A stretch of DNA of 64,000 nucleotides, taken from positions 1,315,001 to 1,379,000 of the forward strand of contig NZ_JAMZDX010000001.1 of the NCBI RefSeq assembly GCF_024172095.1, read 5' to 3'. Shown in pieces: positions 1-64,000 of the stretch. Position numbers and translations under genes: made by a program. The first letter of the stretch is position 1, and every line of letters starts with the position of its first letter. The stretch comes from Kitasatospora cinereorecta. Lineage in GTDB: Bacteria; Actinomycetota; Actinomycetes; Streptomycetales; Streptomycetaceae. A model generated the notes under the pieces. The model was not told the origin of the DNA. It saw only the letters and a program-made list of their open reading frames with translations, and did no database searches.

Positions 1-227
1 TCGTCGGCAAGACCGTCGGCGAGGCCCAGGCCGTCCAGGAGGCCTTCCTGGAGCTCATGCAGAGCAAGGGCCAGGGCGAGGGCGACGAGGAGGTGCTGGA
101 GGACGCGGTCGCGTTCGCTGGCGTGTCCAAGTACCCGGCCCGGGTCAAGTGCGCCCTGCTGAGCTGGATGGCCTGGAAGGACGCCACCGCCAAGGCACTC
201 GGCCAGCAGCCCGCCATCAACGACTGA
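1..227 (+). CDS. sufU: SufU-type Fe-S cluster scaffold/sulfur-transfer protein (3' end only)
   Basis: Only the last 74 codons are in the window; the gene begins upstream. The visible tail has the YPARVKCALLSWMAWKDA segment typical of the C-terminus of SufU/NifU-like proteins, where the Cys is the last metal-ligand cysteine. In Gram-positive bacteria SufU accepts sulfur from the cysteine desulfurase SufS and passes it to the SufBCD scaffold in the cytoplasm. The downstream DUF59 gene starts 13 bases after the stop, so this is the end of a suf operon on the plus strand. The stop TGA is at 225-227. Identification rests on a short tail plus the neighbour, but both agree. Confidence 0.85.
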   Translation, partial: VGKTVGEAQAVQEAFLELMQSKGQGEGDEEVLEDAVAFAGVSKYPARVKCALLSWMAWKDATAKALGQQPAIND

Positions 228-240
228 ACGGACACAACCC

Positions 241-627
241 ATGAGTGACACCCCGGAGACCGGGGCCGTGGAGGCGGCCGAGGCCGCCGAGAGCGGCGTC
301 GGCTTCACCAGCGCGGGAACCGTGGCGGTCGAGGACCTCCGCGAGGCCCTGATGGACGTCGTCGACCCCGAGCTGGGCATCGACGTGGTCAACCTCGGCC
401 TGATCTACGGCATCCACATCGACGAGGGCGACGTCGCCACCGTCGACATGACGCTCACCTCGGCGGCCTGCCCGCTCACCGACGTCATCGAGGACCAGGC
501 CCGCACCGCCACCGACGGCCTGGTCAAGGACCTGCGGATCAACTGGGTCTGGATGCCGCCGTGGGGCCCGGACAAGATCACCGACGACGGCCGCGACCAG
601 CTGCGAGCCCTGGGCTTCAACGTCTGA
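241..627 (+). CDS. metal-sulfur cluster biosynthetic factor, DUF59/MIP18 family
   Basis: This 128-aa protein is a single DUF59 (SufT-like) domain: an acidic Ala/Glu-rich leader of about 25 residues, then REALMDVVDPELGIDVVNLG and the LTSAACPLTDVIEDQ segment carrying the conserved cysteine. Family members help assemble or deliver Fe-S clusters. It is the last gene of the suf operon, 13 bases behind sufU, and is followed at 638-687 by a strong terminator hairpin, which supports it being operon-terminal. The length is normal for the family. Confidence 0.9.
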   Translation: MSDTPETGAVEAAEAAESGVGFTSAGTVAVEDLREALMDVVDPELGIDVVNLGLIYGIHIDEGDVATVDMTLTSAACPLTDVIEDQARTATDGLVKDLRINWVWMPPWGPDKITDDGRDQLRALGFNV

Positions 628-637
628 GTCCGTCAAC

Positions 638-687
638 CCACTGCCGCGTGGACACCCCCTTCGGGGGAATGATCCACGCGGCAGTGG
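638..687 (+). terminator. nested hairpin terminator after the suf operon
   Basis: Perfect 15-bp arms at 638-652 and 673-687 enclose a second hairpin (CCCCC-TTC-GGGGG, 655-667). There is no U-tract, which is usual for high-GC actinobacterial terminators. It sits 11 bases after the DUF59 stop. Confidence 0.8.
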
Positions 688-742
688 CGTATCCGCGTAC
701 GCTCGGTGATGCTGGGCCCGCGACCGTCGAAGGAGCACCGAG

Positions 743-1399
743 ATGTCCGTTGCTGCGATCGCGCACCTGGTACTGCCGGACTCCCCGTACGCCATGTGGG
801 TCCGGGGCGAGCTGGACGACTTCCTGCACCTGCCCGAGGGGACTCGAGCCGAGGTCGTCGGGGGGGAGATCGTTGTGTCGCCGGCGCCGGTCTTCGCACA
901 CGGTGGGATCCTCTCGGACATCCAGGACGCCGTCGCCTTCGGGAGGTTCGCCGACCGGGACTTTCCCTGGCGGGCGGTGCAGGCGATCAATCTGAACCTT
1001 GCCGGGATCGGGGACGGCTACATCCCGGACATGGTCGTCGTCCAGGCCGAGATCGCCGCACAAAGCAGAGTCGACGACCTGGTCCACCTGCTGCCGCACC
1101 ACGTGGATCTGGTGATCGAGGTCACCTCTCAATCGAATGCGCACAACGACCGTGAGCCCGTCTTCGGTCGGCGCAGGCAGGCGACCAAGTGGAGCGGCTA
1201 CGCGCGTGAGGGGGTGCCGTACTACTTGCTCGTCGACCGGGACCCGAAGCGGCCCGGCGTCACCCTGTTCGGTGGGCCGGACCGCGAGGCGGGGACGTAC
1301 CGGACGCTCGAGGAGTGGAAGTTCGGTGAGGACGTCCGGCTGCCGGAGACGTTCGGGTTCGAGATCAGGACCGAGCTCTGGCGGCCCTGGTCGGACTGA
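743..1399 (+). CDS. Uma2 family (DUF820) PD-(D/E)XK nuclease-like protein
   Basis: This 218-aa protein shows the Uma2/DUF820 layout: a short N-terminal region, then GTRAEVVGGEIVVSPAP, the PDMVVVQAE segment with a conserved Asp, and LVIEVTSQSNAHND with the catalytic-type Glu/Ser. The fold is a restriction-endonuclease-like core, but the cellular role of this abundant Streptomyces family is unknown. The ATG at 743 has AAGGAG eight bases upstream. The gene is monocistronic and its last 35 bases overlap the end of the convergent MFS gene. Confidence 0.85.
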   Translation: MSVAAIAHLVLPDSPYAMWVRGELDDFLHLPEGTRAEVVGGEIVVSPAPVFAHGGILSDIQDAVAFGRFADRDFPWRAVQAINLNLAGIGDGYIPDMVVVQAEIAAQSRVDDLVHLLPHHVDLVIEVTSQSNAHNDREPVFGRRRQATKWSGYAREGVPYYLLVDRDPKRPGVTLFGGPDREAGTYRTLEEWKFGEDVRLPETFGFEIRTELWRPWSD

Positions 1400-2708
1400 G
1401 GACGGCGGCTGCCAGGCCGAGGCAGGCGAGGGCGGCGCAGGCGGCGAAGCCGCTGACGGCGGGCAGGAGGCCGTAGCGCTGGGTGAGGGCGCCGACGGCG
1501 ATGATGGGGGCCGAGGAGCCCAGGTAGACGATCACCCAGAGGGTGGAGAGTTCGCTGCCGCGGCGGGCCGGGTCCATCGCGGCGACCGCGCTGGTGAACA
1601 GGGAGCGGAAGGCCACGCCCTGGCAGATGCCGCCGAGGACGCTGCCGATGAAGAGCAGCGCCGGGGTGCCGGTGTACTGGGCGGTGACGACCAGGCCGAG
1701 GCCGGCGGCGAGGCCGGTCATGCCGAGGGCGACGACCACGCGGTCGGCGGTCGGCGGGACGAGCAGCTGGGCCGCGGCGGAGGAGCCGAGCAGCAGGGCG
1801 GCCACCACCGCGCCGGTGAGGTGCGAGGAGGTGTGCAGCAGCCGCGCGGAGAAGGCCGGGGCGAGCGCCAGGTAGACGCCGAAAACGCCGTACGAGACGA
1901 AGCCGGCGCCGGCGGCGAGCAGGAACTCGCGGCGGCCGGTGCGCGGCAGCCGCAGCCGCTGCGGGCGCAGGTGGGCCGGGGTGGTGATGCGCGGTGCCGA
2001 GGTGGGCGGTCGGACCGAGCCGGGCATCCGCGGGTGGACCAGGGCGAGCGGCAGGCAGAGGGCCAGCAGGCCGACGGCGTGCAGCAGGAACGGGGTGAGC
2101 AGCGGGTGCTCGCCGCCGGACAGGGTGGCGCCGACGATCGGGCCGAGAGCGACGCCGCCGGCCGAGCAGGCCAGGGTGAGCTTGGCGGCGAGGGTCGGGT
2201 GGTCGGGCAGCAGGTCGCCGAGGGCGGCTCCGGCGGCGCCGGTGGACAGGCCGACCGCGATGCCCTGGATCGCGCGTCCGGCGGCCAGCTGCCAGAAGCT
2301 GCCGGCGGTGGCGAAGACGGCGTCGCCGGCGGCGGCGAGGGCGACCGCGGGCAGGATCATCGCGCGCCGGCCGAGGTGGTCGGACCAGTGGCCGACCGCG
2401 GCCAGCACCGGGACCAGCGCGAACACGTAGATCGTGAAGAGGATCGTGGTGTCGAGCGCGGTCAGGCCGAGGCGCTGCTGCAGGACGGGATAGATCGGCG
2501 TGGCCAGGTTGGCGCCGATCAGAAGGAGGAGGAGGGCGCCGGCGACGAGGCCGACGCGGATGCCGCGCAGCGCGTTCCAGCGGCTGATCGCGGCGAGCTG
2601 GAGCTGCTTGCGTGGTGCGAGTTCCAGCGGGAGCAGGGCCTCCGACAGTCGGCGTCCGGCGTACTGAACCGTGGTCAGTCCGGAGCCGGCGGGGGAGAGG
2701 TCCGCCAT
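1365..2708 (-). CDS. major facilitator superfamily transporter
   Basis: This 447-aa integral membrane protein has about 12 hydrophobic helices starting near residue 50. The MFS loop 2-3 signature is visible as GHWSDHLGRRAMILPAVAL, and IQGIAVG follows in helix 4. The N-terminal 50 residues are cytoplasmic and precede helix 1 (GLVAGALLLLLIGANLA). Substrate is unknown; the architecture is that of a drug or metabolite exporter. The ATG at 2708 was chosen because CAGGAG lies just upstream. The open frame continues far upstream, but only as reading-frame shadow. The 3' end overlaps the Uma2 gene by 35 bp, convergently. Confidence 0.85.
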   Translation of the reverse strand: MADLSPAGSGLTTVQYAGRRLSEALLPLELAPRKQLQLAAISRWNALRGIRVGLVAGALLLLLIGANLATPIYPVLQQRLGLTALDTTILFTIYVFALVPVLAAVGHWSDHLGRRAMILPAVALAAAGDAVFATAGSFWQLAAGRAIQGIAVGLSTGAAGAALGDLLPDHPTLAAKLTLACSAGGVALGPIVGATLSGGEHPLLTPFLLHAVGLLALCLPLALVHPRMPGSVRPPTSAPRITTPAHLRPQRLRLPRTGRREFLLAAGAGFVSYGVFGVYLALAPAFSARLLHTSSHLTGAVVAALLLGSSAAAQLLVPPTADRVVVALGMTGLAAGLGLVVTAQYTGTPALLFIGSVLGGICQGVAFRSLFTSAVAAMDPARRGSELSTLWVIVYLGSSAPIIAVGALTQRYGLLPAVSGFAACAALACLGLAAAVLSPTRAARARS

Positions 2709-3035
2709 GGCAGGGGTCTCCTGTGGCCGGGCGCCACCGGACGGCCGGGCCCGGGGTCGTGGCGTGCGGCGAGGCCCGGATGGAGCGGGGTCGATGCGAT
2801 GCGGGGCCTCGTTGCCCCTGGTTGGAGGGGCGCGGGGTGGGCGCACCTGCCAAACGAAGGATACGTGCTCGCCGGGCCTTCCATTGCCAGAAGTGGGTGT
2901 GACCTCGGCGGCACGCCCCCACAGGCCGGGCGAGGCGGCGGCCCGGCCGATACGCTGAGTCGATGGGCCGACACGGATCGGCCCGGACGCAGTGCCCACG
3001 AGGTGCCCACAGCTACCACGGGAGATCGCGCAACG
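2709..3035. promoter_or_regulatory. divergent intergenic region with a short dyad
   Basis: These 327 bases separate the MFS gene (minus) from the 538-aa gene (plus), and no gene is visible in them. A perfect inverted repeat lies at 2965-2984 (GGGCCGA-N6-TCGGCCC), just downstream of a weak -10-like TACGCT near 2951. The dyad would fall in the 5' leader of the plus-strand gene and could be an operator or an mRNA hairpin. Nothing else stands out. Confidence 0.4.
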
Positions 3036-4652
3036 ATGGCCGGACGCAGCCGCTTCACCCCAGACAACCCGCCCGCGTCGGACGGTGGAGAGCCGCGCGA
3101 GGGTTTGCTGCCCGCCGATTTCGACCTGGCCGATCTGTACGGCGCGCAGAACGGGGACGACGAGGACCTCGACGACACGGCGGTCCTGGTGCCGCCGATC
3201 AGCCTGCCCCCGGAGGGTGAGCTGGCGGCCGCCGCACTGGCCGTCCCGCTGATCGACCGCGTGGTGAAGCTGGCCCGCTGGACCACCCCGCACCGCCCGG
3301 TGGACGAGCACGGGGACCTGACCGGCGAGGACCGCGAGGCGGCGGCCCGGGCGATCGGCCTGGCGCCCGCCGAGGGCGCGGTGGACGAGGAGGCGGTGGT
3401 CGAGGCGATGCGGGCCTGGGCGCTGGCCTGCGACCTGGACCTGGTGGAGACCGGCACCACCGCCGACGGCGAGCACGTGGCGATCCCGGGCCCGGACCTG
3501 GAGGCGGTCGAGCAGGGCGAGCCGGACACGGTGCTCGGCCTGTGGCTGGAGGCGGCGGGCCTGGTCCGGGAGCTGGCCGCCGAGGCGGACTCGATGGACC
3601 CGGAGGCCGAGGGCGGGGGCGAGGGCGAGGAGGCCGACGAGGACGGCCTGGCCGACGTGGAGGACGCCAGGGACGCCGCCGCCGAGCTGCTCGACGAGGC
3701 GCTGCAGGTGCTGTACGAGACCACCGCCTTCGCCGAGCCGGGCACCGAGACGGTGCCGCTGGGCGTGCTGGCGGCGCTGCTGGTCGTCCCGGAGGGCGAG
3801 GAGCCGGACGAGGAGATGCTCGGCGACATCACCGACGTGATGGTCTCGCTCGACCCGATGCTGGGCGACCTCGCCGAGCTCGGCCTGATGGAGCACCGTC
3901 CGATCGACCCAGAGCTGTTCGAGGAGGAAGAGGAGCCCGGCGAGCCGGCCGCCGACGAGGCCCCGCTCTCGGACGAGGACGCGGCCCGGTTCGGGACCGT
4001 CCGGCTCACCCCGCTCGGCCAGTACGCGATCCGGCAGTGGCTGCTGGACGAGGGGTACGACGCGCCGCTGGTCGGCGAGCTGGCCCAGGGCGCGGACGCC
4101 GAGGCCCTGCTGGCCGCGCTGGCCGAGAACGTCAACGTGCTGCCCGACCGCGAACTGCGGGCCTGGCTGGCCGACCGGGATCCGGTCGCCGCGGCCCGCG
4201 AGCTGCTGGCGGCCGCGCGCGGCCGGGACGCGGCCGGCCCGGTCCGCCGCCACTTCTGCGACATGGCCCTGGTGGAGCTCGGCGAGCCCGCCTCCGACGC
4301 GGTCCGCGAGGTGGTGGACGACCCGGAGCTGGGCGCCCTCGCCCGGGAGTGGCTGCGCGAGCGCGGCGCCGAGGTGGACGCGCCGGAGCGGTCGGCGGCG
4401 CTGTGGTGGGTGGTCGACTCGTTCGCCGCCGTGCTGCTCACCGGCCAGGGCGACGCCGCCCGGCTGCGCCGGGTGGTCGCGGAGCTGCCGGTGACCGACA
4501 ACCCGGCGAGCTACTTCGGCGAACTGTGGCGGGTGCCGCACCCCTACACCGCGGACATGCTGGAGGCGGTGGGGGAGCTGCACCTGGACCGGGGGGTCGC
4601 CAAGGAGGCGCGCAAGGCCGCGTTCAAGGCGAGATCGCAGCAGGGGCGGTAG
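3036..4652 (+). CDS. conserved hypothetical acidic protein, 538 aa
   Basis: I do not recognise a characterised family. The protein is soluble and very rich in Glu, Asp, Ala and Leu. Residues near 185-210 form a Gly/Glu low-complexity stretch, and another acidic patch (FEEEEEPGEP) lies near 290. The rest is predicted helical. The C-terminal third (RELLAAARGRDAAGPVRRHF onward) is compatible with HEAT-like or helical repeats, and FGTVRLTPLGQYAIRQWLL resembles the end of a winged helix. The ATG at 3036 has GGGAG about 11 bases upstream. It stands alone between two intergenic gaps. Confidence 0.7.
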   Translation: MAGRSRFTPDNPPASDGGEPREGLLPADFDLADLYGAQNGDDEDLDDTAVLVPPISLPPEGELAAAALAVPLIDRVVKLARWTTPHRPVDEHGDLTGEDREAAARAIGLAPAEGAVDEEAVVEAMRAWALACDLDLVETGTTADGEHVAIPGPDLEAVEQGEPDTVLGLWLEAAGLVRELAAEADSMDPEAEGGGEGEEADEDGLADVEDARDAAAELLDEALQVLYETTAFAEPGTETVPLGVLAALLVVPEGEEPDEEMLGDITDVMVSLDPMLGDLAELGLMEHRPIDPELFEEEEEPGEPAADEAPLSDEDAARFGTVRLTPLGQYAIRQWLLDEGYDAPLVGELAQGADAEALLAALAENVNVLPDRELRAWLADRDPVAAARELLAAARGRDAAGPVRRHFCDMALVELGEPASDAVREVVDDPELGALAREWLRERGAEVDAPERSAALWWVVDSFAAVLLTGQGDAARLRRVVAELPVTDNPASYFGELWRVPHPYTADMLEAVGELHLDRGVAKEARKAAFKARSQQGR

Positions 4653-4684
4653 CGGTCGGCCCGTGGCCCCGTACCGGGCACGGG

Positions 4685-5140
4685 CTACGGCAGGTCCAGT
4701 CGGCCGGACTCGGTGAAGGGGAAGAACGGGTTGTGGGCCAGCTCCCACAGGTGGCCGTCCGGGTCCTCGAAATAGCCGGAGTAGCCGCCCCAAGTGGTGG
4801 GGGTCGGCGGCTTGACCACGGTGGCCCCGGCCTTGACCGCGACCCGCAGCGCGGCGTCGACCAGCTCCGGGGACTCCAGGTTGACCGCCAGGGTGATGCC
4901 GCGGAAGGCCGGCTCGCCCCCGGCGGGGACGCCCGCGTCGGCGGCCAGCTCCTCGGCGGGGAAGAGGCCGAGCGCCGAGTCCGCGGTGCGGAACCAGACG
5001 ATCTCCGGGCTGGAGGCGCTCGAGCGCTCCCAGCCCAGCGCCTGGTAGAACGCCGCGCTGCGGGCGAGGTCGCTCACCCCGAGGGTGACGATGCTGATCC
5101 GGGCGGGGAACCGGTCGGGGCCGGCGTTGGTTGCTGTCAT
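4685..5140 (-). CDS. VOC superfamily (glyoxalase/bleomycin-resistance-like) protein
   Basis: This 151-aa protein carries one VOC module of two beta-alpha-beta-beta-beta units. ISIVTLGVSDLARSAAFYQALGWE opens the first, and WGGYSGYFEDPDGHLWELAHNPFF closes the second; the Glu of HLWELAHN is the usual metal ligand. Such proteins bind a divalent metal and act as glyoxalases, dioxygenases or antibiotic-binding proteins; the substrate cannot be told here. The ATG at 5140 gives the normal family length; a longer reading frame upstream is not protein-like. Confidence 0.85.
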   Translation of the reverse strand: MTATNAGPDRFPARISIVTLGVSDLARSAAFYQALGWERSSASSPEIVWFRTADSALGLFPAEELAADAGVPAGGEPAFRGITLAVNLESPELVDAALRVAVKAGATVVKPPTPTTWGGYSGYFEDPDGHLWELAHNPFFPFTESGRLDLP

Positions 5141-5223
5141 GGGCGTCAGCGTAGGGAAGGCTACCGACAGGCGCCCGGCGGCGCGGCCGGTCCGACCATC
5201 CGCCAACCGTACGAGGGAAGCTG

Positions 5224-6507
5224 ATGGCCCAGCAGGTGCCGGAGCCGTATCGTGGGGCGGGCGCGGTGCGGGTGGCATGGCAGGGGCCGGGCCAGCCGGC
5301 CGCCGAGTCGGAGCACGGTGAGTACCCGGGGGTGCGGCAGACGATGACGAGGCAGCGCACGAGCAGGCCCCAGGATCCCGACGGCTACTACGCCGACCAC
5401 GAGGCGCACCACCGCGAGGTGCTCGCGGACGCGGACTTCCCGGTGTTCGCCGTCGACCGGGGCCCGGTCGCGACCGGCGCGACCGTCGGTGACGGGGCGC
5501 ACGGTGAGGCGTACGCGCCGCTCGATGCTCCCGATGCCGGGCGGGACGCGCTGGCCGAGTACGAGGTCTTCAACGGCGAACTCGGCTGGGTCGAGGTCCG
5601 CTCCGGCGACTGGAGCTCGCTGCGCGGCCCCTACGTCACCGTCCGCACCTACCGGCCCGGCACCGAGCGGAGCGGACCGCTGCCCGAGCTGGAGGACGTG
5701 GTCGAGGACGAGCGCGACCGGGTCTACGAGCAGTTGGACGTCGACGAGGGCGACGGCCCCGGCCGGGTCCGGGCGCTGCGCGGCTGGATCACCGTGGAGG
5801 GCGAGCCCCGGGCGGTGCAGATCCACGAGGACCGCCGGGCCGACGGCGACACCGACGCGGTCTGGGCGGGCCGGCTGCGGATCGACGGGATCACCGTGAC
5901 GGTCACCGGCCGCGGGATCGCGCCCGGCGGCGTCGAGCTGCGCCGGATCGACGACTTCGAGCCGTACATCGCCGGACGCACCGCCCTGCTGCGCCAGCTG
6001 TCGCTCCGCCAGCGGGCCGGGAACGTCCCGATCGAGGAGCGGGTGCTGCCGCCGGTCGCCGGCCTGGAGGCGCACCGCGAGGTGGTCGAGTACAGCGTCG
6101 CCGAGGCGGCCGCGATGGAGGCCCAACTGCGGGTCGGGCGCACCCCGCGGCTGCCCCGCCGGCTCCGCGGCGAGGCCGGCGCGCTGCGCTGGGAGGCGGC
6201 CGTGCGGCAGCAGATGCGGCTCGCCTCGGAGAGCCGCGACGAGGCGACCGAGGCGGTCAGCGCCATGGTCAACCACCTGACCCGGCTCGCCCAGCACACC
6301 GAGTGGCTGCTCGGCACGCCCGAGGGCACCGCCGCCGTCGAGGAGGTGGTCCGCTACACCGTTTTCGCCAGCCAGGTGCCCAGCCTGCCCGCGCAGCGGG
6401 CCTGGGAGCGGCTCTGGTCGGGCGGCACCGGCGAGCTGCCGGGCGGCGGCGAGGACGCCTGGCTGACCGCCTGGGAGCAGTGGCGGGTGGAGCGTACCCA
6501 GCACTGA
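5224..6507 (+). CDS. conserved hypothetical protein, 427 aa
   Basis: No characterised domain is recognised. The protein is soluble, without signal peptide or membrane segments. Residues 125-245 read as a beta-rich region (RGWITVEGEPRAVQIHEDRR, RLRIDGITVTVTGRGIAPGG). The C-terminal third is helical and Ala/Arg/Glu-rich (LRWEAAVRQQMRLASESRDE). The ATG at 5224 follows GAGGGAAG at good spacing; an internal ATG at 5344 is the alternative start. It is divergent from the VOC gene and ends just before a long inverted repeat. Confidence 0.65.
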   Translation: MAQQVPEPYRGAGAVRVAWQGPGQPAAESEHGEYPGVRQTMTRQRTSRPQDPDGYYADHEAHHREVLADADFPVFAVDRGPVATGATVGDGAHGEAYAPLDAPDAGRDALAEYEVFNGELGWVEVRSGDWSSLRGPYVTVRTYRPGTERSGPLPELEDVVEDERDRVYEQLDVDEGDGPGRVRALRGWITVEGEPRAVQIHEDRRADGDTDAVWAGRLRIDGITVTVTGRGIAPGGVELRRIDDFEPYIAGRTALLRQLSLRQRAGNVPIEERVLPPVAGLEAHREVVEYSVAEAAAMEAQLRVGRTPRLPRRLRGEAGALRWEAAVRQQMRLASESRDEATEAVSAMVNHLTRLAQHTEWLLGTPEGTAAVEEVVRYTVFASQVPSLPAQRAWERLWSGGTGELPGGGEDAWLTAWEQWRVERTQH

Positions 6508-6543
6508 GACCGGGGGTGCAGATCGGCAGGGTGAGCAACCACC

Positions 6544-6647
6544 GGGGGCGCGGGGAACTGCGCGATGCGGAAGACGGGGGCGTGCACTCCGGAACGTTGC
6601 CGGGTGCACCATCTGCCCTGCCGCTGCGCGCAGTTCCCCGCGCCCCC
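6544..6647. terminator. long inverted repeat between convergent genes (hairpin family member 1)
   Basis: Perfect 21-bp arms lie at 6544-6564 and 6627-6647, with core GGGCGCGGGGAACTGCGCG and a 62-base loop. The loop has its own GTGCAC repeats. It lies between the 427-aa gene and pucR, which converge, so it probably terminates both. The same arm sequence recurs at 27486, 29828 and 34997. Confidence 0.7.
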
Positions 6648-6652
6648 AGTTG

Positions 6653-8263
6653 TCATTCGGGAGGCAGCCGCAGCTGGAGCATGGTCAGCAGCCGCTGTTG
6701 GGGCTGTGCCAGGTCGATGCCGGTGAGCTGTTCGGCGCGGCGGACGCGGTACCGCAGGGTGTTGGGGTGGATGTGCAGCGCGTCCGCGGCGACCCGGACC
6801 TCGCCGAGGGCGTCGAGCCAGGCGAGTACCGACTCGGCGAGCCGGGTGCCGTGCCGGCGGTCGTACTCGGCGAGGGCGGAGAGCCGCGGGTCGCGCAGTT
6901 CGCGGCGCTCCTGGAGCAGCGCCAGGACCTCGCTGACCAGCACGTCCGCCTGGACGTCGATCAGTGCGGCGACGTCCGGCACCACCCCGCCGCGGCCCAT
7001 CGCGTCCAGGATCCGGTCCGCCTGCGCCCGGGATCCGGGGACGTCGGCGAGGCCGTCGACGGTGGAGCCGATCGCCGCCCGCAGCGGGACGCCGAGGTGG
7101 TCGCGGGCCGCCTCGACCACCTCGTGGGCCCAGCTGCGCAGGGTGGCGGGGGGCAGGCCGGGCGGGAGTTCGGGGAGCAGGACGTAGACCCGGGAGTCGA
7201 TCGGGGCGAGCAGGGCGCTGCGGTGCCGGGCGGCGGTGTGGACCGAGATCAGGCCGGTGACCTCGGCGCGGGTGAGTTCGACGTCGCGGCCCTCGGCGCC
7301 GACGCCGGTGGCGGCGGTGTAGGCCAGGACGGTGGCCGGGCGGTGCAGGTCGAGGCCGAGGTGGGTGGCGAGCGACTGGGGGCCGGTGGAGCCCTCCAGC
7401 AGGCCGGTCAGCAGGGTCTGGGTCAGCCGGACGTCGGCGGACAGTTCGCGGCGCCGGCGGACCAGCTTGGCGGCGGCCACCCGGGCGGCGCCGACCAGGG
7501 CCTGTTCGGCGAGCGGCGCGAGCGGCTGGGAGCCCTCCTGGACCCAGATGGTGCCGAGCGGCTGGGCGCCGGCCCGGATGCCGATGGCGAGGCGGCGGCG
7601 GATGCCGAGTTCGGGGTGGGCGTCGATCTCGATCACGCTGTCGGAGGTGCGCAGGTGCTGGAAGACGCCCCACTCGCGGAGTTTGGAGAGGTACGGTTCG
7701 GGGCCCTGCCAGCCGAGGATGGACAGCCGGCGCAGGTCGTCCACCTCGTCGGAGTCGGCCGAGCGGGAGTAGGCGAGGACGCGGCTGGAGGTGTCCTCGA
7801 TCGAGACGATGCCGCCGGTGAGCACGGCCACGGTCTGGGCGAGCGAGAACAGGTCGCCGGCCATCAGTTCGGTGGTGTCGGGGGCGTCCGGGCCGGCCAG
7901 GATGGCGCGGGCGAGCGAGTCCAGGTGTTCCCAGCGGGTCTCCCGGCGCACCGAGAGCAGGGCCACCCCGGCCTCGGTGGCGGCCTCGCGCAGGGCGTCG
8001 GCCTGGCCGGGGCCGTCGAGCTTCACGGCGACGGCGGCGGCGCCCGCGCGGCCGGCGGCGCGCAGGGCGGGGAGGGCGGCGCGGCCGCGGGCGCCGATGG
8101 CGAGGACCAGTTCGCCGGCGGCGGCGGTCGGCGGGTCCTCGGGGTCGAGGATCGCCACGTCGCGGACCGGGACGTCCAGCCCGGCGGGGGCGGCCTGGAG
8201 CTCGACCAGGGGTTCGCCGAGCGACATCAGGAGCTGGCGCAGCGGCAGCCCGGCGGTGGCCAT
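6653..8263 (-). CDS. PucR family transcriptional regulator, probable regulator of proline catabolism
   Basis: This 536-aa protein has an N-terminal PucR-type sensory domain (about residues 10-140), a central GGDEF-like/CdaR-type region, and a C-terminal PucR helix-turn-helix (DALHIHPNTLRYRVRRAEQL, then a Leu-rich tail). PucR proteins usually activate catabolic operons in response to a metabolite. Two copies of a dyad motif flank its own -10 element, and a third copy lies upstream of the P5C dehydrogenase gene at 10340. I therefore infer that it controls proline use. The ATG at 8263 has GGAGGG just upstream. Confidence 0.9.
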   Translation of the reverse strand: MATAGLPLRQLLMSLGEPLVELQAAPAGLDVPVRDVAILDPEDPPTAAAGELVLAIGARGRAALPALRAAGRAGAAAVAVKLDGPGQADALREAATEAGVALLSVRRETRWEHLDSLARAILAGPDAPDTTELMAGDLFSLAQTVAVLTGGIVSIEDTSSRVLAYSRSADSDEVDDLRRLSILGWQGPEPYLSKLREWGVFQHLRTSDSVIEIDAHPELGIRRRLAIGIRAGAQPLGTIWVQEGSQPLAPLAEQALVGAARVAAAKLVRRRRELSADVRLTQTLLTGLLEGSTGPQSLATHLGLDLHRPATVLAYTAATGVGAEGRDVELTRAEVTGLISVHTAARHRSALLAPIDSRVYVLLPELPPGLPPATLRSWAHEVVEAARDHLGVPLRAAIGSTVDGLADVPGSRAQADRILDAMGRGGVVPDVAALIDVQADVLVSEVLALLQERRELRDPRLSALAEYDRRHGTRLAESVLAWLDALGEVRVAADALHIHPNTLRYRVRRAEQLTGIDLAQPQQRLLTMLQLRLPPE

Positions 8264-8278
8264 CGGCGCCCTCCTTCA

Positions 8279-8325
8279 TCCGGGCGGACAACGCCCTGGG
8301 CATGATTTTAGCCGGGCGGACAGCG
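8279..8325 (-). promoter_or_regulatory. pucR promoter with two copies of a dyad motif
   Basis: On the plus strand, TCCGGGCGGACAACG is at 8279-8293 and CCGGGCGGACAGCG at 8312-8325, 32 bases apart. Each has a TCCG-GG-CGGA dyad core (the second lacks the first T). Between them, on the minus strand, TAAAAT (8305-8310) is a good -10 hexamer for pucR. One site therefore overlaps the -35/-10 spacer and the other the start of transcription, an arrangement suited to autorepression. Confidence 0.55.
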
Positions 8326-8339
8326 TTCCTCCTGAATGG

Positions 8340-8372
8340 TTGACATCGACTATTCGGAGTCGGATAGTCGAT
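8340..8372 (+). promoter_or_regulatory. padR promoter with overlapping palindromic operator
   Basis: TTGACA (8340-8345) and GATAGT (8363-8368) are separated by 17 bases. A perfect inverted repeat ATCGACTAT-N10-ATAGTCGAT (8345-8353 and 8364-8372) occupies exactly the space between and over them. A PadR protein bound there would block RNA polymerase. PadR regulators are typically autorepressed from such dyads. Confidence 0.75.
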
Positions 8373-8396
8373 CCTGACTACAGAGAGAAGGTTCTC

Positions 8397-8993
8397 GTGG
8401 CGAAGCGGCGCAAGGTGGCCAACCCGCTGGCACTGGCGGTGCTGGCCGAGCTCTCGGCCGAGCCCATGCATCCGTACGAGATGGGCCGCCGGCTGCAGGA
8501 GCACGGCAAGGACCGCGACATCAAGTACACGCGCAGCTCGCTGTACATGGTGGTCGAGCAGTTGCGGAAGGCCGGCTTCGTCGCCGAGCAGGAGACCGTC
8601 CGGGACACCCAGCGGCCCGAGCGCACCGTCTACGCCCTCACCGAGGAGGGCCGGGCCGAGCTGTACGACTGGATGCGCGAGCTGGTCGCCGAACCGCAGC
8701 ACGAGTACCCGCGGTTCGGGGTGGCGCTGTCGCTGCTGGCCGTCCTGGAGCCGGCCGAGGCGGCCGCGCTGCTGGAGCGGCGCCTCGCGGCGCTGGACGC
8801 CACCGCCGAGGAGATCCGCGCCACCGTGCGCGGGGCCAAGGAGAGCGGGGTCGCCTGGATCTTCCTGATCGAGGAGGAGTACCGCCTCGGGCAGCTGGAG
8901 GCCGAGCAGCGCTTCGTCACGGGTCTCGTGGAGTCACTCAGGCAGCCGGAGTACAGCCGTACCTGGCAGGAGTTCTTCAGGAGTCGGGAATGA
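8397..8993 (+). CDS. PadR family transcriptional regulator
   Basis: This 198-aa protein has an N-terminal PadR winged helix (residues 5-85: NPLALAVLAELSAEPMHPYEMGRRL, YTRSSLYMVVEQLRKAGFV, RTVYALTEEGRAELYDWM) and a helical C-terminal dimerisation domain (Vir family type). The GTG at 8397 follows GAGAAGG at proper spacing; the open frame upstream runs into the promoter and is not coding. It overlaps the monooxygenase gene by 4 bp (ATGA), so the two are translationally coupled. I infer that the regulator controls that oxygenase, probably derepressed by the oxygenase's substrate. Confidence 0.9.
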   Translation: MAKRRKVANPLALAVLAELSAEPMHPYEMGRRLQEHGKDRDIKYTRSSLYMVVEQLRKAGFVAEQETVRDTQRPERTVYALTEEGRAELYDWMRELVAEPQHEYPRFGVALSLLAVLEPAEAAALLERRLAALDATAEEIRATVRGAKESGVAWIFLIEEEYRLGQLEAEQRFVTGLVESLRQPEYSRTWQEFFRSRE

Positions 8994-10195
8994 GTGCAGT
9001 ACGCACCGCACTGGTGATCGGCGGCGGCATCGCCGGACCGGTCACCGCCCTCGCCCTGCACCGGGCGGGAATCGAAGCGACCGTGTTCGAGGCGTACGAG
9101 AGCGGCGCCGAGGGCGTCGGCGGCGTCTTCATGGTCGCGCCCAACGGACTGGCCGCGCTGCGGATCGTCGGGCTGGACGAGCAGGTCGCCGCCGTCGGCC
9201 AGCCGATCCGGCGGATGGTGATCGACGACCCGCGCGGCCGGCGGATGGCCGAGTTCGGCGGCGTGCCCGGCCTGCCGCCGGGCCTGGCGCTGCGCCGCCC
9301 GGACCTCTACCGGCTGCTCCTGGAGCGGCTGCGCGAGGCGGGCGTGCCGGTGGTCCACGGCCGGCGGCTGGTCGGCGTCGAGGAACGCATCGACGGCGTC
9401 ACCGCCCGCTTCGCCGACGGCAGCACCGCGAGCGCCGACGTGCTGATCGGCGCGGACGGCGTCCGCTCGGCGGTGCGCGGCCTGATCGACCCCGACGCCC
9501 CGGCCCCGCGCAACGTCGGCCTGATCGGACTGGGCGGCTACAGCGACCACCCCGGACCCGGGCGGCCCGACCACGCGGCGATGCACTTCGCCAACGGCCG
9601 GCGCGCCTTCTTCGGCTGGTGGACGGTGCCCGAGGGCGGCACCGCCTGGTTCAGCAACCTGCCGCACCGGGCCACGCTCACCGCCGCCGAGGCCGCCGCG
9701 ACCTCCGCCGAGCAGTGGCTGGCCCGGCTGCGCGACCAGCACGCCGGGGACGTCCCGGCCGAGCAGGTGCTGGCCCTGGCCCGGCCGGAGACCCTGGTCA
9801 ACGTCGGCTCGATGCACATCATGCCGAAGGTGGCCCACTGGCACCGCGACCGGATGGTGCTGGTCGGCGACGCCGCCCACGCGCCGTCCCCCAGCTCCGG
9901 CCAGGGCGCGTCGCTGGCCATCGAGAGCGCCGTGGAGCTCGCCCGCTGCCTGCGCGACCTGCCCGACGCGCCGAGCGCCTTCGCCGCGTACGAGGGCCTG
10001 CGCCGGGACCGGGTGGAGCGGATCATCGCCCAGGCCGAGAAGACCAACAACGAGAAGGCGGCCGGACCGGTGGCCCGCACCGCGATGCGGCTGGTCGCCC
10101 CGATCGCGCTGCGCACCTTCCTGCGGCCCGAGAAGATGTTCGGCCCGGTGCACGGCCACCGGATCGACTGGGAGGCGCCCGTGACCGCGCCGTGA
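8990..10195 (+). CDS. FAD-dependent monooxygenase (p-hydroxybenzoate hydroxylase fold)
   Basis: This 401-aa flavoprotein has the N-terminal Rossmann motif VIGGGIAGPVTALALHRAGI (GxGxxG, residues 8-27), the DG motif VLIGADGVRSAVR near residue 155, and the second FAD motif MVLVGDAAHAPSPSSGQGAS near residue 285. Such enzymes use NAD(P)H and O2 to hydroxylate or inactivate aromatic or polyketide compounds, including tetracycline- and rifampicin-type drugs. Co-transcribed with padR through a 4-bp overlap, it is a candidate inducible detoxification enzyme. The substrate is unknown. Confidence 0.88.
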   Translation: MSAVRTALVIGGGIAGPVTALALHRAGIEATVFEAYESGAEGVGGVFMVAPNGLAALRIVGLDEQVAAVGQPIRRMVIDDPRGRRMAEFGGVPGLPPGLALRRPDLYRLLLERLREAGVPVVHGRRLVGVEERIDGVTARFADGSTASADVLIGADGVRSAVRGLIDPDAPAPRNVGLIGLGGYSDHPGPGRPDHAAMHFANGRRAFFGWWTVPEGGTAWFSNLPHRATLTAAEAAATSAEQWLARLRDQHAGDVPAEQVLALARPETLVNVGSMHIMPKVAHWHRDRMVLVGDAAHAPSPSSGQGASLAIESAVELARCLRDLPDAPSAFAAYEGLRRDRVERIIAQAEKTNNEKAAGPVARTAMRLVAPIALRTFLRPEKMFGPVHGHRIDWEAPVTAP

Positions 10196-10203
10196 CCCCT
10201 TCG

Positions 10204-10277
10204 TCCGGGCGGACAACGGTGTTCGGGGGACTTTGGCGGCGCGGCCAACATGACGGCCCGGCCATGGGGAATAACGT
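10204..10277 (+). promoter_or_regulatory. pruA promoter region with PucR-type motif
   Basis: TCCGGGCGGACAACG at 10204-10218 is identical in all 15 bases to the site at 8279 in front of pucR. About 30 bases downstream is a plausible promoter, ATGACG (10250-10255)-N16-TAACGT (10272-10277). The motif is therefore in an activator position for the proline genes. Role in PucR control is inferred. Confidence 0.5.
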
Positions 10278-10339
10278 TTCTTCATGGCCGGCGTGTGACC
10301 CTCGTCCGGCTTCCCATGACGAGAAGGAGAGCGTGCGCC

Positions 10340-11968
10340 ATGGATGCTGTGACCCAGGTCCCCGCGCCGGTGAACGAGCCGGTCCACAGCTACGCCCCCG
10401 GCAGCCCCGAACGGGCCCGCCTGGAGGCGAAGCTGAAGGAGCTGGGCGGCCAGGAGCCGATCCAGCTGACCATGACGATCAACGGGGAGCACCGCATGGG
10501 CGGCGGCTCCGAGATCCACGTCGTCCAGCCGCACAACCACGCGGCTCGACTCGGCACGCTGCGCAACGCCACCCAGGACGACGCGCGCGACGCCATCGAC
10601 GCTGCCCTGGCCGCCGCCCCGGCCTGGCAGGCGCTCTCCTTCGACTCCCGCGCCGCCATCTTCCTGCGCGCCGCCGACCTGCTGGCCGGCCCCTGGCGCG
10701 AGACCCTGGCCGCCGCCACCATGCTCGGCCAGTCCAAGACCGCCCAGCAGGCCGAGATCGACACCCCCTGCGAGCTGGTCGACTTCCTGCGCTTCAACGT
10801 GCACTTCGCCCGGCAGATCATCGCCGAGCAGCCGGTCTCCTCGGACGGCGTGTGGAACCGCAGCGACCACCGCCCGCTCGAGGGCTTCGTCTACGCCATC
10901 ACCCCGTTCAACTTCACCGCCATCGCCGGCAACCTGCCGACCGCCCCGGCGCTGATGGGCAACGTGGTGATCTGGAAGCCGTCCCCCACCCAGCAGTTCT
11001 CCGCGCACCTGCTGATGCAGCTGCTGGAGGAGGCCGGCCTGCCCAAGGGCGTCATCAACATGGTCACCGGCGACGGCCTGGCCGTCTCCGAGGTCGCCCT
11101 CAAGCACCCCGCCCTGGCCGGCATCCACTTCACCGGCTCCACCGCCACCTTCCAGCACCTGTGGCGCGAGGTCGGCACCAACATCGCCGGCTACCGCACC
11201 TACCCGCGGATCGTCGGCGAGACCGGCGGCAAGGACTTCCTGGTCGCCCACGCGTCCGCCGACAAGGCCGTGCTGAAGACCGCGATGACCCGCGGCGCCT
11301 TCGAGTTCCAGGGCCAGAAGTGCTCGGCCCTCTCCCGCGCCTACGTCCCGGCCTCGCTCTGGGCCGAGCTCAAGGACGAGTTCCGCGACGAGGTCGAGTG
11401 GCTCACCATGGGCGACGTCACCGACCTGGCCAACTTCATGGGCGCCGTCATCGACGAGCGCTCCTTCGCCAAGAACAAGGCCGCCATCGACCGCGCCAAG
11501 GCCGACCCGAAGGTCGAGATCCTGGCCGGCGGCAGCTACGACGACTCGGTCGGCTACTTCGTCCGCCCGACCGTGCTGGTCTGCGAGGACCCGGCGTCCG
11601 AGTACTTCAAGGACGAGTACTTCGGCCCGATCCTCGCCGTGCACGTCTACCAGGACGACAAGTACGACGAGATGCTGGCCCAGATGGAGTCGGTGTCCGC
11701 CTACGGCCTGACCGGCTCGATCATCGCCAACGACCGCGAGGCCGTCCAGCACGCCATGCACGTGCTGCGCAACGCCGCCGGCAACTTCTACATCAACGAC
11801 AAGCCGACCGGCGCCGTCGTCGGCCAGCAGCCGTTCGGCGGCGGCCGCGCCTCCGGCACCAACGACAAGGCCGGCGCCAAGCAGAACCTGATGCGCTGGA
11901 CGTCGACCCGCTCCATCAAGGAGACCTTCGTCCCGCCGACGGACTACCGCTACCCGCACATGGGCTGA
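10340..11968 (+). CDS. pruA: L-glutamate gamma-semialdehyde (1-pyrroline-5-carboxylate) dehydrogenase
   Basis: This 542-aa aldehyde dehydrogenase catalyses the second step of proline degradation, the NAD-dependent oxidation of glutamate semialdehyde to glutamate. The catalytic Cys is about residue 328 (FEFQGQKCSALSRAYVP) and the general-base Glu about 294 (IVGETGGKDF). The cofactor-binding FTGSTATFQHLW and the C-terminal GQQPFGGGRASGTNDKAG segments match the P5CDH family. The ATG at 10340 was chosen over upstream starts for family length and the AAGGAG ten bases before it. Proline dehydrogenase follows 118 bases downstream, completing the pathway. Confidence 0.95.
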   Translation: MDAVTQVPAPVNEPVHSYAPGSPERARLEAKLKELGGQEPIQLTMTINGEHRMGGGSEIHVVQPHNHAARLGTLRNATQDDARDAIDAALAAAPAWQALSFDSRAAIFLRAADLLAGPWRETLAAATMLGQSKTAQQAEIDTPCELVDFLRFNVHFARQIIAEQPVSSDGVWNRSDHRPLEGFVYAITPFNFTAIAGNLPTAPALMGNVVIWKPSPTQQFSAHLLMQLLEEAGLPKGVINMVTGDGLAVSEVALKHPALAGIHFTGSTATFQHLWREVGTNIAGYRTYPRIVGETGGKDFLVAHASADKAVLKTAMTRGAFEFQGQKCSALSRAYVPASLWAELKDEFRDEVEWLTMGDVTDLANFMGAVIDERSFAKNKAAIDRAKADPKVEILAGGSYDDSVGYFVRPTVLVCEDPASEYFKDEYFGPILAVHVYQDDKYDEMLAQMESVSAYGLTGSIIANDREAVQHAMHVLRNAAGNFYINDKPTGAVVGQQPFGGGRASGTNDKAGAKQNLMRWTSTRSIKETFVPPTDYRYPHMG

Positions 11969-12086
11969 CCGACGGTCACGCCCGCCCCGGGGCGGCGGCG
12001 CCCACCCCCCGCCGCCGCCCCCGCTCCACCCACCCACGCCGCCCCAGCTTCAGCCACCCCCTGAAGACCCGCTCCAGGAGTCAACG

Positions 12087-13016
12087 ATGCTCCGTTCCGC
12101 CCTCCTCGCCGCGTCCCGCTCCCCGCAGGCGCGGACCCTGATCGAGAAGTTCCCGCCCACCCACGCGATAGTCGACCGCTTCGTCGCCGGTGAGCGCCTC
12201 GACCAGGCCGTCGCGGCCACCGAGCAGCTGGTCGCCACCGGCCGTACGGTCACCCTGGACCACCTCGGCGAGGACACCAAGGACGCCGGCCAGGCCGCCG
12301 AGACCGCCCTGGCCTACGAGCACCTGCTGGCCGCCCTCAAGGAGACCGGTCTGGCCTCCGGCGCCGAGGTCTCGGTCAAGCTCTCCGCCGTCGGCCAGTT
12401 CCTGCCGGTGGACGGCGAGAAGATCGCCCTGGAGAACGCCCGCCGGATCTGCCAGGCCGCCGCCGACGCGGGCACCACGGTCACCCTCGACATGGAGGAC
12501 CACACCACCACCGACTCCACCCTGTCGATCGCCCGCGAGCTGCGCGCCGACTTCCCGTGGCTCGGCGTCGTGCTCCAGGCCTACCTGCGCCGCACCGAGG
12601 CCGACTGCAAGGACTTCGCGTCCGAGGGCTCCCGGGTGCGCATCTGCAAGGGCGCCTACAAGGAGCCCGAGTCGGTCGCCTTCCAGGGCAAGAAGGACGT
12701 CGACCTCGCCTACGTCCGCGCGCTCAAGGTCCTGATGGCCGGTCAGGGCTACCCGATGGTGGCCTCGCACGACCCCAACATGATCAAGATCGCCGGCCAG
12801 CTGGCCGAGTGGAACAAGCGCGACACCGACAGCTTCGAGTACCAGATGCTCTTCGGCATCCGCCCCGAGGAGCAGCTGCGGCTCGCCGAGGCCGGCAACA
12901 CCATGCGGGTGTATCTGCCATACGGCCAGGAGTGGTACGGGTACTTCATGCGCCGCCTCGCGGAGCGCCCGGCCAACCTGACCTTCTTCCTGCGCGCGAT
13001 GGCCACGCGCGGCTGA
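12087..13016 (+). CDS. proline dehydrogenase
   Basis: This 309-aa protein has the compact monofunctional FAD-dependent PRODH TIM-barrel. Visible family segments are EVSVKLSAVGQF, VTLDMEDHTTTDSTL, VLQAYLRRTEADCKDF, VRICKGAYKEPESVAF, PMVASHDPNMI and the C-terminal MRVYLPYGQEWYGYFMRRLAERP, whose paired arginines bind the substrate carboxylate. It oxidises proline to P5C, feeding electrons to the quinone pool, and pairs with the upstream P5C dehydrogenase. A terminator at 13043 follows. Confidence 0.95.
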   Translation: MLRSALLAASRSPQARTLIEKFPPTHAIVDRFVAGERLDQAVAATEQLVATGRTVTLDHLGEDTKDAGQAAETALAYEHLLAALKETGLASGAEVSVKLSAVGQFLPVDGEKIALENARRICQAAADAGTTVTLDMEDHTTTDSTLSIARELRADFPWLGVVLQAYLRRTEADCKDFASEGSRVRICKGAYKEPESVAFQGKKDVDLAYVRALKVLMAGQGYPMVASHDPNMIKIAGQLAEWNKRDTDSFEYQMLFGIRPEEQLRLAEAGNTMRVYLPYGQEWYGYFMRRLAERPANLTFFLRAMATRG

Positions 13017-13042
13017 GACCACCCTGGGCAGGGGTGAAACCC

Positions 13043-13076
13043 GGGCCGCCGGCGGACTGCGCTCCGTCGGCGGCCC
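13043..13076. terminator. bidirectional hairpin terminator
   Basis: GGGCCGCCG (13043-13051) pairs perfectly with CGGCGGCCC (13068-13076), and an inner GGA/TCC extends the stem. It lies between the convergent proline dehydrogenase and putative immunity genes and can serve both. Confidence 0.75.
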
Positions 13077-13090
13077 GTGGTGTTTCCCGC

Positions 13091-13603
13091 TCAGCGGGGA
13101 GGGGTCTCCTCCTCCGGGGCGAAGAGTGCGCTGTAGACGGTGGGGCGGCCGACGTCCGGCAGTGCGAGGTCGACCGGGTCGGTGAGTTGGGCCGGGGAGA
13201 GGAGCTTCAGGCCGTGCCGCGCGAGCAGGCGCAGCACCTCGGGCTCGACGGGACCGGAGTCGTCCGCGTCCGGGCCGACGAGGTCCAGCCCGCCGTCCGC
13301 GCGGGCCCGGCCGAGCAGGGCGTACGGCCCGACCATCGACAGCCGGACGACCAGCGCGGGGTCGGCCTCCAGCAGGTAGCTGAAGCAGACCTCGCAGTTG
13401 ATGTCCGTGTCGTCGGTCAGCTCGCCCAGCGCGGCGAGTTCGGCGACCAGCGGTGCGTAGGGCCGGGTCCGCTCGACGGTGCGGGCGAAGGCCCGCTGCG
13501 GGCGGGCGGGATCGCCGTAGGCGTCCCGGACGCGGGCCATGAGCTCGCGCCGGGCGTTCCACGGCCAGGGTGACTCGGTGCGGCGGGGCCGCTCTGCTGC
13601 CAT
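13091..13603 (-). CDS. putative immunity protein of the Rhs toxin
   Basis: This 170-aa soluble protein matches no family I recognise. It has a basic N-terminus (RRTESPWPWNARRELMARVR) and a central CEVCFSYLLEADPALVVRLS segment. The C-terminal half is Leu/Asp/Pro-rich (EVLRLLARHGLKLLSPAQLT). The immunity call is from position only. It starts 11 bases after the stop of the rhs gene on the same strand, directly behind the variable toxin tip, which is where cognate immunity genes of polymorphic toxins sit. The start is the ATG at 13603. Confidence 0.6.
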   Translation of the reverse strand: MAAERPRRTESPWPWNARRELMARVRDAYGDPARPQRAFARTVERTRPYAPLVAELAALGELTDDTDINCEVCFSYLLEADPALVVRLSMVGPYALLGRARADGGLDLVGPDADDSGPVEPEVLRLLARHGLKLLSPAQLTDPVDLALPDVGRPTVYSALFAPEEETPPR

Positions 13604-13614
13604 GACCGCCGATC

Positions 13615-16600
13615 CTAGTGCTCGCGACCCGCGGGGTGACCGTGGATCTTGCCGCCCCCGTCCATGTGGACGCGGACCTTGGTCTGCCAACCGCCGTTGG
13701 GTCCGCGGCCGACCGGTTGGCCGTACTCGTGGTCGCGGACGTTCGGACGTCCCGGGACCGGCGTGCCGTTGTCCCACGCGTGCTGGGCGTACGCGTCCGC
13801 CTCGGCGCGGTTGGCGAACGCCGAGGTCGGCGTTCCATTGGCGATCCGTTCCCGGTACTCCTTGGTGCCGAGGACGTGCTGGTCCTGCTTCTGCCGGGAG
13901 ACGTGCGGCGACAGGCCGAGCGGGTCGGACCAGGTGTGCGGGTTGTGGACGTAGCCGTCCGGATTGGGCGCGGGGGCGAGCCCGAGCGGGTCCGGCGAGG
14001 TGTACCGGGCGGTCTCCGGGTCGTAGTAGCGGTGGACGTTGTAGTGGAGCCGGCTTTCCGGGTCGAAGTACTGGCCGGGGAAGCGCAGCGGGGTGTAGGT
14101 GGTGCTCTCGCTGGGCCAGGTGGTGTTGCCCCAGAGGGTGGGGGTGGCCCGCCAGGCGATGCTTTCGGAGACCGGGTCCACCAGCTCGGTCGGACTGCCG
14201 ACCAGGTCGGTGACGATGGCGAAGAACCGCCGGTCGATCCGCTGCTGCTCGCCGTCGGCCGACGAGGTCGCGATCGTCTCGCTCTGGGCGACCGGGTGGA
14301 GCCCCCGGTGGTCCCAGCTGAGCGTGTGCGGCCCCGGCAGGTAGGCGGCCCGGGTGGTCTGCTCGACCAGGGTGGACCCGTCCCAGGTGAAGTCGGTCCG
14401 CTCGCCGCTCGGCGTGCCGTCGGGTGCGAGCCGCTCCTTCGCGACGCGGCGGCCCATCGGGTCGTAGCGGTAGTGCCAGCGGGCGCCGTCGGGGGTGGTG
14501 AGGTGGGTCAGCCGGTTCTCGGCGTCCCAGGTGTACTGCCATGTGTCGGGCTTGCGGGAGAGCCGCGTGACCTGCCGCAGGGTGGTGCGGCCGGCGGCGT
14601 CGTATTCGTAGCGGATCCGGCCGGCGCCGACGAGCTGCGTCCCGGCATAGGTCCGCGGGCCGACGGCCGCCGCGGTCGCCCCCGTGGCCGGCCAGTGGGC
14701 CTCGGTCGGGTTGCCGGCGGGGTCGTAGGCGTAGCGCTCGCTCCAGCCGGCCGCCTCGACCGAGGTCACCTGTCCCACCGCGTCGAGCCGGAAGTCGCGT
14801 CGGCCGGCCAACGTGTCCTCGATGCCGATCACATTGCCGTCGGGGCGGTAGGTGTAGGTGCGGTGTTGGAGGTCACTGTGGGCGGCGCCCGTGGTCCGCA
14901 GGGTCTGCGCGGTGAGGCGGCTGCGGGCGTCCCACGCGCTGTCGAGGGCCAGGCCGGCCCCGTAGGAGCGCCGGAGTTCGCGGCCGGCGGCGTCGTACGT
15001 GAAGCCCAGGGCGCCGTCGGGCGTGGTGAGCCCGATCGGCCGCCCGGCCGGGTCGTAGCTCCAGGCAGCGGTGTGGCCGGCGGGGGTGGTGCGGTGGGTG
15101 CGCCGGCCCAGCGCGTCCCAGGTCTGGTGCAGGGTGCGGCCGTTGACCGTTTCGCTGAGGACGTTGCCGAGCGCGTCGACGGTCCGGGCGACGTCGGCGT
15201 CGTCGTTCACGGCCCGCACGAGGTGGCCGGCGGTGTCGTAGGCGTAGTGGGTGGTGCATCCGGCCGCGTCCTTCGTCGTCGTCCGGCCGAGCGCGTCGTA
15301 CGCGTAACCGGTCCGCTGGCCCAGCGGGTCGACGAGAGCGGCGAGTTGGCCGGCCGCGTCGAACTCGTAGCGGAGGGAGCGGCCGTGGAAGTCGCGCTCC
15401 GACACGACCCGCCCGGCGGCGTCGTAGCCGTACTCCCACTGCCGGCCGAGCGGGTCGGTGACCGCAGCGAGCTGCATGTGGGCGTTGTACGTGAAGCCGA
15501 TCCGGGCGCCGTCGGGCGTGGTGCGGGCCGCGACCTGTTCGAAGTGGGTGTATTCGAAGGTGGTGGTCTGCCCGAGTTGGTCGGTGTGGGTGAGGAGGTT
15601 GCCCTCGCCGTCGTGGGTCCAGCTCTCGGTGGTGCCGTCGGGGGCGGTGCGGGTGGCCGGGTGGCCTTCGACGGTCCAGGTGGTGGTGGTGACGGCGCCG
15701 AGCGGGTCGGTGACGGTACTGGTGCGGCCGAAGGCGTCGTAGGTGTAGCGGGTGGTGGCGCCGGTGGGGTCGGTGACCTCGAGGGGGAGTCCGGCGGGGT
15801 TGCAGTGGATGGTGGTGGTGTGGCCGAGGGCGTCGGTCACCGTGGTGGGGTGGCCGCGGTGGTCGTACGTCCAGGTGGTGGTGGCGCCGAGGGGGTCGGT
15901 CAGGGCGGTGCGCAGCCCGGTGTCGTCGTAGGTCTGGTGCCAGGTGGCGCCGCCGGGTTCGGCGACGGTGACGGGGAGGCTGAGGCGGTCGGCGTAGGTG
16001 GCGGTGGTGCGGTGGCCGTCCGGGCGAGTGACGGACACGAGGTCGCCGGCGCCGTCGTACGCGTAGCTGGTGGTCCGGCCGAGAGGGTCGGTCTCGACCA
16101 GGAGGCGGTCGTACGCGTCGCGTTCGGTGTGGGTGGTGTGGCCCAGGGGGTCGGTGATGGCGGTGATCTGGGCGTCGTCGTTGACGGTGTAGGTGGTGGT
16201 GTGGCCGAGGGCGTTGGTCTCGGTGTGGGTTCTGAGGCCGGTGGCGGGCTCCGGGTCGCCGTAGGTGAAGCGGAAGCGCAGGGCGCCGTCGGTGCCGCCT
16301 TCGTCGGTGACGCGGTCGAGGGCGTCGTAGGTATAGGCGTACTGGGAGTTGTTGCGGTCGGTCCAGGAGAGGATGCGGCCGCTGTTGTCGTTGGCGAAGC
16401 GCATGGGCTTGCCGGAGGAGTTGTAGACGGAGCTGAGGTGGCCGTCGGTGTAGCCGTAGCGCAGCAGGAGGGCGTCGCCGCCGGTGTCGGTGGCGTGGGC
16501 GAGGCGCAGGGCGGTGATGCGGTCGGCGTCGACGGTGACCAGGAGTTGATAGCCGCCGGAATGGGTGATGGAGAGCGGGACGCCGTCCTCGTCGTGGGCG

Positions 16601-17340
16601 AGGGTGTAGTGGCGACCGTGGCGGTCGCGGACCGTGGTGAGGAGGGCCTCGGTGCCGTCGGGGGTCGGGGTGAACTCCTTGACCAGGCCGGTGGACGGGT
16701 CGGTGACGGTGTACAGGCCGTCGACGAGGTCGAGTTCGTGGCGGGATCCGGCGGAGGCGAGGACCGGGTCACCGGGTTCGGGGTGGGGGTAGGCCTGGGT
16801 GATCCGGTCCGGGCGGATGTGGACGACGCCCTGCTCGTCGATCTCCAGCCGTTCGTCGAAGGTGCACACCCACTTGGGGCCCATCCACCGCCCGGCGAGG
16901 TAGCCGGAGTCGAAGCTGCGGGTGAACTCCAGCGGCAGGGAGCCGGGAAGAGTGGCGTCGACCTGGTCGATGTACATCCGCCCGGTCGCCATGTCGACGG
17001 GTTCGCCGCCGCCGCAGCGGGTGTCGTGGGCACGGCCCTCGGTGCGAGGACTGTGGACCTGCTCGCGGCCCCGGCCCTTGGGGTGGGAGGTGCCGCGCGG
17101 GCCGTGGCCGCCGGAGCCGGCGCGGGGGTGGGGGACGCCCTTGCCGCCGTGGCCGCTGAGGATCTTCTCGAGGTCCTTGGCGTGCTTGGCCTCGACCTCG
17201 CGGGTGTTGTGGGCGACCTTCTTGAGGTTGTCGCCGGCCTTGCGGTAGAAGCTCTTCAGGGCCTTGCCGGCGTCCTCGGCCAGGGTCTTGCCGAGCTTCT
17301 GGGCGCCGTGTTCGAGCGCCTTGACGATCTGGTTGCTCAT
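13615..17340 (-). CDS. Rhs/YD-repeat polymorphic toxin
   Basis: This 1241-aa protein has three parts. Residues 1-60 are a Lys/Glu-rich helix without signal peptide, followed by a Gly/His/Arg-rich linker. A DUF6531-type entry motif (CGGGEPVDMATGRMY, about 109-123) precedes a long array of RHS/YD repeats (for example TTSYAYDGAGDLVSVTRPDG). The Rhs core ends with RYTSPDPLGLAPAPNPDGYV and a second DPLGLSP. The last 96 residues are the toxin tip, with QDQHVLGTKEYRERIANG, TPTSAF and a C-terminal GKIHGHP. The tip resembles small His-containing nuclease-type tips; I associate it with the Ntox50/BECR-like group from memory, unverified. The upstream CpnT-N-like gene overlaps by 4 bp and a putative immunity gene follows. 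Confidence 0.9.
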   Translation of the reverse strand: MSNQIVKALEHGAQKLGKTLAEDAGKALKSFYRKAGDNLKKVAHNTREVEAKHAKDLEKILSGHGGKGVPHPRAGSGGHGPRGTSHPKGRGREQVHSPRTEGRAHDTRCGGGEPVDMATGRMYIDQVDATLPGSLPLEFTRSFDSGYLAGRWMGPKWVCTFDERLEIDEQGVVHIRPDRITQAYPHPEPGDPVLASAGSRHELDLVDGLYTVTDPSTGLVKEFTPTPDGTEALLTTVRDRHGRHYTLAHDEDGVPLSITHSGGYQLLVTVDADRITALRLAHATDTGGDALLLRYGYTDGHLSSVYNSSGKPMRFANDNSGRILSWTDRNNSQYAYTYDALDRVTDEGGTDGALRFRFTYGDPEPATGLRTHTETNALGHTTTYTVNDDAQITAITDPLGHTTHTERDAYDRLLVETDPLGRTTSYAYDGAGDLVSVTRPDGHRTTATYADRLSLPVTVAEPGGATWHQTYDDTGLRTALTDPLGATTTWTYDHRGHPTTVTDALGHTTTIHCNPAGLPLEVTDPTGATTRYTYDAFGRTSTVTDPLGAVTTTTWTVEGHPATRTAPDGTTESWTHDGEGNLLTHTDQLGQTTTFEYTHFEQVAARTTPDGARIGFTYNAHMQLAAVTDPLGRQWEYGYDAAGRVVSERDFHGRSLRYEFDAAGQLAALVDPLGQRTGYAYDALGRTTTKDAAGCTTHYAYDTAGHLVRAVNDDADVARTVDALGNVLSETVNGRTLHQTWDALGRRTHRTTPAGHTAAWSYDPAGRPIGLTTPDGALGFTYDAAGRELRRSYGAGLALDSAWDARSRLTAQTLRTTGAAHSDLQHRTYTYRPDGNVIGIEDTLAGRRDFRLDAVGQVTSVEAAGWSERYAYDPAGNPTEAHWPATGATAAAVGPRTYAGTQLVGAGRIRYEYDAAGRTTLRQVTRLSRKPDTWQYTWDAENRLTHLTTPDGARWHYRYDPMGRRVAKERLAPDGTPSGERTDFTWDGSTLVEQTTRAAYLPGPHTLSWDHRGLHPVAQSETIATSSADGEQQRIDRRFFAIVTDLVGSPTELVDPVSESIAWRATPTLWGNTTWPSESTTYTPLRFPGQYFDPESRLHYNVHRYYDPETARYTSPDPLGLAPAPNPDGYVHNPHTWSDPLGLSPHVSRQKQDQHVLGTKEYRERIANGTPTSAFANRAEADAYAQHAWDNGTPVPGRPNVRDHEYGQPVGRGPNGGWQTKVRVHMDGGGKIHGHPAGREH

Positions 17341-18059
17341 TCGAAGCTCACCCCGGCGATCTTGGACTGGAACGCCTGCGCGTGACCGGCGACGGTCTCG
17401 GCGTGGTCGTGCATCATCCGGGCGTGGTCGTCGAGGGCGTCCGGGTCGATCCGGAAACCGGTGCCGCCACCGCCGCCGCTCACCCCGAGCGCGGACTCCG
17501 CCGCCTGGAACACCAGCCCGGACACGGCGTTCGCCACGGTGTCGATCAACGGTTCGATCGCGGCCTCGACCACCTGGGCGATGATGTACTGCTCCAGTTG
17601 CTGTTCCAGGTAGTTGATCAGGCGCTTCGCGGTCTCCTCGATCAGGATGACGGCGGCCTCGGCCGCGCCGAAGGTGGCCACCGCGGCGGCCTGATCGGCG
17701 ACGAACGCCGCAGCCAGACCGATGAGTTCACCTATCGTCTCGACCTTCATCGCCACGATCACGTCGGCCGCGACGTCCAGCGCGTCCGCCACCACGTGGC
17801 AGGCCTGCACCAGTTGGGTGAGGTGCTGCTCGGAGACCGACGCCCACTTGGCGAGCAGTGCCTCGTAGGAGGCTCCCTCGTACGCCTGGCCCAGCTGGTG
17901 GACCGTTGCGGTGGACTCCTGGTGCGCGGACTCCACGTTCTGTGCGAACTCCCGTACGTGCGAGGCGAACTCCCGCACGCTGTCCTCGTTCACCGTCGGC
18001 CAGTTGATACCGATGAACGACAGAAACGACACCACTTCGCCAGGCAGCTCTATTGCCAC
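17337..18059 (-). CDS. WXG100-like / CpnT N-terminal-type secretion partner
   Basis: This 240-aa protein has an N-terminal helical hairpin (WPTVNEDSVREFASHVREFA, then GASYEALLAKWASVSEQHL). It continues with Ala/Val-rich helices (ETIGELIGLAAAFVADQAAA, then RLINYLEQQLEQYIIAQVVE). This is the layout of the CpnT-like N-terminal domain that targets toxins to type VII (ESX) secretion in actinobacteria. A Gly-rich stretch and a WXG-like helical tail (DDHARMMHDHAETVAGHAQA) follow. The GTG at 18059 has GGGGGAGGA upstream. Its TGA overlaps the rhs ATG (ATGA), so the two are coupled. Such domains are often fused to the toxin; here they are separate proteins. Confidence 0.75.
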   Translation of the reverse strand: MAIELPGEVVSFLSFIGINWPTVNEDSVREFASHVREFAQNVESAHQESTATVHQLGQAYEGASYEALLAKWASVSEQHLTQLVQACHVVADALDVAADVIVAMKVETIGELIGLAAAFVADQAAAVATFGAAEAAVILIEETAKRLINYLEQQLEQYIIAQVVEAAIEPLIDTVANAVSGLVFQAAESALGVSGGGGGTGFRIDPDALDDHARMMHDHAETVAGHAQAFQSKIAGVSFE

Positions 18060-18266
18060 GACGCGTCCTCCCCCGACGGTGACCAGATGCGGTCAAGACC
18101 GTAGTGCAGGACGGTGTCCGAGGCTCATCGTTTGGCGCAATTATCACTGCCTCGCGGCCAGTTGGAGATCGGGCCCGGCGAGTCGGTCGAGCGTGTCCCG
18201 CCGTGCCGCGGGGCGGGGAGCGGTGGCACGGTAGCGGGGCACGTAACGTGCGGTTCCCGGTTCCGG
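18060..18266. promoter_or_regulatory. intergenic region: toxin-operon promoter and TerD-side hairpins
   Basis: An AT-rich patch on the minus strand gives a -10-like GATAAT at 18140-18145, about 80 bases before the WXG-like gene, with no clear -35. Nearer the terD-like stop are two inverted repeats: CCGTGCC (18201-18207) with GGCACGG (18225-18231), and GCACGT-A-ACGTGC at 18239-18251. They may act as the terD-like terminator. Confidence 0.4.
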
Positions 18267-19472
18267 TCAGAGCATCGAGGCGGCCGGCTTCACCATGGCG
18301 CGGGCGGTCTTGGCGTCCACGTACTCGCCGATCGCGGTCATCACCCACTCGCCGGAGAACTGGCGGACCAGCTTGCACATCGCCACGCCGGTGCGCGCCT
18401 CGGCGTGGGTGAGGTCGAAGCGGACCAGTTCCTCGCCGCTGGAGGCGTCCAGCAGGCGGCAGTAGGCGTTCTTGACGTCGGTGAACTTCTGGCCGGAGAA
18501 GGAGTTCACCACGAAGACCAGGCCGCAGACCTCGGCCGGGACGCCCTCCAGGTGGACGGTGATCGCCTCGTCGTCGCCGGCGCCCTCGCCGGTGAGGTTG
18601 TCGCCCGAGTGGACGATCGCGCCGTTGAAGATGGACAGCTTCATGAACCAGGCCGTCTCGACCTTGTTGCGCTGGGCGTCGAAGGCGATCACCGAGGCGT
18701 CCAGGTCGATGTTGCGGCCCCGGCCGGCCGGCTCCCAGCCGAGGCCCATCCGGACCGAGGCGAGGAAGGGCTTGCCGTTCTTCTCCAGCGAGACGGAGCC
18801 GCCCTTGACCAGGTTGACCCGGCCCTTGTCCAGGGTGATCCGGCCGACCGCCGGCGGCGCGGAGGGCATCGGCGGCGGCCCGGCGGATGCGGCGGAGGGA
18901 GCTGCGGGGGCCGGGGGAGCAGTGGTGGGAGCGGTGGCCGCGGGGGTGGCGGGGGTGGCGGCGGGCTCGTCCTCCACGGTGACGCCGAAGTCGGTGGCGA
19001 TGCCGGCCAGCCCGTTGGCGTAGCCCTGGCCGACCGCGCGGACCTTCCACTCGCTGCCGCGGCGGTAGACCTCGACCACCACCAGCGCGGTCTCCCGGCT
19101 GAGCCGGGGCGGGGTGAAGGTGACCAGCTCGCGGCCGGTGTCGGCGTCGCGGACGGTGGCGGTGGGCTCGGTGCCGGCGAAGGTGGCGGACGCGTCGTCC
19201 AGGCTGGCGGTCACCACGATCTTGCTGATGTCGCCGGGGACGGCGGCGGTGTCCACGGTGATCGCGTCCGGCGTGCCGCCGGAGGCCGGCCGGTGGGTGA
19301 CCCCGGGGCCGTTCGGGGCGTTGAAGAAGACGAAGTCGGCGTCGGAGCGCACCTTGCCGGCGTCGGTCAGCAGCAGGCCGGAGACGTCCAGCCGCTTGGG
19401 CGCCGTCACCTCGACCGTCACTCTCGAGGCCGCGAGCGGCGCATTTCCACCCTGCGTCAGGACCGTCGTCAC
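18267..19472 (-). CDS. tandem TerD-domain protein
   Basis: This 401-aa cytoplasmic protein carries two TerD-type beta-sandwich domains. The first is residues 1-165 (SDADFVFFNAPNGPGVTHRP; ALVVVEVYRRGSEWKVRAVG). The second is about 205-401 (ITLDKGRVNLVKGGSVSLEK; ETAWFMKLSIFNGAIVHSGD; ARTGVAMCKLVRQFSGEWVM). They are joined by a 40-residue Pro/Ala/Thr linker. TerD domains bind Ca2+ and belong to the tellurite/stress response network, widely expanded in Streptomyces. No other ter genes are nearby. The GTG at 19472 is preceded by GGAGGAG. Confidence 0.88.
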   Translation of the reverse strand: MTTVLTQGGNAPLAASRVTVEVTAPKRLDVSGLLLTDAGKVRSDADFVFFNAPNGPGVTHRPASGGTPDAITVDTAAVPGDISKIVVTASLDDASATFAGTEPTATVRDADTGRELVTFTPPRLSRETALVVVEVYRRGSEWKVRAVGQGYANGLAGIATDFGVTVEDEPAATPATPAATAPTTAPPAPAAPSAASAGPPPMPSAPPAVGRITLDKGRVNLVKGGSVSLEKNGKPFLASVRMGLGWEPAGRGRNIDLDASVIAFDAQRNKVETAWFMKLSIFNGAIVHSGDNLTGEGAGDDEAITVHLEGVPAEVCGLVFVVNSFSGQKFTDVKNAYCRLLDASSGEELVRFDLTHAEARTGVAMCKLVRQFSGEWVMTAIGEYVDAKTARAMVKPAASML

Positions 19473-19627
19473 CGTGCTCCTCCTCGACCTGCCGGGCCCC
19501 GCGCCCGGCCTGCCCGCCTCTGCCGCACTCACCCTAGCCAACCGGGTGCCGCAACGGCAGTGACCTGACGGTACGCCGCGAGCGGAAGTGCTTGCCCGGC
19601 CCGGTGGCGCTGGGAAAGCATGCAGGA

Positions 19628-22111
19628 ATGCCAGCTCTGCAACGTACCGAAGCGACCCTGCGCGCCGGCCTGCTCGACGTCCGCTCCTACACCGTGGACC
19701 TCGACCTGACCCGCGGCGGCGAGGTGTTCGGCAGTACCACCGTGATCCGGTTCGACTGCGCCGAGCCCGGCGCGGACGCCTTCGTCGACCTCGAACCGGC
19801 CGCACTGCACCGGGTCGAGCTCAACGGTCGGCCGCTCGACCCGGCCGGCCTCGACGGCAACCGACTGGCCCTGCCCGGCCTGGCCGCCGAGAACGAGCTG
19901 CTGGTCGAGGCGGAGATGCGCTACTCGCGCACCGGCGAGGGCCTGCACCGCTACACCGACCCGGCCGACGGCGAGGTCTACCTGTACGCGACCTGCGGCC
20001 CTGACCTGGCGCCCAAGGTCTTCGCCTGCTTCGACCAGCCCGACCTCAAGGCGCCGATCACCCTGCGCGCCACCCTGCCGCCGCAGTGGACGGCGGTCGC
20101 CAACGGCGCGGTGACCGAATCCGCCGACGGCCGCTGGGAGTTCGCCCCGACCCGGCCGATCTCCACCTACCTGTTCACCGTGGTGGCCGGCCCGCTGCAC
20201 TCGGTCCGCGGCGAGCACGACGGCATTCCGCTCGGCCTGCACGCCCGGCGCTCGCTCGCCGCCGAGCTGGAGCGCGAGGCGGAGGAGATCTTCGAGGTCA
20301 CCCGGGCCTCGTTCGACCGGCTGCACGAGCTGTTCGACGAGCGCTACCCGTTCGGCGAGTACCACCAGGCGTTCGTGCCCGAGTTCAACTGGGGCGCGAT
20401 GGAGAACCCGGGCTGCGTGGTGTTCCGCGACGAGATGCTGTTCCGCTCGGAGCCGACCGACGCCGACCGGGAGAGCCGGGCCATGGTGATCTGCCACGAG
20501 ATGGCCCACATGTGGTTCGGCGACCTGGTCACCATGCGCTGGTGGGACGACCTCTGGCTGAACGAGTCCTTCGCCGAGATGCTCGGCTACCGGGTCGCCG
20601 CCGAGGCCACCCGCTTCAACGGCGCCTGGACCGGCTTCGCGGTCAAGCGCAAGGGCTGGGGCTACGACGCCGACCAGCGCGGCTCCACCCACCCGGTGGC
20701 CGGCAACGGCACGCAGAGCGTCGCCGAGGCCGTGGTCAACTTCGACGGCATCTCGTACGCCAAGGGCGCCTCGGTGCTCCGCCAGCTGGTCGCCTGGCTC
20801 GGCGACGAGGCCTTCTTCCGCGGCATCAACGCCTACTTCGCCCGGCACCGGTACGGCAACGCCGAGCTCGCCGACTTCCTGGCCGCGCTGGCCGAGGCCA
20901 GCGGCCGGGACGTGCACGGCTGGGCCGAGGCCTGGCTGCGCACCAGCGGCGTCGACACCCTGCGGGTGGAGACCGAGCGCGACAGCGGGAAGCTCCGCTC
21001 GGTCACCGTGGTCAACGAGGGCAGCCGGCCGCACCTGATCCGGGTCGGCGCGTACGCCATGGTCGAGCCCTACCTGCGGGCCTGGCCCGGCGCGGCCGTC
21101 GAGGTGCCGGCCGGCGGCCGGGTGGCCGTACCGGAACTCCTCGACGACCAGCCCGAGCTGATCGTCCCCAACCACGGCGACCTCACCTGGGCCAAGCTCC
21201 GGCTGGACGACCGCTCCCGCGAGGTGCTCACCGCCTCGCTCGGCGACATCGAGGACGAGCAGACCCGGGCGCTGCTCTGGGAGCACGCCCGCGACCTGGT
21301 CCGCGACGGGGAGCTGACGCCCGCCGCGTACCTGGAGATGGTCGAGCGGCACCTGCCCGGCGAGAGCGCGGTCAGCATCGTCGAGGCGGTGCTCGCCTTC
21401 GCCGCGGATAACGCGGCCGGCCGGTACCTTGACCCCGACGCGCGGCCCGACGCGATCGCCGTGGTCTCCCGCACCGCCCGCGCCCTGCTGCGCCGCGAGG
21501 GCGTCGGACAGAGCCTGCGGCTCGCCGCGCTGCGCGCCGCGGTGGAGAGCTCGGCGAACGCGGCCGACCTCGACGAACTGCGTGGCTGGCTGGTCGGCGA
21601 GGGCCTGCCCGCCGGCCTCGCGCTCAGCCCCGAGCTGCGCTGGTCGGCGATGGCCCGGCTGGCGGCCAAGGGTGCGGCGGGCGAGACCGAGATCGCGGTG
21701 GAGCTGCTGCGCGACCCCGGCACCGAGGCCGAGCTGGGCGCGGCCCGGGCCCGGGCCGCCCGGTCGGAGCCGGAGGCCAAGGAGCGGGCCTGGCAGGAGA
21801 TGTTCACCGACGGCACGCTCTCCAACCACCTGCTGCGGGCGACCGCCGAGGGCTTCTGGCGCTCGGGTGAGGAGGAGCTCCAGCAGCGGTACGTGCGGCG
21901 CTACTTCGCCGAGCTGCCGGGTGCGGGCGGGCGCGGGGACACGGTGGCGCGGGTGCTCGGGCACGCGCTGTTCCCGAAGAGCCGGGCGACCGCGGAGACG
22001 CTCGCCCTCGCGGAGGAGTGCCTGCGGCAGTCGGAGCTGACGCCGTCCGTCCGGCGGGTGCTGGCCGACGAGACCGACGACCTGCGCCGCGCCCACCGGG
22101 TCCGCGGCTAG
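19628..22111 (+). CDS. pepN: aminopeptidase N (M1 zinc metallopeptidase)
   Basis: This 827-aa protein has the M1 family hallmarks in order: the substrate-binding GAMEN motif at about 256-260 (NWGAMENPGC), then the zinc site HEMAHMWFGD at about 290 with the third ligand Glu in WLNESFAE. The C-terminal half is the helical ERAP1-like domain. It removes N-terminal residues from peptides in the cytoplasm. The length fits Streptomyces PepN. It is divergent from the TerD-like gene and is followed by a very strong hairpin terminator. Confidence 0.95.
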   Translation: MPALQRTEATLRAGLLDVRSYTVDLDLTRGGEVFGSTTVIRFDCAEPGADAFVDLEPAALHRVELNGRPLDPAGLDGNRLALPGLAAENELLVEAEMRYSRTGEGLHRYTDPADGEVYLYATCGPDLAPKVFACFDQPDLKAPITLRATLPPQWTAVANGAVTESADGRWEFAPTRPISTYLFTVVAGPLHSVRGEHDGIPLGLHARRSLAAELEREAEEIFEVTRASFDRLHELFDERYPFGEYHQAFVPEFNWGAMENPGCVVFRDEMLFRSEPTDADRESRAMVICHEMAHMWFGDLVTMRWWDDLWLNESFAEMLGYRVAAEATRFNGAWTGFAVKRKGWGYDADQRGSTHPVAGNGTQSVAEAVVNFDGISYAKGASVLRQLVAWLGDEAFFRGINAYFARHRYGNAELADFLAALAEASGRDVHGWAEAWLRTSGVDTLRVETERDSGKLRSVTVVNEGSRPHLIRVGAYAMVEPYLRAWPGAAVEVPAGGRVAVPELLDDQPELIVPNHGDLTWAKLRLDDRSREVLTASLGDIEDEQTRALLWEHARDLVRDGELTPAAYLEMVERHLPGESAVSIVEAVLAFAADNAAGRYLDPDARPDAIAVVSRTARALLRREGVGQSLRLAALRAAVESSANAADLDELRGWLVGEGLPAGLALSPELRWSAMARLAAKGAAGETEIAVELLRDPGTEAELGAARARAARSEPEAKERAWQEMFTDGTLSNHLLRATAEGFWRSGEEELQQRYVRRYFAELPGAGGRGDTVARVLGHALFPKSRATAETLALAEECLRQSELTPSVRRVLADETDDLRRAHRVRG

Positions 22112-22131
22112 GTCGGGGTAGGTCCCGGATT

Positions 22132-22165
22132 GCCGCGGCGCGCGGATCTCCCCGCGCGCCGCGGC
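22132..22165. terminator. bidirectional hairpin terminator after pepN
   Basis: Perfect 14-bp arms (GCCGCGGCGCGCGG, 22132-22145, and its complement at 22152-22165) flank a six-base loop. The hairpin sits between pepN and the convergent membrane-anchored protein gene and abuts the latter's stop. Confidence 0.85.
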
Positions 22166-22167
22166 GC

Positions 22168-23130
22168 TCACCAGGCGGGGAAGCCGCCCCGGGCGGCGAC
22201 CGCGTGCGGGTCGTCGGTCAGGGCGAAGGCCGAGGCGGTCCAGGTCTCGGCGGGCGTGGTGGGGCCGGCGGCGGGGACGGCGCCGGTGACCGAGAAGGTG
22301 TAGGTGCCGGGGCCGAGGTCCGGGCCGGGCAGGACGGTGAAGCGGTAGACCAGGGTGTCCCGGTCGAGCGCCACCGTGACCACGGTGCCGGGCAGGTCGG
22401 TCCACGGCGTGGTGCCGGGCAGCGCGTCCGGCCGGCGCAGCCGGAACTCCACCTGCAGCGCGGTCAGCCGGGTGCCGACGGTCAGTTCGACGGTGTGCCG
22501 GTTGCCGGAGCGGCCCAGCGCCTCCACCGCGGCGGTGCCCGCGAAGGCGGTGTCCGGCGCGGTGGGCTTCGGCGTGGTCGGAGTCGTGGCGGTGGGCTTC
22601 GCCGTGGTGGGCGTCGGGGCGACCGGGGTGGCACCGGCCGGCCCGCCGGTGGGTGCCGGCGTGGCGGACGGCGAGGGCGAGGCCGCGGCGGTCTCCTGGG
22701 CCGGGTCGGGGGCCGAGGTGCTCGGCGCGGCGCTGGTGGCGCCGGCCGGGCGGGCGGCCACCTTGCCGGCGGTGGCGGACGGTCGCGCGCCGGGCAGGGC
22801 GGTGGCGCTCGCGGCGGTGTCGGCCAGGGCCGGGCGGTCCGGTCCGGTCGGGGCGGGGGAGGGCGACTCGGCGGCGTCGGCGGCCTGGTCGGCGCTGGGC
22901 ACCGGCGGGCTGGCGCCGACCGAGGTGCCGGGCCGCCGGCCGACCTGCTGCTGCTCGTTCAGCAGCCAGGTGGTGGCGAGGCTGATCCCGACCACGGTGG
23001 ACATCGCCATCGCCGCCCCGGAGAAGCGCAGGGTCGGCAGGCGCAACCGGCCGCCGAACGGCTTCGGCCGACCGTGCCGGCCGTGCCGGACGGTGTCGTG
23101 CACCGCCCTGGAGTGCTCGCGGAGCGCCAC
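22168..23130 (-). CDS. single-pass membrane protein with Pro/Ala/Thr stalk and Ig-like C-terminus
   Basis: This 320-aa protein of unknown function has a basic cytoplasmic N-terminus (about 35 residues) and one transmembrane helix (about 36-57, GAAMAMSTVVGISLATTWLL). A 120-residue extracellular linker rich in Ala, Pro, Thr and Ser follows. The C-terminal domain of about 120 residues reads as beta-sandwich (HTVELTVGTRLTALQVEFRL; GTVVTVALDRDTLVYRFTVL). The GTG at 23130 has GAGGGAGGGG upstream. The layout suggests a surface or cell-envelope protein. Confidence 0.7.
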   Translation of the reverse strand: MALREHSRAVHDTVRHGRHGRPKPFGGRLRLPTLRFSGAAMAMSTVVGISLATTWLLNEQQQVGRRPGTSVGASPPVPSADQAADAAESPSPAPTGPDRPALADTAASATALPGARPSATAGKVAARPAGATSAAPSTSAPDPAQETAAASPSPSATPAPTGGPAGATPVAPTPTTAKPTATTPTTPKPTAPDTAFAGTAAVEALGRSGNRHTVELTVGTRLTALQVEFRLRRPDALPGTTPWTDLPGTVVTVALDRDTLVYRFTVLPGPDLGPGTYTFSVTGAVPAAGPTTPAETWTASAFALTDDPHAVAARGGFPAW

Positions 23131-23279
23131 CCCGGTTCCCCTCCCTCGCTGTGTCGGACGAGACTACCAGCGACCGGCGGACGTGCCGCCAGACCCGTGA
23201 CCGATCGGATACGGGACGGGCGAGTCCCATGGGGCCGACGGGAGTTGACGCACAGTCGGATTCCCGGCGGGCGGTCGCG

Positions 23280-23316
23280 TTGCAACCCCTTGCAACCCTT
23301 GCCGGAAGGATTCCGG
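23280..23316. promoter_or_regulatory. direct and inverted repeats upstream of the SsgA-like gene
   Basis: TTGCAACCC occurs twice with a 10-base period (23280-23288 and 23290-23298). It is followed by a perfect dyad CCGGAA-GGA-TTCCGG (23302-23316) that ends 45 bases before the SsgA-like start. The period of one helical turn and the adjacent dyad suggest regulator binding sites. The region is divergent and could act on either gene. Confidence 0.45.
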
Positions 23317-23360
23317 TGGCGGAGTCTTGGTCGGTACCCAGCCGCTTCGGAGAGACCGTC

Positions 23361-23861
23361 ATGCCGCGCGACCCGCTGTCCGCCTCCTCCCGCCAGCCCC
23401 TCGCCGCCACCCCCACGGGCGACGAACCGGGCCGGCCCACCGCACCCCCGGCGGTGGTCGAGGAGGTCCTGACCCTGCGGATCGCGCTCGAGCAGGACCT
23501 GGTGGGAGAGGTGCGCACCCGCTTCCGGTACGACGCCGAGCGTCCGTACGAGGTGCGTCTCACCTTCCACCTGGGGCGGCCCGACGAGGCGGACTGGGTC
23601 TTCTCTCGTGAACTGCTCCGGGACGGCCTGGAGTCGCTGAGCGGCCAGGGCGACATCAAGCTCTGGCCCGCGTACTGCCCGTGCCACGGGTCGACCCTGC
23701 ACCTCGCCCTGGAGTCCCCGCACGGCAGCGCCCTGCTGGAGGCGTCCAAGCCGCGGGTGCGGGCCTGGCTGCTGCGCACGTACGAGGCGGTGCCGGCCGG
23801 GCAGGAGTCGGTCGGACTGCCGACCGACGATCAGCTGGCGGAGCTGCTGGCCGGCGGCTGA
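23361..23861 (+). CDS. SsgA family sporulation/cell division regulator (SALP)
   Basis: This 166-aa protein aligns by eye with SsgA-like proteins: RTRFRYDAERPYEVRLTFHL, EADWVFSRELLRDGLESLSG, GDIKLWPAYC, STLHLALESPHGSALLEASK and VRAWLLRTYEAVPAGQES. A 30-residue Pro/Ala/Ser N-terminal extension precedes the core. SALPs are confined to sporulating actinomycetes and guide septum placement and spore-wall morphogenesis. Which paralogue this is cannot be decided here. The ATG at 23361 follows GGAGAG. Its last 31 bases overlap the convergent GAF regulator gene. Confidence 0.9.
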   Translation: MPRDPLSASSRQPLAATPTGDEPGRPTAPPAVVEEVLTLRIALEQDLVGEVRTRFRYDAERPYEVRLTFHLGRPDEADWVFSRELLRDGLESLSGQGDIKLWPAYCPCHGSTLHLALESPHGSALLEASKPRVRAWLLRTYEAVPAGQESVGLPTDDQLAELLAGG

Positions 23862-25192
23862 CCCCCGCGCGGCCCGGGCAGTCGCTGCGTGCCGGCGGCC
23901 AGCGCGGCGCGCAGCTCGCGGACGGCCGGTGCGGTGGAGCCCGGCAGCAGGTCGTACGGCTCCGGCGGCCCGAGGACGGCGACCTCGGCGGAGGCGGCCA
24001 GCCGGTAGGGCCGGTGGTCGAGCAGGCCGCCGAGGTGGCGGCGCAGCCGGGAGAGTTCGGCGCGCACGGTGACGGTGCGCGCGGGGTCGCCGAACAGTGC
24101 CCCGGCCAGCCGGGCGGCGGTCAGCCCGGCGCGGTCGACGGCCAGCAGCAGCAGGAGTTCGGCGTGGCGCGGGCTCGGGATGTGCGACCAGGTGCCGGCC
24201 GCGCCGGCCAGGTGCAGCTCGGGCCGGTCGGGCCGGCGCAGGTCCAGGGTGATCCGGGTGCCCTCGCCCTGCTCGGCGACCGCGGCGGGCGGGCTGCCGA
24301 GCGGGCGGATCAGCCAGCCGTCGGCGAGCGGTTCGACGGCGCACTCGCCGAGGGTGGGCAGCCACTGGGTGGCGGCGGCGCCCCAGCCCTCGGGCGGCAG
24401 GTGCATCCGGGGCGCGCTGGGCAGTCCGACGGCGGCCGCGGTCCAGCCGGCGCCGTCCACCACCACGGCCGGGCCGGTGAAGCGCGCGAGCAGCGGGCAG
24501 GCGACGGTCCGCAGCCGGTGCAGCGACTCGAGGTGGCGGGCGCGCAGCTCGGTCTCGGCCAGCCGGGCGGCGGTCAGGGTGAGCTGCATCAGGTACGGGG
24601 TGCCCGCGTGGGCCGGGCCGCTGAGGTCGACCACGCCGGCCAGCCGGCCGGTGCGCGGGTCGCGGATCGGCGCGGCGGTGCAGGTCCAGGTCTGGTGGCT
24701 GCGCAGGTAGTGCTCGTAGGAGTGGACCCGGGACGGGGTGGCGGTGCGGACGGCCAGGCCGATGCCGTTGGTGCCGACGTCGTCCTCGGCCCAGCGGGCG
24801 CCCTCCTCGAAGCCGATGCCGCCGGCCTCGCGGCGCAGCCGGCGGTCGCCGTCCAGCCAGAGCAGGTGGCCGCGGGCGTCGGAGACGGCGAGCACCAGCG
24901 GGGTGCCGGCGCCGGGGGCGAGCAGGGTGGTGCGCAGGACCGGCATGACCTCGTCCAGGCCGTTCTCGCGCCGCCGGTGCTCGAGTTCGGCGGGGGGTAT
25001 CCGGTGGACGCTCCGGCCGAGTTCGGGGTCGAGGCCGAGTCGGCGCAGCCGCTCCCAGGAGTCGCCGATCTCGGGGCGGACGTCGTCGCTCTGCGGCGGG
25101 TCGCCGGCCAGGGCGCGCTCGTGGGCGCGGGCCAGCGCGGCGCGGGTGACCGGTCGGAGCCGTCCGGGGGACAGTCGTGTGCTCCGCTGCAT
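23831..25192 (-). CDS. GAF-domain transcriptional regulator (AcoR-like sensor, no AAA+ domain)
   Basis: This protein of about 453 aa has an AcoR-like N-terminal GAF region (SWERLRRLGLDPELGRSVHR; GIGFEEGARWAEDDVGTNGI; HQTWTCTAAPIRDPRTGRLA). The C-terminus is a winged-helix-like domain (HAELLLLLAVDRAGLTAARL; TVTVRAELSRLRRHLGGLLD). It lacks a sigma-54 AAA+ module. In Streptomyces such regulators often control aldehyde or alcohol dehydrogenases, but none is adjacent. The ATG at 25192 has GGGGGCGG before it; an in-frame GTG at 25219 lacks a ribosome site. Confidence 0.82.
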   Translation of the reverse strand: MQRSTRLSPGRLRPVTRAALARAHERALAGDPPQSDDVRPEIGDSWERLRRLGLDPELGRSVHRIPPAELEHRRRENGLDEVMPVLRTTLLAPGAGTPLVLAVSDARGHLLWLDGDRRLRREAGGIGFEEGARWAEDDVGTNGIGLAVRTATPSRVHSYEHYLRSHQTWTCTAAPIRDPRTGRLAGVVDLSGPAHAGTPYLMQLTLTAARLAETELRARHLESLHRLRTVACPLLARFTGPAVVVDGAGWTAAAVGLPSAPRMHLPPEGWGAAATQWLPTLGECAVEPLADGWLIRPLGSPPAAVAEQGEGTRITLDLRRPDRPELHLAGAAGTWSHIPSPRHAELLLLLAVDRAGLTAARLAGALFGDPARTVTVRAELSRLRRHLGGLLDHRPYRLAASAEVAVLGPPEPYDLLPGSTAPAVRELRAALAAGTQRLPGPRGGQPPASSSAS

Positions 25193-25400
25193 TCCGCCCC
25201 CGTCAGTCGAAACGTCCACCGTCGGCAGCCAGGGTAAGGCCGGATCGGACGGACATGCCGGGGGAGGGAAAGAAGTCGTTCCGGACGGTGCGGGTCGGGC
25301 AGACTGGTCGGTTTTCGGTGCGGGAGCTCCGCCGACCTCACCCCGGTCCGCGGCGGTCAGTGATCCGCGTCTCGCATCCGTTCTGGTACATGTTGTCCCT

Positions 25401-26021
25401 GTGTCTCCTTCTGTTCATTCCTCGTTCCTTGCCTACGACGGCAGCGGGATCGACGGCGGTCTCTACACCCGGGTGACCGGGTGGGCCGCCGACGCGCCCG
25501 ACTGGCTCGACCGGCTGGTCACCGTCTGGTCCGACCTCGGCCTCGGGCTCTTCGCCGTCCTGATGCTGTGGGGGTGGTGGCGCGCCCGCGGCGCCGGCCC
25601 CGCGGTGATGGCCCGGGTGCTCGCCGCGCCGGCGATCGTGGTCCTCGCCTACGCGGTGAACTCCGTGTTCAAGAGCCTGATCGAGGAGAACCGGCCGTGC
25701 CGGCAGATCGCCGGCAGCTTCACCCTGGAGGCCTGCCCCGGCGCCGGGGACTGGTCCTTCCCCAGCAACCACGCGGTGATCGCCTTCGCGGCCGCCGCCG
25801 CGCTCTGGTTCGCCGACCGGCGGCTCGGGTGGATCGCCGGCGTCGCCGCCGTGCTGATGGCCGCCTCGCGGGTGTGGGTCGGCGTGCACTACCCGCACGA
25901 CGTGGCGGTCGGCGCGCTGGTCGGGGTCGCGGTGGCCGTACCGGTCGCGCTGCTCGCCGGGCGGGCGGCGCCGGTGGTGGTCCGGCTGCGGGCCGGACGG
26001 CTCGGGCCGGTCCTCGGATAG
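25401..26021 (+). CDS. PAP2-superfamily membrane phosphatase
   Basis: This protein of about 206 aa has roughly five membrane helices and all three phosphatase motifs of the PAP2 family: KSLIEENRP (KxxxxxxRP), PSNH, and SRVWVGVHYPHD (SRxxxxxHxxxD). Such enzymes dephosphorylate lipid phosphates, for example undecaprenyl pyrophosphate, at the outer face of the membrane. The start is uncertain: the GTG at 25401 is the best in-frame choice but has no clear ribosome site. Confidence 0.85.
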   Translation: MSPSVHSSFLAYDGSGIDGGLYTRVTGWAADAPDWLDRLVTVWSDLGLGLFAVLMLWGWWRARGAGPAVMARVLAAPAIVVLAYAVNSVFKSLIEENRPCRQIAGSFTLEACPGAGDWSFPSNHAVIAFAAAAALWFADRRLGWIAGVAAVLMAASRVWVGVHYPHDVAVGALVGVAVAVPVALLAGRAAPVVVRLRAGRLGPVLG

Positions 26022-26176
26022 CGGGCGGTTCCCCCCGGTGGCGGCCGGTCGGTCCTCGGGTGGACCGGCCGGCCGTCGGCATACGGGGCGGCCTGAGGGC
26101 CTCTTGTGCGGGCCGTCACCCGGGGAGAGCATGTGAAGCCTGGCCGCCAGGTACCCGCACCGCGGAGGGATGCCCC

Positions 26177-26689
26177 ATGCCGTACCGCCTCGACGTCACC
26201 CAGGGCGACTGGCCCGCGCCGGAGCTGGCGAAGGGGGTCGAGGGCATCCTGTCGGAGAGCATGGTGCTCACCCTCGCCACCGCCGGCCACGAGCGCGGCC
26301 CGCACGCCAACCTCGCCTTCTTCGCGTACGACGAGGATCTGGTCCTCTACTTCGTCAGCGAGCGCTCCACCCGGCACAGCCTGCACCTGGCCGAGGAGGC
26401 CAGGGCCGCCGCCACCGTGTTCCTGCCGCCGCCGGTCTTCGGCGAGCAGCTGCGCGGCATCCAGCTGACCGGCAGCGCGGGCGAGGCGTGGGGCCGGCAG
26501 GCGGAGGCGGCGCTCGCCGCGTACCAGGGGCGGTACCCGGCCTTCGCCCAGGACCCGGAGGTGCGTGAGCAGTTCCTGGCCGGCGCCGGGGCGGCCGCGC
26601 TGTACCGCTTCCAGGTGGAGGAGCTGACCGCCGTGGACGAGCCGCAGTTCGGCCGTCGCCACTACCTGCAGGCCCGGGTGGTGCGCTGA
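26177..26689 (+). CDS. pyridoxamine 5'-phosphate oxidase family (FMN-binding split barrel) protein
   Basis: This 170-aa protein has the split-barrel pattern MVLTLATAGHERGPHANLAF, LVLYFVSERSTRHSLHLAEE and AAATVFLPPPVFGEQLRGIQ, as in FMN- or F420-binding oxidoreductases of the PPOX group. The C-terminal YRFQVEELTAVDEPQFG is also typical. The substrate is not determinable. The ATG at 26177 follows GGAGGG at seven bases; an ATG at 26170 is in another frame. Confidence 0.8.
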   Translation: MPYRLDVTQGDWPAPELAKGVEGILSESMVLTLATAGHERGPHANLAFFAYDEDLVLYFVSERSTRHSLHLAEEARAAATVFLPPPVFGEQLRGIQLTGSAGEAWGRQAEAALAAYQGRYPAFAQDPEVREQFLAGAGAAALYRFQVEELTAVDEPQFGRRHYLQARVVR

Positions 26690-26704
26690 CCGAGGCCCGC
26701 GCGA

Positions 26705-26720
26705 GGTTGGCTGTACAACT
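26705..26720 (+). promoter_or_regulatory. phosphonate-regulon operator, site 1
   Basis: GGTTG-GCTGTA-CAACT lies 70 bases before the phosphonatase-like gene. It is an AGTTG-N6-CAACT dyad with one mismatch. Fourteen consecutive bases (GTTGGCTGTACAAC) are the exact reverse complement of the site at 36675-36688. Binding by the UTRA/GntR regulator at 34213 is inferred. Confidence 0.65.
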
Positions 26721-26790
26721 TTTCGGGTGATTCACCCGCCGGTCGCCGGGCGGACGACCTGCGGACACCTGGCCGCCGAAGGCTGTCCGC

Positions 26791-27474
26791 ATGACTGACA
26801 CGAGCACTGACGTGAAGCTGGTCGTCCTGGACATGGCCGGGACCACCGTGGCCGACGACGGCCTGGTCGAGCGCGCCTTCGACGCCGCCGCGGCCTCGCT
26901 CGGCGTGGCGCACGCCACCCCCGAGCACGCCCGGATGGTCGAGCACGTCCGCGCCACCATGGGCGAGTCCAAGATCTCCGTGTTCCGGCACCTGTTCGGC
27001 GACGAGGCCAGGGCCCAGCAGGCCAACCTCGCCTTCGAGGCCGCGTACCACGAGCTGGTCGACGGCGGCCTGTGCCGGCCCCTGCCCGGCGCGGCCGAGG
27101 CGATCGAGCAGCTCCGCTCGGCCGGCCGCAAGGTGGTGCTGACCACCGGCTTCTCCCGCGCCACCCAGGACCTGATCCTGAAGACGCTCGGCTGGGAGCG
27201 GATCGCCGACCTCACCCTCTGCCCGGCCGAGGCCGGCCGCGGGCGCCCCTACCCCGACCTGGCCCTGACCGCCCTGCTGCGCACCGGCACCGACTCGGTC
27301 CGCCAGGTCGCGGTGGCCGGCGACACCGGCTACGACATGCTCACCGGTACCCGGGCCGGCGCCTCGGTGGTGGCCGGCGTGCTGACCGGCGCGCACCGCG
27401 AGGAGCGGCTGCGCGCAGACGGTGCCACCCACGTGCTGGCCTCGATCGCGGAGCTGCCGGCCCTGCTCGGCTGA
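26791..27474 (+). CDS. phosphonatase-like HAD hydrolase
   Basis: This 227-aa HAD-superfamily protein has the nucleophile motif VVLDMAGTTVADDGL (DMAGT, as in phosphonoacetaldehyde hydrolase PhnX), motif II VVLTTGFSR and motif IV AVAGDTGYDMLTGTRAGAS. It is close to PhnX but belongs to the phosphonatase-like clade known from other phosphonate loci. It may cleave a C-P bond or dephosphorylate a related product. It carries operator site 1, which it shares with the phosphonate importer and oxygenase 7-9 kb away. No PhnW transaminase is in the window, so a classic PhnW-PhnX route is not shown. Confidence 0.85.
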   Translation: MTDTSTDVKLVVLDMAGTTVADDGLVERAFDAAAASLGVAHATPEHARMVEHVRATMGESKISVFRHLFGDEARAQQANLAFEAAYHELVDGGLCRPLPGAAEAIEQLRSAGRKVVLTTGFSRATQDLILKTLGWERIADLTLCPAEAGRGRPYPDLALTALLRTGTDSVRQVAVAGDTGYDMLTGTRAGASVVAGVLTGAHREERLRADGATHVLASIAELPALLG

Positions 27475-27485
27475 ACCGGCGCCGG

Positions 27486-27522
27486 GGGCGCGGGGAACCG
27501 GAGTGCGCCGTTCCCCGCGCCC
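27486..27522. terminator. hairpin terminator (hairpin family member 2)
   Basis: GGGCGCGGGGAAC (27486-27498) pairs perfectly with 27510-27522 over an 11-base loop. It is the short form of the repeat family at 6544, 29828 and 34997, and terminates the phosphonatase-like gene. Confidence 0.75.
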
Positions 27523-27549
27523 GCGCGCTGCCCGTGGTTAGCTCTGGTC

Positions 27550-28776
27550 ATGGGCTTCCGGTGGCTGGTCGCTGGTGCGGTACTGCTGCTCGCCGCGTGC
27601 TCGAGCGGGTCCGGCGGCGGCGCGCCGAGCAGCTCCGGCGCGCCGTCGGCCCCGTCGACCTCCGCCTCGGCCTCGCCGCCCACCTCGGCGGCGGGCACGC
27701 CCACACCCACGCCGACATCCGCGAGCCCGACGCCCGCCTCGCCCTCGCCGACCCGCAGCACGCCCCCCGCCACCTCCCCGGAGCAGCTGGCCGGGCGGCG
27801 GGTCGTCTACTCCTACCCCGGGCCGACCCCGCCCGAGGCGCTGCTGCAGGCCGTCCGGGAGGGCCGGGTGGCGGGGGTGATCTTCTTCTCCGAGAACGTG
27901 CCCGACCCGCAGACCCTCCGCACCGCGGTCGACCGGCTGCGCCGGGCGCAGGCGCAGAGCCCGGGCGGCGGCCCGCTGCTGCTGATGACCGACCAGGAGG
28001 GCGGCCGGGTCCGGCGGCTGCCCGGCGCGCCCGAGGAGTCCGCCCGGCAGGTCGGGCTGTCCGCCGACCCGGTCGCCGCCGCCCAGCGCACCGGCGCCGC
28101 GGCAGGCGCCAACCTGGCGAGCTACGGGCTGAACCTCAACCTGGCCCCGGTGCTGGACGTCTTCAGCACGCCCGGCGACTTCTCCGACAGCTTGGGCCGC
28201 TCCTACAGCGACGACCCGGCGACGGTCGGCCGGCTGGGCTCCGCGTTCATCCGCTCCCAGCAGGCGACCGGCGTCGCCGCCACCGCCAAGCACTTCCCCG
28301 GCCTCGGCACCGCGCCCGCCGGGGCGAACACCGACACCGGACCGGTGGTGCTGCCCGCCTCCGCGGCCCGGCTGCGCGGGGTGGACGAGGTGCCGTACGG
28401 CCCGGCGATCGCCGCCGGCGTGAAGCTGGTGATGCTCTCCTGGGCGGTCTACCCCGCCCTGGACGGCAGCCGGCCCGCCGGACTGTCGCCCACGGTGGTC
28501 CAGGGCGAGCTGCGCGGGCGGCTCGCCTTCCGCGGGGTGACCGTCAGCGACGCGCTGGAGGCGCAGGCGCTCAGTGCGTACGGCGGGACCGGGGCCCGGG
28601 CGGTGGGCGCCGCCAAGGCCGGGGTGGACCTGCTGCTGTGCTCCGCCCGCGACGTCGCCCAGGGCGACGCGGCCGCCGCCGCGCTGGCCGCGGGCCTGCG
28701 CGACGGCAGCCTGGACCGCGCCCAGTTCGATGCGGCGGTGGCCCGGGTGGATGCCCTGCGGGGCGGGCTGCACTGA
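27550..28776 (+). CDS. lipoprotein glycoside hydrolase family 3 (beta-N-acetylhexosaminidase-like)
   Basis: This 408-aa secreted lipoprotein has a short signal with lipobox LAAC (Cys 17) and a 65-residue Ser/Pro/Thr linker. A GH3 N-terminal TIM barrel follows: LLLMTDQEGGRVRRLPGAPE, the NagZ-type KHFPGLG motif with the downstream Asp, and GVTVSDALEAQAL with the catalytic Asp. It probably removes GlcNAc from peptidoglycan fragments outside the membrane. No C-terminal GH3 domain is present, as in NagZ. No ribosome site is seen before the ATG; a TAGCTC element ends five bases upstream. Confidence 0.88.
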   Translation: MGFRWLVAGAVLLLAACSSGSGGGAPSSSGAPSAPSTSASASPPTSAAGTPTPTPTSASPTPASPSPTRSTPPATSPEQLAGRRVVYSYPGPTPPEALLQAVREGRVAGVIFFSENVPDPQTLRTAVDRLRRAQAQSPGGGPLLLMTDQEGGRVRRLPGAPEESARQVGLSADPVAAAQRTGAAAGANLASYGLNLNLAPVLDVFSTPGDFSDSLGRSYSDDPATVGRLGSAFIRSQQATGVAATAKHFPGLGTAPAGANTDTGPVVLPASAARLRGVDEVPYGPAIAAGVKLVMLSWAVYPALDGSRPAGLSPTVVQGELRGRLAFRGVTVSDALEAQALSAYGGTGARAVGAAKAGVDLLLCSARDVAQGDAAAAALAAGLRDGSLDRAQFDAAVARVDALRGGLH

Positions 28777-28791
28777 GGCCGGTGCCCGACC

Positions 28792-29112
28792 TCAGTGGCT
28801 GGTACGGAGGTTGAGCAGCACGACCCCGACGATCACCACGCCGATGCCCAACCACTGCAGCCGGCCCAGCGGTTCACCGAAGAACGTGGCGCCGATGGCC
28901 GCCACCGCCGCGGTGCCCACCCCGGACCAGACCGCGTACGCGACCGACACCGGTATGTGCTTCAGCGCCCGGCCGAGCAGGAAGAACGACAACACGTAGC
29001 CCAGCGCCACCCCGAGGCTCGGCCACAGCCGGGAGAACCCGTCGGTGAGCTTCAGCAGACTGGTGGCGCAGACCTCGCTGGCTATCGCCAGCGCGAGCAG
29101 CAGGTACGGCAT
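28792..29112 (-). CDS. small multidrug resistance (SMR) family efflux protein
   Basis: This 106-aa protein has four transmembrane helices. The first carries the essential Glu of SMR proteins (LLLALAIASEVCATSLLKLT), and KHIPVSVAYAVWSGVGTAAV in helix 3 is the family signature (YAxWxGxG). It works as a proton-coupled antiporter of quaternary cations. The start codon overlaps the stop of the upstream HAD gene by one base (TGATG), so it is translationally coupled. Confidence 0.92.
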   Translation of the reverse strand: MPYLLLALAIASEVCATSLLKLTDGFSRLWPSLGVALGYVLSFFLLGRALKHIPVSVAYAVWSGVGTAAVAAIGATFFGEPLGRLQWLGIGVVIVGVVLLNLRTSH

Positions 29113-29789
29113 CACGCGGCCGGCCGGTCGGCGGGCGCGGTCAGCCCGGCCAGCAGGGTCAGGTCCGCCTGCTCCAGGCTCTCCAGCAGGGTCACGCCCT
29201 CGGCGGCCGGGATCGGCACGGTGGACGGCACCGCCAGCACGGCGCAGCCTGCGGCGTGCGCCGACGCCACGCCGGTCGGGGTGTCCTCGACCGCCACGCA
29301 GGCCGCCGGGGCCAGGCCCAGTCGCTCGGCGGCGGCCAGGTACGGCGCCGGGTCCGGCTTGGTCACCGGGGTGTCCTCGGCGGCCAGGGTGGTGGTGAAC
29401 CAGTGGTCGCCGATCGCGTGCAGGACGAGATCGACCACCCGGCGCGGCGACGCCGAGACCAGGGCGGTCGGCACCGACGCCGCGCGCAGCGCACCGAGCA
29501 GCGCCAGCGCGCCCGGCCGCGGCACGACCTCGGCGGCCACCTTGGCGGAGAACGAGTCGTTCAGCCGCTCGACCAGCTCCGCCTCCGGGCGGGCGGTGCG
29601 GCTGGTGCGGTGCAGGTGCGCCGCGGTGTGCTCGACGGCTCGGCCGAGGACCTCCGGCAGGTCGGCGTCGGTGAGCGTGAGGTCGAGTTCCGCGGCGAGC
29701 TCTGCGGCGGCCTGCCACCAGAGGTGCTCGGTGTCGACCAGGGTGCCGTCCATGTCGAACAGGACGGCGGCAGGGGAGGAATCAGGCAT
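29112..29789 (-). CDS. HAD-IA hydrolase, beta-phosphoglucomutase-like
   Basis: This 225-aa protein has HAD motif I VLFDMDGTLVDTEHLWWQAA, motif II ALVSASPRRVVD, the Lys of VTKPDPAPYL and motif IV CVAVEDTPTGVASAHAAG. It has a helical cap of the subfamily IA type, as in sugar-phosphate phosphatases and mutases. The substrate is unknown. It forms a two-gene unit with the SMR gene and is separated from the ABC operon upstream by a long hairpin. Confidence 0.85.
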   Translation of the reverse strand: MPDSSPAAVLFDMDGTLVDTEHLWWQAAAELAAELDLTLTDADLPEVLGRAVEHTAAHLHRTSRTARPEAELVERLNDSFSAKVAAEVVPRPGALALLGALRAASVPTALVSASPRRVVDLVLHAIGDHWFTTTLAAEDTPVTKPDPAPYLAAAERLGLAPAACVAVEDTPTGVASAHAAGCAVLAVPSTVPIPAAEGVTLLESLEQADLTLLAGLTAPADRPAA

Positions 29790-29827
29790 GGCGGTACCTT
29801 AGGTGGAGAGAAAGTGAACGTGACAAG

Positions 29828-29918
29828 GGGGCTCGGGGAACTGCGAGGCCGACCCCGGGGTCGGCCGACCTCGCGAGTTGCGCCGATCCCGGGTCGGCCT
29901 CGCAGTTCCCCGAGCCCC
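29828..29918. terminator. long inverted repeat ending the phosphonate ABC operon (hairpin family member 3)
   Basis: Perfect 28-bp arms lie at 29828-29855 and 29891-29918 with core GGGGCTCGGGGAACTGCGAG. The 35-base loop itself contains GGTCGGCCGACC and TCGCGA palindromes, so a cruciform is possible. It begins eight bases beyond the stop of the ATPase gene. Confidence 0.8.
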
Positions 29919-29925
29919 TGTCGGG

Positions 29926-30993
29926 CTATCGCCGGTCGACCAGGACCGGGCGGTCCGGCAGCGCGATGTCCGCGGCGGAGCCGACCGGCAGGGCGGTCGC
30001 GCCCTCGGTGGGCAGGTCGGCCTTGATCTCGGTGCCGTCGGCGAGCCGGACGGTGAGGCGGGTGACCGCGCCGAGGAAGGACGCCGAGACGACCAGCGCC
30101 GGCCCCTGCGGCGACGGCGCCAGGAGGACGTTCTCCGGCCGCACCAGCACGTGCAGGTCGCCGGTGGCGGGCATCGCGCCGTCCACCGCGTGGCGGCGGC
30201 CCAGCACGCTGACGGTCCCCTCGCCGGCCCGCTCGCACGGGATCCGGCTCATCGTGCCGACGAACTCGGCGACGAACGCGGTGGCCGGCCGGGCGTAGAG
30301 CTCGGACGGCGCGGCGCACTGCTCCAGGCGGCCGGCCCGCAGCACCGCGACCCGGTCGGCCATCGACAGCGCCTCCTCCTGGTCGTGGGTGACGAACAGG
30401 GTGGTGATCCCCAGCTCCTGCTGCAGCCGCCGGATCTCCTCGCGCAGGTTGAGCCGCACCTTGGCGTCCAGCGCCGACAGCGGCTCGTCCAGCAGCAGCA
30501 CGCGCGGCTGCAGCGCCAGCGCGCGGGCCAGCGCGATGCGCTGCTGCTGCCCGCCGGACATCTGGTGCGGGTAGTGCTCGGCGCGCTGCGGCAGACCGAC
30601 CAGCTCCAGCAGCTCCTGGGCGCGGCGGCGGCGCTGGGCCTTGCCGGTGCCGCGCATCCGCAGCCCGAAGGCCACGTTGTCGATGGCGGTCAGGTGCGGG
30701 AAGAGGCTGTACGACTGGAAGACCATGCCGGCGTCGCGCTTGTGCGCGGGGATCCGGGTGACGTCCTCGCCGTCGACCAGGACCTGGCCGGAGTCGTGGC
30801 TCTCGAAGCCGGCCAGGATCCGCAGCGCGGTGGTCTTGCCGCAGCCGGAGGGGCCGAGCAGGGCCAGCAGTTCGCCGGGGTTGACGGTCAGGTCGAGGCC
30901 GTCCAGCGCGGTGGTGGCGCCGAAGGTGCGACGCAGTGCGCGGAATTCGACGGTGGCGCTGGTGGCGGTCTTCGCCAGGGTGGCGGTGCTCAT
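29926..30993 (-). CDS. 2-aminoethylphosphonate-type ABC importer, ATP-binding subunit
   Basis: This 355-aa ATPase has Walker A GPSGCGKTT (47-55), a Q-loop (MVFQSYSLFPHL), the signature MSGGQQQR, Walker B VLLLDEPLSALD and an H-loop (LFVTHDQEEAL). A C-terminal OB-type domain (LHVLVRPENVLLA) is typical of the PotA/FbpC/PhnT group. It powers uptake by the permease pair upstream. Last of four genes on the minus strand (binding protein, permease, permease, ATPase), ending in a long hairpin. The phosphonate assignment rests on operon type and linked enzymes. Confidence 0.85.
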   Translation of the reverse strand: MSTATLAKTATSATVEFRALRRTFGATTALDGLDLTVNPGELLALLGPSGCGKTTALRILAGFESHDSGQVLVDGEDVTRIPAHKRDAGMVFQSYSLFPHLTAIDNVAFGLRMRGTGKAQRRRRAQELLELVGLPQRAEHYPHQMSGGQQQRIALARALALQPRVLLLDEPLSALDAKVRLNLREEIRRLQQELGITTLFVTHDQEEALSMADRVAVLRAGRLEQCAAPSELYARPATAFVAEFVGTMSRIPCERAGEGTVSVLGRRHAVDGAMPATGDLHVLVRPENVLLAPSPQGPALVVSASFLGAVTRLTVRLADGTEIKADLPTEGATALPVGSAADIALPDRPVLVDRR

Positions 30994-31012
30994 GGGGGTT
31001 CTCCGGTGAGGC

Positions 31013-31837
31013 TCAGGAGGTGGCGGTCTTGTGGTGGCGCTCGCGGCCGGCGGCGGCCAGCAGGAGCAGCAGCACCCAGGTGATCAGCAGGCTGAGCACG
31101 GACACCGCGACGGACATCTGCCCCTGGCTGTTGCCGACCGAGTAGATCCAGACCGAGAAGGGCTCGTAGCCGAGGATCGAGGCCGCGGTGAACTCGCCGA
31201 GCACCAGCGCCAGGGTGAGGAAGGAGGCGTTCAGCAGCGCGCCGCGCAGGTTGGGCAGGATCACCGCGAACACCGCGCGCGGCCAGCTCGCCCCGCAGTT
31301 GCGGGCCGCCTCGACCAGGGTGCGGACGTCCACCGCGCGCAGACCCGCGTCCAGGGCGCGGTACGCGAGCGGCAGCGCCATCAGCACGTACGCGATCACC
31401 AGCACCAGCGGGAACTCCGGCTGCTGGATGAAGACGAAGGTCTGGAAGAACGGCGTGTCCATCAGGTAGTCCGGGCCCCAGCGCAGCACGCCGATCAGTC
31501 CGGCGGTCAGCGCCACCGGCGGCACCACCAGCGGGAGGGTGCAGACCACTTCGAGCACCGGGCGCAGCCGCGGCGACCCCAGCCGGACGGCGATCATCGC
31601 GGGCACCAGCAGGAGCAGGAGCACGACCACGGTGACCGCGGCCAGCCCCAGGGTCAGCCAGAGGCTGTCGGTGAAGCCGGGCGCGCTCAGCAGGCCGGTG
31701 TAGGCGTCGAAGCCGATGCCGTTGACGTCGTCGATGGAGAACCAGACCGAGGCCGCCATCGGGACCAGGAAGTAGATCCCGGCCAGCAGCAGGACGGCGC
31801 CGCGCCACACGCGCAGGCGGGAGATCAGCTGAGCCAT
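31013..31837 (-). CDS. 2-aminoethylphosphonate-type ABC importer, permease 2
   Basis: This 274-aa permease has six membrane helices and the cytoplasmic EAA loop (LVEAARNCGASWPRAVFAVILPNLRG, residues near 170-195) that contacts the ATPase. It starts inside the end of the preceding permease gene (13-bp overlap) and ends 19 bases before the ATPase. It pairs with permease 1 to form the heterodimeric channel. Confidence 0.87.
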   Translation of the reverse strand: MAQLISRLRVWRGAVLLLAGIYFLVPMAASVWFSIDDVNGIGFDAYTGLLSAPGFTDSLWLTLGLAAVTVVVLLLLLVPAMIAVRLGSPRLRPVLEVVCTLPLVVPPVALTAGLIGVLRWGPDYLMDTPFFQTFVFIQQPEFPLVLVIAYVLMALPLAYRALDAGLRAVDVRTLVEAARNCGASWPRAVFAVILPNLRGALLNASFLTLALVLGEFTAASILGYEPFSVWIYSVGNSQGQMSVAVSVLSLLITWVLLLLLAAAGRERHHKTATS

Positions 31838-32775
31838 CGAGCACTCCGGCGCTGCAGGGGCAGGTAGACGGCCATCACCAGGACGGCGACGATGATCATG
31901 TCGAGGCTGAGCGCCAGCGCCAGGTTGCCCTGGCCCACCAGCACGTTGCCGGACAGCGCGTCGGCGATCTGCCGGCTGATCAGCGGTACGGTCGCGCCGA
32001 CCATCGCGGCGGCGGTGGCGTACGCGGCGAACGCGCTGCCGAACAGCAGCACATAGCCGCCGAGCAGCGACGGGAACAGGATCGGCAGTGCCACGTGCCG
32101 CCAGTACTGCAGCGCGGTGGCCCGGTTGTTCTGCGCCGCCTCGCGCCACTGGGTGCGCAGCCCGTCCAGCGCCGGGGTGATGGTGAGCACCATCAGCGGC
32201 ACCAGGAAGTACAGGTACGCGACCGACAGGCCGGTGAAGCTGTACAGCGACCAGCCGTGGTCGGTGAGGTGGAACATCTTGGTGACCTCGCCGGCGTTGC
32301 CGAGGGTCGCCACGAAGGCGAACGCCAGCGGCAGGCCACCGAAGTTGGCCAGCACACCGGAGGCGGTCAGCACCGCCTCGCGCAGCACGCGGAAGCGCGA
32401 GGTGACCACCGCCTGGGCGATCGGCACGCCCACGACGGTGCCGATCAGCGCGGTGAGCGCGGACAGCTTCAGGCTGGAGAGCAGGGCCGTCCAGTACGCG
32501 CCGTGCACCGAGTCGGTGAGGTTGGCGGTGGTGAACGAGCCGCCGCCGGTCGGCGCGTCGCTGGAGACGGTGAACGCGCCGGTCACGATGGCGACCGCCG
32601 GCAGGCCGAAGGCGATCGCGAAGAACGCCAGCAGCGGCACGGTGGCGAGCCACGAGCCGCCGCGCAGGCGGCGACGCTCGGTGGCGGGAGTGGGGGAAGC
32701 GGTGCGGGAGGCCCCCGGGCCGCCACTGGTGTCAGTGGCGGCCGGGGTCGGCACCGGGGTGGGAGCCGTGGTCAT
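31825..32775 (-). CDS. 2-aminoethylphosphonate-type ABC importer, permease 1
   Basis: This 316-aa permease has a 40-residue Pro/Thr/Ala cytoplasmic leader, then six helices beginning at LATVPLLAFFAIAFGLPAVA. The EAA loop reads WREAAQNNRATALQYWRHVALP. It begins eight bases after the binding-protein stop. The ATG at 32775 was chosen; the open frame further upstream is a shadow of the binding-protein gene. Confidence 0.87.
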   Translation of the reverse strand: MTTAPTPVPTPAATDTSGGPGASRTASPTPATERRRLRGGSWLATVPLLAFFAIAFGLPAVAIVTGAFTVSSDAPTGGGSFTTANLTDSVHGAYWTALLSSLKLSALTALIGTVVGVPIAQAVVTSRFRVLREAVLTASGVLANFGGLPLAFAFVATLGNAGEVTKMFHLTDHGWSLYSFTGLSVAYLYFLVPLMVLTITPALDGLRTQWREAAQNNRATALQYWRHVALPILFPSLLGGYVLLFGSAFAAYATAAAMVGATVPLISRQIADALSGNVLVGQGNLALALSLDMIIVAVLVMAVYLPLQRRSARWLS

Positions 32776-32783
32776 GTCGGTGA

Positions 32784-33950
32784 TCAGCCCGCGATCGCCT
32801 TGGCCCAGTTCTCGGTCACGACCTTCTTGGCGGCCGTGATCTGGTCCTGGGACGGGAACGTGGTGAAGGGCTTCTCGACGGTCGGCAGCTTGGCCGCGGC
32901 GGTGGCGTCCAGGGTGCCGTCCTTCTTCAGCGCGTCGAACAGGGCCGGGGTGGCGTAGCCGCCCAGGAAGAGGTTCTGGCCCTCGGCGCTGAACAGGTAC
33001 TCCTGCCACAGGCGGGCGGCCGCCGGGTGCGGAGCCTGCTTGTTGATGGCCTGGTTGTAGAACTGGGCGTAGGAGCCGTCCGAGGGGATCGACACCTGCC
33101 AGTCGATGCCCTTGCCCTTGAACTCGTCGGTGTAGCCGGCGTTCAGGTACGACCAGTCGATCGAGATCGGGGTCTCGCCCTTCTCGATGGTGGCCGGGGT
33201 CGACTCGACCGGGTTGAAGTTGCCGGACTGCTTCAGCTTGCCGAAGAAGTCGATGCCGGGCTGGATGTTGTCCAGCGAACCGCCGTTGGCCAGCGCGGCC
33301 GCGTACACGCCGCCGAACGCCGAACCGGACTTGGTCGGGTTGCCGTTCAGCGCGACCTGGCCCTTGTACTCCGGCTTCAGCAGGTCCGCGAAGGTCTTCG
33401 GGCAGTTGGCGACCTTCTTGCCGTCGCAACCGATCGAGATGTAGCCGCCGTAGTCGTTGACGCGAAGGCCGTTCGGGTCCTTCATGGTGTCGGCGATCTT
33501 GTCGAAGTTGGCGACCTTGTAGGGCGCCAGGATGCCCTCGGCGGCCGCCGACAGCGCGAAGGCACTGCCCAGGTCGACCACGTCCGGCGCACGGTCCTGG
33601 CCCTGGCGGGACTTGATCGCGTTGATCTCGTCCTGGCTGGAGCCGTCCGGGTTCTCGTCCTCGATCTCGATGCCGTACTTGGCCTTGAACGAGTCCATGA
33701 TCTTGCCGTAGTTCGCCCAGTCCTTGGGCAGCGTGATGACGTGCAGCTTGCCCTCCTTCTTGGCGGCGGCGACCAGGGCGTCCATGCCGCCGAAGTCGGC
33801 GGCGGAGGTGGCGTCCTTGGCGGCCTTGGCGCCGCCCTTGGCGGCGTCGCCGGACTTGGCCGAACCGGCGGAGCCGCAGGCGGACAGGGACAGCGCGGCA
33901 ACGGTCAGCACGGCCGCGAGAGCAGCGGCGCGGGGGCGGTGCACGGTCAC
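32784..33950 (-). CDS. 2-aminoethylphosphonate-type ABC importer, substrate-binding lipoprotein
   Basis: This 388-aa lipoprotein has a signal with lipobox LSAC (Cys 25), then a two-lobed periplasmic-binding fold of the iron/putrescine/phosphonate cluster (LHVITLPKDWANYGKIMDSF; APDVVDLGSAFALSAAAEGI; GETPISIDWSYLNAGYTDEF). Its type matches proteins annotated as PhnS2-like 2-aminoethylphosphonate binders. It is the first gene of the operon. An operator dyad lies 69-86 bases upstream, shared with the oxygenase and phosphonatase-like genes. The ligand could equally be another phosphonate, such as the trimethylammonio analogue. Confidence 0.85.
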   Translation of the reverse strand: MTVHRPRAAALAAVLTVAALSLSACGSAGSAKSGDAAKGGAKAAKDATSAADFGGMDALVAAAKKEGKLHVITLPKDWANYGKIMDSFKAKYGIEIEDENPDGSSQDEINAIKSRQGQDRAPDVVDLGSAFALSAAAEGILAPYKVANFDKIADTMKDPNGLRVNDYGGYISIGCDGKKVANCPKTFADLLKPEYKGQVALNGNPTKSGSAFGGVYAAALANGGSLDNIQPGIDFFGKLKQSGNFNPVESTPATIEKGETPISIDWSYLNAGYTDEFKGKGIDWQVSIPSDGSYAQFYNQAINKQAPHPAAARLWQEYLFSAEGQNLFLGGYATPALFDALKKDGTLDATAAAKLPTVEKPFTTFPSQDQITAAKKVVTENWAKAIAG

Positions 33951-34014
33951 GGGAGGGTCTCCTGGGGGAAGTGGAGCAGAAGGGTTCGCGAAGGTGCGGG
34001 TCAGCTGAAGGCTG

Positions 34015-34040
34015 AGCCAAGTTGGCCAGCCAACTTGGCT
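34015..34040 (-). promoter_or_regulatory. phosphonate-regulon operator, site 2 (perfect extended palindrome)
   Basis: Two 12-bp arms (AGCCAAGTTGGC, 34015-34026, and GCCAACTTGGCT, 34029-34040) are perfectly complementary around a CA centre. Inside is AAGTTG-GCCAGC-CAACTT (34019-34036), the AGTTG-N6-CAACT operator in its most symmetric form. Each arm is itself a near-palindrome (GCCAA-N-TTGGC). It precedes the ABC importer operon and also lies 170 bases before the GntR gene. Confidence 0.75.
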
Positions 34041-34212
34041 GCCGGGGGTAAGTACGCCCGAGTCCGGTGACGGGAAGGTGAACGGATGGCCCAGTACAGG
34101 GGGCGGCTGTGGGAACGGTGACTTCGCGAGCGCCCCCGCTTGATCGGCAGCGGCTACAGTCAGTGGTGTACGCGCGGTCTCCTCGCGCCTGCACCGCCCC
34201 AGGAGAGGGAAC

Positions 34213-34989
34213 TTGACTCACGTGGCACCCGACCCGGACCGCGCCGCCGGCTCGCTCTACCGCAAGGTGGCCGCCGACCTGCGCGAAGCGATCACCTCAG
34301 GCAGCTTCGGGGACGCCGGTCGACTGCCCGCCGAGGGCGCCCTCGCCGAGCAGTACGGCGTCTCCCGCGGCACCGTCCGCCAGGCCCTCGCCATGCTCCG
34401 GGCCGACGGACTCGTCACATCCCGTCGCGGCACCCGCCGGGTCGTCCTCGGCAGCGCCCGCGTCCAGAGCTTCTCCGAACTCCTCAGCTTCACCCACTGG
34501 GCCCGCTCCATGGGCGAAGAGCCCGGCGGCCGCCTCGAATCCCTCATCCGCCGGCCCGCCGACGCCGCCGAACGCGAACAACTGCGCCTCGAACCCGGCA
34601 CCGACGTGTACGTCACCCTCCGCCTGCGCACCCTCTCCGGCACGCCGGTCATGGTCGAACGCACCGTCTACCCGCCCCGCGTCGGCGAACTCGTCGCCGA
34701 ACTCCCGCCGGACGTCGTCTCCCACACCGAACCCCTGCGCGAGCACGGCATCCTGTTCACCGACGCGGACCACACCATCGACGTGGTCGCCGCCAACGCC
34801 GACGACGCCCGCCTCCTCGGCTGCCGCCGGGGGAGCCCGCTCCTGCGCGAGAAGCGACGCACCACCGACCCGACCGGCACCCCCGTCGAGTGGTCCCAGG
34901 ACCGCTACCTGCCGGGGACGGTGGCCTTCTCCATCCACAACTCGCTGGCATCGTCGGCGCTTTCCCGCCACGCGCGGGACTCCGACTAG
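34213..34989 (+). CDS. GntR/UTRA (PhnF-like) regulator of the phosphonate genes
   Basis: This 258-aa protein has an N-terminal GntR winged helix (LYRKVAADLREAITSGSFGD; LPAEGALAEQYGVSRGTVRQ; MLRADGLVTSRRGTRRVVLG). A C-terminal UTRA ligand-binding domain follows (about 90-240: LRLRTLSGTPVMVERTVYPP; EWSQDRYLPGTVAFSIH). UTRA regulators such as PhnF govern phosphonate uptake and breakdown. Transcribed divergently from the importer operon, it is the natural reader of the AGTTG-N6-CAACT sites. A TTG at 34213 with AGGAGAGG close upstream is the preferred start; a GTG at 34222 is the alternative. Confidence 0.88.
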   Translation: MTHVAPDPDRAAGSLYRKVAADLREAITSGSFGDAGRLPAEGALAEQYGVSRGTVRQALAMLRADGLVTSRRGTRRVVLGSARVQSFSELLSFTHWARSMGEEPGGRLESLIRRPADAAEREQLRLEPGTDVYVTLRLRTLSGTPVMVERTVYPPRVGELVAELPPDVVSHTEPLREHGILFTDADHTIDVVAANADDARLLGCRRGSPLLREKRRTTDPTGTPVEWSQDRYLPGTVAFSIHNSLASSALSRHARDSD

Positions 34990-34996
34990 GTTTTTC

Positions 34997-35071
34997 AGGG
35001 GCGCGAGGAACTGCGCGACCGACCATGCACTCAGGTAGAGCGTGGTTGGTCGCGCAGTTCCTCGCGCCCCT
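34997..35071. terminator. long inverted repeat between convergent genes (hairpin family member 4)
   Basis: Arms of 29 bp with one mismatch lie at 34997-35025 and 35043-35071, with core GGGGCGCGAGGAACTGCGCG. It follows a run of five T at the end of the GntR gene and separates it from the convergent oxygenase fusion gene. It probably terminates both. Confidence 0.8.
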
Positions 35072-35079
35072 CTTGGGGT

Positions 35080-36657
35080 TTACGCCATCAGTTCGGCCAG
35101 GAGCGGGCGGAAGTGGGCGAACGGGGGAGTCTCCAGGTCCGGGTCCTTCGCCTGCTCGTCCCAGCGGCGGACCGCCACCGCGTCCGTCGCTCCGGGGTGA
35201 GCGGCGAACTGCGCCGCCTGCTCCTCCGTCATCGGGCCGCCCTGCACCCGCAGCGTGTACTCGGACGCCTCCGACAGCTTCGCCCGGTAGCCGGGCTCAG
35301 CCGTGCACAGGTAGCGCTTGGCGGCGACGTGCAGCCGGATCGGCTCGGTGACGTCGGGGCCGAACCAGCGGCCCAGCCAGTCGGCGCCGGTGTGGCTGTG
35401 CCGGTTGTCCTCGCCCTGCATCAGCCGCAGTCCCGCACCGTGGAAATGCCCGACGTCGTGCAGCAGCGCCGCCGCCACCAGGTGCGCGGGGGCGCCCGCC
35501 GCCTCGGCGAGGGCGCCGGCCTGCAGCATGTGCCCGGCCAGGGTGACCGCCTCGCCCAGGTACTCGCCGGCGCCCTCGCCCTCGAACAGCTGCTCAAGGG
35601 TGTCCAGGGCGGCGGTCCGGCGCTCCAGGACGGCGTGGTGCGAGGCGAGCGAGTCGAGGTCGGCGTAACACCCCTGGAGGTGGCGGTGGCCCTCCCCGGT
35701 CTCGAAGGCGGTGCGGGCGTGCAGCAGGCGGGTGTTGTCGAAGACCAGGCAGTCGCCGGGGGCGAGCCGGAAGGTCAGCTGCAGTTCGGGTCGCAGGGTG
35801 ATCGCGGCGAAGCGGCGGTACGCGGTGTAGAAGGCGTCCAGTTCGGCGGTGGTCAGCCCGCGCAGGGTGGCGATCGAGCGGTTGTTGAACCGCACCTCGC
35901 GGATCCGGCCGCGCCCGTCCACGTCGATCAGCGGACGGTCGGCGCGCAGTTCGGTGCGGCGGTCGCGGAAGACGAACGGCACCGGGGTGCGGGTGAGGAC
36001 GGCGAAGTCCGCCGGGGACTCCTCGCGCAGCACGGCCGCGGCGGTGAACCCGTCCACCAGGCCGGAGTCGCCGCCGGTGGCGTCGCTGCGCAGGCAGTGC
36101 AGCAACTGCAGGGTGGGGACCGGGTCGCGGTACGGGTTGTCGGTGTGCGGGGCGATCGCGGCGCCGGTGAACGCCAGGTTGGTCGGGTCGGGCTCGACCC
36201 GGACGTCGAACAGCTCGCCGTAGTTGGTCTCGCGCACGTACCCGAAGCTGCGCGCCACCTCCAGCACCTGGCGCTCCACGGCCGGCACGCCGCGCAGCAG
36301 CGCGAAGCCGGAGCGGCGGACGGCGGCGAGTACGGCGGCCCGCTCCCGCTCGTCGCCCAGGTAGGCGGACCAGTCGGCCTCCGGCAGGCCGGGCCCGAAG
36401 TCGGCAGCCGTCCACAGCTGCTTGCCGTCCTCGGTCCGGCCGTCACCCTCGTCCGTCCCGGCGAGCCAGGCCAGCGGGTACCGTGACCGGTGCCCGTCCG
36501 ACCAGAGCACGGCCAGGGCGTCCCCGTCCTCGACGGACTCGGCGACGGCCAGCCCGTCCGGCAGGTCGCCGACCTGGAACAGCTTCTGCCCGTTGCGCGG
36601 ATCGCGGCACTCGACGCACGGACAGTTGTCGCGCAGCCAGTACGGGGACAGGCTCAT
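35080..36657 (-). CDS. fused TmpA-like 2OG-Fe(II) oxygenase and TmpB/PhnZ-like HD oxygenase
   Basis: This 525-aa protein joins two phosphonate-degrading oxygenases. Residues 1-70 are a GBBH-type N-terminal zinc domain (Cys 12, 14, 17 in NCPCVECRDP). Residues 100-345 form a TauD/GBBH-like 2-oxoglutarate oxygenase with H171 and D173 (APHTDNPYRDP) and distal H313 (LLHARTAF). Residues 360-525 are an HD domain matching PhnZ residue for residue as I recall it: Y366, E369, H376, H400-D401, H422, H443, K447, D500. In TmpA/TmpB and PhnY*/PhnZ pairs the first enzyme hydroxylates C1 of a phosphonate and the second cleaves the C-P bond to phosphate plus glycine (betaine). The GBBH-type N-terminus favours a TmpA-like substrate. 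The ATG at 36657 follows GGAGGG; an operator sits 17 bases upstream. Confidence 0.85.
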   Translation of the reverse strand: MSLSPYWLRDNCPCVECRDPRNGQKLFQVGDLPDGLAVAESVEDGDALAVLWSDGHRSRYPLAWLAGTDEGDGRTEDGKQLWTAADFGPGLPEADWSAYLGDERERAAVLAAVRRSGFALLRGVPAVERQVLEVARSFGYVRETNYGELFDVRVEPDPTNLAFTGAAIAPHTDNPYRDPVPTLQLLHCLRSDATGGDSGLVDGFTAAAVLREESPADFAVLTRTPVPFVFRDRRTELRADRPLIDVDGRGRIREVRFNNRSIATLRGLTTAELDAFYTAYRRFAAITLRPELQLTFRLAPGDCLVFDNTRLLHARTAFETGEGHRHLQGCYADLDSLASHHAVLERRTAALDTLEQLFEGEGAGEYLGEAVTLAGHMLQAGALAEAAGAPAHLVAAALLHDVGHFHGAGLRLMQGEDNRHSHTGADWLGRWFGPDVTEPIRLHVAAKRYLCTAEPGYRAKLSEASEYTLRVQGGPMTEEQAAQFAAHPGATDAVAVRRWDEQAKDPDLETPPFAHFRPLLAELMA

Positions 36658-36673
36658 GGGCGGATCCCTCCAG

Positions 36674-36711
36674 AGTTGTACAGCCAACTTCGCCAGGTGG
36701 ATCAGCCAACC
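36674..36711 (-). promoter_or_regulatory. phosphonate-regulon operator, site 3, plus a second degenerate copy
   Basis: AGTTG-TACAGC-CAACT (36674-36689) is a perfect five-base dyad, with its near edge 17 bases from the oxygenase-fusion start. A related sequence follows at 36696-36711; on the minus strand it reads GGTTGGCTGATCCACC. Two sites in tandem may give tighter control. The region is shared with the divergent amidohydrolase gene. Confidence 0.65.
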
Positions 36712-36804
36712 GAGCCCGCCCGTCCCCCGAGTGCCCACCGGATGAACACCACCCGGCCGGAACACCAACGATCGGTCCGGGTGTCGCTCGGTAGAGTGCG
36801 GGGC

Positions 36805-37899
36805 ATGAGCGATGGCGCGGTGCTGCACATCACGGGTCGGGTGCTGGTCTCGGCGGAGGACGTCCGGGACGAGGTGTGGGTGGTCGACGGGCGGGTGACG
36901 TTCGAGCGGCCGACCGGGGCGCGGGACGTGCGGACGGTGACCGGGTGGGTGCTGCCGGGGCTGGTGGACGCCCACTGCCACGTGGGGCTGGACGCGCACG
37001 GCGCGGTGGACGAGGCGACCAGCGAGAAGCAGGCGGTCACCGACCGCGACGCGGGCACCCTGCTGATCCGCGACGCTGGGTCGGCCGCGGACACCCGGTG
37101 GATCGACGACCGCGAGGACCTGCCCCGGATCATCCGCGCCGGCCGGCACATCGCCCGGACCCGCCGCTACATCCGCAACTACGCGCACGAGATCGAGCCG
37201 GGTGACCTGGCCGCGTACGTCGCGGCCGAGGCGCGGCGCGGCGACGGCTGGGTGAAGCTGGTCGGCGACTGGATCGACCGCGAGCGCGGCGATCTGGCGG
37301 CGTGCTGGCCCGGGGACGCGCTGCGCGAGGCGATCGCGGCGGCGCACGCGGAGGGGGCCCGGGTGACGGCGCACTGCTTCGCGGCGGAGTCGCTGCCGGA
37401 CCTGCTGGCGGCCGGGATCGACTGCGTGGAGCACGCGACGGGCCTCACCGAGGAGCTGATCCCGCAGTTCGCCGCCCGCGGGGTGGCGATCGTGCCGACG
37501 CTGGTCAACATCGCCACCTTCCCGGCGCTGGCGGCCGGTGGCGAGGGCAGGTTCCCGGCGTGGTCGGCGCACATGCGGCGGCTGCACGAGCGCCGGTACG
37601 ACACGGTGGGTGCGGCCCACGAGGCCGGCATCCCGGTGTACGTCGGGACGGACGCGGGCGGTTCGCTCGCCCACGGGCTGGTCGCGGACGAGGTGGCGGA
37701 GCTGGTGAAGGCCGGCCTGTCGGCCACCGAGGCGGTGTCGGCGGCGAGTTGGTCGGCGCGGGCGTGGCTGGGCCGGGAGGGGCTGACCGAGGGCGCCTCG
37801 GCCGACCTGGTGGTGTACGAGGCGGACCCGCGCGCGGACGTCCGGGTGCTGGCGGCGCCGAGCCTGGTGGTGCTGCGCGGCCGGGTGGTCGGCCCGTAG
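36805..37899 (+). CDS. amidohydrolase family metal-dependent hydrolase
   Basis: This 364-aa protein has the imidazolonepropionase/prolidase-like TIM barrel: metal motif VDAHCHVGL, the Lys in GWVKLVGDW, His in VTAHCFAAE, His in CVEHATGL and the Asp in [14 protein letters not shown] small composite beta domain is formed by both termini. The substrate is unknown. It is divergent from the oxygenase fusion, with the operator in the shared 147 bases, so it may belong to that regulon. No ribosome site is seen; TAGAGT lies seven bases before the ATG, suggesting a leaderless mRNA. Confidence 0.85.
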
Positions 37900-37964
37900 G
37901 GGAGGCGGAGCATCGCGGGACCGCGCAGTCAAGTCTGTCCCAGGCGGCCGATAGGGTGATCGTC

Positions 37965-38642
37965 ATGGCACCGCGACCCCTGCACGAGATCGTCGAACCC
38001 GGTTGGGCCAAGGCCCTGGAGCCCGTCGCCGGGCGGATCGCCGCGATGGGCGACTTCCTGCGCACCGAGCTGGCGGCCGGGCGCACCTACGTCCCGCCGG
38101 GCCCGGTGGTGCTCCGGGCGTTCCAGCAGCCGCTGGACGAGGTGCGGGTGCTGATCGTGGGTCAGGACCCGTATCCGACGCCGGGGCACGCGGTGGGGCT
38201 GAGCTTCTCGGTGGCGCCGGAGGTGCGGCCGCTGCCGGGCAGCCTGGTCAACATCTACCAGGAGTACGGGCGGGACCTGGGGTTCCCGCCGCCGTCCAAC
38301 GGTGATCTCACCCCGTGGACGCGCCAGGGCGTGCTGCTGCTGAACCGGGCGCTGACCACGGCGCCGGGCCGGCCGGCCGCGCATCGCGGCAAGGGCTGGG
38401 AGGAGGTCACCGAGCAGGCGATCCGGGCGCTGGTGGAGCGCGGCGGTCCGCTGGTGGCGATCCTGTGGGGGCGTGACGCCCGTAACCTGCGCCCCCTGCT
38501 CGGGCAGGTGCCGGCGATCGAGTCGGCGCATCCGAGCCCGATGTCGGCGGACCGGGGCTTCTTCGGATCGCGGCCGTTCAGCCGGGCGAACGAGCTGCTG
38601 GTACGGCAGGGTGCGCAGCCGGTGGACTGGCGGCTGGCCTGA
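37965..38642 (+). CDS. ung: uracil-DNA glycosylase, family 1
   Basis: This 225-aa base-excision repair enzyme removes uracil from DNA. The water-activating motif [16 protein letters not shown] and the C-terminal [21 protein letters not shown] (with the catalytic-loop His) are intact, and [11 protein letters not shown] matches the uracil-binding segment. The length is normal. No Shine-Dalgarno sequence precedes the ATG; TAGGGT at 37952-37957 ends seven bases upstream, as for a leaderless transcript. Confidence 0.96.
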
Positions 38643-38826
38643 CCGTCACCCCCGGGCGTCAACCTCACCCGAAGGAGTGAACTGACGCTCTGTGTTGCTC
38701 TTGTGACGGATTGTTCGAAGAGACTGGCGTTCAGTCGAGAGCGTACGCCCCTCACCCTCAAGTGCCCTGCGCGCAGGGTGAGTTCGAGGCGCGCTCGGTT
38801 CATTCGTCACCTCTGGGGGTTCCGTC
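38643..38826 (+). promoter_or_regulatory. intergenic region with nested palindromes before the LAxTG gene
   Basis: CTCACCCT (38751-38758) pairs with AGGGTGAG (38775-38782), and between them lies a perfect 14-bp palindrome CCCTGCGCGCAGGG (38765-38778). The two structures are mutually exclusive because they share bases 38775-38778. They are about 45-75 bases before the start codon and may be an operator or leader element. No gene is seen here. Confidence 0.35.
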
Positions 38827-39741
38827 ATGTCCGCTGTCCTGCGTTCCGTCGTGGCTGCGTCGCTCGCTGCCGGCGCGCTCGCCGTCACGCTGCCGATGTC
38901 GGTGGCCCGGGCGGCGGACGCCGCCAGGCCGGGCAAGGCCAGTGCCGTCACCGCCGAGCTCGACCTGGACGTCAGTCTGCTGAACAAAGCGGTGGACGTG
39001 CCGGTGAACGTCGCGCTGAACAAGGTGCAGTCCCCGGCCCAGCAGAACGGTGCGATGCTGACCGCCAAGGTCGACGGGGTGGACCAGAACCGCCCGGTCA
39101 CCCTGGTGAAGGCGCAGGTCGGCCAGTCGGTCACCAAGGCGGACGACAGCGGGGCGAGCGCCTCGGTGAAGCTGGTCGACGCGGACGTCCACGCGCCCGG
39201 CCTGCCGCTGACCACGCTGGTCGGCCTGGAGGCGCTGAGCGCCGAGGTGAGCTGTCCGGTCGACGGCCAGCCCACCGCCAAGGTGGTCGCGCCGGCCAAG
39301 GTGACGGTGCTGGGCAAGTCGGTCACGGTCGGGCTGAACGGGCCGAGCCACGTCGAGGTGCCCGGGGTCGGCTCGGTGGACGTGGAGTTCTCCAGGCGCA
39401 CCGTGACCAGCACCACCGCGGCCGCCTCCGCGCTTCAGGTCAAGCTGGTGGTCAACCCGCTCAACCTGAACGTGGCCAAGGTCGAGGGCACCGTCACGGT
39501 GGCCTCGGTCAGCTGTGAGAAGCCGGTGCCGGCCTCCGTCCCCTCCTCCTCGGCCCCCGCCGCGGCGCCCACCTCCGCGGCGGCCCGGCCGGTCCCCGCG
39601 CAGGCGTCGGAGTCGCTGGCGTCCACGGGTGCCAACGGGACGGTGCCGCTGGTGGCCGGCGGGGTGACCCTGCTGGTGGCGGGCGGCGCGGCGCTCTGGA
39701 TGACCCGTCGCCGCCGTGCCACGCACGCCCGTCGCCACTGA
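38827..39741 (+). CDS. LAxTG sortase-anchored surface protein (SCO1860-like)
   Basis: This 304-aa secreted protein has a signal peptide (residues 1-30, cleavage after AVARA-type SVARA) and a beta-rich body of about 210 residues (VTAELDLDVSLLNKAVDVPV; QVKLVVNPLNLNVAKVEG). A Pro/Ala/Ser stalk follows, then a sorting signal: LASTG, a hydrophobic helix (LVAGGVTLLVAGGAALWM) and the basic tail TRRRRATHARRH. LAxTG is the class E sortase signal of Streptomyces. The function of the body is unknown. Confidence 0.88.
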   Translation: MSAVLRSVVAASLAAGALAVTLPMSVARAADAARPGKASAVTAELDLDVSLLNKAVDVPVNVALNKVQSPAQQNGAMLTAKVDGVDQNRPVTLVKAQVGQSVTKADDSGASASVKLVDADVHAPGLPLTTLVGLEALSAEVSCPVDGQPTAKVVAPAKVTVLGKSVTVGLNGPSHVEVPGVGSVDVEFSRRTVTSTTAAASALQVKLVVNPLNLNVAKVEGTVTVASVSCEKPVPASVPSSSAPAAAPTSAAARPVPAQASESLASTGANGTVPLVAGGVTLLVAGGAALWMTRRRRATHARRH

Positions 39742-39847
39742 ACGGCCGGCCCGGGCCGGCCCGTCCGTCTCACGGATGCGTCCACCTGGTGGGACTGGCA
39801 CTGTCCGACCGTGAGCGTGCCGCTGCGGACGGTTGGTTCACATGGGC

Positions 39848-39874
39848 GTTACATAGGAGGAACAACCGGGAAAC
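39848..39874 (+). promoter_or_regulatory. GlnR-type binding box upstream of glnII
   Basis: Three half-sites at an exact 11-base period, GTTAC (39848-39852), GGAAC (39859-39863) and GAAAC (39870-39874), match the known actinobacterial GlnR pattern gTnAC-n6-GaAAc. They lie 56-82 bases before the glnII start, as expected for nitrogen control of glutamine synthetase II. Confidence 0.75.
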
Positions 39875-39929
39875 GGCGGCTTGCGACGCTACGCGGGCAC
39901 CCACCACCCAAGCAGTGAGGTTCACCGCA

Positions 39930-40952
39930 ATGGCAATCAAGGCCGAGTACATCTGGATCGACGGCACCAAGCCGACCGCGAAGCTCCGCTCCAAGACTCG
40001 GGTGCTGCCGAACGCGGACAAGATCCCCACCTGGGGCTTCGACGGCTCGTCGACCAACCAGGCCGAGGGCCACGCCTCGGACCGTGTACTCGAGCCGGTG
40101 AAGGTCTGCAAGGACCCGATCCGCGGTGGTGACAACATCCTGGTCCTCTGCGAGGTCCTGGAGACGAACGGTACCCCGCACGAGACCAACACCCGCGCCC
40201 TGCTGCGCGAGGTCGCCGAGAAGTACTCCTCCCAGGAGGCCATCTTCGGCATCGAGCAGGAGTACACCTTCTTCAAGGGCTCCCGCCCGCTCGGCTTCCC
40301 GGAGGGCGGCTTCCCGGCCCCGCAGGGCGGCTACTACTGCGGTGTCGGCGCCGAGGAGGTCTTCGGCCGCGAGATCGTCGAGCTGCACCTCGACCGCTGC
40401 ATCGACGCGGGCCTCGCGATCTGCGGCATCAACGCCGAGGTCATGCCCGGCCAGTGGGAGTTCCAGATCGGCCCGGTCGACGCGCTGACCGTCTCGGACG
40501 ACCTGTGGATCGCCCGCTACCTGCTCTACCGCACCGCCGAGGAGTTCGGCATCGACGCCACCCTGGACGCCAAGCCGGCGCGGGGCGACTGGAACGGCGC
40601 GGGTGCGCACACCAACTTCTCCACCAAGGCGATGCGCGAGGGCTACGACGCGATCATCACCGCCTGCGAGTCGCTCGGCGCCTCGCAGGAGAAGGTGCTG
40701 GAGCACGTCAACCAGTACGGTGACGACATCCAGTCCCGCCTGACCGGCAAGCACGAGACCGCCCCGTGGAACGTCTACTCCTACGGCGTCTCCAACCGCG
40801 GCGCGTCGGTCCGCATCCCGTGGCAGGTCGAGGTGGAGCAGAAGGGCTACATCGAGGACCGTCGCCCGAACGCCAACGTCGACCCGTACGTGGTGACCCG
40901 CCTCCTGGTCAACACCTGCTGCGAGGCGCTGGAGAAGGCCGGCCAGGTCTGA
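39930..40952 (+). CDS. glnII: glutamine synthetase, type II (eukaryotic-like)
   Basis: This 340-aa GSII forms glutamine from glutamate and ammonia with ATP. Family signatures visible are the beta-grasp WGFDGSSTNQA, the active-site segments EAIFGIEQEYTFFKG, NAEVMPGQWEFQIGP and GDWNGAGAHTNFSTKAMRE, and the C-terminal RGASVRIPWQVE. GSII is found in Streptomyces besides GlnA. A GlnR-type box upstream indicates induction under nitrogen limitation, and a hairpin terminator at 40981 follows. The ATG at 39930 gives the standard N-terminus MAIKAEYIWIDG. Confidence 0.97.
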   Translation: MAIKAEYIWIDGTKPTAKLRSKTRVLPNADKIPTWGFDGSSTNQAEGHASDRVLEPVKVCKDPIRGGDNILVLCEVLETNGTPHETNTRALLREVAEKYSSQEAIFGIEQEYTFFKGSRPLGFPEGGFPAPQGGYYCGVGAEEVFGREIVELHLDRCIDAGLAICGINAEVMPGQWEFQIGPVDALTVSDDLWIARYLLYRTAEEFGIDATLDAKPARGDWNGAGAHTNFSTKAMREGYDAIITACESLGASQEKVLEHVNQYGDDIQSRLTGKHETAPWNVYSYGVSNRGASVRIPWQVEVEQKGYIEDRRPNANVDPYVVTRLLVNTCCEALEKAGQV

Positions 40953-40980
40953 TCCCGGCTCCATCGAGCACAACACGCGG

Positions 40981-41011
40981 CGTCCGCCGGTCCCCTCGGG
41001 GCCGGCGGACG
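40981..41011 (+). terminator. glnII terminator
   Basis: CGTCCGCCGG (40981-40990) pairs perfectly with 41002-41011, with an inner CCCC/GGGG stem and a partly T-rich tail (GTTTCGCGTT). It starts 28 bases after the glnII stop. Confidence 0.8.
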
Positions 41012-41120
41012 TTTCGCGTTGTCCGCAGCTCCGGCCGGACCGCTCGGGCACGGGCCGGTGGACGGGAGAGAATGCGATGCCGCCACACCGGCGGGCCGGG
41101 CCGCAACCACGGGGGTGCCG

Positions 41121-42092
41121 ATGCTCGAACTCGCCTTCTCCGCCACCGACCTGGGGCAGACCAGATTCGCCCTCTCGCCGCTCTGGGAGGTCCTGACCAG
41201 CCTGCGCACGCTGCACGCCGACGGCGTACGGCCGCTGCACCGGCGCTGGGTGGCGCGCACCCGGCCGCGGCTGAGCGGCGTCGGGCTGCTCACCGAACTC
41301 GTCCCGCCGCACGGCTACGCCCCGGACTTCCTCACCCCGCCGCCCGCCGCGCCCGCGCCCACCCTCGACGCGGAACTCGCCGCCCTCGCCCGCACCGACC
41401 ACACCCGGCTGCGCGCCGACCTCGACCGGCTGCCGCACCTGGGACCGGCCGCGCGCCGGCTGTACGAGGACCCGGCGGACGGGCTGCCGCGGTTGATCGA
41501 GGAGATCCGGACCTACTGGGGGATCGCGCTCGCCCCGCACTGGACCCGGCTGCGGGCCGTCCTGGAAGCCGATGTGCTGCACCAGTCACGGCGGTTCGCG
41601 GCCGAGGGTGCGGCGGCGGTGCTGCGCGAACTCCACCCGGGGGTGCGGTGGGGCGAGGAGGTGCTCAGCCTGGCCAAGCCCGACTGCGGGCAGTCCGGCA
41701 GCCTCGCCGGGCGGGGGCTGCTGCTGGTGCCGTCCGCGTTCGTCTGGCCGTCGGTGCTGATCATCAACGCCGCGCCGGAGGCCGTCCAACTGTGCTACCC
41801 GACCCGTGGGGTCGGCTCGCTCTGGGAGCAGGCCCCGGTGCAGGTGCCGGACGCCGTCGCGGGCGTGCTCGGCCGGGCCCGGGCGCTGCTGCTCGCCCAG
41901 CTCGCCGAGCCCGCCTCCACCACCGAACTCGCCCACCGCACCGGCATGTCCGCCGGCGGCGTCTCGCAGCACCTCACCGCCCTGCGCGCGGCCGGCATCG
42001 TCACCTCGCACCGCGCCGGCCGCTCGGTCCTCTACCGGCGCACCGGCGTCGCCGAGACGCTGCTCGCGGCCGCGGCCGAGACGTGGTCCTGA
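41121..42092 (+). CDS. DUF5937/ArsR-type winged-helix transcriptional regulator
   Basis: This 323-aa protein has an N-terminal DUF5937-like region (MLELAFSATDLGQTRFALSP and the helical segment through residue 190). A C-terminal ArsR-type winged helix follows (about 255-315: LLAQLAEPASTTELAHRTGM; GGVSQHLTALRAAGIVTSHR; RSVLYRRTGVAE). The class is common in Streptomyces, often next to MFS exporters, but here both neighbours are unrelated. The ATG at 41121 was chosen for the family N-terminus; a GTG six bases earlier is also possible. The target is unknown. Confidence 0.82.
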   Translation: MLELAFSATDLGQTRFALSPLWEVLTSLRTLHADGVRPLHRRWVARTRPRLSGVGLLTELVPPHGYAPDFLTPPPAAPAPTLDAELAALARTDHTRLRADLDRLPHLGPAARRLYEDPADGLPRLIEEIRTYWGIALAPHWTRLRAVLEADVLHQSRRFAAEGAAAVLRELHPGVRWGEEVLSLAKPDCGQSGSLAGRGLLLVPSAFVWPSVLIINAAPEAVQLCYPTRGVGSLWEQAPVQVPDAVAGVLGRARALLLAQLAEPASTTELAHRTGMSAGGVSQHLTALRAAGIVTSHRAGRSVLYRRTGVAETLLAAAAETWS

Positions 42093-42096
42093 GGAC

Positions 42097-42145
42097 CTAG
42101 GGTCCGTCTTCGAGCCCCCGCCTGCCTGGCGGCGACGGACCCTAG
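42097..42145. terminator. bidirectional terminator containing the GNAT stop codon
   Basis: CTAGGGTCCGTC (42097-42108) pairs perfectly with GACGGACCCTAG (42134-42145). The right arm includes the TAG stop of the convergent acetyltransferase gene, so the stem would form in both transcripts. Confidence 0.78.
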
Positions 42146-42906
42146 CTGCGGGTGAAGCCGTGGGTGTGGGCGATCGGGGTGAAGCCGCGGCGGGCGTACC
42201 ACTCGCGGGGCCAGTCGTCGGCGAGGGCGACCAGGAAGGTGAGGCGGTGGCCGGGGGTGGTGGCGGCCCGGTGCAGGGCGGAGGTCAGGACGGCGTCGCC
42301 GAGGCCGCGGCCGCGGCGGGGCTCGTCGGTGGCGACGTCCTCGATCTGGGCGATGCCGGTGGTGGTGTCCTGGTAGAGGTCGGCCCAGCTGCCGATCGCG
42401 CCGTCGCTGTCCCGGACGGCGAGGAAGTCGACCAGGTCGGCGCCGCGGTGCCGCAGCCGCCGCCGGTTGCAGAGCTGGAGCAGCACCTCCTCGCTGGTGT
42501 CGGGCAGCCACCGGCGCCACTGCCCGAGCTCGGCGGGCCGCAGGTCCTCGGCGGTGACGGTGCGTGCCCCGCCGTCGCCGGGCGCCGTACCCGTGTGCAC
42601 CATCAGCACCTCGGCGCTGTGCTCGTAGCCGACAGCGGTGAGCAGGGGAGCGGCGGCCCGGCCGAGCGCGTCGTCTAGGACGGTGATCCGACGGTGGTTC
42701 AGGTGCCCGAGGGTGCGGTCGGCGAGTCCTTCGAGGTCGGTGCCGGAGACGGCCCGTTCGACGAAGAGCTGGTTGTGCTCGTGCGAGCCGCGGAACTCCT
42801 CGTCCAGGACGACGAAGCCGCCCGCCACCTCGATCACCCGGGCGGCCTGGCGCCGGGCGAAGGCGATCCGGAAGTCCAGGGCGACACTCAGAAGATCATC
42901 AGACAT
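42142..42906 (-). CDS. GNAT family N-acetyltransferase
   Basis: This 254-aa protein has a C-terminal GNAT domain (about 125-254): IAQIEDVATDEPRRGRGLGD contains the acetyl-CoA-binding R/Q-x-x-G-x-G loop, and DDWPREWYARRGF the usual Tyr. The N-terminal half (GGFVVLDEEFRGSHEHNQLF; ALGRAAAPLLTAVGYEHSAE) is a degenerate first GNAT-like unit. The acceptor is unknown. The ATG is at 42906; the divergent M48 protease gene starts 63 bases away. Confidence 0.82.
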   Translation of the reverse strand: MSDDLLSVALDFRIAFARRQAARVIEVAGGFVVLDEEFRGSHEHNQLFVERAVSGTDLEGLADRTLGHLNHRRITVLDDALGRAAAPLLTAVGYEHSAEVLMVHTGTAPGDGGARTVTAEDLRPAELGQWRRWLPDTSEEVLLQLCNRRRLRHRGADLVDFLAVRDSDGAIGSWADLYQDTTTGIAQIEDVATDEPRRGRGLGDAVLTSALHRAATTPGHRLTFLVALADDWPREWYARRGFTPIAHTHGFTRS

Positions 42907-42969
42907 TCCGCCATGGTAAGGAGGCGCGAGCGCGGCGTCCCGGGATTTTCGCCCGCGTAGGGTGGTGCC

Positions 42970-44103
42970 GTGGCAGAGGACTTCACGGCCGAACAGGTCG
43001 CCCGCGGACGCGCTCTGCGCCGGGCGCAGGTGCCCTGGCTGCTCGGCGGCCGGGCGGTCGCACTGGCGCTCACCCTGGTGGTCGGGCTGACCCCGGCCGG
43101 GGCCGGCCTGGTGACCTGGGCCGGCGGGCTGTTCGGCGGCTCGCGCACCGCCGAGGTGCTGGCCGGCGCGGCGGCCCTCGTGCTGCTGGGCCAGGCGGTG
43201 GGGCTGCCGTTCGGCGCCCGGGTGCGGGTGATCCGCCGCGGCTACGGCCTGGTGACCCAGGGCTGGGCCGGCTGGGCGGTGGACGCGCTGCGGGGGCTGG
43301 CGCTCACCCTGGTGCTGGTCCTCCCGCTCGCCTGGGGCCTGTACGCGCTGACCGCGCACGCGCCGCAGCGCTGGTGGGTGCCGGCCGCCGGGGCGGCGGC
43401 CGCCCTGACGGTGGCGCTCTCCTTCCTCCACCCGCTGCTGATCGAGCCGGTCTTCAACCGCTTCTCCCCGATGCCGGAGGGCGAACTGCGGTCCGCTCTG
43501 CTGGGGTTGGCCGAGCGGGACGCCATCCGGGTGCGCTCGGTGCTGGTCGCCGACGCCTCCCGGCGCACCACCGCGCTCAACGCCTATGTCTCCGGCTTCG
43601 GCGCGACCCGGCGGATCGTCGCCTACGACACCCTGCTGACCACCGCCGAGCCGCGCGAGGTCGAACTGGTGGTGGCCCACGAACTCGGCCATGTGAAGCA
43701 CCGGGACGTGGCCCTCGGCACGGTGCTGGGCGCACTCGGTGCGGCGGTGGCGGTCTGCGTGCTCGGCCTGCTGACCGCGTGGCCGCCGCTGCTGTCGGCG
43801 GCCGGCGCCACCGACGCGGCCGACCCGCGCTCGCTGCCGCTGCTGGCCGCGTGCGCGGCGCTGATCGGCGCGGTGTCCGGCCCGGCGCAGTGCGCGGTGA
43901 GCCGCCGGATCGAGGCCCGGGCCGACCGGCACGCCCTCGAACTGACCGGCGACCCCGAGCAGTTCATCGCGATGCAGCGCCGCTTGGCGGTGGCCAACGT
44001 CGCCGACGTGGACCCGCCGCGGATCCTGGAGCTGCTCTTCGCCACCCACCCGAGCTCGGTCCGCCGGATCGCCGCCGCCCGCGCCTGGCGCCCGCAGACC
44101 TGA
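42970..44103 (+). CDS. M48 family membrane zinc metallopeptidase (STE24/HtpX-like)
   Basis: This 377-aa integral membrane protease has at least five hydrophobic helices, the zinc motif HELGH at about residues 237-241 (VVAHELGHVKHRD) and the third ligand in EARADRHALELTGD. The FSPMPEGELRSALLGLAERD and HPSSVRRIAAARAW segments are typical of CAAX-protease-1-type enzymes. It probably degrades or processes membrane proteins. The GTG at 42970 has no ribosome site; TAGGGT (42958-42963) lies six bases before it, consistent with a leaderless mRNA. Confidence 0.9.
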   Translation: MAEDFTAEQVARGRALRRAQVPWLLGGRAVALALTLVVGLTPAGAGLVTWAGGLFGGSRTAEVLAGAAALVLLGQAVGLPFGARVRVIRRGYGLVTQGWAGWAVDALRGLALTLVLVLPLAWGLYALTAHAPQRWWVPAAGAAAALTVALSFLHPLLIEPVFNRFSPMPEGELRSALLGLAERDAIRVRSVLVADASRRTTALNAYVSGFGATRRIVAYDTLLTTAEPREVELVVAHELGHVKHRDVALGTVLGALGAAVAVCVLGLLTAWPPLLSAAGATDAADPRSLPLLAACAALIGAVSGPAQCAVSRRIEARADRHALELTGDPEQFIAMQRRLAVANVADVDPPRILELLFATHPSSVRRIAAARAWRPQT

Positions 44104-44173
44104 CCCCGCGAATTGCGGTGGCGGCGGCCCACCGCGATCACGGACAATCCCCCGACGACCGAGGGGACCGACC

Positions 44174-44731
44174 ATGCCGCGACCAGCCGGACCGCCGCTG
44201 CTGCTGCTCGACGTGGACGGGCCGCTCGTCCCGTACACCGCGACGCCGGACCGCACTCCCGAGGGCTACCTCACCCACTGGGTGAAGCCCGCCTCCTGGG
44301 TCGCCCGCCACCGCGACCGGCCGCCGCAGGACGTCCCGCCGCTGCGGCTGTGGCTCAACCCGGCGCACGGCCCGGCACTGCTCGCCCTGCCGTACCGGCC
44401 GGTGTGGTGCACCACCTGGCAGGACGAGGCGAACGAGCACCTCTCCCCGCTCCTCGGCCTGCCTCGACTGCCGTACGTGCCCTGGCCGTCGATGCACCAC
44501 GGCGACCCGGACGGGCTGCACTGGAAGACCCGCCACCTGGTCGCCTGGGCCGCCGGCCGGCCGTTCGCCTGGGTGGACGACGAGGTGGAGCCGCAGGACG
44601 CCGAGTGGATCGCCGCCCACCATCCGGCGCCCGCGCTCACCCTGCCGGTCGACCACCGGGTGGGCCTGCGGCCCGCCGACTTCGTCGCCCTGGCCCGCTG
44701 GGCCGAGGATCTCTCCGGGAGTGTCGCGTGA
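44174..44731 (+). CDS. HAD-domain protein (RNA-repair-associated type)
   Basis: This 185-aa protein has HAD motif I as LLLLDVDGPLVPYTA, a Trp-rich middle (VWCTTWQDEANEHLSPLLGL) and a late acidic motif FAWVDDEVEPQDAEW. This pattern matches the small HAD proteins classed with the Swiss-army-knife RNA-repair group, but no RNA-repair partner is near. Its stop overlaps the MOSC gene start by 4 bp (GTGA), so the two are translationally coupled. Confidence 0.78.
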   Translation: MPRPAGPPLLLLDVDGPLVPYTATPDRTPEGYLTHWVKPASWVARHRDRPPQDVPPLRLWLNPAHGPALLALPYRPVWCTTWQDEANEHLSPLLGLPRLPYVPWPSMHHGDPDGLHWKTRHLVAWAAGRPFAWVDDEVEPQDAEWIAAHHPAPALTLPVDHRVGLRPADFVALARWAEDLSGSVA

Positions 44732-45522
44732 TCCTGAAGTCCCTGTACCGCTACCCCGTGAAGTCCCTGCTGGGCGAGGAGTTGGCGGAGAGCGCGGTGA
44801 CCGGGCGGGGCCTGGCGGGCGACCGGGAGTTCGCGCTGCTGGACGTGGAGAGCGGCCGGATCGCCAGCGCCAAGTACCCGCGCACCTGGCAGCGGCTGCT
44901 CACCCTCACCGGCGGCCCCGGCGGCGCGGTCACCGGCCCGGACGGCGGCCGGCTCGACGAGGCGGCGCTCACCGCACTGCTCGGCCGGACGGTCACGGTG
45001 ATCGGCTCCCGGCCGGACGGCGCCGAACTGCAGCGCGCCGTCCCCGAGGAGGTGCTGGCGAGCGGCCCGGACCAGGAGGTGGCGGCCACCGTGCACGCCT
45101 TCGGCAGCGCCGCCCCGCCCGGCACCTTCTTCGACTTCGCCCCGATCCACCTGGTCACCACCGCCACCCTGGAGCGGATCGCCGAACTCGGCCCGCGCGG
45201 CGCCGCCGAGGCCGAGCGCTACCGCCCCAACCTGGTGCTGGCCGGCGCCGGCGAGCCGTTCGAGGAGAACACCTGGACCGGCCGCGAACTGACCGTCGGC
45301 CCGGAGGTGCGGCTGCGCGTGCTGCTGCCCACCCCGCGCTGCGCCGTCCCGACGCTGGCGCACGGCGGGCTGCCGCGTGACCCGGACGCGCTGCGGACCC
45401 CCGCCCGCCACAACCGGGTGGAGCCGCTGCCGGGCCTCGGCCCGCTGCCCTGCGTCGGCGCGTACGCCGAGGTGGTGACCGGCGGCCGGATCGCCCGCGG
45501 TGACCGGGTCGTCCTCGACTGA
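44728..45522 (+). CDS. MOSC-domain protein with N-terminal beta barrel
   Basis: This 264-aa protein has a MOSC N-terminal domain (ILKSLYRYPVKSLLGEELAE; GLAGDREFALLDVESGRIAS). The MOSC core follows (RYRPNLVLAGAGEPFEENTW; RVLLPTPRCAVPTLAHGGLP, with the conserved Cys that carries sulfur in the moco-sulfurase fold). Such proteins bind the molybdenum cofactor and act in reductase or sulfur-transfer reactions. It starts with the GTG at 44728 inside the end of the HAD gene and ends three bases from the convergent cobC-like stop. Confidence 0.87.
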   Translation: MILKSLYRYPVKSLLGEELAESAVTGRGLAGDREFALLDVESGRIASAKYPRTWQRLLTLTGGPGGAVTGPDGGRLDEAALTALLGRTVTVIGSRPDGAELQRAVPEEVLASGPDQEVAATVHAFGSAAPPGTFFDFAPIHLVTTATLERIAELGPRGAAEAERYRPNLVLAGAGEPFEENTWTGRELTVGPEVRLRVLLPTPRCAVPTLAHGGLPRDPDALRTPARHNRVEPLPGLGPLPCVGAYAEVVTGGRIARGDRVVLD

Positions 45523-45525
45523 GGG

Positions 45526-46566
45526 TCAGACGCCGACGGCCGCGGCCAGGGCGGCGAGGAAGCGGTCGGTGGTCCGCTCGTCGCGGACCGCGATCCGCAG
45601 CCAGTCGGCGCCGAGGCCGGGGAAGGTGTCACCGCGGCGGACCGCGAACCCGGCCGCCCGCAGCCGCTCGCGCACCCCGGCCGCGCCGGCCAGTTCGATC
45701 AGCACGAAGGAGGCGGTCGGCTCGCCGTGCACCCGCACTCCCGGCAGCGCGGCGAGGCCCTTGAGCAGGTACGTCCGCTGCTCGGCGGTGGCCTCGGCGG
45801 CCTGTTCGGCCTCGGCCAGCGCGGCGGGGGAACTGCACGCCTCGGCGGCGACCAGGGCCGGGGTGGAGACCGGCCAGAGCGGCTGGGCGGCGGCGAGTTC
45901 GGCGATCAGCGCGGCCGGGCCGAGGACGTAGCCGATCCGCAGGCCGGCCAGGCCCCAGGTCTTGGTCAGGCTGCGCAGCACCACCACCTGCCCGGGCAGG
46001 TCGCGGACGGATGCCAGCGACTCGGGCTCGCCGGGGACGGCGTCCATGAACGCCTCGTCCACCACCAGGGTGCGGCCGGGCCGGGCCAGCGCCGCGACGG
46101 CCGCCGCCGGGTGCAGCACGGACGTCGGGTTGGTCGGGTTGCCGACCACGACCAGGTCGGCGTCGTCGGGCACCGCGCCGGGGGTCAGCCGGAAGCCCGC
46201 GTCGGCGGTCAGCAGCGCCCGGTGGACCGGGTGGCCGGCGTCGCGCAGCGCCGCCTCCGGCTCGGTGAACTGCGGGTGCACCACGGTCGCCCGGCGCGGC
46301 CGGAGCACCCGGGCGAGCAGCACGAACGCCTCGGCGGCGCCGGAGGTGAGCAGCACCTCGGCCACCGGCCGCCGGTGCCGGGCCGCCACGGCCGCACGGG
46401 CGGCCGTCCCGTCCGGGTAGGCCGCGAGGTCGCCGAGGGTCGCGGCGAGGCGCTCGCGCAGCCAGTCGGGCGGGGTGCCGGTGCGGACGTTCACCGCGAG
46501 GTCGACCAGACCGGGGGTGCGGACCTCGGCGTCACCGTGGTGGCGCAGGTCGGGCTCGGGGCTCAC
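45526..46566 (-). CDS. CobC-like PLP-dependent aminotransferase (Rv2231c type)
   Basis: This 346-aa fold-type I PLP enzyme of the threonine-phosphate decarboxylase/histidinol-phosphate aminotransferase group shows LTSGAAEAFVLLARVLRP, VVVGNPTNPTSVLHP, LVVDEAFMDAVPGE and VLRSLTKTWGLAGLRIGYVL (Schiff-base Lys in SLTKTWG). In cobalamin synthesis CobC/CobD-type decarboxylases make the aminopropanol precursor. The GTG at 46566 overlaps a cbiG-like stop (GTGA). The first 91 codons lie inside a perfect 475-bp duplication, so an identical but truncated copy of this N-terminus stands just upstream. Confidence 0.85.
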   Translation of the reverse strand: MSPEPDLRHHGDAEVRTPGLVDLAVNVRTGTPPDWLRERLAATLGDLAAYPDGTAARAAVAARHRRPVAEVLLTSGAAEAFVLLARVLRPRRATVVHPQFTEPEAALRDAGHPVHRALLTADAGFRLTPGAVPDDADLVVVGNPTNPTSVLHPAAAVAALARPGRTLVVDEAFMDAVPGEPESLASVRDLPGQVVVLRSLTKTWGLAGLRIGYVLGPAALIAELAAAQPLWPVSTPALVAAEACSSPAALAEAEQAAEATAEQRTYLLKGLAALPGVRVHGEPTASFVLIELAGAAGVRERLRAAGFAVRRGDTFPGLGADWLRIAVRDERTTDRFLAALAAAVGV

Positions 46567-46778
46567 GTCGGGTCTCCTGTCCGCTCGGCGGGGGTGGCTC
46601 GGGGCCGGGCCGCCGCGAGGGCCACCGCGACGGTCGGCGAGGTCAGCTTGGGCACCAGCAGGACGCCGCCGGGCGCCGAGGCCAGCGCGGCGGCCTCGGC
46701 CACGCTCGGGGTGCCGACGGCCGTACGGGCCGCCCCGGAGGGGTGCGGCACCGGTACGCCGGCCAGCAGCGCGGCCGG
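46563..46778 (-). pseudogene. duplicated 3' fragment of the cbiG/cobE-like gene
   Basis: This stretch of copy A encodes the last 60-70 residues of the CbiG/CobE-like protein (ARTAVGTPSVAEAAALASAP to the stop at 46563), without its 5' end. It has an internal ATG but is most likely a non-functional by-product of the duplication. It lies directly before the intact cobC-like gene and keeps the original overlapping stop/start. Confidence 0.75.
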
Positions 46779-47041
46779 AGCACCCGGGCGAGCAGCACGA
46801 ACGCCTCGGCGGCGCCGGAGGTGAGCAGCACCTCGGCCACCGGCCGCCGGTGCCGGGCCGCCACGGCCGCACGGGCGGCCGTCCCGTCCGGGTAGGCCGC
46901 GAGGTCGCCGAGGGTCGCGGCGAGGCGCTCGCGCAGCCAGTCGGGCGGGGTGCCGGTGCGGACGTTCACCGCGAGGTCGACCAGACCGGGGGTGCGGACC
47001 TCGGCGTCACCGTGGTGGCGCAGGTCGGGCTCGGGGCTCAC
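46643..47041 (-). pseudogene. truncated duplicate of the cobC-like gene
   Basis: From the GTG at 47041 this frame repeats the first 91 residues of the CobC-like protein exactly (to FVLLARVLRPR). At the duplication junction it then runs into 41 unrelated Arg/Pro-rich residues read out of frame from cbiG-like sequence. It lacks the PLP-binding Lys and most of the fold, so it is a broken gene, although translational coupling to cbiG-like may still express it. Confidence 0.8.
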
Positions 47042-47454
47042 GTCGGGTCTCCTGTCCGCTCGGCGGGGGTGGCTCGGGGCCGGGCCGCCGCGAGGGCCAC
47101 CGCGACGGTCGGCGAGGTCAGCTTGGGCACCAGCAGGACGCCGCCGGGCGCCGAGGCCAGCGCGGCGGCCTCGGCCACGCTCGGGGTGCCGACGGCCGTA
47201 CGGGCCGCCCCGGAGGGGTGCGGCACCGGTACGCCGGCCAGCAGCGCGGCCGGGTGGCCGACCAGCGGGACGCCCAGTGCCAGGGCGGCCGAGCGCAGGC
47301 CCGGCTCACCGGTCTTGGCGTCGAGGGTGGCCAGCAGGACGACCGCGCCCCGCGGCAGAGCGGCCGCGGCGAGCGCGGAGTCGATCAGCCGGAGCACCTC
47401 GGCGCCGTCCGCGCCGCGGCGGGCGCCGACCCCGACCACCACGCGCTGCTCCAC
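47038..47454 (-). CDS. CbiG C-terminal/CobE-like cobalamin biosynthesis protein
   Basis: This 138-aa protein matches the CobE/CbiG C-terminal domain: RVVVGVGARRGADGAEVLRL at the N-terminus, VVLLATLDAKTGEPGLRSAA in the middle, then PHPSGAARTAVGTPSVAEAA with the conserved SVAEAAAL. It takes part in corrin ring contraction chemistry or metal handling; the exact role of the stand-alone domain is unclear. The GTG at 47454 follows GAGAGGAAG; an upstream GTG at 47508 has no such site. Its 3' end lies in copy B of the 475-bp duplication and remains intact. Confidence 0.82.
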   Translation of the reverse strand: MEQRVVVGVGARRGADGAEVLRLIDSALAAAALPRGAVVLLATLDAKTGEPGLRSAALALGVPLVGHPAALLAGVPVPHPSGAARTAVGTPSVAEAAALASAPGGVLLVPKLTSPTVAVALAAARPRATPAERTGDPT

Positions 47455-47597
47455 CGGGTCTTCCTCTCGTGCCCGGTACGTCCGGATCCGGACGATCCCA
47501 CCACGCACGGCTGATGCGGGTCAATCGACACGGATGTGAGCTGCGCCCCGTCCCGCGACCGGGCCGGTCGCCGGGTCTTCACCCGGCCGCCTCGACC

Positions 47598-47619
47598 GTT
47601 CTTCTGCCCTTCACCCTTC
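47598..47619 (+). promoter_or_regulatory. possible PHO box (two direct-repeat units)
   Basis: GTTCTTCTGCC and CTTCACCCTTC are adjacent 11-base units that partly match the Streptomyces PhoP repeat GTTCACCCGGC (7 and 8 of 11). A better single unit, CTTCACCCGGC, lies at 47577 but out of phase. They sit about 30 bases upstream of a -10-like TAGGGT (47648-47653) for the secreted phosphoesterase gene. Tentative. Confidence 0.3.
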
Positions 47620-47703
47620 TTGCCGGGTCACGTCAACCCAGCGACCCTAGGGTGACGGCGCTCCACCCCCACACCCTGTCAGTCCCTCGCCAGGAGGACA
47701 GCA

Positions 47704-48594
47704 ATGACCGCCGCTCAGAACCCGAAGCGCACCAAGCGCACCCTCACCGCCATCGGCAGCACGGTGGCGCTCGCCGCCGGCTCGCTCGGCCTGTGGGCCG
47801 CCACCGGCACCGCCGCCCACGCCGCCACCCTGCCCACCCCCGACCACGTCGTGGTCGTGGTCATGGAGAACCACGCCTACACCCAGGTGATCGGCAGCTC
47901 CAGCGCCCCGTACATCAACAACACCCTGAAGGCGGGCGGGGCCAACCTCACCCAGTCGTTCGGCCTGACCCACCCGAGCGAGCCCAACTACTACATGCTG
48001 TTCTCCGGCTCCAACCAGGGCCGCACCGACGACAGCTGTGTGGGCGTCGGCTCGATCTCCGCGCCGAACCTGGCGTCCGAGCTGATCGCCGCCGGCCTGA
48101 CCTGGAAGAGCTACAACGAGTCGCTGCCGAGCCAGGGTTCGACCGTCTGCTCCAGCGGCAACTACGCGCAGAAGCACAACCCGTGGTTCGGCTTCTCCAA
48201 CGTGCCGACCAACACCGCCATGACCATGACCCAGTTCCCGACCGACTACACCACCCTGCCCAAGGTGTCGTTCGTCGTGCCGAACCTGTGCAGCGACATG
48301 CACGACTGCTCGGTCTCCACCGGCGACACCTGGATCAAGAACAACCTGAGCGCGTACGCGACCTGGGCGCAGGCCCACAACTCGATGCTCGTCGTGACCT
48401 TCGACGAGGACAACAAGCTGTCCGGCAACCGCATCCCGACCGTGATCTACGGCCAGCACGTCGCCGCGGGCAGCTCCACCGCCACCACCTACAACCACTA
48501 CAACGTGCTGCGCACCCTGGAGGACCTGGCCGGCCTGTCCACCCACGCGGGCAACGCCGCCTCCGCCTCCGACATCACCGGTATCTGGAACTGA
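47704..48594 (+). CDS. secreted phosphoesterase (acid phosphatase/phospholipase C family)
   Basis: This 296-aa exported protein has a signal peptide of about 40 residues ending AAHA, then a phosphoesterase (PF04185-like) domain with HVVVVVMENHAYTQVIGSSS (metal-ligand Glu-Asn near the N-terminus), LTHPSEPNYYMLFSGSN, FVVPNLCSDMHDCS and the C-terminal VVTFDEDNKLSGNRIPTVIY. The family includes AcpA-type acid phosphatases and phospholipases C. It heads a run with an MFS gene six bases downstream and a TolB-like gene overlapping that. Confidence 0.88.
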   Translation: MTAAQNPKRTKRTLTAIGSTVALAAGSLGLWAATGTAAHAATLPTPDHVVVVVMENHAYTQVIGSSSAPYINNTLKAGGANLTQSFGLTHPSEPNYYMLFSGSNQGRTDDSCVGVGSISAPNLASELIAAGLTWKSYNESLPSQGSTVCSSGNYAQKHNPWFGFSNVPTNTAMTMTQFPTDYTTLPKVSFVVPNLCSDMHDCSVSTGDTWIKNNLSAYATWAQAHNSMLVVTFDEDNKLSGNRIPTVIYGQHVAAGSSTATTYNHYNVLRTLEDLAGLSTHAGNAASASDITGIWN

Positions 48595-48600
48595 CGCCGG

Positions 48601-49899
48601 ATGTACCTCGCGGACTCGCGTCAATCCAAGAGCCGCGCCAGCACCAACGAGGCCGTCGCCCCGGACACCCGTCCGGGGCGGCGCGCCGCCGCGATCCCCG
48701 GCACCGTGCTCGCCCTCGGGGCGGTCAGCCTGGTGACCGACGTCTCCTCGGAGATGGTCAGCGCGGTGCTGCCGCTGTACGTGGTCGCCGCGCTGGGCCT
48801 GTCCCCGCTCGGCTTCGGTCTGCTGGACGGCATCAACAACGGCGTCGGCGCCCTGGTCCGGCTGCTCGGCGGCCACCTGGCCGACCGCGGCGGCAGCCGG
48901 CACAAGGCGGTGGCGGCGGTCGGCTACGGCCTGTCCGCCGTCTGCAAGCCGCTGCTGCTCCTCGTCCACACCCTCCCCCTGATCAGCGGCGTGCTCGCGG
49001 TGGACCGCACCGGCAAGGGCCTGCGCACCGCCCCGCGCGACGCGATGATCTCGCTCGCCACCGCACCCGAGCACCGCGGCCGGGCGTTCGGCGTCCACCG
49101 CGCCATGGACACCACCGGCGCCCTGCTCGGCCCGCTGCTCGCCTTCGCCATCCTGCGTCTGACGGTCGACGGGTACGACGCGGTGTTCGCGGTCAGCGGC
49201 TGCGTGGCCGCGCTCGGCGTGCTGGTGCTGCTGCTCTTCGTCCCCGGCCGGGTGCGCGAGAGCGAGCCCGCCGTCCGGCCCACCCTGCGCGACGCCGTCG
49301 TCCTGCTGCGCCGCCCCGCCCTGCGCCGGCTCACCCTGTGCGCGGTGCTGCTGGGCCTGACCACCGTCAGCGACTCCTTCCTCTACCTGCTGCTGCAGCG
49401 CGAACTCCACCTCTCCGCCCACCTGTTCCCGCTGCTGCCGCTCGGCACCGCGGCGGTCTTCCTGCTGCTCGCCGTCCCGCTCGGGATGCTCGCCGACACG
49501 ATCGGCCGGCGCACCCTCTTCCTGGCCGGCCACGGTGCCCTGCTCGCCGGGTACGGCCTGGTGCTCACGCTGCACGGCCCGGCGGTGATCCCGGCGGTCC
49601 TGCTGCTGCACGGCACCTTCTACGCCGCCACCGACGGGGTGCTGGCCGCCGCCACCGCCGGGACCGTCCCGGCCGACCAGCAGGGCGCCGGGCAGGCCCT
49701 GGTGGGCACCGGACAGGCCCTCGCCCGGTTCGTCTGCTCGCTGGCCTTCGGCGCCCTGTGGAGCGTCTGGGGCGGCCGGACCGCCCTCGCCGTCACCGCC
49801 ACCGGGCTGGCCGTCGCCGCCCTCACCGCCACCGCCCTGCTCCGCCCGGACCGCTCCGCGCCCACCGACCCGACCGAGGACGAGGTGTCCGCCGCATGA
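48601..49899 (+). CDS. MFS transporter of the secreted-phosphatase operon
   Basis: This 432-aa protein has about 12 helices starting at PGTVLALGAVSLVTDVSSEM. The cytoplasmic loop GGHLADRGGSRHKAVAAVGY and FGVHRAMDTTGALLGPLLAF match an MFS group common in bacteria beside phosphatase genes. It starts six bases after the phosphoesterase stop without its own ribosome site, so it is translationally coupled. It may move the product released by the phosphoesterase, though the substrate is unknown. Confidence 0.85.
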   Translation: MYLADSRQSKSRASTNEAVAPDTRPGRRAAAIPGTVLALGAVSLVTDVSSEMVSAVLPLYVVAALGLSPLGFGLLDGINNGVGALVRLLGGHLADRGGSRHKAVAAVGYGLSAVCKPLLLLVHTLPLISGVLAVDRTGKGLRTAPRDAMISLATAPEHRGRAFGVHRAMDTTGALLGPLLAFAILRLTVDGYDAVFAVSGCVAALGVLVLLLFVPGRVRESEPAVRPTLRDAVVLLRRPALRRLTLCAVLLGLTTVSDSFLYLLLQRELHLSAHLFPLLPLGTAAVFLLLAVPLGMLADTIGRRTLFLAGHGALLAGYGLVLTLHGPAVIPAVLLLHGTFYAATDGVLAAATAGTVPADQQGAGQALVGTGQALARFVCSLAFGALWSVWGGRTALAVTATGLAVAALTATALLRPDRSAPTDPTEDEVSAA

Positions 49900-50915
49900 C
49901 GAGATCCGCCCGCCTGCTCACCCTGCTGATCGCCGTGGTGCTGCTCGGTGCCGTCGGCACCGGGGCGGTGCTGTACGCCGCCGACCGCTCCGGCAGGCGG
50001 GACCAGGAGCAGGCCGGCGGTCCGCCCGTGCACCCCGGCATCGTGACCCTGAAGCCCACCGGCCGGCAGCTGGTGGTCCGCAACCTCGCCTGGGGCCCGC
50101 ACCGCGACGAACTGGCCACCGTCCCGGCCGACCGGCCGGACGGGCCGCGCACGGTCTCCGGCGAGAAGTGCCTGCGCTTCCACGCCGCCGCCGGCACCGG
50201 CATCTGCCTGCAGGCCGAGCACGGCGCCCTGGAGGACACCTACCAGGCCGTCGTGCTGGACGACCGGCTGCACGAACTGCACCGCTTCCCGGCCGCCGGC
50301 ATCCCCACCCGCGCCCGGGTCTCGCCGTCCGGCCACCTGGTCGCCTGGACCGTCTTCGTCAGCGGCGACTCGTACGCCGGCACCGACTTCTCCACCCGCA
50401 CCGCGATCGTCGACACCCGCGACTGGCGGCTCGAGGACAACCTGGAGACCTTCGCCCTCATCATGGACGGCCACCCCTACCGGGCCTCCGACACCAACAT
50501 CTGGGGCGTCACCTTCGCCGACGACAACCGCTTCTACGCCACCGTCGCCACCGGCGGCCAGACCTACCTGGTCCAGGGCGACCTGGCCGCCCGCACCCTG
50601 ACCACCCTGCACCAGAACGTCGAGTGCCCCTCGCTCTCCCCGGACGGCACCCGGATCGCCTACAAGAAGCGTGTCGCCGGCGCCTCCCCGGACGCCCCGT
50701 GGCGGCTGTACGTCCTCGACCTCGCCACCATGACCGAGACCGCCACCGCCGAGCAGCGCAACATCGACGACCAGGCCCTGTGGGCCGACGACCACACCCT
50801 GGTCTACGCGATGCCCGGCGACTACGGCTCCGACCTGTGGACCACCCCCGCCGACGGCTCCGGCGCCCCCGCCCGCCTGATGACCTCTGCCGTTGCCCCG
50901 GCGTACCTCGGCTAG
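49896..50915 (+). CDS. membrane-anchored TolB-like beta-propeller protein
   Basis: This 339-aa protein has an N-terminal signal anchor (ARLLTLLIAVVLLGAVGTGA, residues 5-24). Repeated propeller blades of the PD40/TolB kind follow: ARVSPSGHLVAWTVFVSGDS, NIWGVTFADDNRFYATVATG, CPSLSPDGTRIAYKKRVAGA and DQALWADDHTLVYAMPGDYG. It overlaps the MFS stop by 4 bp (ATGA). It lies outside the membrane and may be a scaffold or sensor for the two upstream gene products; function unknown. Confidence 0.82.
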   Translation: MTRSARLLTLLIAVVLLGAVGTGAVLYAADRSGRRDQEQAGGPPVHPGIVTLKPTGRQLVVRNLAWGPHRDELATVPADRPDGPRTVSGEKCLRFHAAAGTGICLQAEHGALEDTYQAVVLDDRLHELHRFPAAGIPTRARVSPSGHLVAWTVFVSGDSYAGTDFSTRTAIVDTRDWRLEDNLETFALIMDGHPYRASDTNIWGVTFADDNRFYATVATGGQTYLVQGDLAARTLTTLHQNVECPSLSPDGTRIAYKKRVAGASPDAPWRLYVLDLATMTETATAEQRNIDDQALWADDHTLVYAMPGDYGSDLWTTPADGSGAPARLMTSAVAPAYLG

Positions 50916-50991
50916 CGCCGAGGAATCCCCTGGTGCCCGGTGCGGCGCAGTGCCAGGATGTGCCGTTCTCCTCGAGAAGGGGCGTGGGTCG

Positions 50992-52095
50992 GTGGAGCTT
51001 CTGCCGGGTGAGCGGTTGGTGTGGGCGAGCGACGCGCGCGGGCGGTCGGTCGACGTCGGTGAGGTGCTGCCGGCGATCTGGGTCCTGGCGGGCCTGACGC
51101 TGTGGGCGCGCATGATCGTCGCGACGGACGCCTTCCCCGGGCAACTCGGGGTGGCCATGGGCATCTTCGCGCTGGGCTCGGCCGTCTCCTCCGCGCCGAC
51201 CCTGTGGCTGCTGCTCACACGGCACGCCCGCGAGTCGTACGTGATCACCGACCGTCGACTGCTGCGCACCGCCCGGCACGGCGGCCAGGGTTGGTGGTTG
51301 GACCGGCTGCCGGAGCCCACCGTGCGCGGCTCGCGGGTGCGGTTCGAGTCGGCCACGGGCACCGGCCCGGGCTTCCTCGGCGGCCTGGGCGGTCGCTTCG
51401 GGACGGCGGCGGCACCGGCGCTGCGCGACCCCGCGGACCTGGACGGGGCGCTGCGCGCCCTCGCGGCCGGCCGTACCGCCGCCGCGCCGCCGCCGTCCGA
51501 GCCGCAGCCCGTGGCCCAGGCGGCGCCGAAGGGCATCGCCCTGCAGCCGTGGGAGCGGGTGCTGTGGACGGGCCGCCCCGGCGGGACACCCTGGATGGAC
51601 GGGCCGGCGCAGGTCTGCCAGGCGGTCGGCCTGCTGCTGGCGGCGCCGGCGATCCTGCTGTTCGGCCACGGCGGCCCGGCCCCGTTCCAGCTGGTCACCG
51701 GGGTGATGGCGCTGGCGGCAGTCGGCTACCCGTGGCTCGTGCAGCCGCTGCTGCGCCGCCGCCGCTTGCAGCGGACCCGGTACGTGCTGACCGACCGCCG
51801 TCTGATCACCGACGAGGGCCCGGCCGGGCAGCGCTCGGCGGCGCTGGCGGGCCTGCACCCGCCCACGGTGCGGGGCGGGTCGGTGCTCCTGGAGCCGTTG
51901 GCACGCCCGGTCGTCGTCCGGCGCGGTCAGGACCCCGGCACGGTGGTGCTGGTGGCGGTGGCCGACCCGGAGCGGGTGGCCCGGACCGTCGCGGTGGCCC
52001 AACTCGCCCATCGGGGACCAGCCGTGGCCGAGGTGCGGCCCGCCGCCGGCCCCGGCGCGGACGACGAGGACGGTGCCTGGTCCCGCTGGATCTGA
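50992..52095 (+). CDS. membrane protein with duplicated PH-like domain
   Basis: This 367-aa protein is made of two similar halves. Each has LLPGERLVW / LQPWERVLW, a pair of membrane helices (IWVLAGLTLWARMIVATDAF; AVGLLLAAPAILLFGHGGPA), then SYVITDRRLLRTA / RYVLTDRRLITDE, the YxxTDRRL mark of bacterial PH-like proteins. An internal duplication is evident. The start is the GTG at 50992, with AGAAGGGG upstream. The function is unknown; it ends in a shared terminator. Confidence 0.75.
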   Translation: MELLPGERLVWASDARGRSVDVGEVLPAIWVLAGLTLWARMIVATDAFPGQLGVAMGIFALGSAVSSAPTLWLLLTRHARESYVITDRRLLRTARHGGQGWWLDRLPEPTVRGSRVRFESATGTGPGFLGGLGGRFGTAAAPALRDPADLDGALRALAAGRTAAAPPPSEPQPVAQAAPKGIALQPWERVLWTGRPGGTPWMDGPAQVCQAVGLLLAAPAILLFGHGGPAPFQLVTGVMALAAVGYPWLVQPLLRRRRLQRTRYVLTDRRLITDEGPAGQRSAALAGLHPPTVRGGSVLLEPLARPVVVRRGQDPGTVVLVAVADPERVARTVAVAQLAHRGPAVAEVRPAAGPGADDEDGAWSRWI

Positions 52096-52118
52096 CCCGC
52101 CCGGGCCCCGGGCGGGTC
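52094..52118. terminator. compact bidirectional terminator overlapping both stop codons
   Basis: GACCCGCCCGG (52094-52104) pairs perfectly with CCGGGCGGGTC (52108-52118) over a three-base loop. Both convergent genes end within or at the edge of this stem. Confidence 0.85.
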
Positions 52119-52596
52119 AGCCGCTGCCGAGCACCTCGGCACGGCGCGCGCGCCAGCGGCCCAGCAGGGCGGGGAGTTCCTCCCGCATGAAGGCGAAGAA
52201 GGCCAGCGACTCGGCGAGCCGGGCGCCGGCCGGCGTGCCGACGCCGACCGCGTCGATGCCCTCCTGGAGGCTGGTCTCCCAGCGGACCAGGGCCTGGTCA
52301 CGGCTGACGCTGGCCTCGTACCAGGCGTTCTCGTGGACGCGGTAGCGGTCGCGCCGCGAGCCGGCCTCGCGTTCGCGGCTGACCAGGTTGACCTGGGTCA
52401 GGTACCGCACCGCGCCGGAGACCGCGGCGGGGCTGACCCGGAGCAGGTCGGCGAGTTCGGCGGCGGTGAGGCGGCCGGAGTCGGTGACCAGCAGGGCGCT
52501 GAAGATCCGGGCGGGCATCCGGGGGAAACCGGCGTCCGCCAGGACACCGGCGAACCGTTCGATGAAGGCGCCGACCGCCGTCTCGTCCCGCTCCAC
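52117..52596 (-). CDS. GbsR/MarR family transcriptional regulator
   Basis: This 159-aa winged-helix protein has [60 protein letters not shown] and [20 protein letters not shown], the GbsR-like MarR subfamily. The C-terminal helices dimerise. It is divergent from an ABC exporter and is the likely repressor acting on the dyad at 52671. I prefer the GTG at 52596 because GGGAGG lies seven bases upstream; ATGs at 52611 and 52617 would place that sequence inside the gene. Confidence 0.85.
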
Positions 52597-52670
52597 CGGC
52601 CCGCCTCCCATGATCATCCACCGTCGCGGCCCGTCCTGGCCGGAGCTGATATTTCCTGTGATTCACGAAC

Positions 52671-52699
52671 TTCACGGATCTGTGAAACAAGAGTACGGT
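52671..52699 (+). promoter_or_regulatory. ABC-exporter promoter with overlapping dyad, probably leaderless
   Basis: TTCACGGATCTGTGAA (52671-52686) is a near-perfect 16-bp dyad (TTCAC/GTGAA arms). A second TTCACG starts nine bases earlier at 52662. TTCACG (52671-52676) and TACGGT (52694-52699) at 17-base spacing form a promoter whose -10 ends six bases before the ATG at 52706. Transcription would start at or next to the start codon, and the operator covers the -35. Confidence 0.55.
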
Positions 52700-52705
52700 C
52701 GATTC

Positions 52706-53608
52706 ATGACGACCGCCATCGAAGTGACCGGCCTGGTCAAGACCTTCGGCCGGACGCGCGCCCTGGACGGGCTCGACCTCACCGTCGCCCGCGGCGAGGT
52801 GCACGGCTTCCTCGGCCCCAACGGCTCCGGCAAGTCGACCACCATCCGGATCCTGCTCGGCCTGTTCCGTGCCGACTCCGGCACGGCCGTCCTGCTCGGC
52901 GGCGACCCCTGGCGCGACGCGGTCGACCTGCACCGCCGGCTCGCCTACGTCCCCGGCGACGTCACGCTCTGGCGCAACCTCTCCGGCGGCGAGGCGATCG
53001 ACCTGCTCGGGCGGCTGCGCGGCGGCCTCGACCCGGCCCGCCGCACCGAACTCCTGGAACGCTTCGAACTCGACCCCACCAAGAAGGGCCGCGCCTACTC
53101 CAAGGGCAACCGGCAGAAGGTCGCCCTGGTCGCGGCCTTCGCGAGCGACGCCGACCTGCTGGTCCTGGACGAGCCGACCTCGGGCCTCGACCCGCTGATG
53201 GAGGAGGTGTTCCGCTCCTGCGTCGCCGAGGCGAGGGACCGCGGCGCCACCGTGCTGCTCTCCAGCCACATCCTGTCCGAGGTCGAGGCGCTCTGCGACC
53301 GGGTGTCGATCATCCGGGCCGGCCGCACCGTCGAGAGCGGCACCCTGACCGAGCTGCGCCACCTCACCCGCACCTCCGTCGAGGCCGAGCTGGTCGGCAC
53401 CCCGCCCGAACTGCCCTTCGCCCACGACCTCGTGGTCACCGGCACCCGGCTGCGCTGCCAGGTCGACGCCGAGCACCTGGACGCCCTGCTGCGCGCGCTG
53501 ACCGCCGTCGGCGTCCGCGGCCTCACCAGCCGGCCGCCCACGCTGGAGGAGCTCTTCCTGCGCCACTACGAGCCGGTCGCGCCCGAGCCGACGGCGGCCA
53601 CCCGATGA
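52706..53608 (+). CDS. ABC exporter ATP-binding protein (DrrA-like)
   Basis: This 300-aa ATPase has Walker [21 protein letters not shown] and Walker [20 protein letters not shown] with the H-loop in [11 protein letters not shown]. The signature loop is the degenerate [11 protein letters not shown] seen in this exporter group. A C-terminal regulatory tail of about 75 residues follows. It energises the permease whose start overlaps its stop by 4 bp (ATGA). The pair is controlled by the divergent GbsR/MarR regulator and probably expels a drug or polyketide. Confidence 0.9.
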
Positions 53609-55194
53609 GCGCCTACGCCGCCACCGCCACCCTCCACCGGCTCGCCCTGCGCCGCGACCGGATCGCCCTGCCGGCCTGGCTCTACGCCGTCACCGCGATG
53701 GTGCTCTCCACCGCCTTCTCCTTCCGCACGCTCTACGCCACCGAGCAGGACCGCCGCTCCTTCGCCGCCTCGATCGCCGGCAACGGCTCACTGCGCGCCC
53801 TGTACGGGCCGGTCCACGACGCGAGCACCATCGGCGGACTGACGGCCTGGCGGATGGGCGTCTTCGGCGCCGTCCTGGCCGGACTGATGTCCACCCTGCT
53901 GGTCGTCCGGCACACCCGGGCCGAGGAGGAGGACGGCCGCCTGGAGCTGGTCGCCGCGGCCGCCGTGGGCCGCCGCGCCCCGCTCACCGCCGCCCTGCTG
54001 GCCGCCCTCACCGCCGACCTGCTGCTGGGCGCGCTGGTCACCGGCGGCCTGCTGGCGGCCGGTCAGGGCGTCGCCGGGTCGGTGGCCTTCGGCCTGGCCC
54101 TGGCCGCCGCCGGCGTGTTCTTCGCCGCCGTCGCCGCGCTCGCAGCCCAGCTGGCCGAGACCGGCCGCGCCGCCAACGGCCTCGCCGGAGCCGCCCTCGG
54201 CCTCGCCTTCGTGCTCCGGGCGATCGGTGACGGCGGACCCCACTGGGTCAGCTGGCTCTCCCCGATCGGCTGGGCCGAGCAGGTCCGCGCCTTCGGCGGT
54301 GACCGCTGGTGGGTCCTGCTCCTCCCGCTCGCCGGCGCGGCCGCCCTGACCGCCGGCGCGTACGCCCTGGTGGCCCGCCGTGACCTCGGCGCCGGGCTGC
54401 TCCCGCAGCGGCCCGGACCGGCCGCCGCCGCACCCTCGCTGGCCACCCCGGCGGCCCTGGCCCGCCGGCTCCAGCGCGGCCCGCTGATCGGCTGGTGCGC
54501 CGGGTTCGCCGCCGCCGGCGCCGTCTTCGGCGGACTCGCCCAGGGCGCCGTCGACCTGGTCGGCCAGAACCGGCAGGTCGCCGACCTGATGGCCCGGCTC
54601 GGCGGCCGCCAGGGCGTCCTCGACTCCTACCTGGCCGCCATCGTGAATCTGCTGGGCATGGTCGCCGCCGTCTACGCGGTCCAGTCGGTCCTGCGCCTGC
54701 GCACCGAGGAGGTCTCCGGCCGGGCCGAGCCGGTGCTCGCCGGCGCCGTCTCCCGGCTCCGCTGGGCGGCCGGCCACCTGCTCTTCCCGCTGCTCGGGAC
54801 CGCCCTGCTGCTCGCGGTCGCCGGCGCCGTCGCCGGACTCGCCGAGGGCGCCACCGCGGGCGGTCTCGGCCAGGCCCTCGTCCGGCTGCCGCTCGCCGCG
54901 CTCGCCCAGCTGCCGGCGGTCTGGTTGACGGCCGCCGCCGCCCTCGCGGTGTACGGACTGCTGCCCCGCTGGACGGCGGCCGGCTGGGCGGTGCTGGCCG
55001 TCTTCCTGCTGATCGCCTGGCTCGGACCGATCGTGCGCCTGCCCGGCTGGGCGCTCGACCTCTCGCCGTTCACCCACCTGCCGCACCTGCCCGGCGGCGA
55101 CGTCACCGCCGCCCCGCTGCTCTGGCTCACCGCCGTCGCCGCCGCCCTCGCGACGGCCGGCCTGGTCGGCCTGCGCCGCCGCGATCTGGGGTAA
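53605..55194 (+). CDS. ABC exporter permease (polyketide-antibiotic-exporter type)
   Basis: This 529-aa protein has two repeats of about six transmembrane helices each. The first begins [20 protein letters not shown] and the second [37 protein letters not shown] and [20 protein letters not shown] are the equivalent cytoplasmic loops, showing internal duplication. This is the large single-chain permease type annotated as exporters of polyketide antibiotics. It ends 11 bases before the convergent OsmC gene. Confidence 0.88.
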
Positions 55195-55205
55195 GGCGTT
55201 TCGGG

Positions 55206-55676
55206 TCAGGCCCGGACGGTGACGGTCGGCTCGTGGTGCACCGGGAAGTTGACCGACGCCGCGATGAAGCAGCCCTGCTGGGCCGGCCCGTGCAGCGCGA
55301 GCGCGCGCTCGCGCATCGACTCCTCGGCGATCTCGATGCGCGGGCGCAGCACCACCTCCGTGAAGTGCCCGCCGCCGCCCGCCACCACCATCGTCCCCAC
55401 CGCGTCGTCGACGTACGAGGTGACCACCACGCCGTTGACGGCGCACTGGTGGAAGTACGACATCATGTGGCACTGCGAGAGCGCCGCCAGCAGCAACTGC
55501 TCCGGGTTCCACCGGGACGGGTCGCCGCGGAACGTCGGGTCCGCGCTGCCGAGGATGGGCGGCACGCCCTCGGCGGTGATCTCGTGGGCGCGCTCGTACG
55601 ACTTGTAGGTGTCGGTCCCGGTACCGAGGTTGCCGGTCCAGGTGACCCGGACCGCGTAGGTGTGCGGCTTCGGCAT
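55206..55676 (-). CDS. OsmC family peroxiredoxin-like protein
   Basis: This 156-aa protein has the OsmC alpha/beta fold with two reactive cysteines: NPEQLLLAALSQCHMMSYFH and the later HGPAQQGCFIAASVNFPV. OsmC/Ohr proteins reduce organic hydroperoxides with dithiol donors. The start lies two bases after the stop of the GntR/FCD gene, so both form one operon controlled by the regulator's own promoter. Confidence 0.9.
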   Translation of the reverse strand: MPKPHTYAVRVTWTGNLGTGTDTYKSYERAHEITAEGVPPILGSADPTFRGDPSRWNPEQLLLAALSQCHMMSYFHQCAVNGVVVTSYVDDAVGTMVVAGGGGHFTEVVLRPRIEIAEESMRERALALHGPAQQGCFIAASVNFPVHHEPTVTVRA

Positions 55677-55678
55677 GG

Positions 55679-56329
55679 CTACTCCGTCTCGTCGGCGTCG
55701 GTGCTGCTGTGGATGGTGCAGGTGTCCAGGACGTGCCGGCGGGCGGCCTCCGCCGCCGCGACCGGATCCCCTGCGGCTATCGCGGTGAGCAGTGCGCGGT
55801 GCTGAGCGTCGACCAGGTCGGTGCGGCCCGGCACGCGCAGCGACGTCCGGGTGGAGACCTGGATGCGGTCCCAGAGCCGGTCCAGCGAGTGCAGCGCGAC
55901 CGGATTGGCGGCCAGTTCCGCCACCCGGCGGTGGAACGCCCGGTTGAGCCGGACCGCCTCGGTCAGCCGGCCCGCCGCGGTCGCCTCGTGGGTACGGTCC
56001 GCCAGCCGCTCCAGGTCGGTCAGCTCGGCCGGCGCCAGCCGGCCGGCCCGCTGGCGCGCGGCGGCCAGCTCCCCGGTCAGGCCCTCCAGCGCGGCCCGGA
56101 CCCGGTAGCAGTGCGCCAGCTCCCCGGCGTCCAGCTCCACCACCCGTACCCCGCGCCCGGCCGCCACCACCAGCCCGTCGGCGGCCAGCGAGCGGAACGC
56201 CTCGCGCACCGGCGTCCGGCTCACCTCCAGGGCCGCCGCCACGTCCAGCTCGGTCAGCCGCGAGCCCGGCGGGTACCCGCCGTCGAGGATCAGCTCGCGC
56301 AGGCGCTGGTGCGCTGATTCGGTTCGCAT
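55679..56329 (-). CDS. GntR family regulator with FCD domain
   Basis: This 216-aa protein has an N-terminal GntR winged helix (QRLRELILDGGYPPGSRLTE; VAAALEVSRTPVREAFRSLA). A C-terminal all-helical FCD effector domain follows (RAALEGLTGELAAARQRAG; LNRAFHRRVAELAANPVALH; AQHRALLTAIAAGDPVAAAE), with His residues that bind a metal or carboxylate in the family. It heads a two-gene operon with osmC-like. Tandem 9-base repeats overlap its promoter, arguing for autoregulation. The effector is unknown. Confidence 0.9.
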   Translation of the reverse strand: MRTESAHQRLRELILDGGYPPGSRLTELDVAAALEVSRTPVREAFRSLAADGLVVAAGRGVRVVELDAGELAHCYRVRAALEGLTGELAAARQRAGRLAPAELTDLERLADRTHEATAAGRLTEAVRLNRAFHRRVAELAANPVALHSLDRLWDRIQVSTRTSLRVPGRTDLVDAQHRALLTAIAAGDPVAAAEAARRHVLDTCTIHSSTDADETE

Positions 56330-56336
56330 GAGGCCA

Positions 56337-56373
56337 CTGTATGCACTGTATGCAATTGACGTAAAGCTGTCAG
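56337..56373 (-). promoter_or_regulatory. gntR-osmC promoter with tandem operator repeats
   Basis: On the minus strand CTGACA (56373-56368), 17 bases and TACAGT (56350-56345) form a good promoter. CTGTATGCA occurs twice in perfect tandem on the plus strand (56337-56345 and 56346-56354), covering the -10. TGTATGCA-type repeats fit FCD-GntR operators. Confidence 0.7.
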
Positions 56374-56471
56374 GGGCGGCGTTGGCCCTGCTAATGGGTG
56401 CGCGAAGGGACCCGGCGGTCGGCTATATTCGCGCAGCCGTCGAACAAGTTCTGTGATCAGGGGGTTTCGCC

Positions 56472-57824
56472 ATGTCGGAGGAGAAGGACCGCGTCCCGGA
56501 GGGGCCCACACCGGCGTCCCCGTGGGCACCGCCGACCGACGCGATCCCCTCGCAGCCGGAGCCGCAGCCGCAGGCCGCGTACGGGCCCGAGCTGCCGCCC
56601 CCGGCCGAGGCCGAGAAGAACCCGTGGGCCGTCGGTCAGGTCCCCGGCCAGCCGGTCCCGCCCGGCTACCCCGTCTACCCGGCCTATCCCGGCTATCCGG
56701 GCTACCCGGGCCAACCTGGTTACCCCGGGTGGCCGGCGCAGCCGCAGTCGGGCTGGAACGGCTTCGCGATCACCGCGTTCGTGATGGGCATCTTCGGCGC
56801 CTTCTGCATGCTGTTCGTCGGCGGCATCGGCTTCGGCATCGCCGCCCTGCGCGGCATCAAGCGGACCGGTCAGCGCGGCAAGGGCCTGGCGATCGCGGGC
56901 ATCGTGCTGTCGGCGGTGTGGGGCGTGCTGATCGTCATCGGCATCGCCGCGGGCATCGCGGACCGCTCCTCGTCGGGCGACGACTACGGCGTGCGCCGCA
57001 CCCCGAGCCGCTCGGAGAGCACGGCGCCCGGCATGGTGGCGGTGCTCGACCTGACGGTGGGCGACTGCTTCGAGAAGTCCTCCGGTGGCATGACCGCGGT
57101 CTCGGTGAAGCGGGTGCCGTGCAGTCAGAAGCACTACGGCGAGGTGTTCTACACCGGTTACCTGTCCGGCGGCACGGACTACCCCGGCGACGCCCAGGTG
57201 ACGGCCGAGGCGACGAAATACTGCGAGCGGGAGCAGGACAACTACGCGATGGACAGCTGGGCCGTGCCGGACTCGGTCGACGTCCACTACTTCCACGCCG
57301 ACCGCAAGGGCTGGACCAAGCTCGGCGGACACCGTCTGACCTGCATCTTCACCGACTCGGACGCCGGGCTGACCGGCACCCTCCGCAAGGACCGCTCCAA
57401 CCTGACCGCCGAGCAGGTCGCCTACCTCCAGGGCGCCAACGGCTTCAACCTCGCGCTGGCGCACAGCCCGGACGAGGAGGAGGTCGCCGACAACGTCGAG
57501 GGCTACCGGACGTGGGTGAAGGAGATGTCCACCGCGGTGGGGGCGCAGTCGTACCAGCTGCAGAACGGCACCTGGAGCGAGGCCGCCAAGAAGCCGGTCG
57601 CCGATCTGCTCGCCGAGCACCGTGAGATGAGCACCCACCTGCGGGCGGCGGAGGCTGCGCCCGACGCGGCCACCATGGAGCGGGAGCTCGGTCTGGCCTT
57701 CCGGCACGACGGCTACGAGCAGGCGAAGGCGGTCCGCGCGGTCCTCGGCCTCACCGCCGACAACCGCGCGGGCTCCGGCGGCGGCTCCGGCTCGGGAGGC
57801 GGCTCCGCCCCGCAGACGGTCTGA
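56472..57824 (+). CDS. DUF4190/septum-formation-type membrane protein
   Basis: This 450-aa protein has a 90-residue Pro-rich cytoplasmic head with PGY repeats (YPAYPGYPGYPGQPGYPGWP, about 67-87). Two transmembrane helices follow (AITAFVMGIFGAFCMLFVGG and GLAIAGIVLSAVWGVLIVIG) in the DUF4190 pattern. The extracellular domain of about 270 residues carries cysteines (VGDCFEKSSGG, VPCSQKHYGEVFYTG, KYCEREQDN, LTCIFTD) like septum-formation-family proteins. The tail is Gly/Ser-rich. A -10-like TATATT lies at 56424-56429. Role in division or envelope is inferred from the family name only. Confidence 0.8.
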   Translation: MSEEKDRVPEGPTPASPWAPPTDAIPSQPEPQPQAAYGPELPPPAEAEKNPWAVGQVPGQPVPPGYPVYPAYPGYPGYPGQPGYPGWPAQPQSGWNGFAITAFVMGIFGAFCMLFVGGIGFGIAALRGIKRTGQRGKGLAIAGIVLSAVWGVLIVIGIAAGIADRSSSGDDYGVRRTPSRSESTAPGMVAVLDLTVGDCFEKSSGGMTAVSVKRVPCSQKHYGEVFYTGYLSGGTDYPGDAQVTAEATKYCEREQDNYAMDSWAVPDSVDVHYFHADRKGWTKLGGHRLTCIFTDSDAGLTGTLRKDRSNLTAEQVAYLQGANGFNLALAHSPDEEEVADNVEGYRTWVKEMSTAVGAQSYQLQNGTWSEAAKKPVADLLAEHREMSTHLRAAEAAPDAATMERELGLAFRHDGYEQAKAVRAVLGLTADNRAGSGGGSGSGGGSAPQTV

Positions 57825-57839
57825 GCCCCCGCGGACGCC

Positions 57840-59207
57840 CTACGACCCCGCGCTGACCGCGGCCCGCACCAGGCGGGTCGCGGTCTGCGGCGTTCCGGCC
57901 CAGTGCAGGTGCAGGTACGAGGCGTGCACCGGGCCCTGGACGAAGCCCTCGGTGTGCGGGCCGGTCGGGGTGCGCCAGGCCCAGGCGGGCTGCTCGCCGG
58001 CGCCGGGTTCGGTGACCGTCCGGTGGAACTCGTGGCCGCGGACCCGGGTGCCGGCGGCGGCGAGCGGGCTGTCGGCGAGCGCGACGGCCTCGCGGTAGCC
58101 GAGGGTGAGGCGTTCGGTCATCCGGGCGGTGGAGTCCAGCACGCCGCACATCGGCTTGGAGTCCAACTCCCGTCCCAGGTAGAGCAGTCCGGCGCACTCG
58201 GCGACCACCGGCGCACCGGAGCGGGCGAGTTGGGCGATGGCGTCGCGCAGCGGCGCGTTGGCGCTGAGTTCGGCGACGTACATCTCGGGGAAGCCGCCGC
58301 CGATCACCAACCCGGCGGTGCCGGCGGGGAGTTCCCGGTCGTGCAGCGGATCGAACGGGACCACCTCGGCGCCGGCGGCGGCCAGCAGTTCGGCGTTCTC
58401 CGCGTACGAGAAGGAGAACGCGGCGCCGCCGGCCAGGGCGATCCGGGGCCGGCCGGGGACGGGCTCGCCGATCTCGGCGGCCGGGTCCCAGGGTTCGGCG
58501 TGCAGGGGCGGCGCCGAGCGGGCCAGGTCGAGCACCGCGTCCAGGTCGACCGAGGCGGCGATCAGGTCGCCCATGTCGCGGACGGCCTGCACGGCCTGGG
58601 CGGAGCGCTCCACAGCGGGGATCAGGCCCAGGTGGCGGGAGGGGGTGGCGACCGCGGGCGCCCGCCGGACGGAGCCGAGCACCGGGACGCCGGAGCCCTC
58701 CTCCAGGGCCTCGCGCAGCAGCATCTCGTGCCGGTCGGAGGCGACCCGGTTGAGGATCACCCCGGCGAGCCGGACCTCCGGGTCCCAGGAGGCGAAGCCG
58801 TGCACCAGCGCGGCCACCGACCGGGACTGCGAGGAGGCGTCCACCACCAGCACCACCGGCGCCTTGAGCAGCTTGGCGACCTGCGCGGTGGAGGCGAGTT
58901 CGCCCTGTCCGGCGGCGCCGTCGAACAGCCCCATCACGCCCTCGACCACCGCCACGTCGGCCCCGGCGGCGCCGTGCAGGAAGAGCGGCGCGATACGGTC
59001 GGGCCCGCACATCCAGGAGTCCAGGTTGCGCCCGGGCCGGCCGGAGGCCAGCGCGTGGTAGCCGGGATCGATGTAGTCCGGGCCAACCTTGTGCGGCGAG
59101 ACGGCGAGGCCCCGCGCGGCGAGCGCAGCCATCAGGCCGGTGGCGACGGTGGTCTTGCCCGCGCCGGAGGAGGGCGCGGCGACGACGAGACGGGGGATGC
59201 TGGTCAC
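57840..59207 (-). CDS. cobB: cobyrinic acid a,c-diamide synthase
   Basis: This 455-aa enzyme amidates the a and c side chains of the corrin ring. The N-terminal ATP-grasp-like dethiobiotin-synthetase fold starts VVAAPSSGAGKTTVATGLMA, and HKVGPDYIDPGYHALASGRP is the substrate loop. The C-terminal class I glutaminase-like domain shows GLVIGGGFPEMYVAELSANA and the nucleophile Cys in VVAECAGLLYLG. It is the last gene of the minus-strand cob operon. The GTG start at 59207 lies five bases from the cobO stop. Confidence 0.95.
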   Translation of the reverse strand: MTSIPRLVVAAPSSGAGKTTVATGLMAALAARGLAVSPHKVGPDYIDPGYHALASGRPGRNLDSWMCGPDRIAPLFLHGAAGADVAVVEGVMGLFDGAAGQGELASTAQVAKLLKAPVVLVVDASSQSRSVAALVHGFASWDPEVRLAGVILNRVASDRHEMLLREALEEGSGVPVLGSVRRAPAVATPSRHLGLIPAVERSAQAVQAVRDMGDLIAASVDLDAVLDLARSAPPLHAEPWDPAAEIGEPVPGRPRIALAGGAAFSFSYAENAELLAAAGAEVVPFDPLHDRELPAGTAGLVIGGGFPEMYVAELSANAPLRDAIAQLARSGAPVVAECAGLLYLGRELDSKPMCGVLDSTARMTERLTLGYREAVALADSPLAAAGTRVRGHEFHRTVTEPGAGEQPAWAWRTPTGPHTEGFVQGPVHASYLHLHWAGTPQTATRLVRAAVSAGS

Positions 59208-59211
59208 GGAA

Positions 59212-59817
59212 CTACCACTCGATGCCGCGCTGGCCCTTGCGGCCGGCGTCCATGGGGTGCTTGATCTTGGACATCTCGGTGACCAGGTCGGCGAATCCGG
59301 TCAGCGCCTCGGGCGCGTACCGGCCGGTGATCACCACGTGCTGGCTGCCCGGGCGGTCCTTCAGCACGGCGACCACCTCGTCCGGGTCGACCCATCCCCA
59401 GTGCATCGGGTAGGTGAACTCGTCGAGCACGTAGAAGCGGTAGGTCTCGGCGGCGAGGTCGCGCTTGACCTGCTCCCAGCCCTCCTTGGCCGCCTCCTCA
59501 CTGGACATCTCGGCCTCGGCGGAGCGCTGGATCCAGGACCAGCCGGAGCCCATCTTGTGCCAGTCCACCGTGCCGCCCTCGCCGGAGGCGCCGAGCACGC
59601 GCAGCGCGTTCTCCTCGCCGACCTTCCACTTGGCGGACTTGACGAACTGGAACACCCCGACCGGCCAGCCCTGGTTCCAGGCGCGCAGCGCCATGCCGAA
59701 GGCCGCGGTGGACTTCCCCTTGCCGGGGCCGGTGTGCACAGCGGTGATCGGCTGGGTACGGCGCTGACGGGTGGTCAGGCCGTCGTCCGGGACGTTCTCG
59801 GCAACACCCTTGGGCAT
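59212..59817 (-). CDS. cobO: corrinoid adenosyltransferase (CobA/CobO type)
   Basis: This 201-aa enzyme transfers the 5'-deoxyadenosyl group of ATP to cob(I)alamin intermediates. The P-loop is VHTGPGKGKSTAAFGMALRA, with VGVFQFVKSAKWKVGEENAL and YVLDEFTYPMHWGWVDPDEV downstream and the C-terminal TGRYAPEALTGFADLVTEMS. It lies between the chelatase gene (five bases upstream) and cobB. Confidence 0.96.
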   Translation of the reverse strand: MPKGVAENVPDDGLTTRQRRTQPITAVHTGPGKGKSTAAFGMALRAWNQGWPVGVFQFVKSAKWKVGEENALRVLGASGEGGTVDWHKMGSGWSWIQRSAEAEMSSEEAAKEGWEQVKRDLAAETYRFYVLDEFTYPMHWGWVDPDEVVAVLKDRPGSQHVVITGRYAPEALTGFADLVTEMSKIKHPMDAGRKGQRGIEW

Positions 59818-59822
59818 GGGGA

Positions 59823-61892
59823 TCAGGCCGCCTTTCGCGGAGCGGAGGAACGACTGTCGCGGACGAGCGAGGCGACGCCCTCGGCGCGCAGCTCGTCCAG
59901 GGTCACGGCGGCGGCGCCGAGGTGGCCCGCCAGGGTCCGGGAGAGGCCGAGCCGCACCGGGCCCGACTCGCAGTCCAGCACCACCGAGGCGATGCCCTGG
60001 GCGGCCAGCAGGCCGGCCGCCCGGTGGGACTGCGCCACGGCGTCGCGGCCGCCGGTGGCACGGCCGTCGGTGACCACCACCAGCAGCGGGCGGCGGTTCG
60101 GGTCGCGCATCCGCTCCACCCGCAGCACCTCGTGGGCGCGCAGCAGTCCGGCGGCCAGCGGGGTGCGCCCGCCGGTCGGCAGCTGCTCCAGACGGGCGGC
60201 GCCGACCTCGACCGAGGAGGTGGGCGGCAGGGCCAGTTCGGCGCCGGTGCCGCGGAAGGTCACCATGCCGATCTTGTCGCGGCGCTGGTAGGCGTCCATC
60301 AGCAGGGAGAGCACCGCGCCCTTGACCGCGGTCATCCGCTGCCGGGCCGCCATCGAGCCGGAGGCGTCCACCACGAACAGCACCAGGTTCGACTCCCGGC
60401 CGCGGCGCACCTGCTCGCGGAAGTCGTCCCGGTGCAGCACCAGGGCCCGCTCCTGGCGCCCGCGCGCCACCTGGTGCGGGGCGGCGGCGCGCAGCGTGGC
60501 GCTCAGGTGCAGGTGGGCGAGGCGGCCCTGCGGACGGCGGGACCGGATGGTGTGCCCGCCGTCGGTCTCGGCGGGGGAGCGGCGCCCCTGGGCGCCCTTG
60601 CCGGTGCCCTGCACGGCGAACAGCCGGGTCCGGTACGGGTCGCCGGCGGCCACCGGGGCGCTCTCCCGGCCGCCGCCCGGGCCCTGCGGCGGGACGGCCT
60701 CGCCGGGCTGCGCAGCGGCGGGCTCGGAGCCGGGGTCGGTCGAGGCCACCGAGTCCTCGGGCGCGTCACCCGGGGCAGGCGCGCCGCCGTCCGGGCCGCC
60801 GCCGTCGGGGCCCTGGCCGCCACCGTCCGGGCCATCGCCGTCGGGGCCGCCGCCGTCGTCCTCGGGGTCCTCGTCCTCGGGCGCGTGCTCCTGGAGGGTG
60901 CGGTCGAGCTGCTCCTCGTCCAGGCCCGGCGCGTCGAAGGGGTTGCGGCGGCGGCGGTGCGGCAGGGCGAGCTGGGCGGCCTTGCGGACGTCCTCCTCCA
61001 GCACCTCGCGCCGGCCCGCCCACGCGGCCAGCGCCACGGCGGTGCGCGCCATCACGATGTCGGCGCGCAGGCCGTCCACCTCGAACGCGGCGCAGACCGC
61101 GGTGATCTGGCGCAGCGCCCCGTCGGTCAGCTCGACCTCGGGCAGCAGCGCCCGGGCGGCGGTGATCCGTTCGGCCAGCGCCCGCTCCTGCCCGGCGAAC
61201 CGGTCCGCGAAGCCGGCCGGGTCGGCGTCGTAGGCGAGCCGGCGGCGGACCACCTCGGCCCGCTCGGCGGCGTCCCGGGTGGCGGCGATCTCCACGGTCA
61301 GCCCGAACCGGTCGAGCAGCTGCGGCCGCAGCTCGCCCTCCTCCGGGTTCATCGTGCCGACCAGCAGGAAGCGCGCCGCGTGCCGCACCGACACGCCCTC
61401 GCGCTCCACGTACGAGCGGCCCATCGCCGCCGCGTCGAGCAGCAGGTCGACCAGGTGGTCCTGGAGCAGGTTGACCTCGTCGATGTACAGCACGCCGCGG
61501 TGCGCCCGGGCCAGCAGGCCCGGCTCGTACGCCTTGACGCCCTCGGCCAGCGCCCGCTCCAGGTCGAGCGAGCCGACCACGCGGTCCTCGGAGACGCCGA
61601 CCGGGAGTTCGACCAGGTGGGCCGGGCGCTCGCCGGCGGCCGGGGCGTGGTGCGGGCCGTCCGGGCACTGCGGGTCGGGTGCGGCGGGGTCGCAGGCGAA
61701 GCGGCAGCCGTCCACGGTGGCAATCTCCGGCAGCAGGCCGGCCAGCGCGCGCACCATGGTGGACTTCGCGGTGCCCTTCTCGCCGCGCACCAGCACGCCG
61801 CCGACGGCCGGCGAGACGGCGTTGAGCAGCAGCCCCAGCCGCAGGTCGGCCATGCCGACGATCGCGGTGAACGGGTAACGGACGTCTGTCAC
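59823..61892 (-). CDS. putative cobaltochelatase, fused AAA+ (BchI/ChlI-like) and VWA (BchD/ChlD-like) subunits
   Basis: This 689-aa protein has an AAA+ module at 1-330: Walker [21 protein letters not shown], Walker [21 protein letters not shown] and sensor [21 protein letters not shown] Gly/Asp/Pro-rich linker of about 110 residues follows. The C-terminal VWA domain carries a MIDAS motif ([20 protein letters not shown]). With CobN-type subunits such proteins insert cobalt into the corrin ring. No cobN is in the window. The GTG at 61892 overlaps the cobQ stop by 4 bp. Confidence 0.9.
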
Positions 61893-63397
61893 TTGGCAGT
61901 CTCCAAAGCTCCCGGCGGGATGAACGGCAGCCCGGCCGGAGCCCCGCCCTCGATCAGCTTCCACAGCGCGTCGGTGTCCGCGTGCTCCTCGATCAGGTCC
62001 CCCAGCCGGTCGAGCCGCTCCTCGCGGGCGGCGGCGAACGAGGTGTCCGGCGCCGGGACGAAGTCCCGTCCGGCGACGGCGGCGACGTCCCGCAGGAACG
62101 CCCGGCGGAAGCCGTCGTTCTCCAGCGCCCCGTGCCAGGTGGTGCCCCAGACCGAGCCGACCCGGCAGCCGTCGAGGAACGATTGCCCACCCTCGACCGC
62201 GACCACACCGTGGTGGATCTCGTACCCCTCGACCCGCTCCCCGTACGCCTCACCGACCGGGCGGGCCAGCACCTTCTCGCGTCCGAACACCACCCGGGTG
62301 GGCAGCAGCCCGAGGCCCTCGGCGCCACCGGTCCTCGACTCGACCTCGTCGACGATCTCGCGGCTCAGCATCTGGTAGCCGCCGCACACCCCGAGGATCG
62401 GCCGCCCGGCCGCCGCGCGGGCCTTCAGCGGGCCTTCCAGGCCGCGCTCGCGCAGCCAGGCCAGGTCGGCGACGGTCGCCCGGGTACCGGGCAGGATCAC
62501 CAGGTCGGCGTCGGCCAGCTCCTCGGGCCGGGTGGCCCAGCGGACCAGGACGCCCGGCTCCTGGGCGAGGGCGTCCATGTCGGTGAAGTTGGAGAGCCGG
62601 GGGAAGCGCACCACGGCGATCCGCAGCACGTCCGCGCCGACCGGGCCCGCGGCCGCGCCGCCGGCCACCACGGTGGTCAGGTCGAGCGAGTCCTCGGCGT
62701 CCAGCCACAGGCCGCTCAGCATCGGCAGGGTGCCCAGCACCGGACGGCCGGTCAGCTCGCGCAGCATGTCCAGGCCGGGGGCCAGCAGCCGGGCGTCGCC
62801 GCGGAACTTGTTGACGAACCAGCCCGCCACCAGCGCCTGGTCCTCGGCCGACAGCAGCGCCAGCGTCCCGTACATGGCGGCGAACACCCCGCCGCGGTCG
62901 ATGTCGCCGACCACCACCACCGGCAGCCTCGCCGCCGTGGCCAGGCCCATGTTGGCGATGTCCCGGTCGCGCAGGTTGATCTCGGCGGGGGAGCCCGCCC
63001 CCTCGCAGACCACCACGTCGTACCGGCCGCGCAGGTCCGCCAGGCACTCCAGCGCCCGCTCCAGCAGGTACGGCTTGCGCTCGCGGTAGTCCAGCGCGCC
63101 GACCTCGGCCACCGGCCGGCCGAGCAGCACCACCTGGCTGCGGCCGTCGGCGCCGGGCTTGAGCAGCACCGGGTTCATCGACGCCTCCGGTTCGACCCGG
63201 GCGGCCTGCGCCTGCATGGCCTGGGCCCGGCCGATCTCCGCGCCGTCGGCGGTCACGAAGGAGTTGAGCGACATGTTCTGCGCCTTGAACGGCGCCACCC
63301 GCACCCCCTGGCGGGCCAGCCAGCGGCAGATGCCCGCCGTGACCACGCTCTTGCCCGCGTCCGAGGTCGTCCCCGCGACCAGCACCGCGTTACCCAC
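61889..63397 (-). CDS. cobQ: cobyric acid synthase
   Basis: This 502-aa amidotransferase adds the b, d, e and g amides to adenosylcobyrinic a,c-diamide. The N-terminal ATPase motif is [20 protein letters not shown], with [20 protein letters not shown] and [20 protein letters not shown] following. The C-terminal glutaminase carries GVCGGYQML (nucleophile Cys) and a later His. The GTG at 63397 has GGGAGG five bases upstream and overlaps the end of cobD by eight bases; it overlaps the chelatase start by four. Confidence 0.95.
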
Positions 63398-64000
63398 GCC
63401 TGCCTCCCTGAAGCGCCACCCGCGCACCCACCGTCACTGCCAGAGCCAGCGCCCCCACCCGTCGGGAGAGCCGGCACGCCCGCTCGATGTCCGCCACCGC
63501 CACCGGCCGGGACTCCCCGCCGAGCACCGGCCGGTGCTCCACCCGGGTGCCGTAGTGGAGGGTCCCGCCCAGCCGTACGCCCAGGGCGCCCGCGAACGCC
63601 GACTCGGCCTGGCCGGCGTTGGGGCTGGGATGGGACGAGCCGTCGCGCCGCCACACCCGCCAGGCGGTGCGCGGCGAGGGCGCGGCGGCCACCGTCAGCA
63701 GCGCGGTGAGCCGGGCGCCGGGCCAGCCGGCCACGTCGTCGAGCCGGGCCGAGGCCCAGCCGAAGCGCCGGTGGCGCGGCGACCGGTGACCGACCATCGC
63801 GTCCAGCGTGTTGACCGCGCGGAAGGCCAGCAGTCCGGGGGCGCCCGCGACGGCGCCCCAGACCAGGGCGTTGACCACGGCGTCGGCGGTGTTCTCGGCC
63901 ACCGACTCGACCACGGCGCGGGCCAGCTGCTGCTCGTCGAGCGCGCTCGGGTCCCGTCCGCACAGGTGGGGCAGCCGCTCGCGGGCCGCCCCGATGTCCC
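63390..64000 (-). CDS. cobD: adenosylcobinamide-phosphate synthase CbiB/CobD (5' end outside the window)
   Basis: This is the C-terminal 200 or so residues of an integral membrane enzyme that attaches (R)-1-amino-2-propanol or its phosphate to cobyric acid. Diagnostic segments are [58 protein letters not shown] and [20 protein letters not shown]. The frame stays open to the window edge, reading [20 protein letters not shown] before the first listed segment. First visible gene of the cob operon, with an eight-base overlap into cobQ. Confidence 0.93.

What the first reader, a model, noticed from the sequence alone, without database searches (positions are those of the whole stretch)
13615..18059. 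Split type VII-targeted Rhs toxin: CpnT-N-like partner and Rhs protein as overlapping separate genes
Seen: a 240-aa WXG-like/CpnT N-terminal-type protein whose stop overlaps the start of a 1241-aa Rhs protein (ATGA). The Rhs protein has no signal peptide but starts with a charged helix. Known: CpnT-like N-domains are often fused to the toxin and direct ESX secretion. Inference: here the targeting domain is a separate co-translated protein that presumably binds the Rhs N-terminal helix and carries it to a type VII apparatus, an uncommon arrangement.
Basis: partly seen in the sequence, partly recalled or inferred. Interest (0 to 1): 0.72.

Follow-up and report, generated by a model that had tools for sequence, protein, structure and literature searches.

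The report
Two-gene type VII toxin targeting module
In this soil actinobacterium a large toxin and the export adaptor that probably carries it are made from two overlapping genes, and the gene boundary cuts through one small helical domain; the arrangement is common in its relatives, so it is a new variant of a known export strategy rather than a rarity.

Summary
On the minus strand, gene A (18059-17337, 240 aa, WXG100_2/CpnT-N-like) overlaps gene B (17340-13615, 1241-aa Rhs toxin) by ATGA. The window lies in a Kitasatospora-like genome with a complete type VII locus. "Uncommon" is wrong: seven such pairs lie in this one genome, and 77 of 86 gene-A places examined (mostly Streptomycetaceae) have an exact 4-nt overlap plus the same gene-B head. 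The head is shared by Rhs toxins and short non-Rhs toxins, so it is a swappable adaptor. Profile comparisons align gene A's tail and gene B's head, in order, to two neighbouring helices of one single-chain family in the same genome: the gene boundary cuts a WXG-like helical hairpin. Best reading: A and the B head co-fold into a composite export domain for the type VII apparatus; the Rhs shell carries a variable tip, here possibly a YxiD/Ntox50-like RNase (weak), with a presumed immunity gene next to it. No complex could be modelled and nothing was tested in cells. The principle (toxin plus cognate helical targeting partner) is known from Lap/LXG, LxpABC/LrhA and EsxEF/CpnT; the split-hairpin form in streptomycetes was not found in the literature searched.

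The parts
18065..18074 (-). putative ribosome-binding site of gene A (GGGGAGG-like)
   Evidence: read from the sequence
17337..18059 (-). gene A: 240-aa WXG100_2 / CpnT-N-like targeting partner
   Evidence: ORF; PF25547 E 1.8e-13 and PF06013 E 1.3e-11
17622..18011 (-). WXG100_2 domain of gene A (aa 17-146)
17340..17483 (-). gene A tail (last 48 aa): first helix of the split hairpin (GFRIDPDALDDHARMMHDHAETVAGHAQAF)
   Evidence: hhalign to the single-chain family P 97%, E 1e-10, 0 of 100 column shuffles as good
17337..17340 (-). ATGA stop/start overlap of genes A and B
   Evidence: conserved in 77 of 86 gene-A places
17125..17340 (-). gene B head (aa 1-72): second helix of the split hairpin, with the conserved N-[T/H]-x-x-x-[D/E] site at aa 45-50
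   Evidence: hhalign to the single-chain family P 95.5%, E 1.5e-8, 0 of 100 shuffles as good; acid at aa 50 in 77 of 77 heads
13615..17340 (-). gene B: 1241-aa Rhs toxin
16804..17007 (-). DUF6531 (aa 112-179), start of the Rhs shell
   Evidence: PF20148 E 2.9e-21
13912..16803 (-). Rhs/YD repeat shell, ending in the Rhs-associated core (aa 1069-1143)
   Evidence: PF05593, TIGR01643, TIGR03696
13618..13911 (-). variable C-terminal toxin tip (98 aa), weakly like the YxiD C-terminal RNase (Ntox50 type)
   Evidence: homology to the paralogue ends at residue 1146; best PDB hit YxiD-CTD 9v8i, E 0.32
13091..13603 (-). 170-aa gene, presumed cognate immunity protein
   Evidence: position only; no family match; homologues in 2 of 240 genomes searched (own genome and one other)

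Best explanation
Genes A and B make one antibacterial effector in two coupled pieces. Gene A supplies a CpnT/EspB-like WXG100_2 bundle plus the first helix of a second WXG-like hairpin. Gene B supplies the second helix of that hairpin as its first ~60 residues, joined through a flexible linker to an Rhs shell and a variable toxin tip. Coupled translation across ATGA makes the two chains together. They re-form the split hairpin, giving a composite export domain. EccC of the genome's single full type VII locus then recognises it, probably through the conserved acidic site N-[T/H]xxx[D/E] on the B helix, and exports the pair. The tip acts in a competitor cell, and the downstream 170-aa protein protects the producer. 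Shown by computation: domain content, conserved coupling, adaptor modularity, collinear homology to a single-chain version, presence of the apparatus. Inferred: complex formation, type VII export, the role of the acidic site, antibacterial action, RNase activity, immunity.
For: WXG100_2 and Rhs content. 4-nt overlap plus the same B head in 77 of 86 gene-A places. Of the first 57 heads, 40 belong to Rhs proteins and 17 to short non-Rhs proteins; two tested non-Rhs toxins carry an XOO_2897-like deaminase. A-tail and B-head profiles match adjacent, ordered stretches (columns 27-72 and 86-147) of one single-chain family: P 97% and 95.5%, 0 of 100 column shuffles as good for either. In the second pair family (L026-L029) the B head alone covers the hairpin; the type-A head matches its second half (P 94%, 0 of 100). 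The adaptor is homogenised as one unit across the gene boundary: against paralogue L031, DNA identity is 94-100% over gene A and about the first 90 codons of B, then 81-89% and down to 61-69%. In 22 within-genome Rhs-Rhs pairs, mean identity is A 82, B head 78, Rhs core 49, last 90 aa 23; head exceeds core in 19, A exceeds core in 20. EccB, EccC, EccD, MycP and two WXG100 genes in the genome; EccC in 70 of 70 genus members. A distant gene-A relative lies 2.5 kb from eccA in a full ESX locus on a Nocardia plasmid. Acid at aa 50 in 77 of 77 heads.
Against: No complex was predicted: the tool folds single chains, and the gene A model is poor (pLDDT 52.8, pTM 0.44) with no significant structural match (0 at E <= 0.001). 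The canonical Y of YxxxD/E is absent: 1 of 77 heads has Y, and 0 of 83 gene-A proteins have YxxxD/E at the end of the hairpin. The pair is not next to the type VII locus. EccC is nearly universal in the family (280 of 297), so its co-occurrence with gene A (68 of 69) proves little, and one gene-A genome lacks it at that threshold. The A-tail match to the second pair family is weak (P 56%, score 25.8 against a shuffle maximum of 21.1). Five of 63 gene-A places have no overlapping partner, three of them one related group (L117, L120, L123) with no head nearby.
Confidence: 0.7

Rival explanations
1. Gene A is a cytoplasmic chaperone or targeting factor like some Laps: it binds the B head, delivers the toxin to the apparatus and stays behind. 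The hairpin homology reflects ancestry, not a composite export signal.
For: Some Laps act as targeting factors and are not exported (passages of PMC9600955); 0 of 83 gene-A proteins have YxxxD/E at the hairpin end.
Against: In the single-chain family and in the Nocardia ESX-linked relative the A part is fused to the rest of the protein, so it would have to be exported with it. TlaA1/TlaA2 partners are co-secreted with their lipase toxin (passages of PMC10730906).
Confidence: 0.3
2. Another export route: the pair is released by a contractile injection system or by lysis, and the helices serve Rhs assembly or oligomerisation.
For: The locus is not next to type VII genes; Rhs toxins use several routes in other bacteria (passages of PMC10327511).
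Against: Gene A matches WXG100_2 and WXG100. The same head is used by short non-Rhs toxins that have no shell. ESX-linked relative in Nocardia.
Confidence: 0.12
3. The split is trivial: a frameshift or a neutral fission of a fused gene, with no role for the separate chain.
For: CpnT-like fused relatives exist in the same genus (L131-L147) and a single-chain hairpin family in the same genome.
Against: The 4-nt overlap is kept with ATGA, GTGA or TTGA starts in 77 of 86 places over 47-100% identity of gene A, so the separate start looks selected.
Confidence: 0.08

Closest known systems
CpnT with EsxE/EsxF (Mycobacterium tuberculosis)
   Same: WXG100_2-type N-terminal secretion domain (family name recalled); toxin at the C terminus; small helical partners encoded upstream and needed for secretion (passages of PMC8092274)
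   Different: In CpnT the domain is fused to the toxin and carries YxxxE at residue 88; here it is a separate 240-aa chain without that motif, and the cargo is an Rhs protein
LrhA Rhs toxin with LxpABC (Listeria, T7SSb)
   Same: Rhs toxin with a helical N terminus, small helical partners encoded upstream, immunity gene downstream, predicted intercalated helices (passages of PMC10327511)
   Different: Three small partners next to essC in T7SSb; here one large partner with its own WXG100_2 domain, T7SSa host, and a gene boundary inside a hairpin
LXG toxins with Lap1/Lap2 (Streptococcus, T7SSb)
   Same: Cognate helical targeting factors bind the toxin's N-terminal helical domain; FxxxD export motif needed (passages of PMC9600955)
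   Different: Motif is on the partner Lap1; here the conserved acidic site is on the toxin chain. Laps are ~100-aa hairpins, gene A is 240 aa
PE-PPE / EspB (mycobacterial T7SSa)
   Same: Two-chain or one-chain helical bundles as export domains; EspB was the structural template for the CpnT N-domain (passages of PMC8092274)
   Different: No significant sequence or structure match here; not toxins with Rhs shells
YxiD/YxxD tRNase toxin (Bacillus subtilis, Ntox50)
   Same: Tip resembles the YxiD C-terminal domain around H447 (H...T..Y...IANG...S.F); histidines are also present near the tip's C terminus (by eye)
   Different: PDB match only E 0.32, no Pfam match at E <= 1, the K446 position is Q in the window

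Membership tests
CpnT-N / WXG100_2 targeting domain | match to the family model above its cut-off | tested here: met
   PF25547 51.1 bits against a cut-off of 27
CpnT-N / WXG100_2 targeting domain | fusion to the toxin in one chain (as in CpnT) | tested here: not met
   separate gene with ATGA overlap; split in all 77 coupled places
CpnT-N / WXG100_2 targeting domain | YxxxD/E export motif after the first hairpin | tested here: not met
   0 of 83 gene-A proteins; the B head has [T/H]xxx[D/E] instead, acid in 77 of 77, Y in 1 of 77
Type VII (ESX) substrate | host genome encodes the apparatus | tested here: met
   EccB, EccC, EccD, MycP, two WXG100 genes; no EccE recognised in that locus
Type VII (ESX) substrate | genetic link of the family to an ESX locus | tested here: inconclusive
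   not in the window; one relative (36.9% identity) inside an ESX locus on a Nocardia plasmid; a second Nocardia plasmid shows no ecc gene in the 50 kb read
Type VII (ESX) substrate | secretion depends on EccC | not testable with these tools
   needs a secretion assay
Rhs polymorphic toxin | DUF6531, YD repeats, Rhs-associated core, variable tip | tested here: met
   homology to paralogue L031 ends at residue 1146
Rhs polymorphic toxin | cognate immunity gene downstream | tested here: inconclusive
   170-aa gene in the right place, no family match
Lap/Lxp-type cognate targeting partner | helical protein encoded next to the toxin and binding its helical N terminus | tested here: inconclusive
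   adjacency and conserved coupling met; binding not testable, only inferred from collinear homology
Ntox50 / YxiD-type RNase tip | match to the family model or to the solved YxiD-CTD | tested here: inconclusive
   no Pfam hit at E <= 1, PDB hit E 0.32, single-sequence model too poor to use (pLDDT 51.7)

The most novel reading that the evidence does not exclude
Streptomycetes build a type VII export signal by fragment complementation: one helix is donated by a reusable carrier and the other by the toxin, so neither chain is exportable alone. Near-identical carriers (99-100% between some paralogues of one genome) could serve several toxins in trans, giving a one-carrier, many-cargo system for Rhs and non-Rhs toxins.
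Probability: 0.35. Interest if true: 0.65.

Novelty: new variant of a known kind. Interest (0 to 1): 0.47.

Why it matters
Streptomycetes nearly all carry a type VII apparatus (EccC in 280 of 297 Streptomycetaceae genomes here). This family gives a large, testable set of candidate effectors: a carrier plus a toxin head that can be recognised by sequence. It also offers a natural split of a WXG-like hairpin, a clean way to ask what makes a type VII signal and whether it must be assembled from two chains.

Tried and rejected
Frameshift or sequencing error as the cause of the split: rejected by the conserved overlap. Fused CpnT-like genes as single-chain Rhs versions: the 1223-1754-aa frames found at 27-30% identity (L131-L147) are CpnT-like fusions with Ser/Gly-rich middles and essentially no YD motifs, so they are not Rhs fusions. 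Nocardia relatives as A-B fusions: they carry the A part and its tail but no B head or toxin that I could recognise.

Structure of gene A: model too weak, Foldseek without significant hits, PPE chains only at ranks 38, 41 and 47 with E about 0.5. PDB search by profile: no relevant hit. Toxin tip: no relatives in the 244 other genomes of the order that were searched, none in viral contigs or plasmids; single-sequence model unusable and not searched further. Search for single-chain relatives in viral contigs gave none. Co-occurrence of gene A with EccC is not informative because EccC is nearly universal.

Rows left out of counts. Type-A places: I fetched 60 of the matches listed (the strongest ones, one near a contig end and weaker ones left out) plus three of this genome. 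Profile test: of 63 type-A loci, 57 used (five without overlap, and L089, dropped). Single-chain candidates: of 14, 10 used (L155, L158, L161 gave no match; L156 lacks the second helix). Of the 42 named loci, 19 repeat loci already held; of the 23 new ones L203 ends at a contig end, L208 is broken and L211 is partly masked; the mechanical overlap test flags L208 and L211 too, and I set them aside. L089 is a rearranged locus with a remnant head at the overlap and a full head further downstream.
Full report
What is there. The two genes are on the minus strand. Gene A runs 18059-17337 (240 aa, GTG) and gene B 17340-13615 (1241 aa, ATG); they share ATGA at 17340-17337. Gene A matches WXG100_2 (PF25547, E 1.8e-13, aa 17-146) and WXG100 (PF06013, E 1.3e-11). 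Gene B matches RHS_repeat, DUF6531 and the Rhs-associated core. Eleven nucleotides after gene B a 170-aa gene follows (13603-13091) without any family match. Upstream lies a double-TerD gene. The window belongs to an 8.64-Mb genome in 9 contigs. The closest named relatives of gene A are in Kitasatospora species, so the genome is probably a Kitasatospora; the organism itself is unnamed.

It is not uncommon. PF25547 has 14 places in this genome. Seven are split pairs with a 4-nt overlap: L026, L027, L028, L029, L030, L031 and the window. Gene A is found at E <= 1e-10 in 49 of 70 genomes searched in the genus and at E <= 1e-40 in 69 of 297 of the family, in 7 of 17 genera. I took 60 type-A places from the first list plus the three in this genome. 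Of these 63, 58 have an exact 4-nt overlap (ATGA 41, GTGA 16, TTGA 1); one of the 58 (L089) is rearranged, leaving 57. Of 42 named loci, 23 are not repeats of these, and 20 of the 23 have the overlap and the head (I set aside L203, contig end, L208, broken, and L211, partly masked). Together: 77 of 86.

The head is a module. The first ~60 residues of gene B are conserved whatever follows. Of the 57 heads of the first set, 40 are on Rhs proteins and 17 on short proteins of 217-453 aa without Rhs repeats (counted by YD motifs). Two non-Rhs toxins of this genome, L030 (type A) and L029 (type B), carry an XOO_2897-like deaminase. In 22 within-genome pairs of Rhs loci the mean identities are: gene A 82, its last 48 residues 76, B head 78, Rhs core 49, last 90 residues 23. 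Gene A exceeds the core in 20 of 22 and the head in 19 of 22. Between the window and its paralogue L031, DNA identity is 94-100% over gene A and the first ~90 codons of gene B, then 81-89%, falling to 61-69% in the middle and rising to 84% at the end of the core; protein homology stops at residue 1146. So the unit that is kept and homogenised crosses the gene boundary, and the tip is what varies.

The gene boundary cuts a hairpin. The genome also has single-chain proteins of ~500 aa (L033, L035) that start with WXG100_2 and continue into a helix beginning GFGID or GFGLD and then a second helix. Against a profile of 10 such proteins, the type-A tail (57 sequences) aligns to columns 27-72 (P 97%, E 1e-10, score 55.8) and the B head (57 sequences) to columns 86-147 (P 95.5%, E 1.5e-8, score 48.6). 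In each test 0 of 100 column-shuffled profiles reached the observed score (maxima 17.8 and 19.4), and the reversed profiles scored 11 and 14. The order is collinear and the boundary falls between the two helices. In the second family of split pairs (12 loci read, 11 with the 4-nt overlap, 10 with an intact gene B: 6 Rhs, 4 short), gene B carries the whole hairpin: the type-A head matches its second half (P 94%, score 42.9, shuffle maximum 17.7), while the type-A tail matches its first half only weakly (P 56%, score 25.8, shuffle maximum 21.1). Two of these heads also match WXG100 weakly over nearly its full length (E 0.003, below Pfam's cut-off). The two pair families are thus cut at different places of the same domain.

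Signal. Canonical type VII substrates carry YxxxD/E after a hairpin; in CpnT it is YxxxE at residue 88 (passages of PMC8092274). Gene A has none at its hairpin end (0 of 83). The B head has N-[T/H]-x-x-x-[D/E]: the acid is D in 54 and E in 23 of 77 heads, the Y position is T 41, H 28, V 6, L 1, Y 1. All 10 intact type-B heads have HxxxD/E. FxxxD in Lap1 is the nearest published variant (passages of PMC9600955). That this site is the export signal is my inference.

Type VII link. The genome has EccB, EccC, EccD, MycP and two WXG100 genes in one locus. EccC is present in 70 of 70 genus members and in 280 of 297 family members; 68 of 69 gene-A genomes have it, which is not discriminating. A gene-A relative (36.9% identity over the full length) lies within a complete ESX locus (eccA, eccB, eccC, PPE, WXG100, espG, eccD, mycP, eccE) on plasmid NZ_CP108384.1 of Nocardia sp. 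NBC_01327. There it is a single 593-aa protein with a Pro/Ser-rich end and no toxin that I recognised. A second Nocardia plasmid relative shows no ecc gene in the 50 kb read.

Toxin. The tip has one weak relative in the PDB, the YxiD C-terminal RNase (9v8i, E 0.32), whose H447, H521, H528, K446 and K524 are needed for tRNA cleavage (passages of PMC12700104). H447 appears to have a counterpart in the printed alignment (numbering matched by me); the preceding K is Q. Histidines near the tip's C terminus may match the other two, by eye only. Of 245 genomes searched in the order, only the window's own has the tip. RNase activity is a lead, not a result.

Mechanism. Most likely A and B are made together by coupled translation, co-fold through the split hairpin, and leave as a pair through the ESX apparatus; the Rhs shell holds the tip until delivery. 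How the tip enters the target is unknown. Structure prediction could not test this: gene A gave pLDDT 52.8 and no significant Foldseek match, and complexes were outside the tool.

Known or new. That type VII toxins need cognate helical partners is established (Lap/LXG in PMC9600955; TlaA1/A2 in PMC10730906; LxpABC and the Rhs toxin LrhA in PMC10327511; Rhs linked to T7SSa and T7SSb in PMC11217815; WXG and RHS domains listed together in PMC3482391; all seen as passages). A Streptomyces paper on exported alarmone synthetases names a type VII 'targeting factor' gene beside an LXG toxin of Amycolatopsis (passages of PMC12691689). I found no description of split WXG100_2/Rhs pairs in Streptomycetaceae in the searches (search listings), which cover open-licence PubMed Central only. 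Hence: new variant of a known kind.

Noticed in passing
window 18267-19472 (-): Double-TerD protein directly upstream of gene A; whether it is part of the operon was not tested.
   Followed up: no
L027:6519-11479 and L028:2181-7159: Two almost identical type-B split pairs (gene A 98% identical, same toxin end) on different contigs of this genome, one near a gene that looks like a transposase by eye: a recent duplication.
   Followed up: partly
L131-L147: Seventeen frames of 1223-1754 aa that look like CpnT-type fusions (WXG100_2, long Ser/Gly middle, variable end) in the same genus, a separate large family of presumed type VII toxins.
   Followed up: partly
L117, L120, L123: A related group of gene-A proteins (ending SGNIAGLDF) without an overlapping partner or any credible head downstream: solo carriers, function unclear.
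   Followed up: partly
L089 (gene A stop near base 1120 of the oriented locus): Gene A is followed by a remnant head at the overlap and about 700 bases later by a full head with its own long frame, as if another toxin had been placed behind the same carrier.
   Followed up: partly
L215:1225-1959: A 40%-identical relative of the presumed immunity protein in another genome of the family; no neighbouring toxin was recognised in the stretch read.
   Followed up: partly
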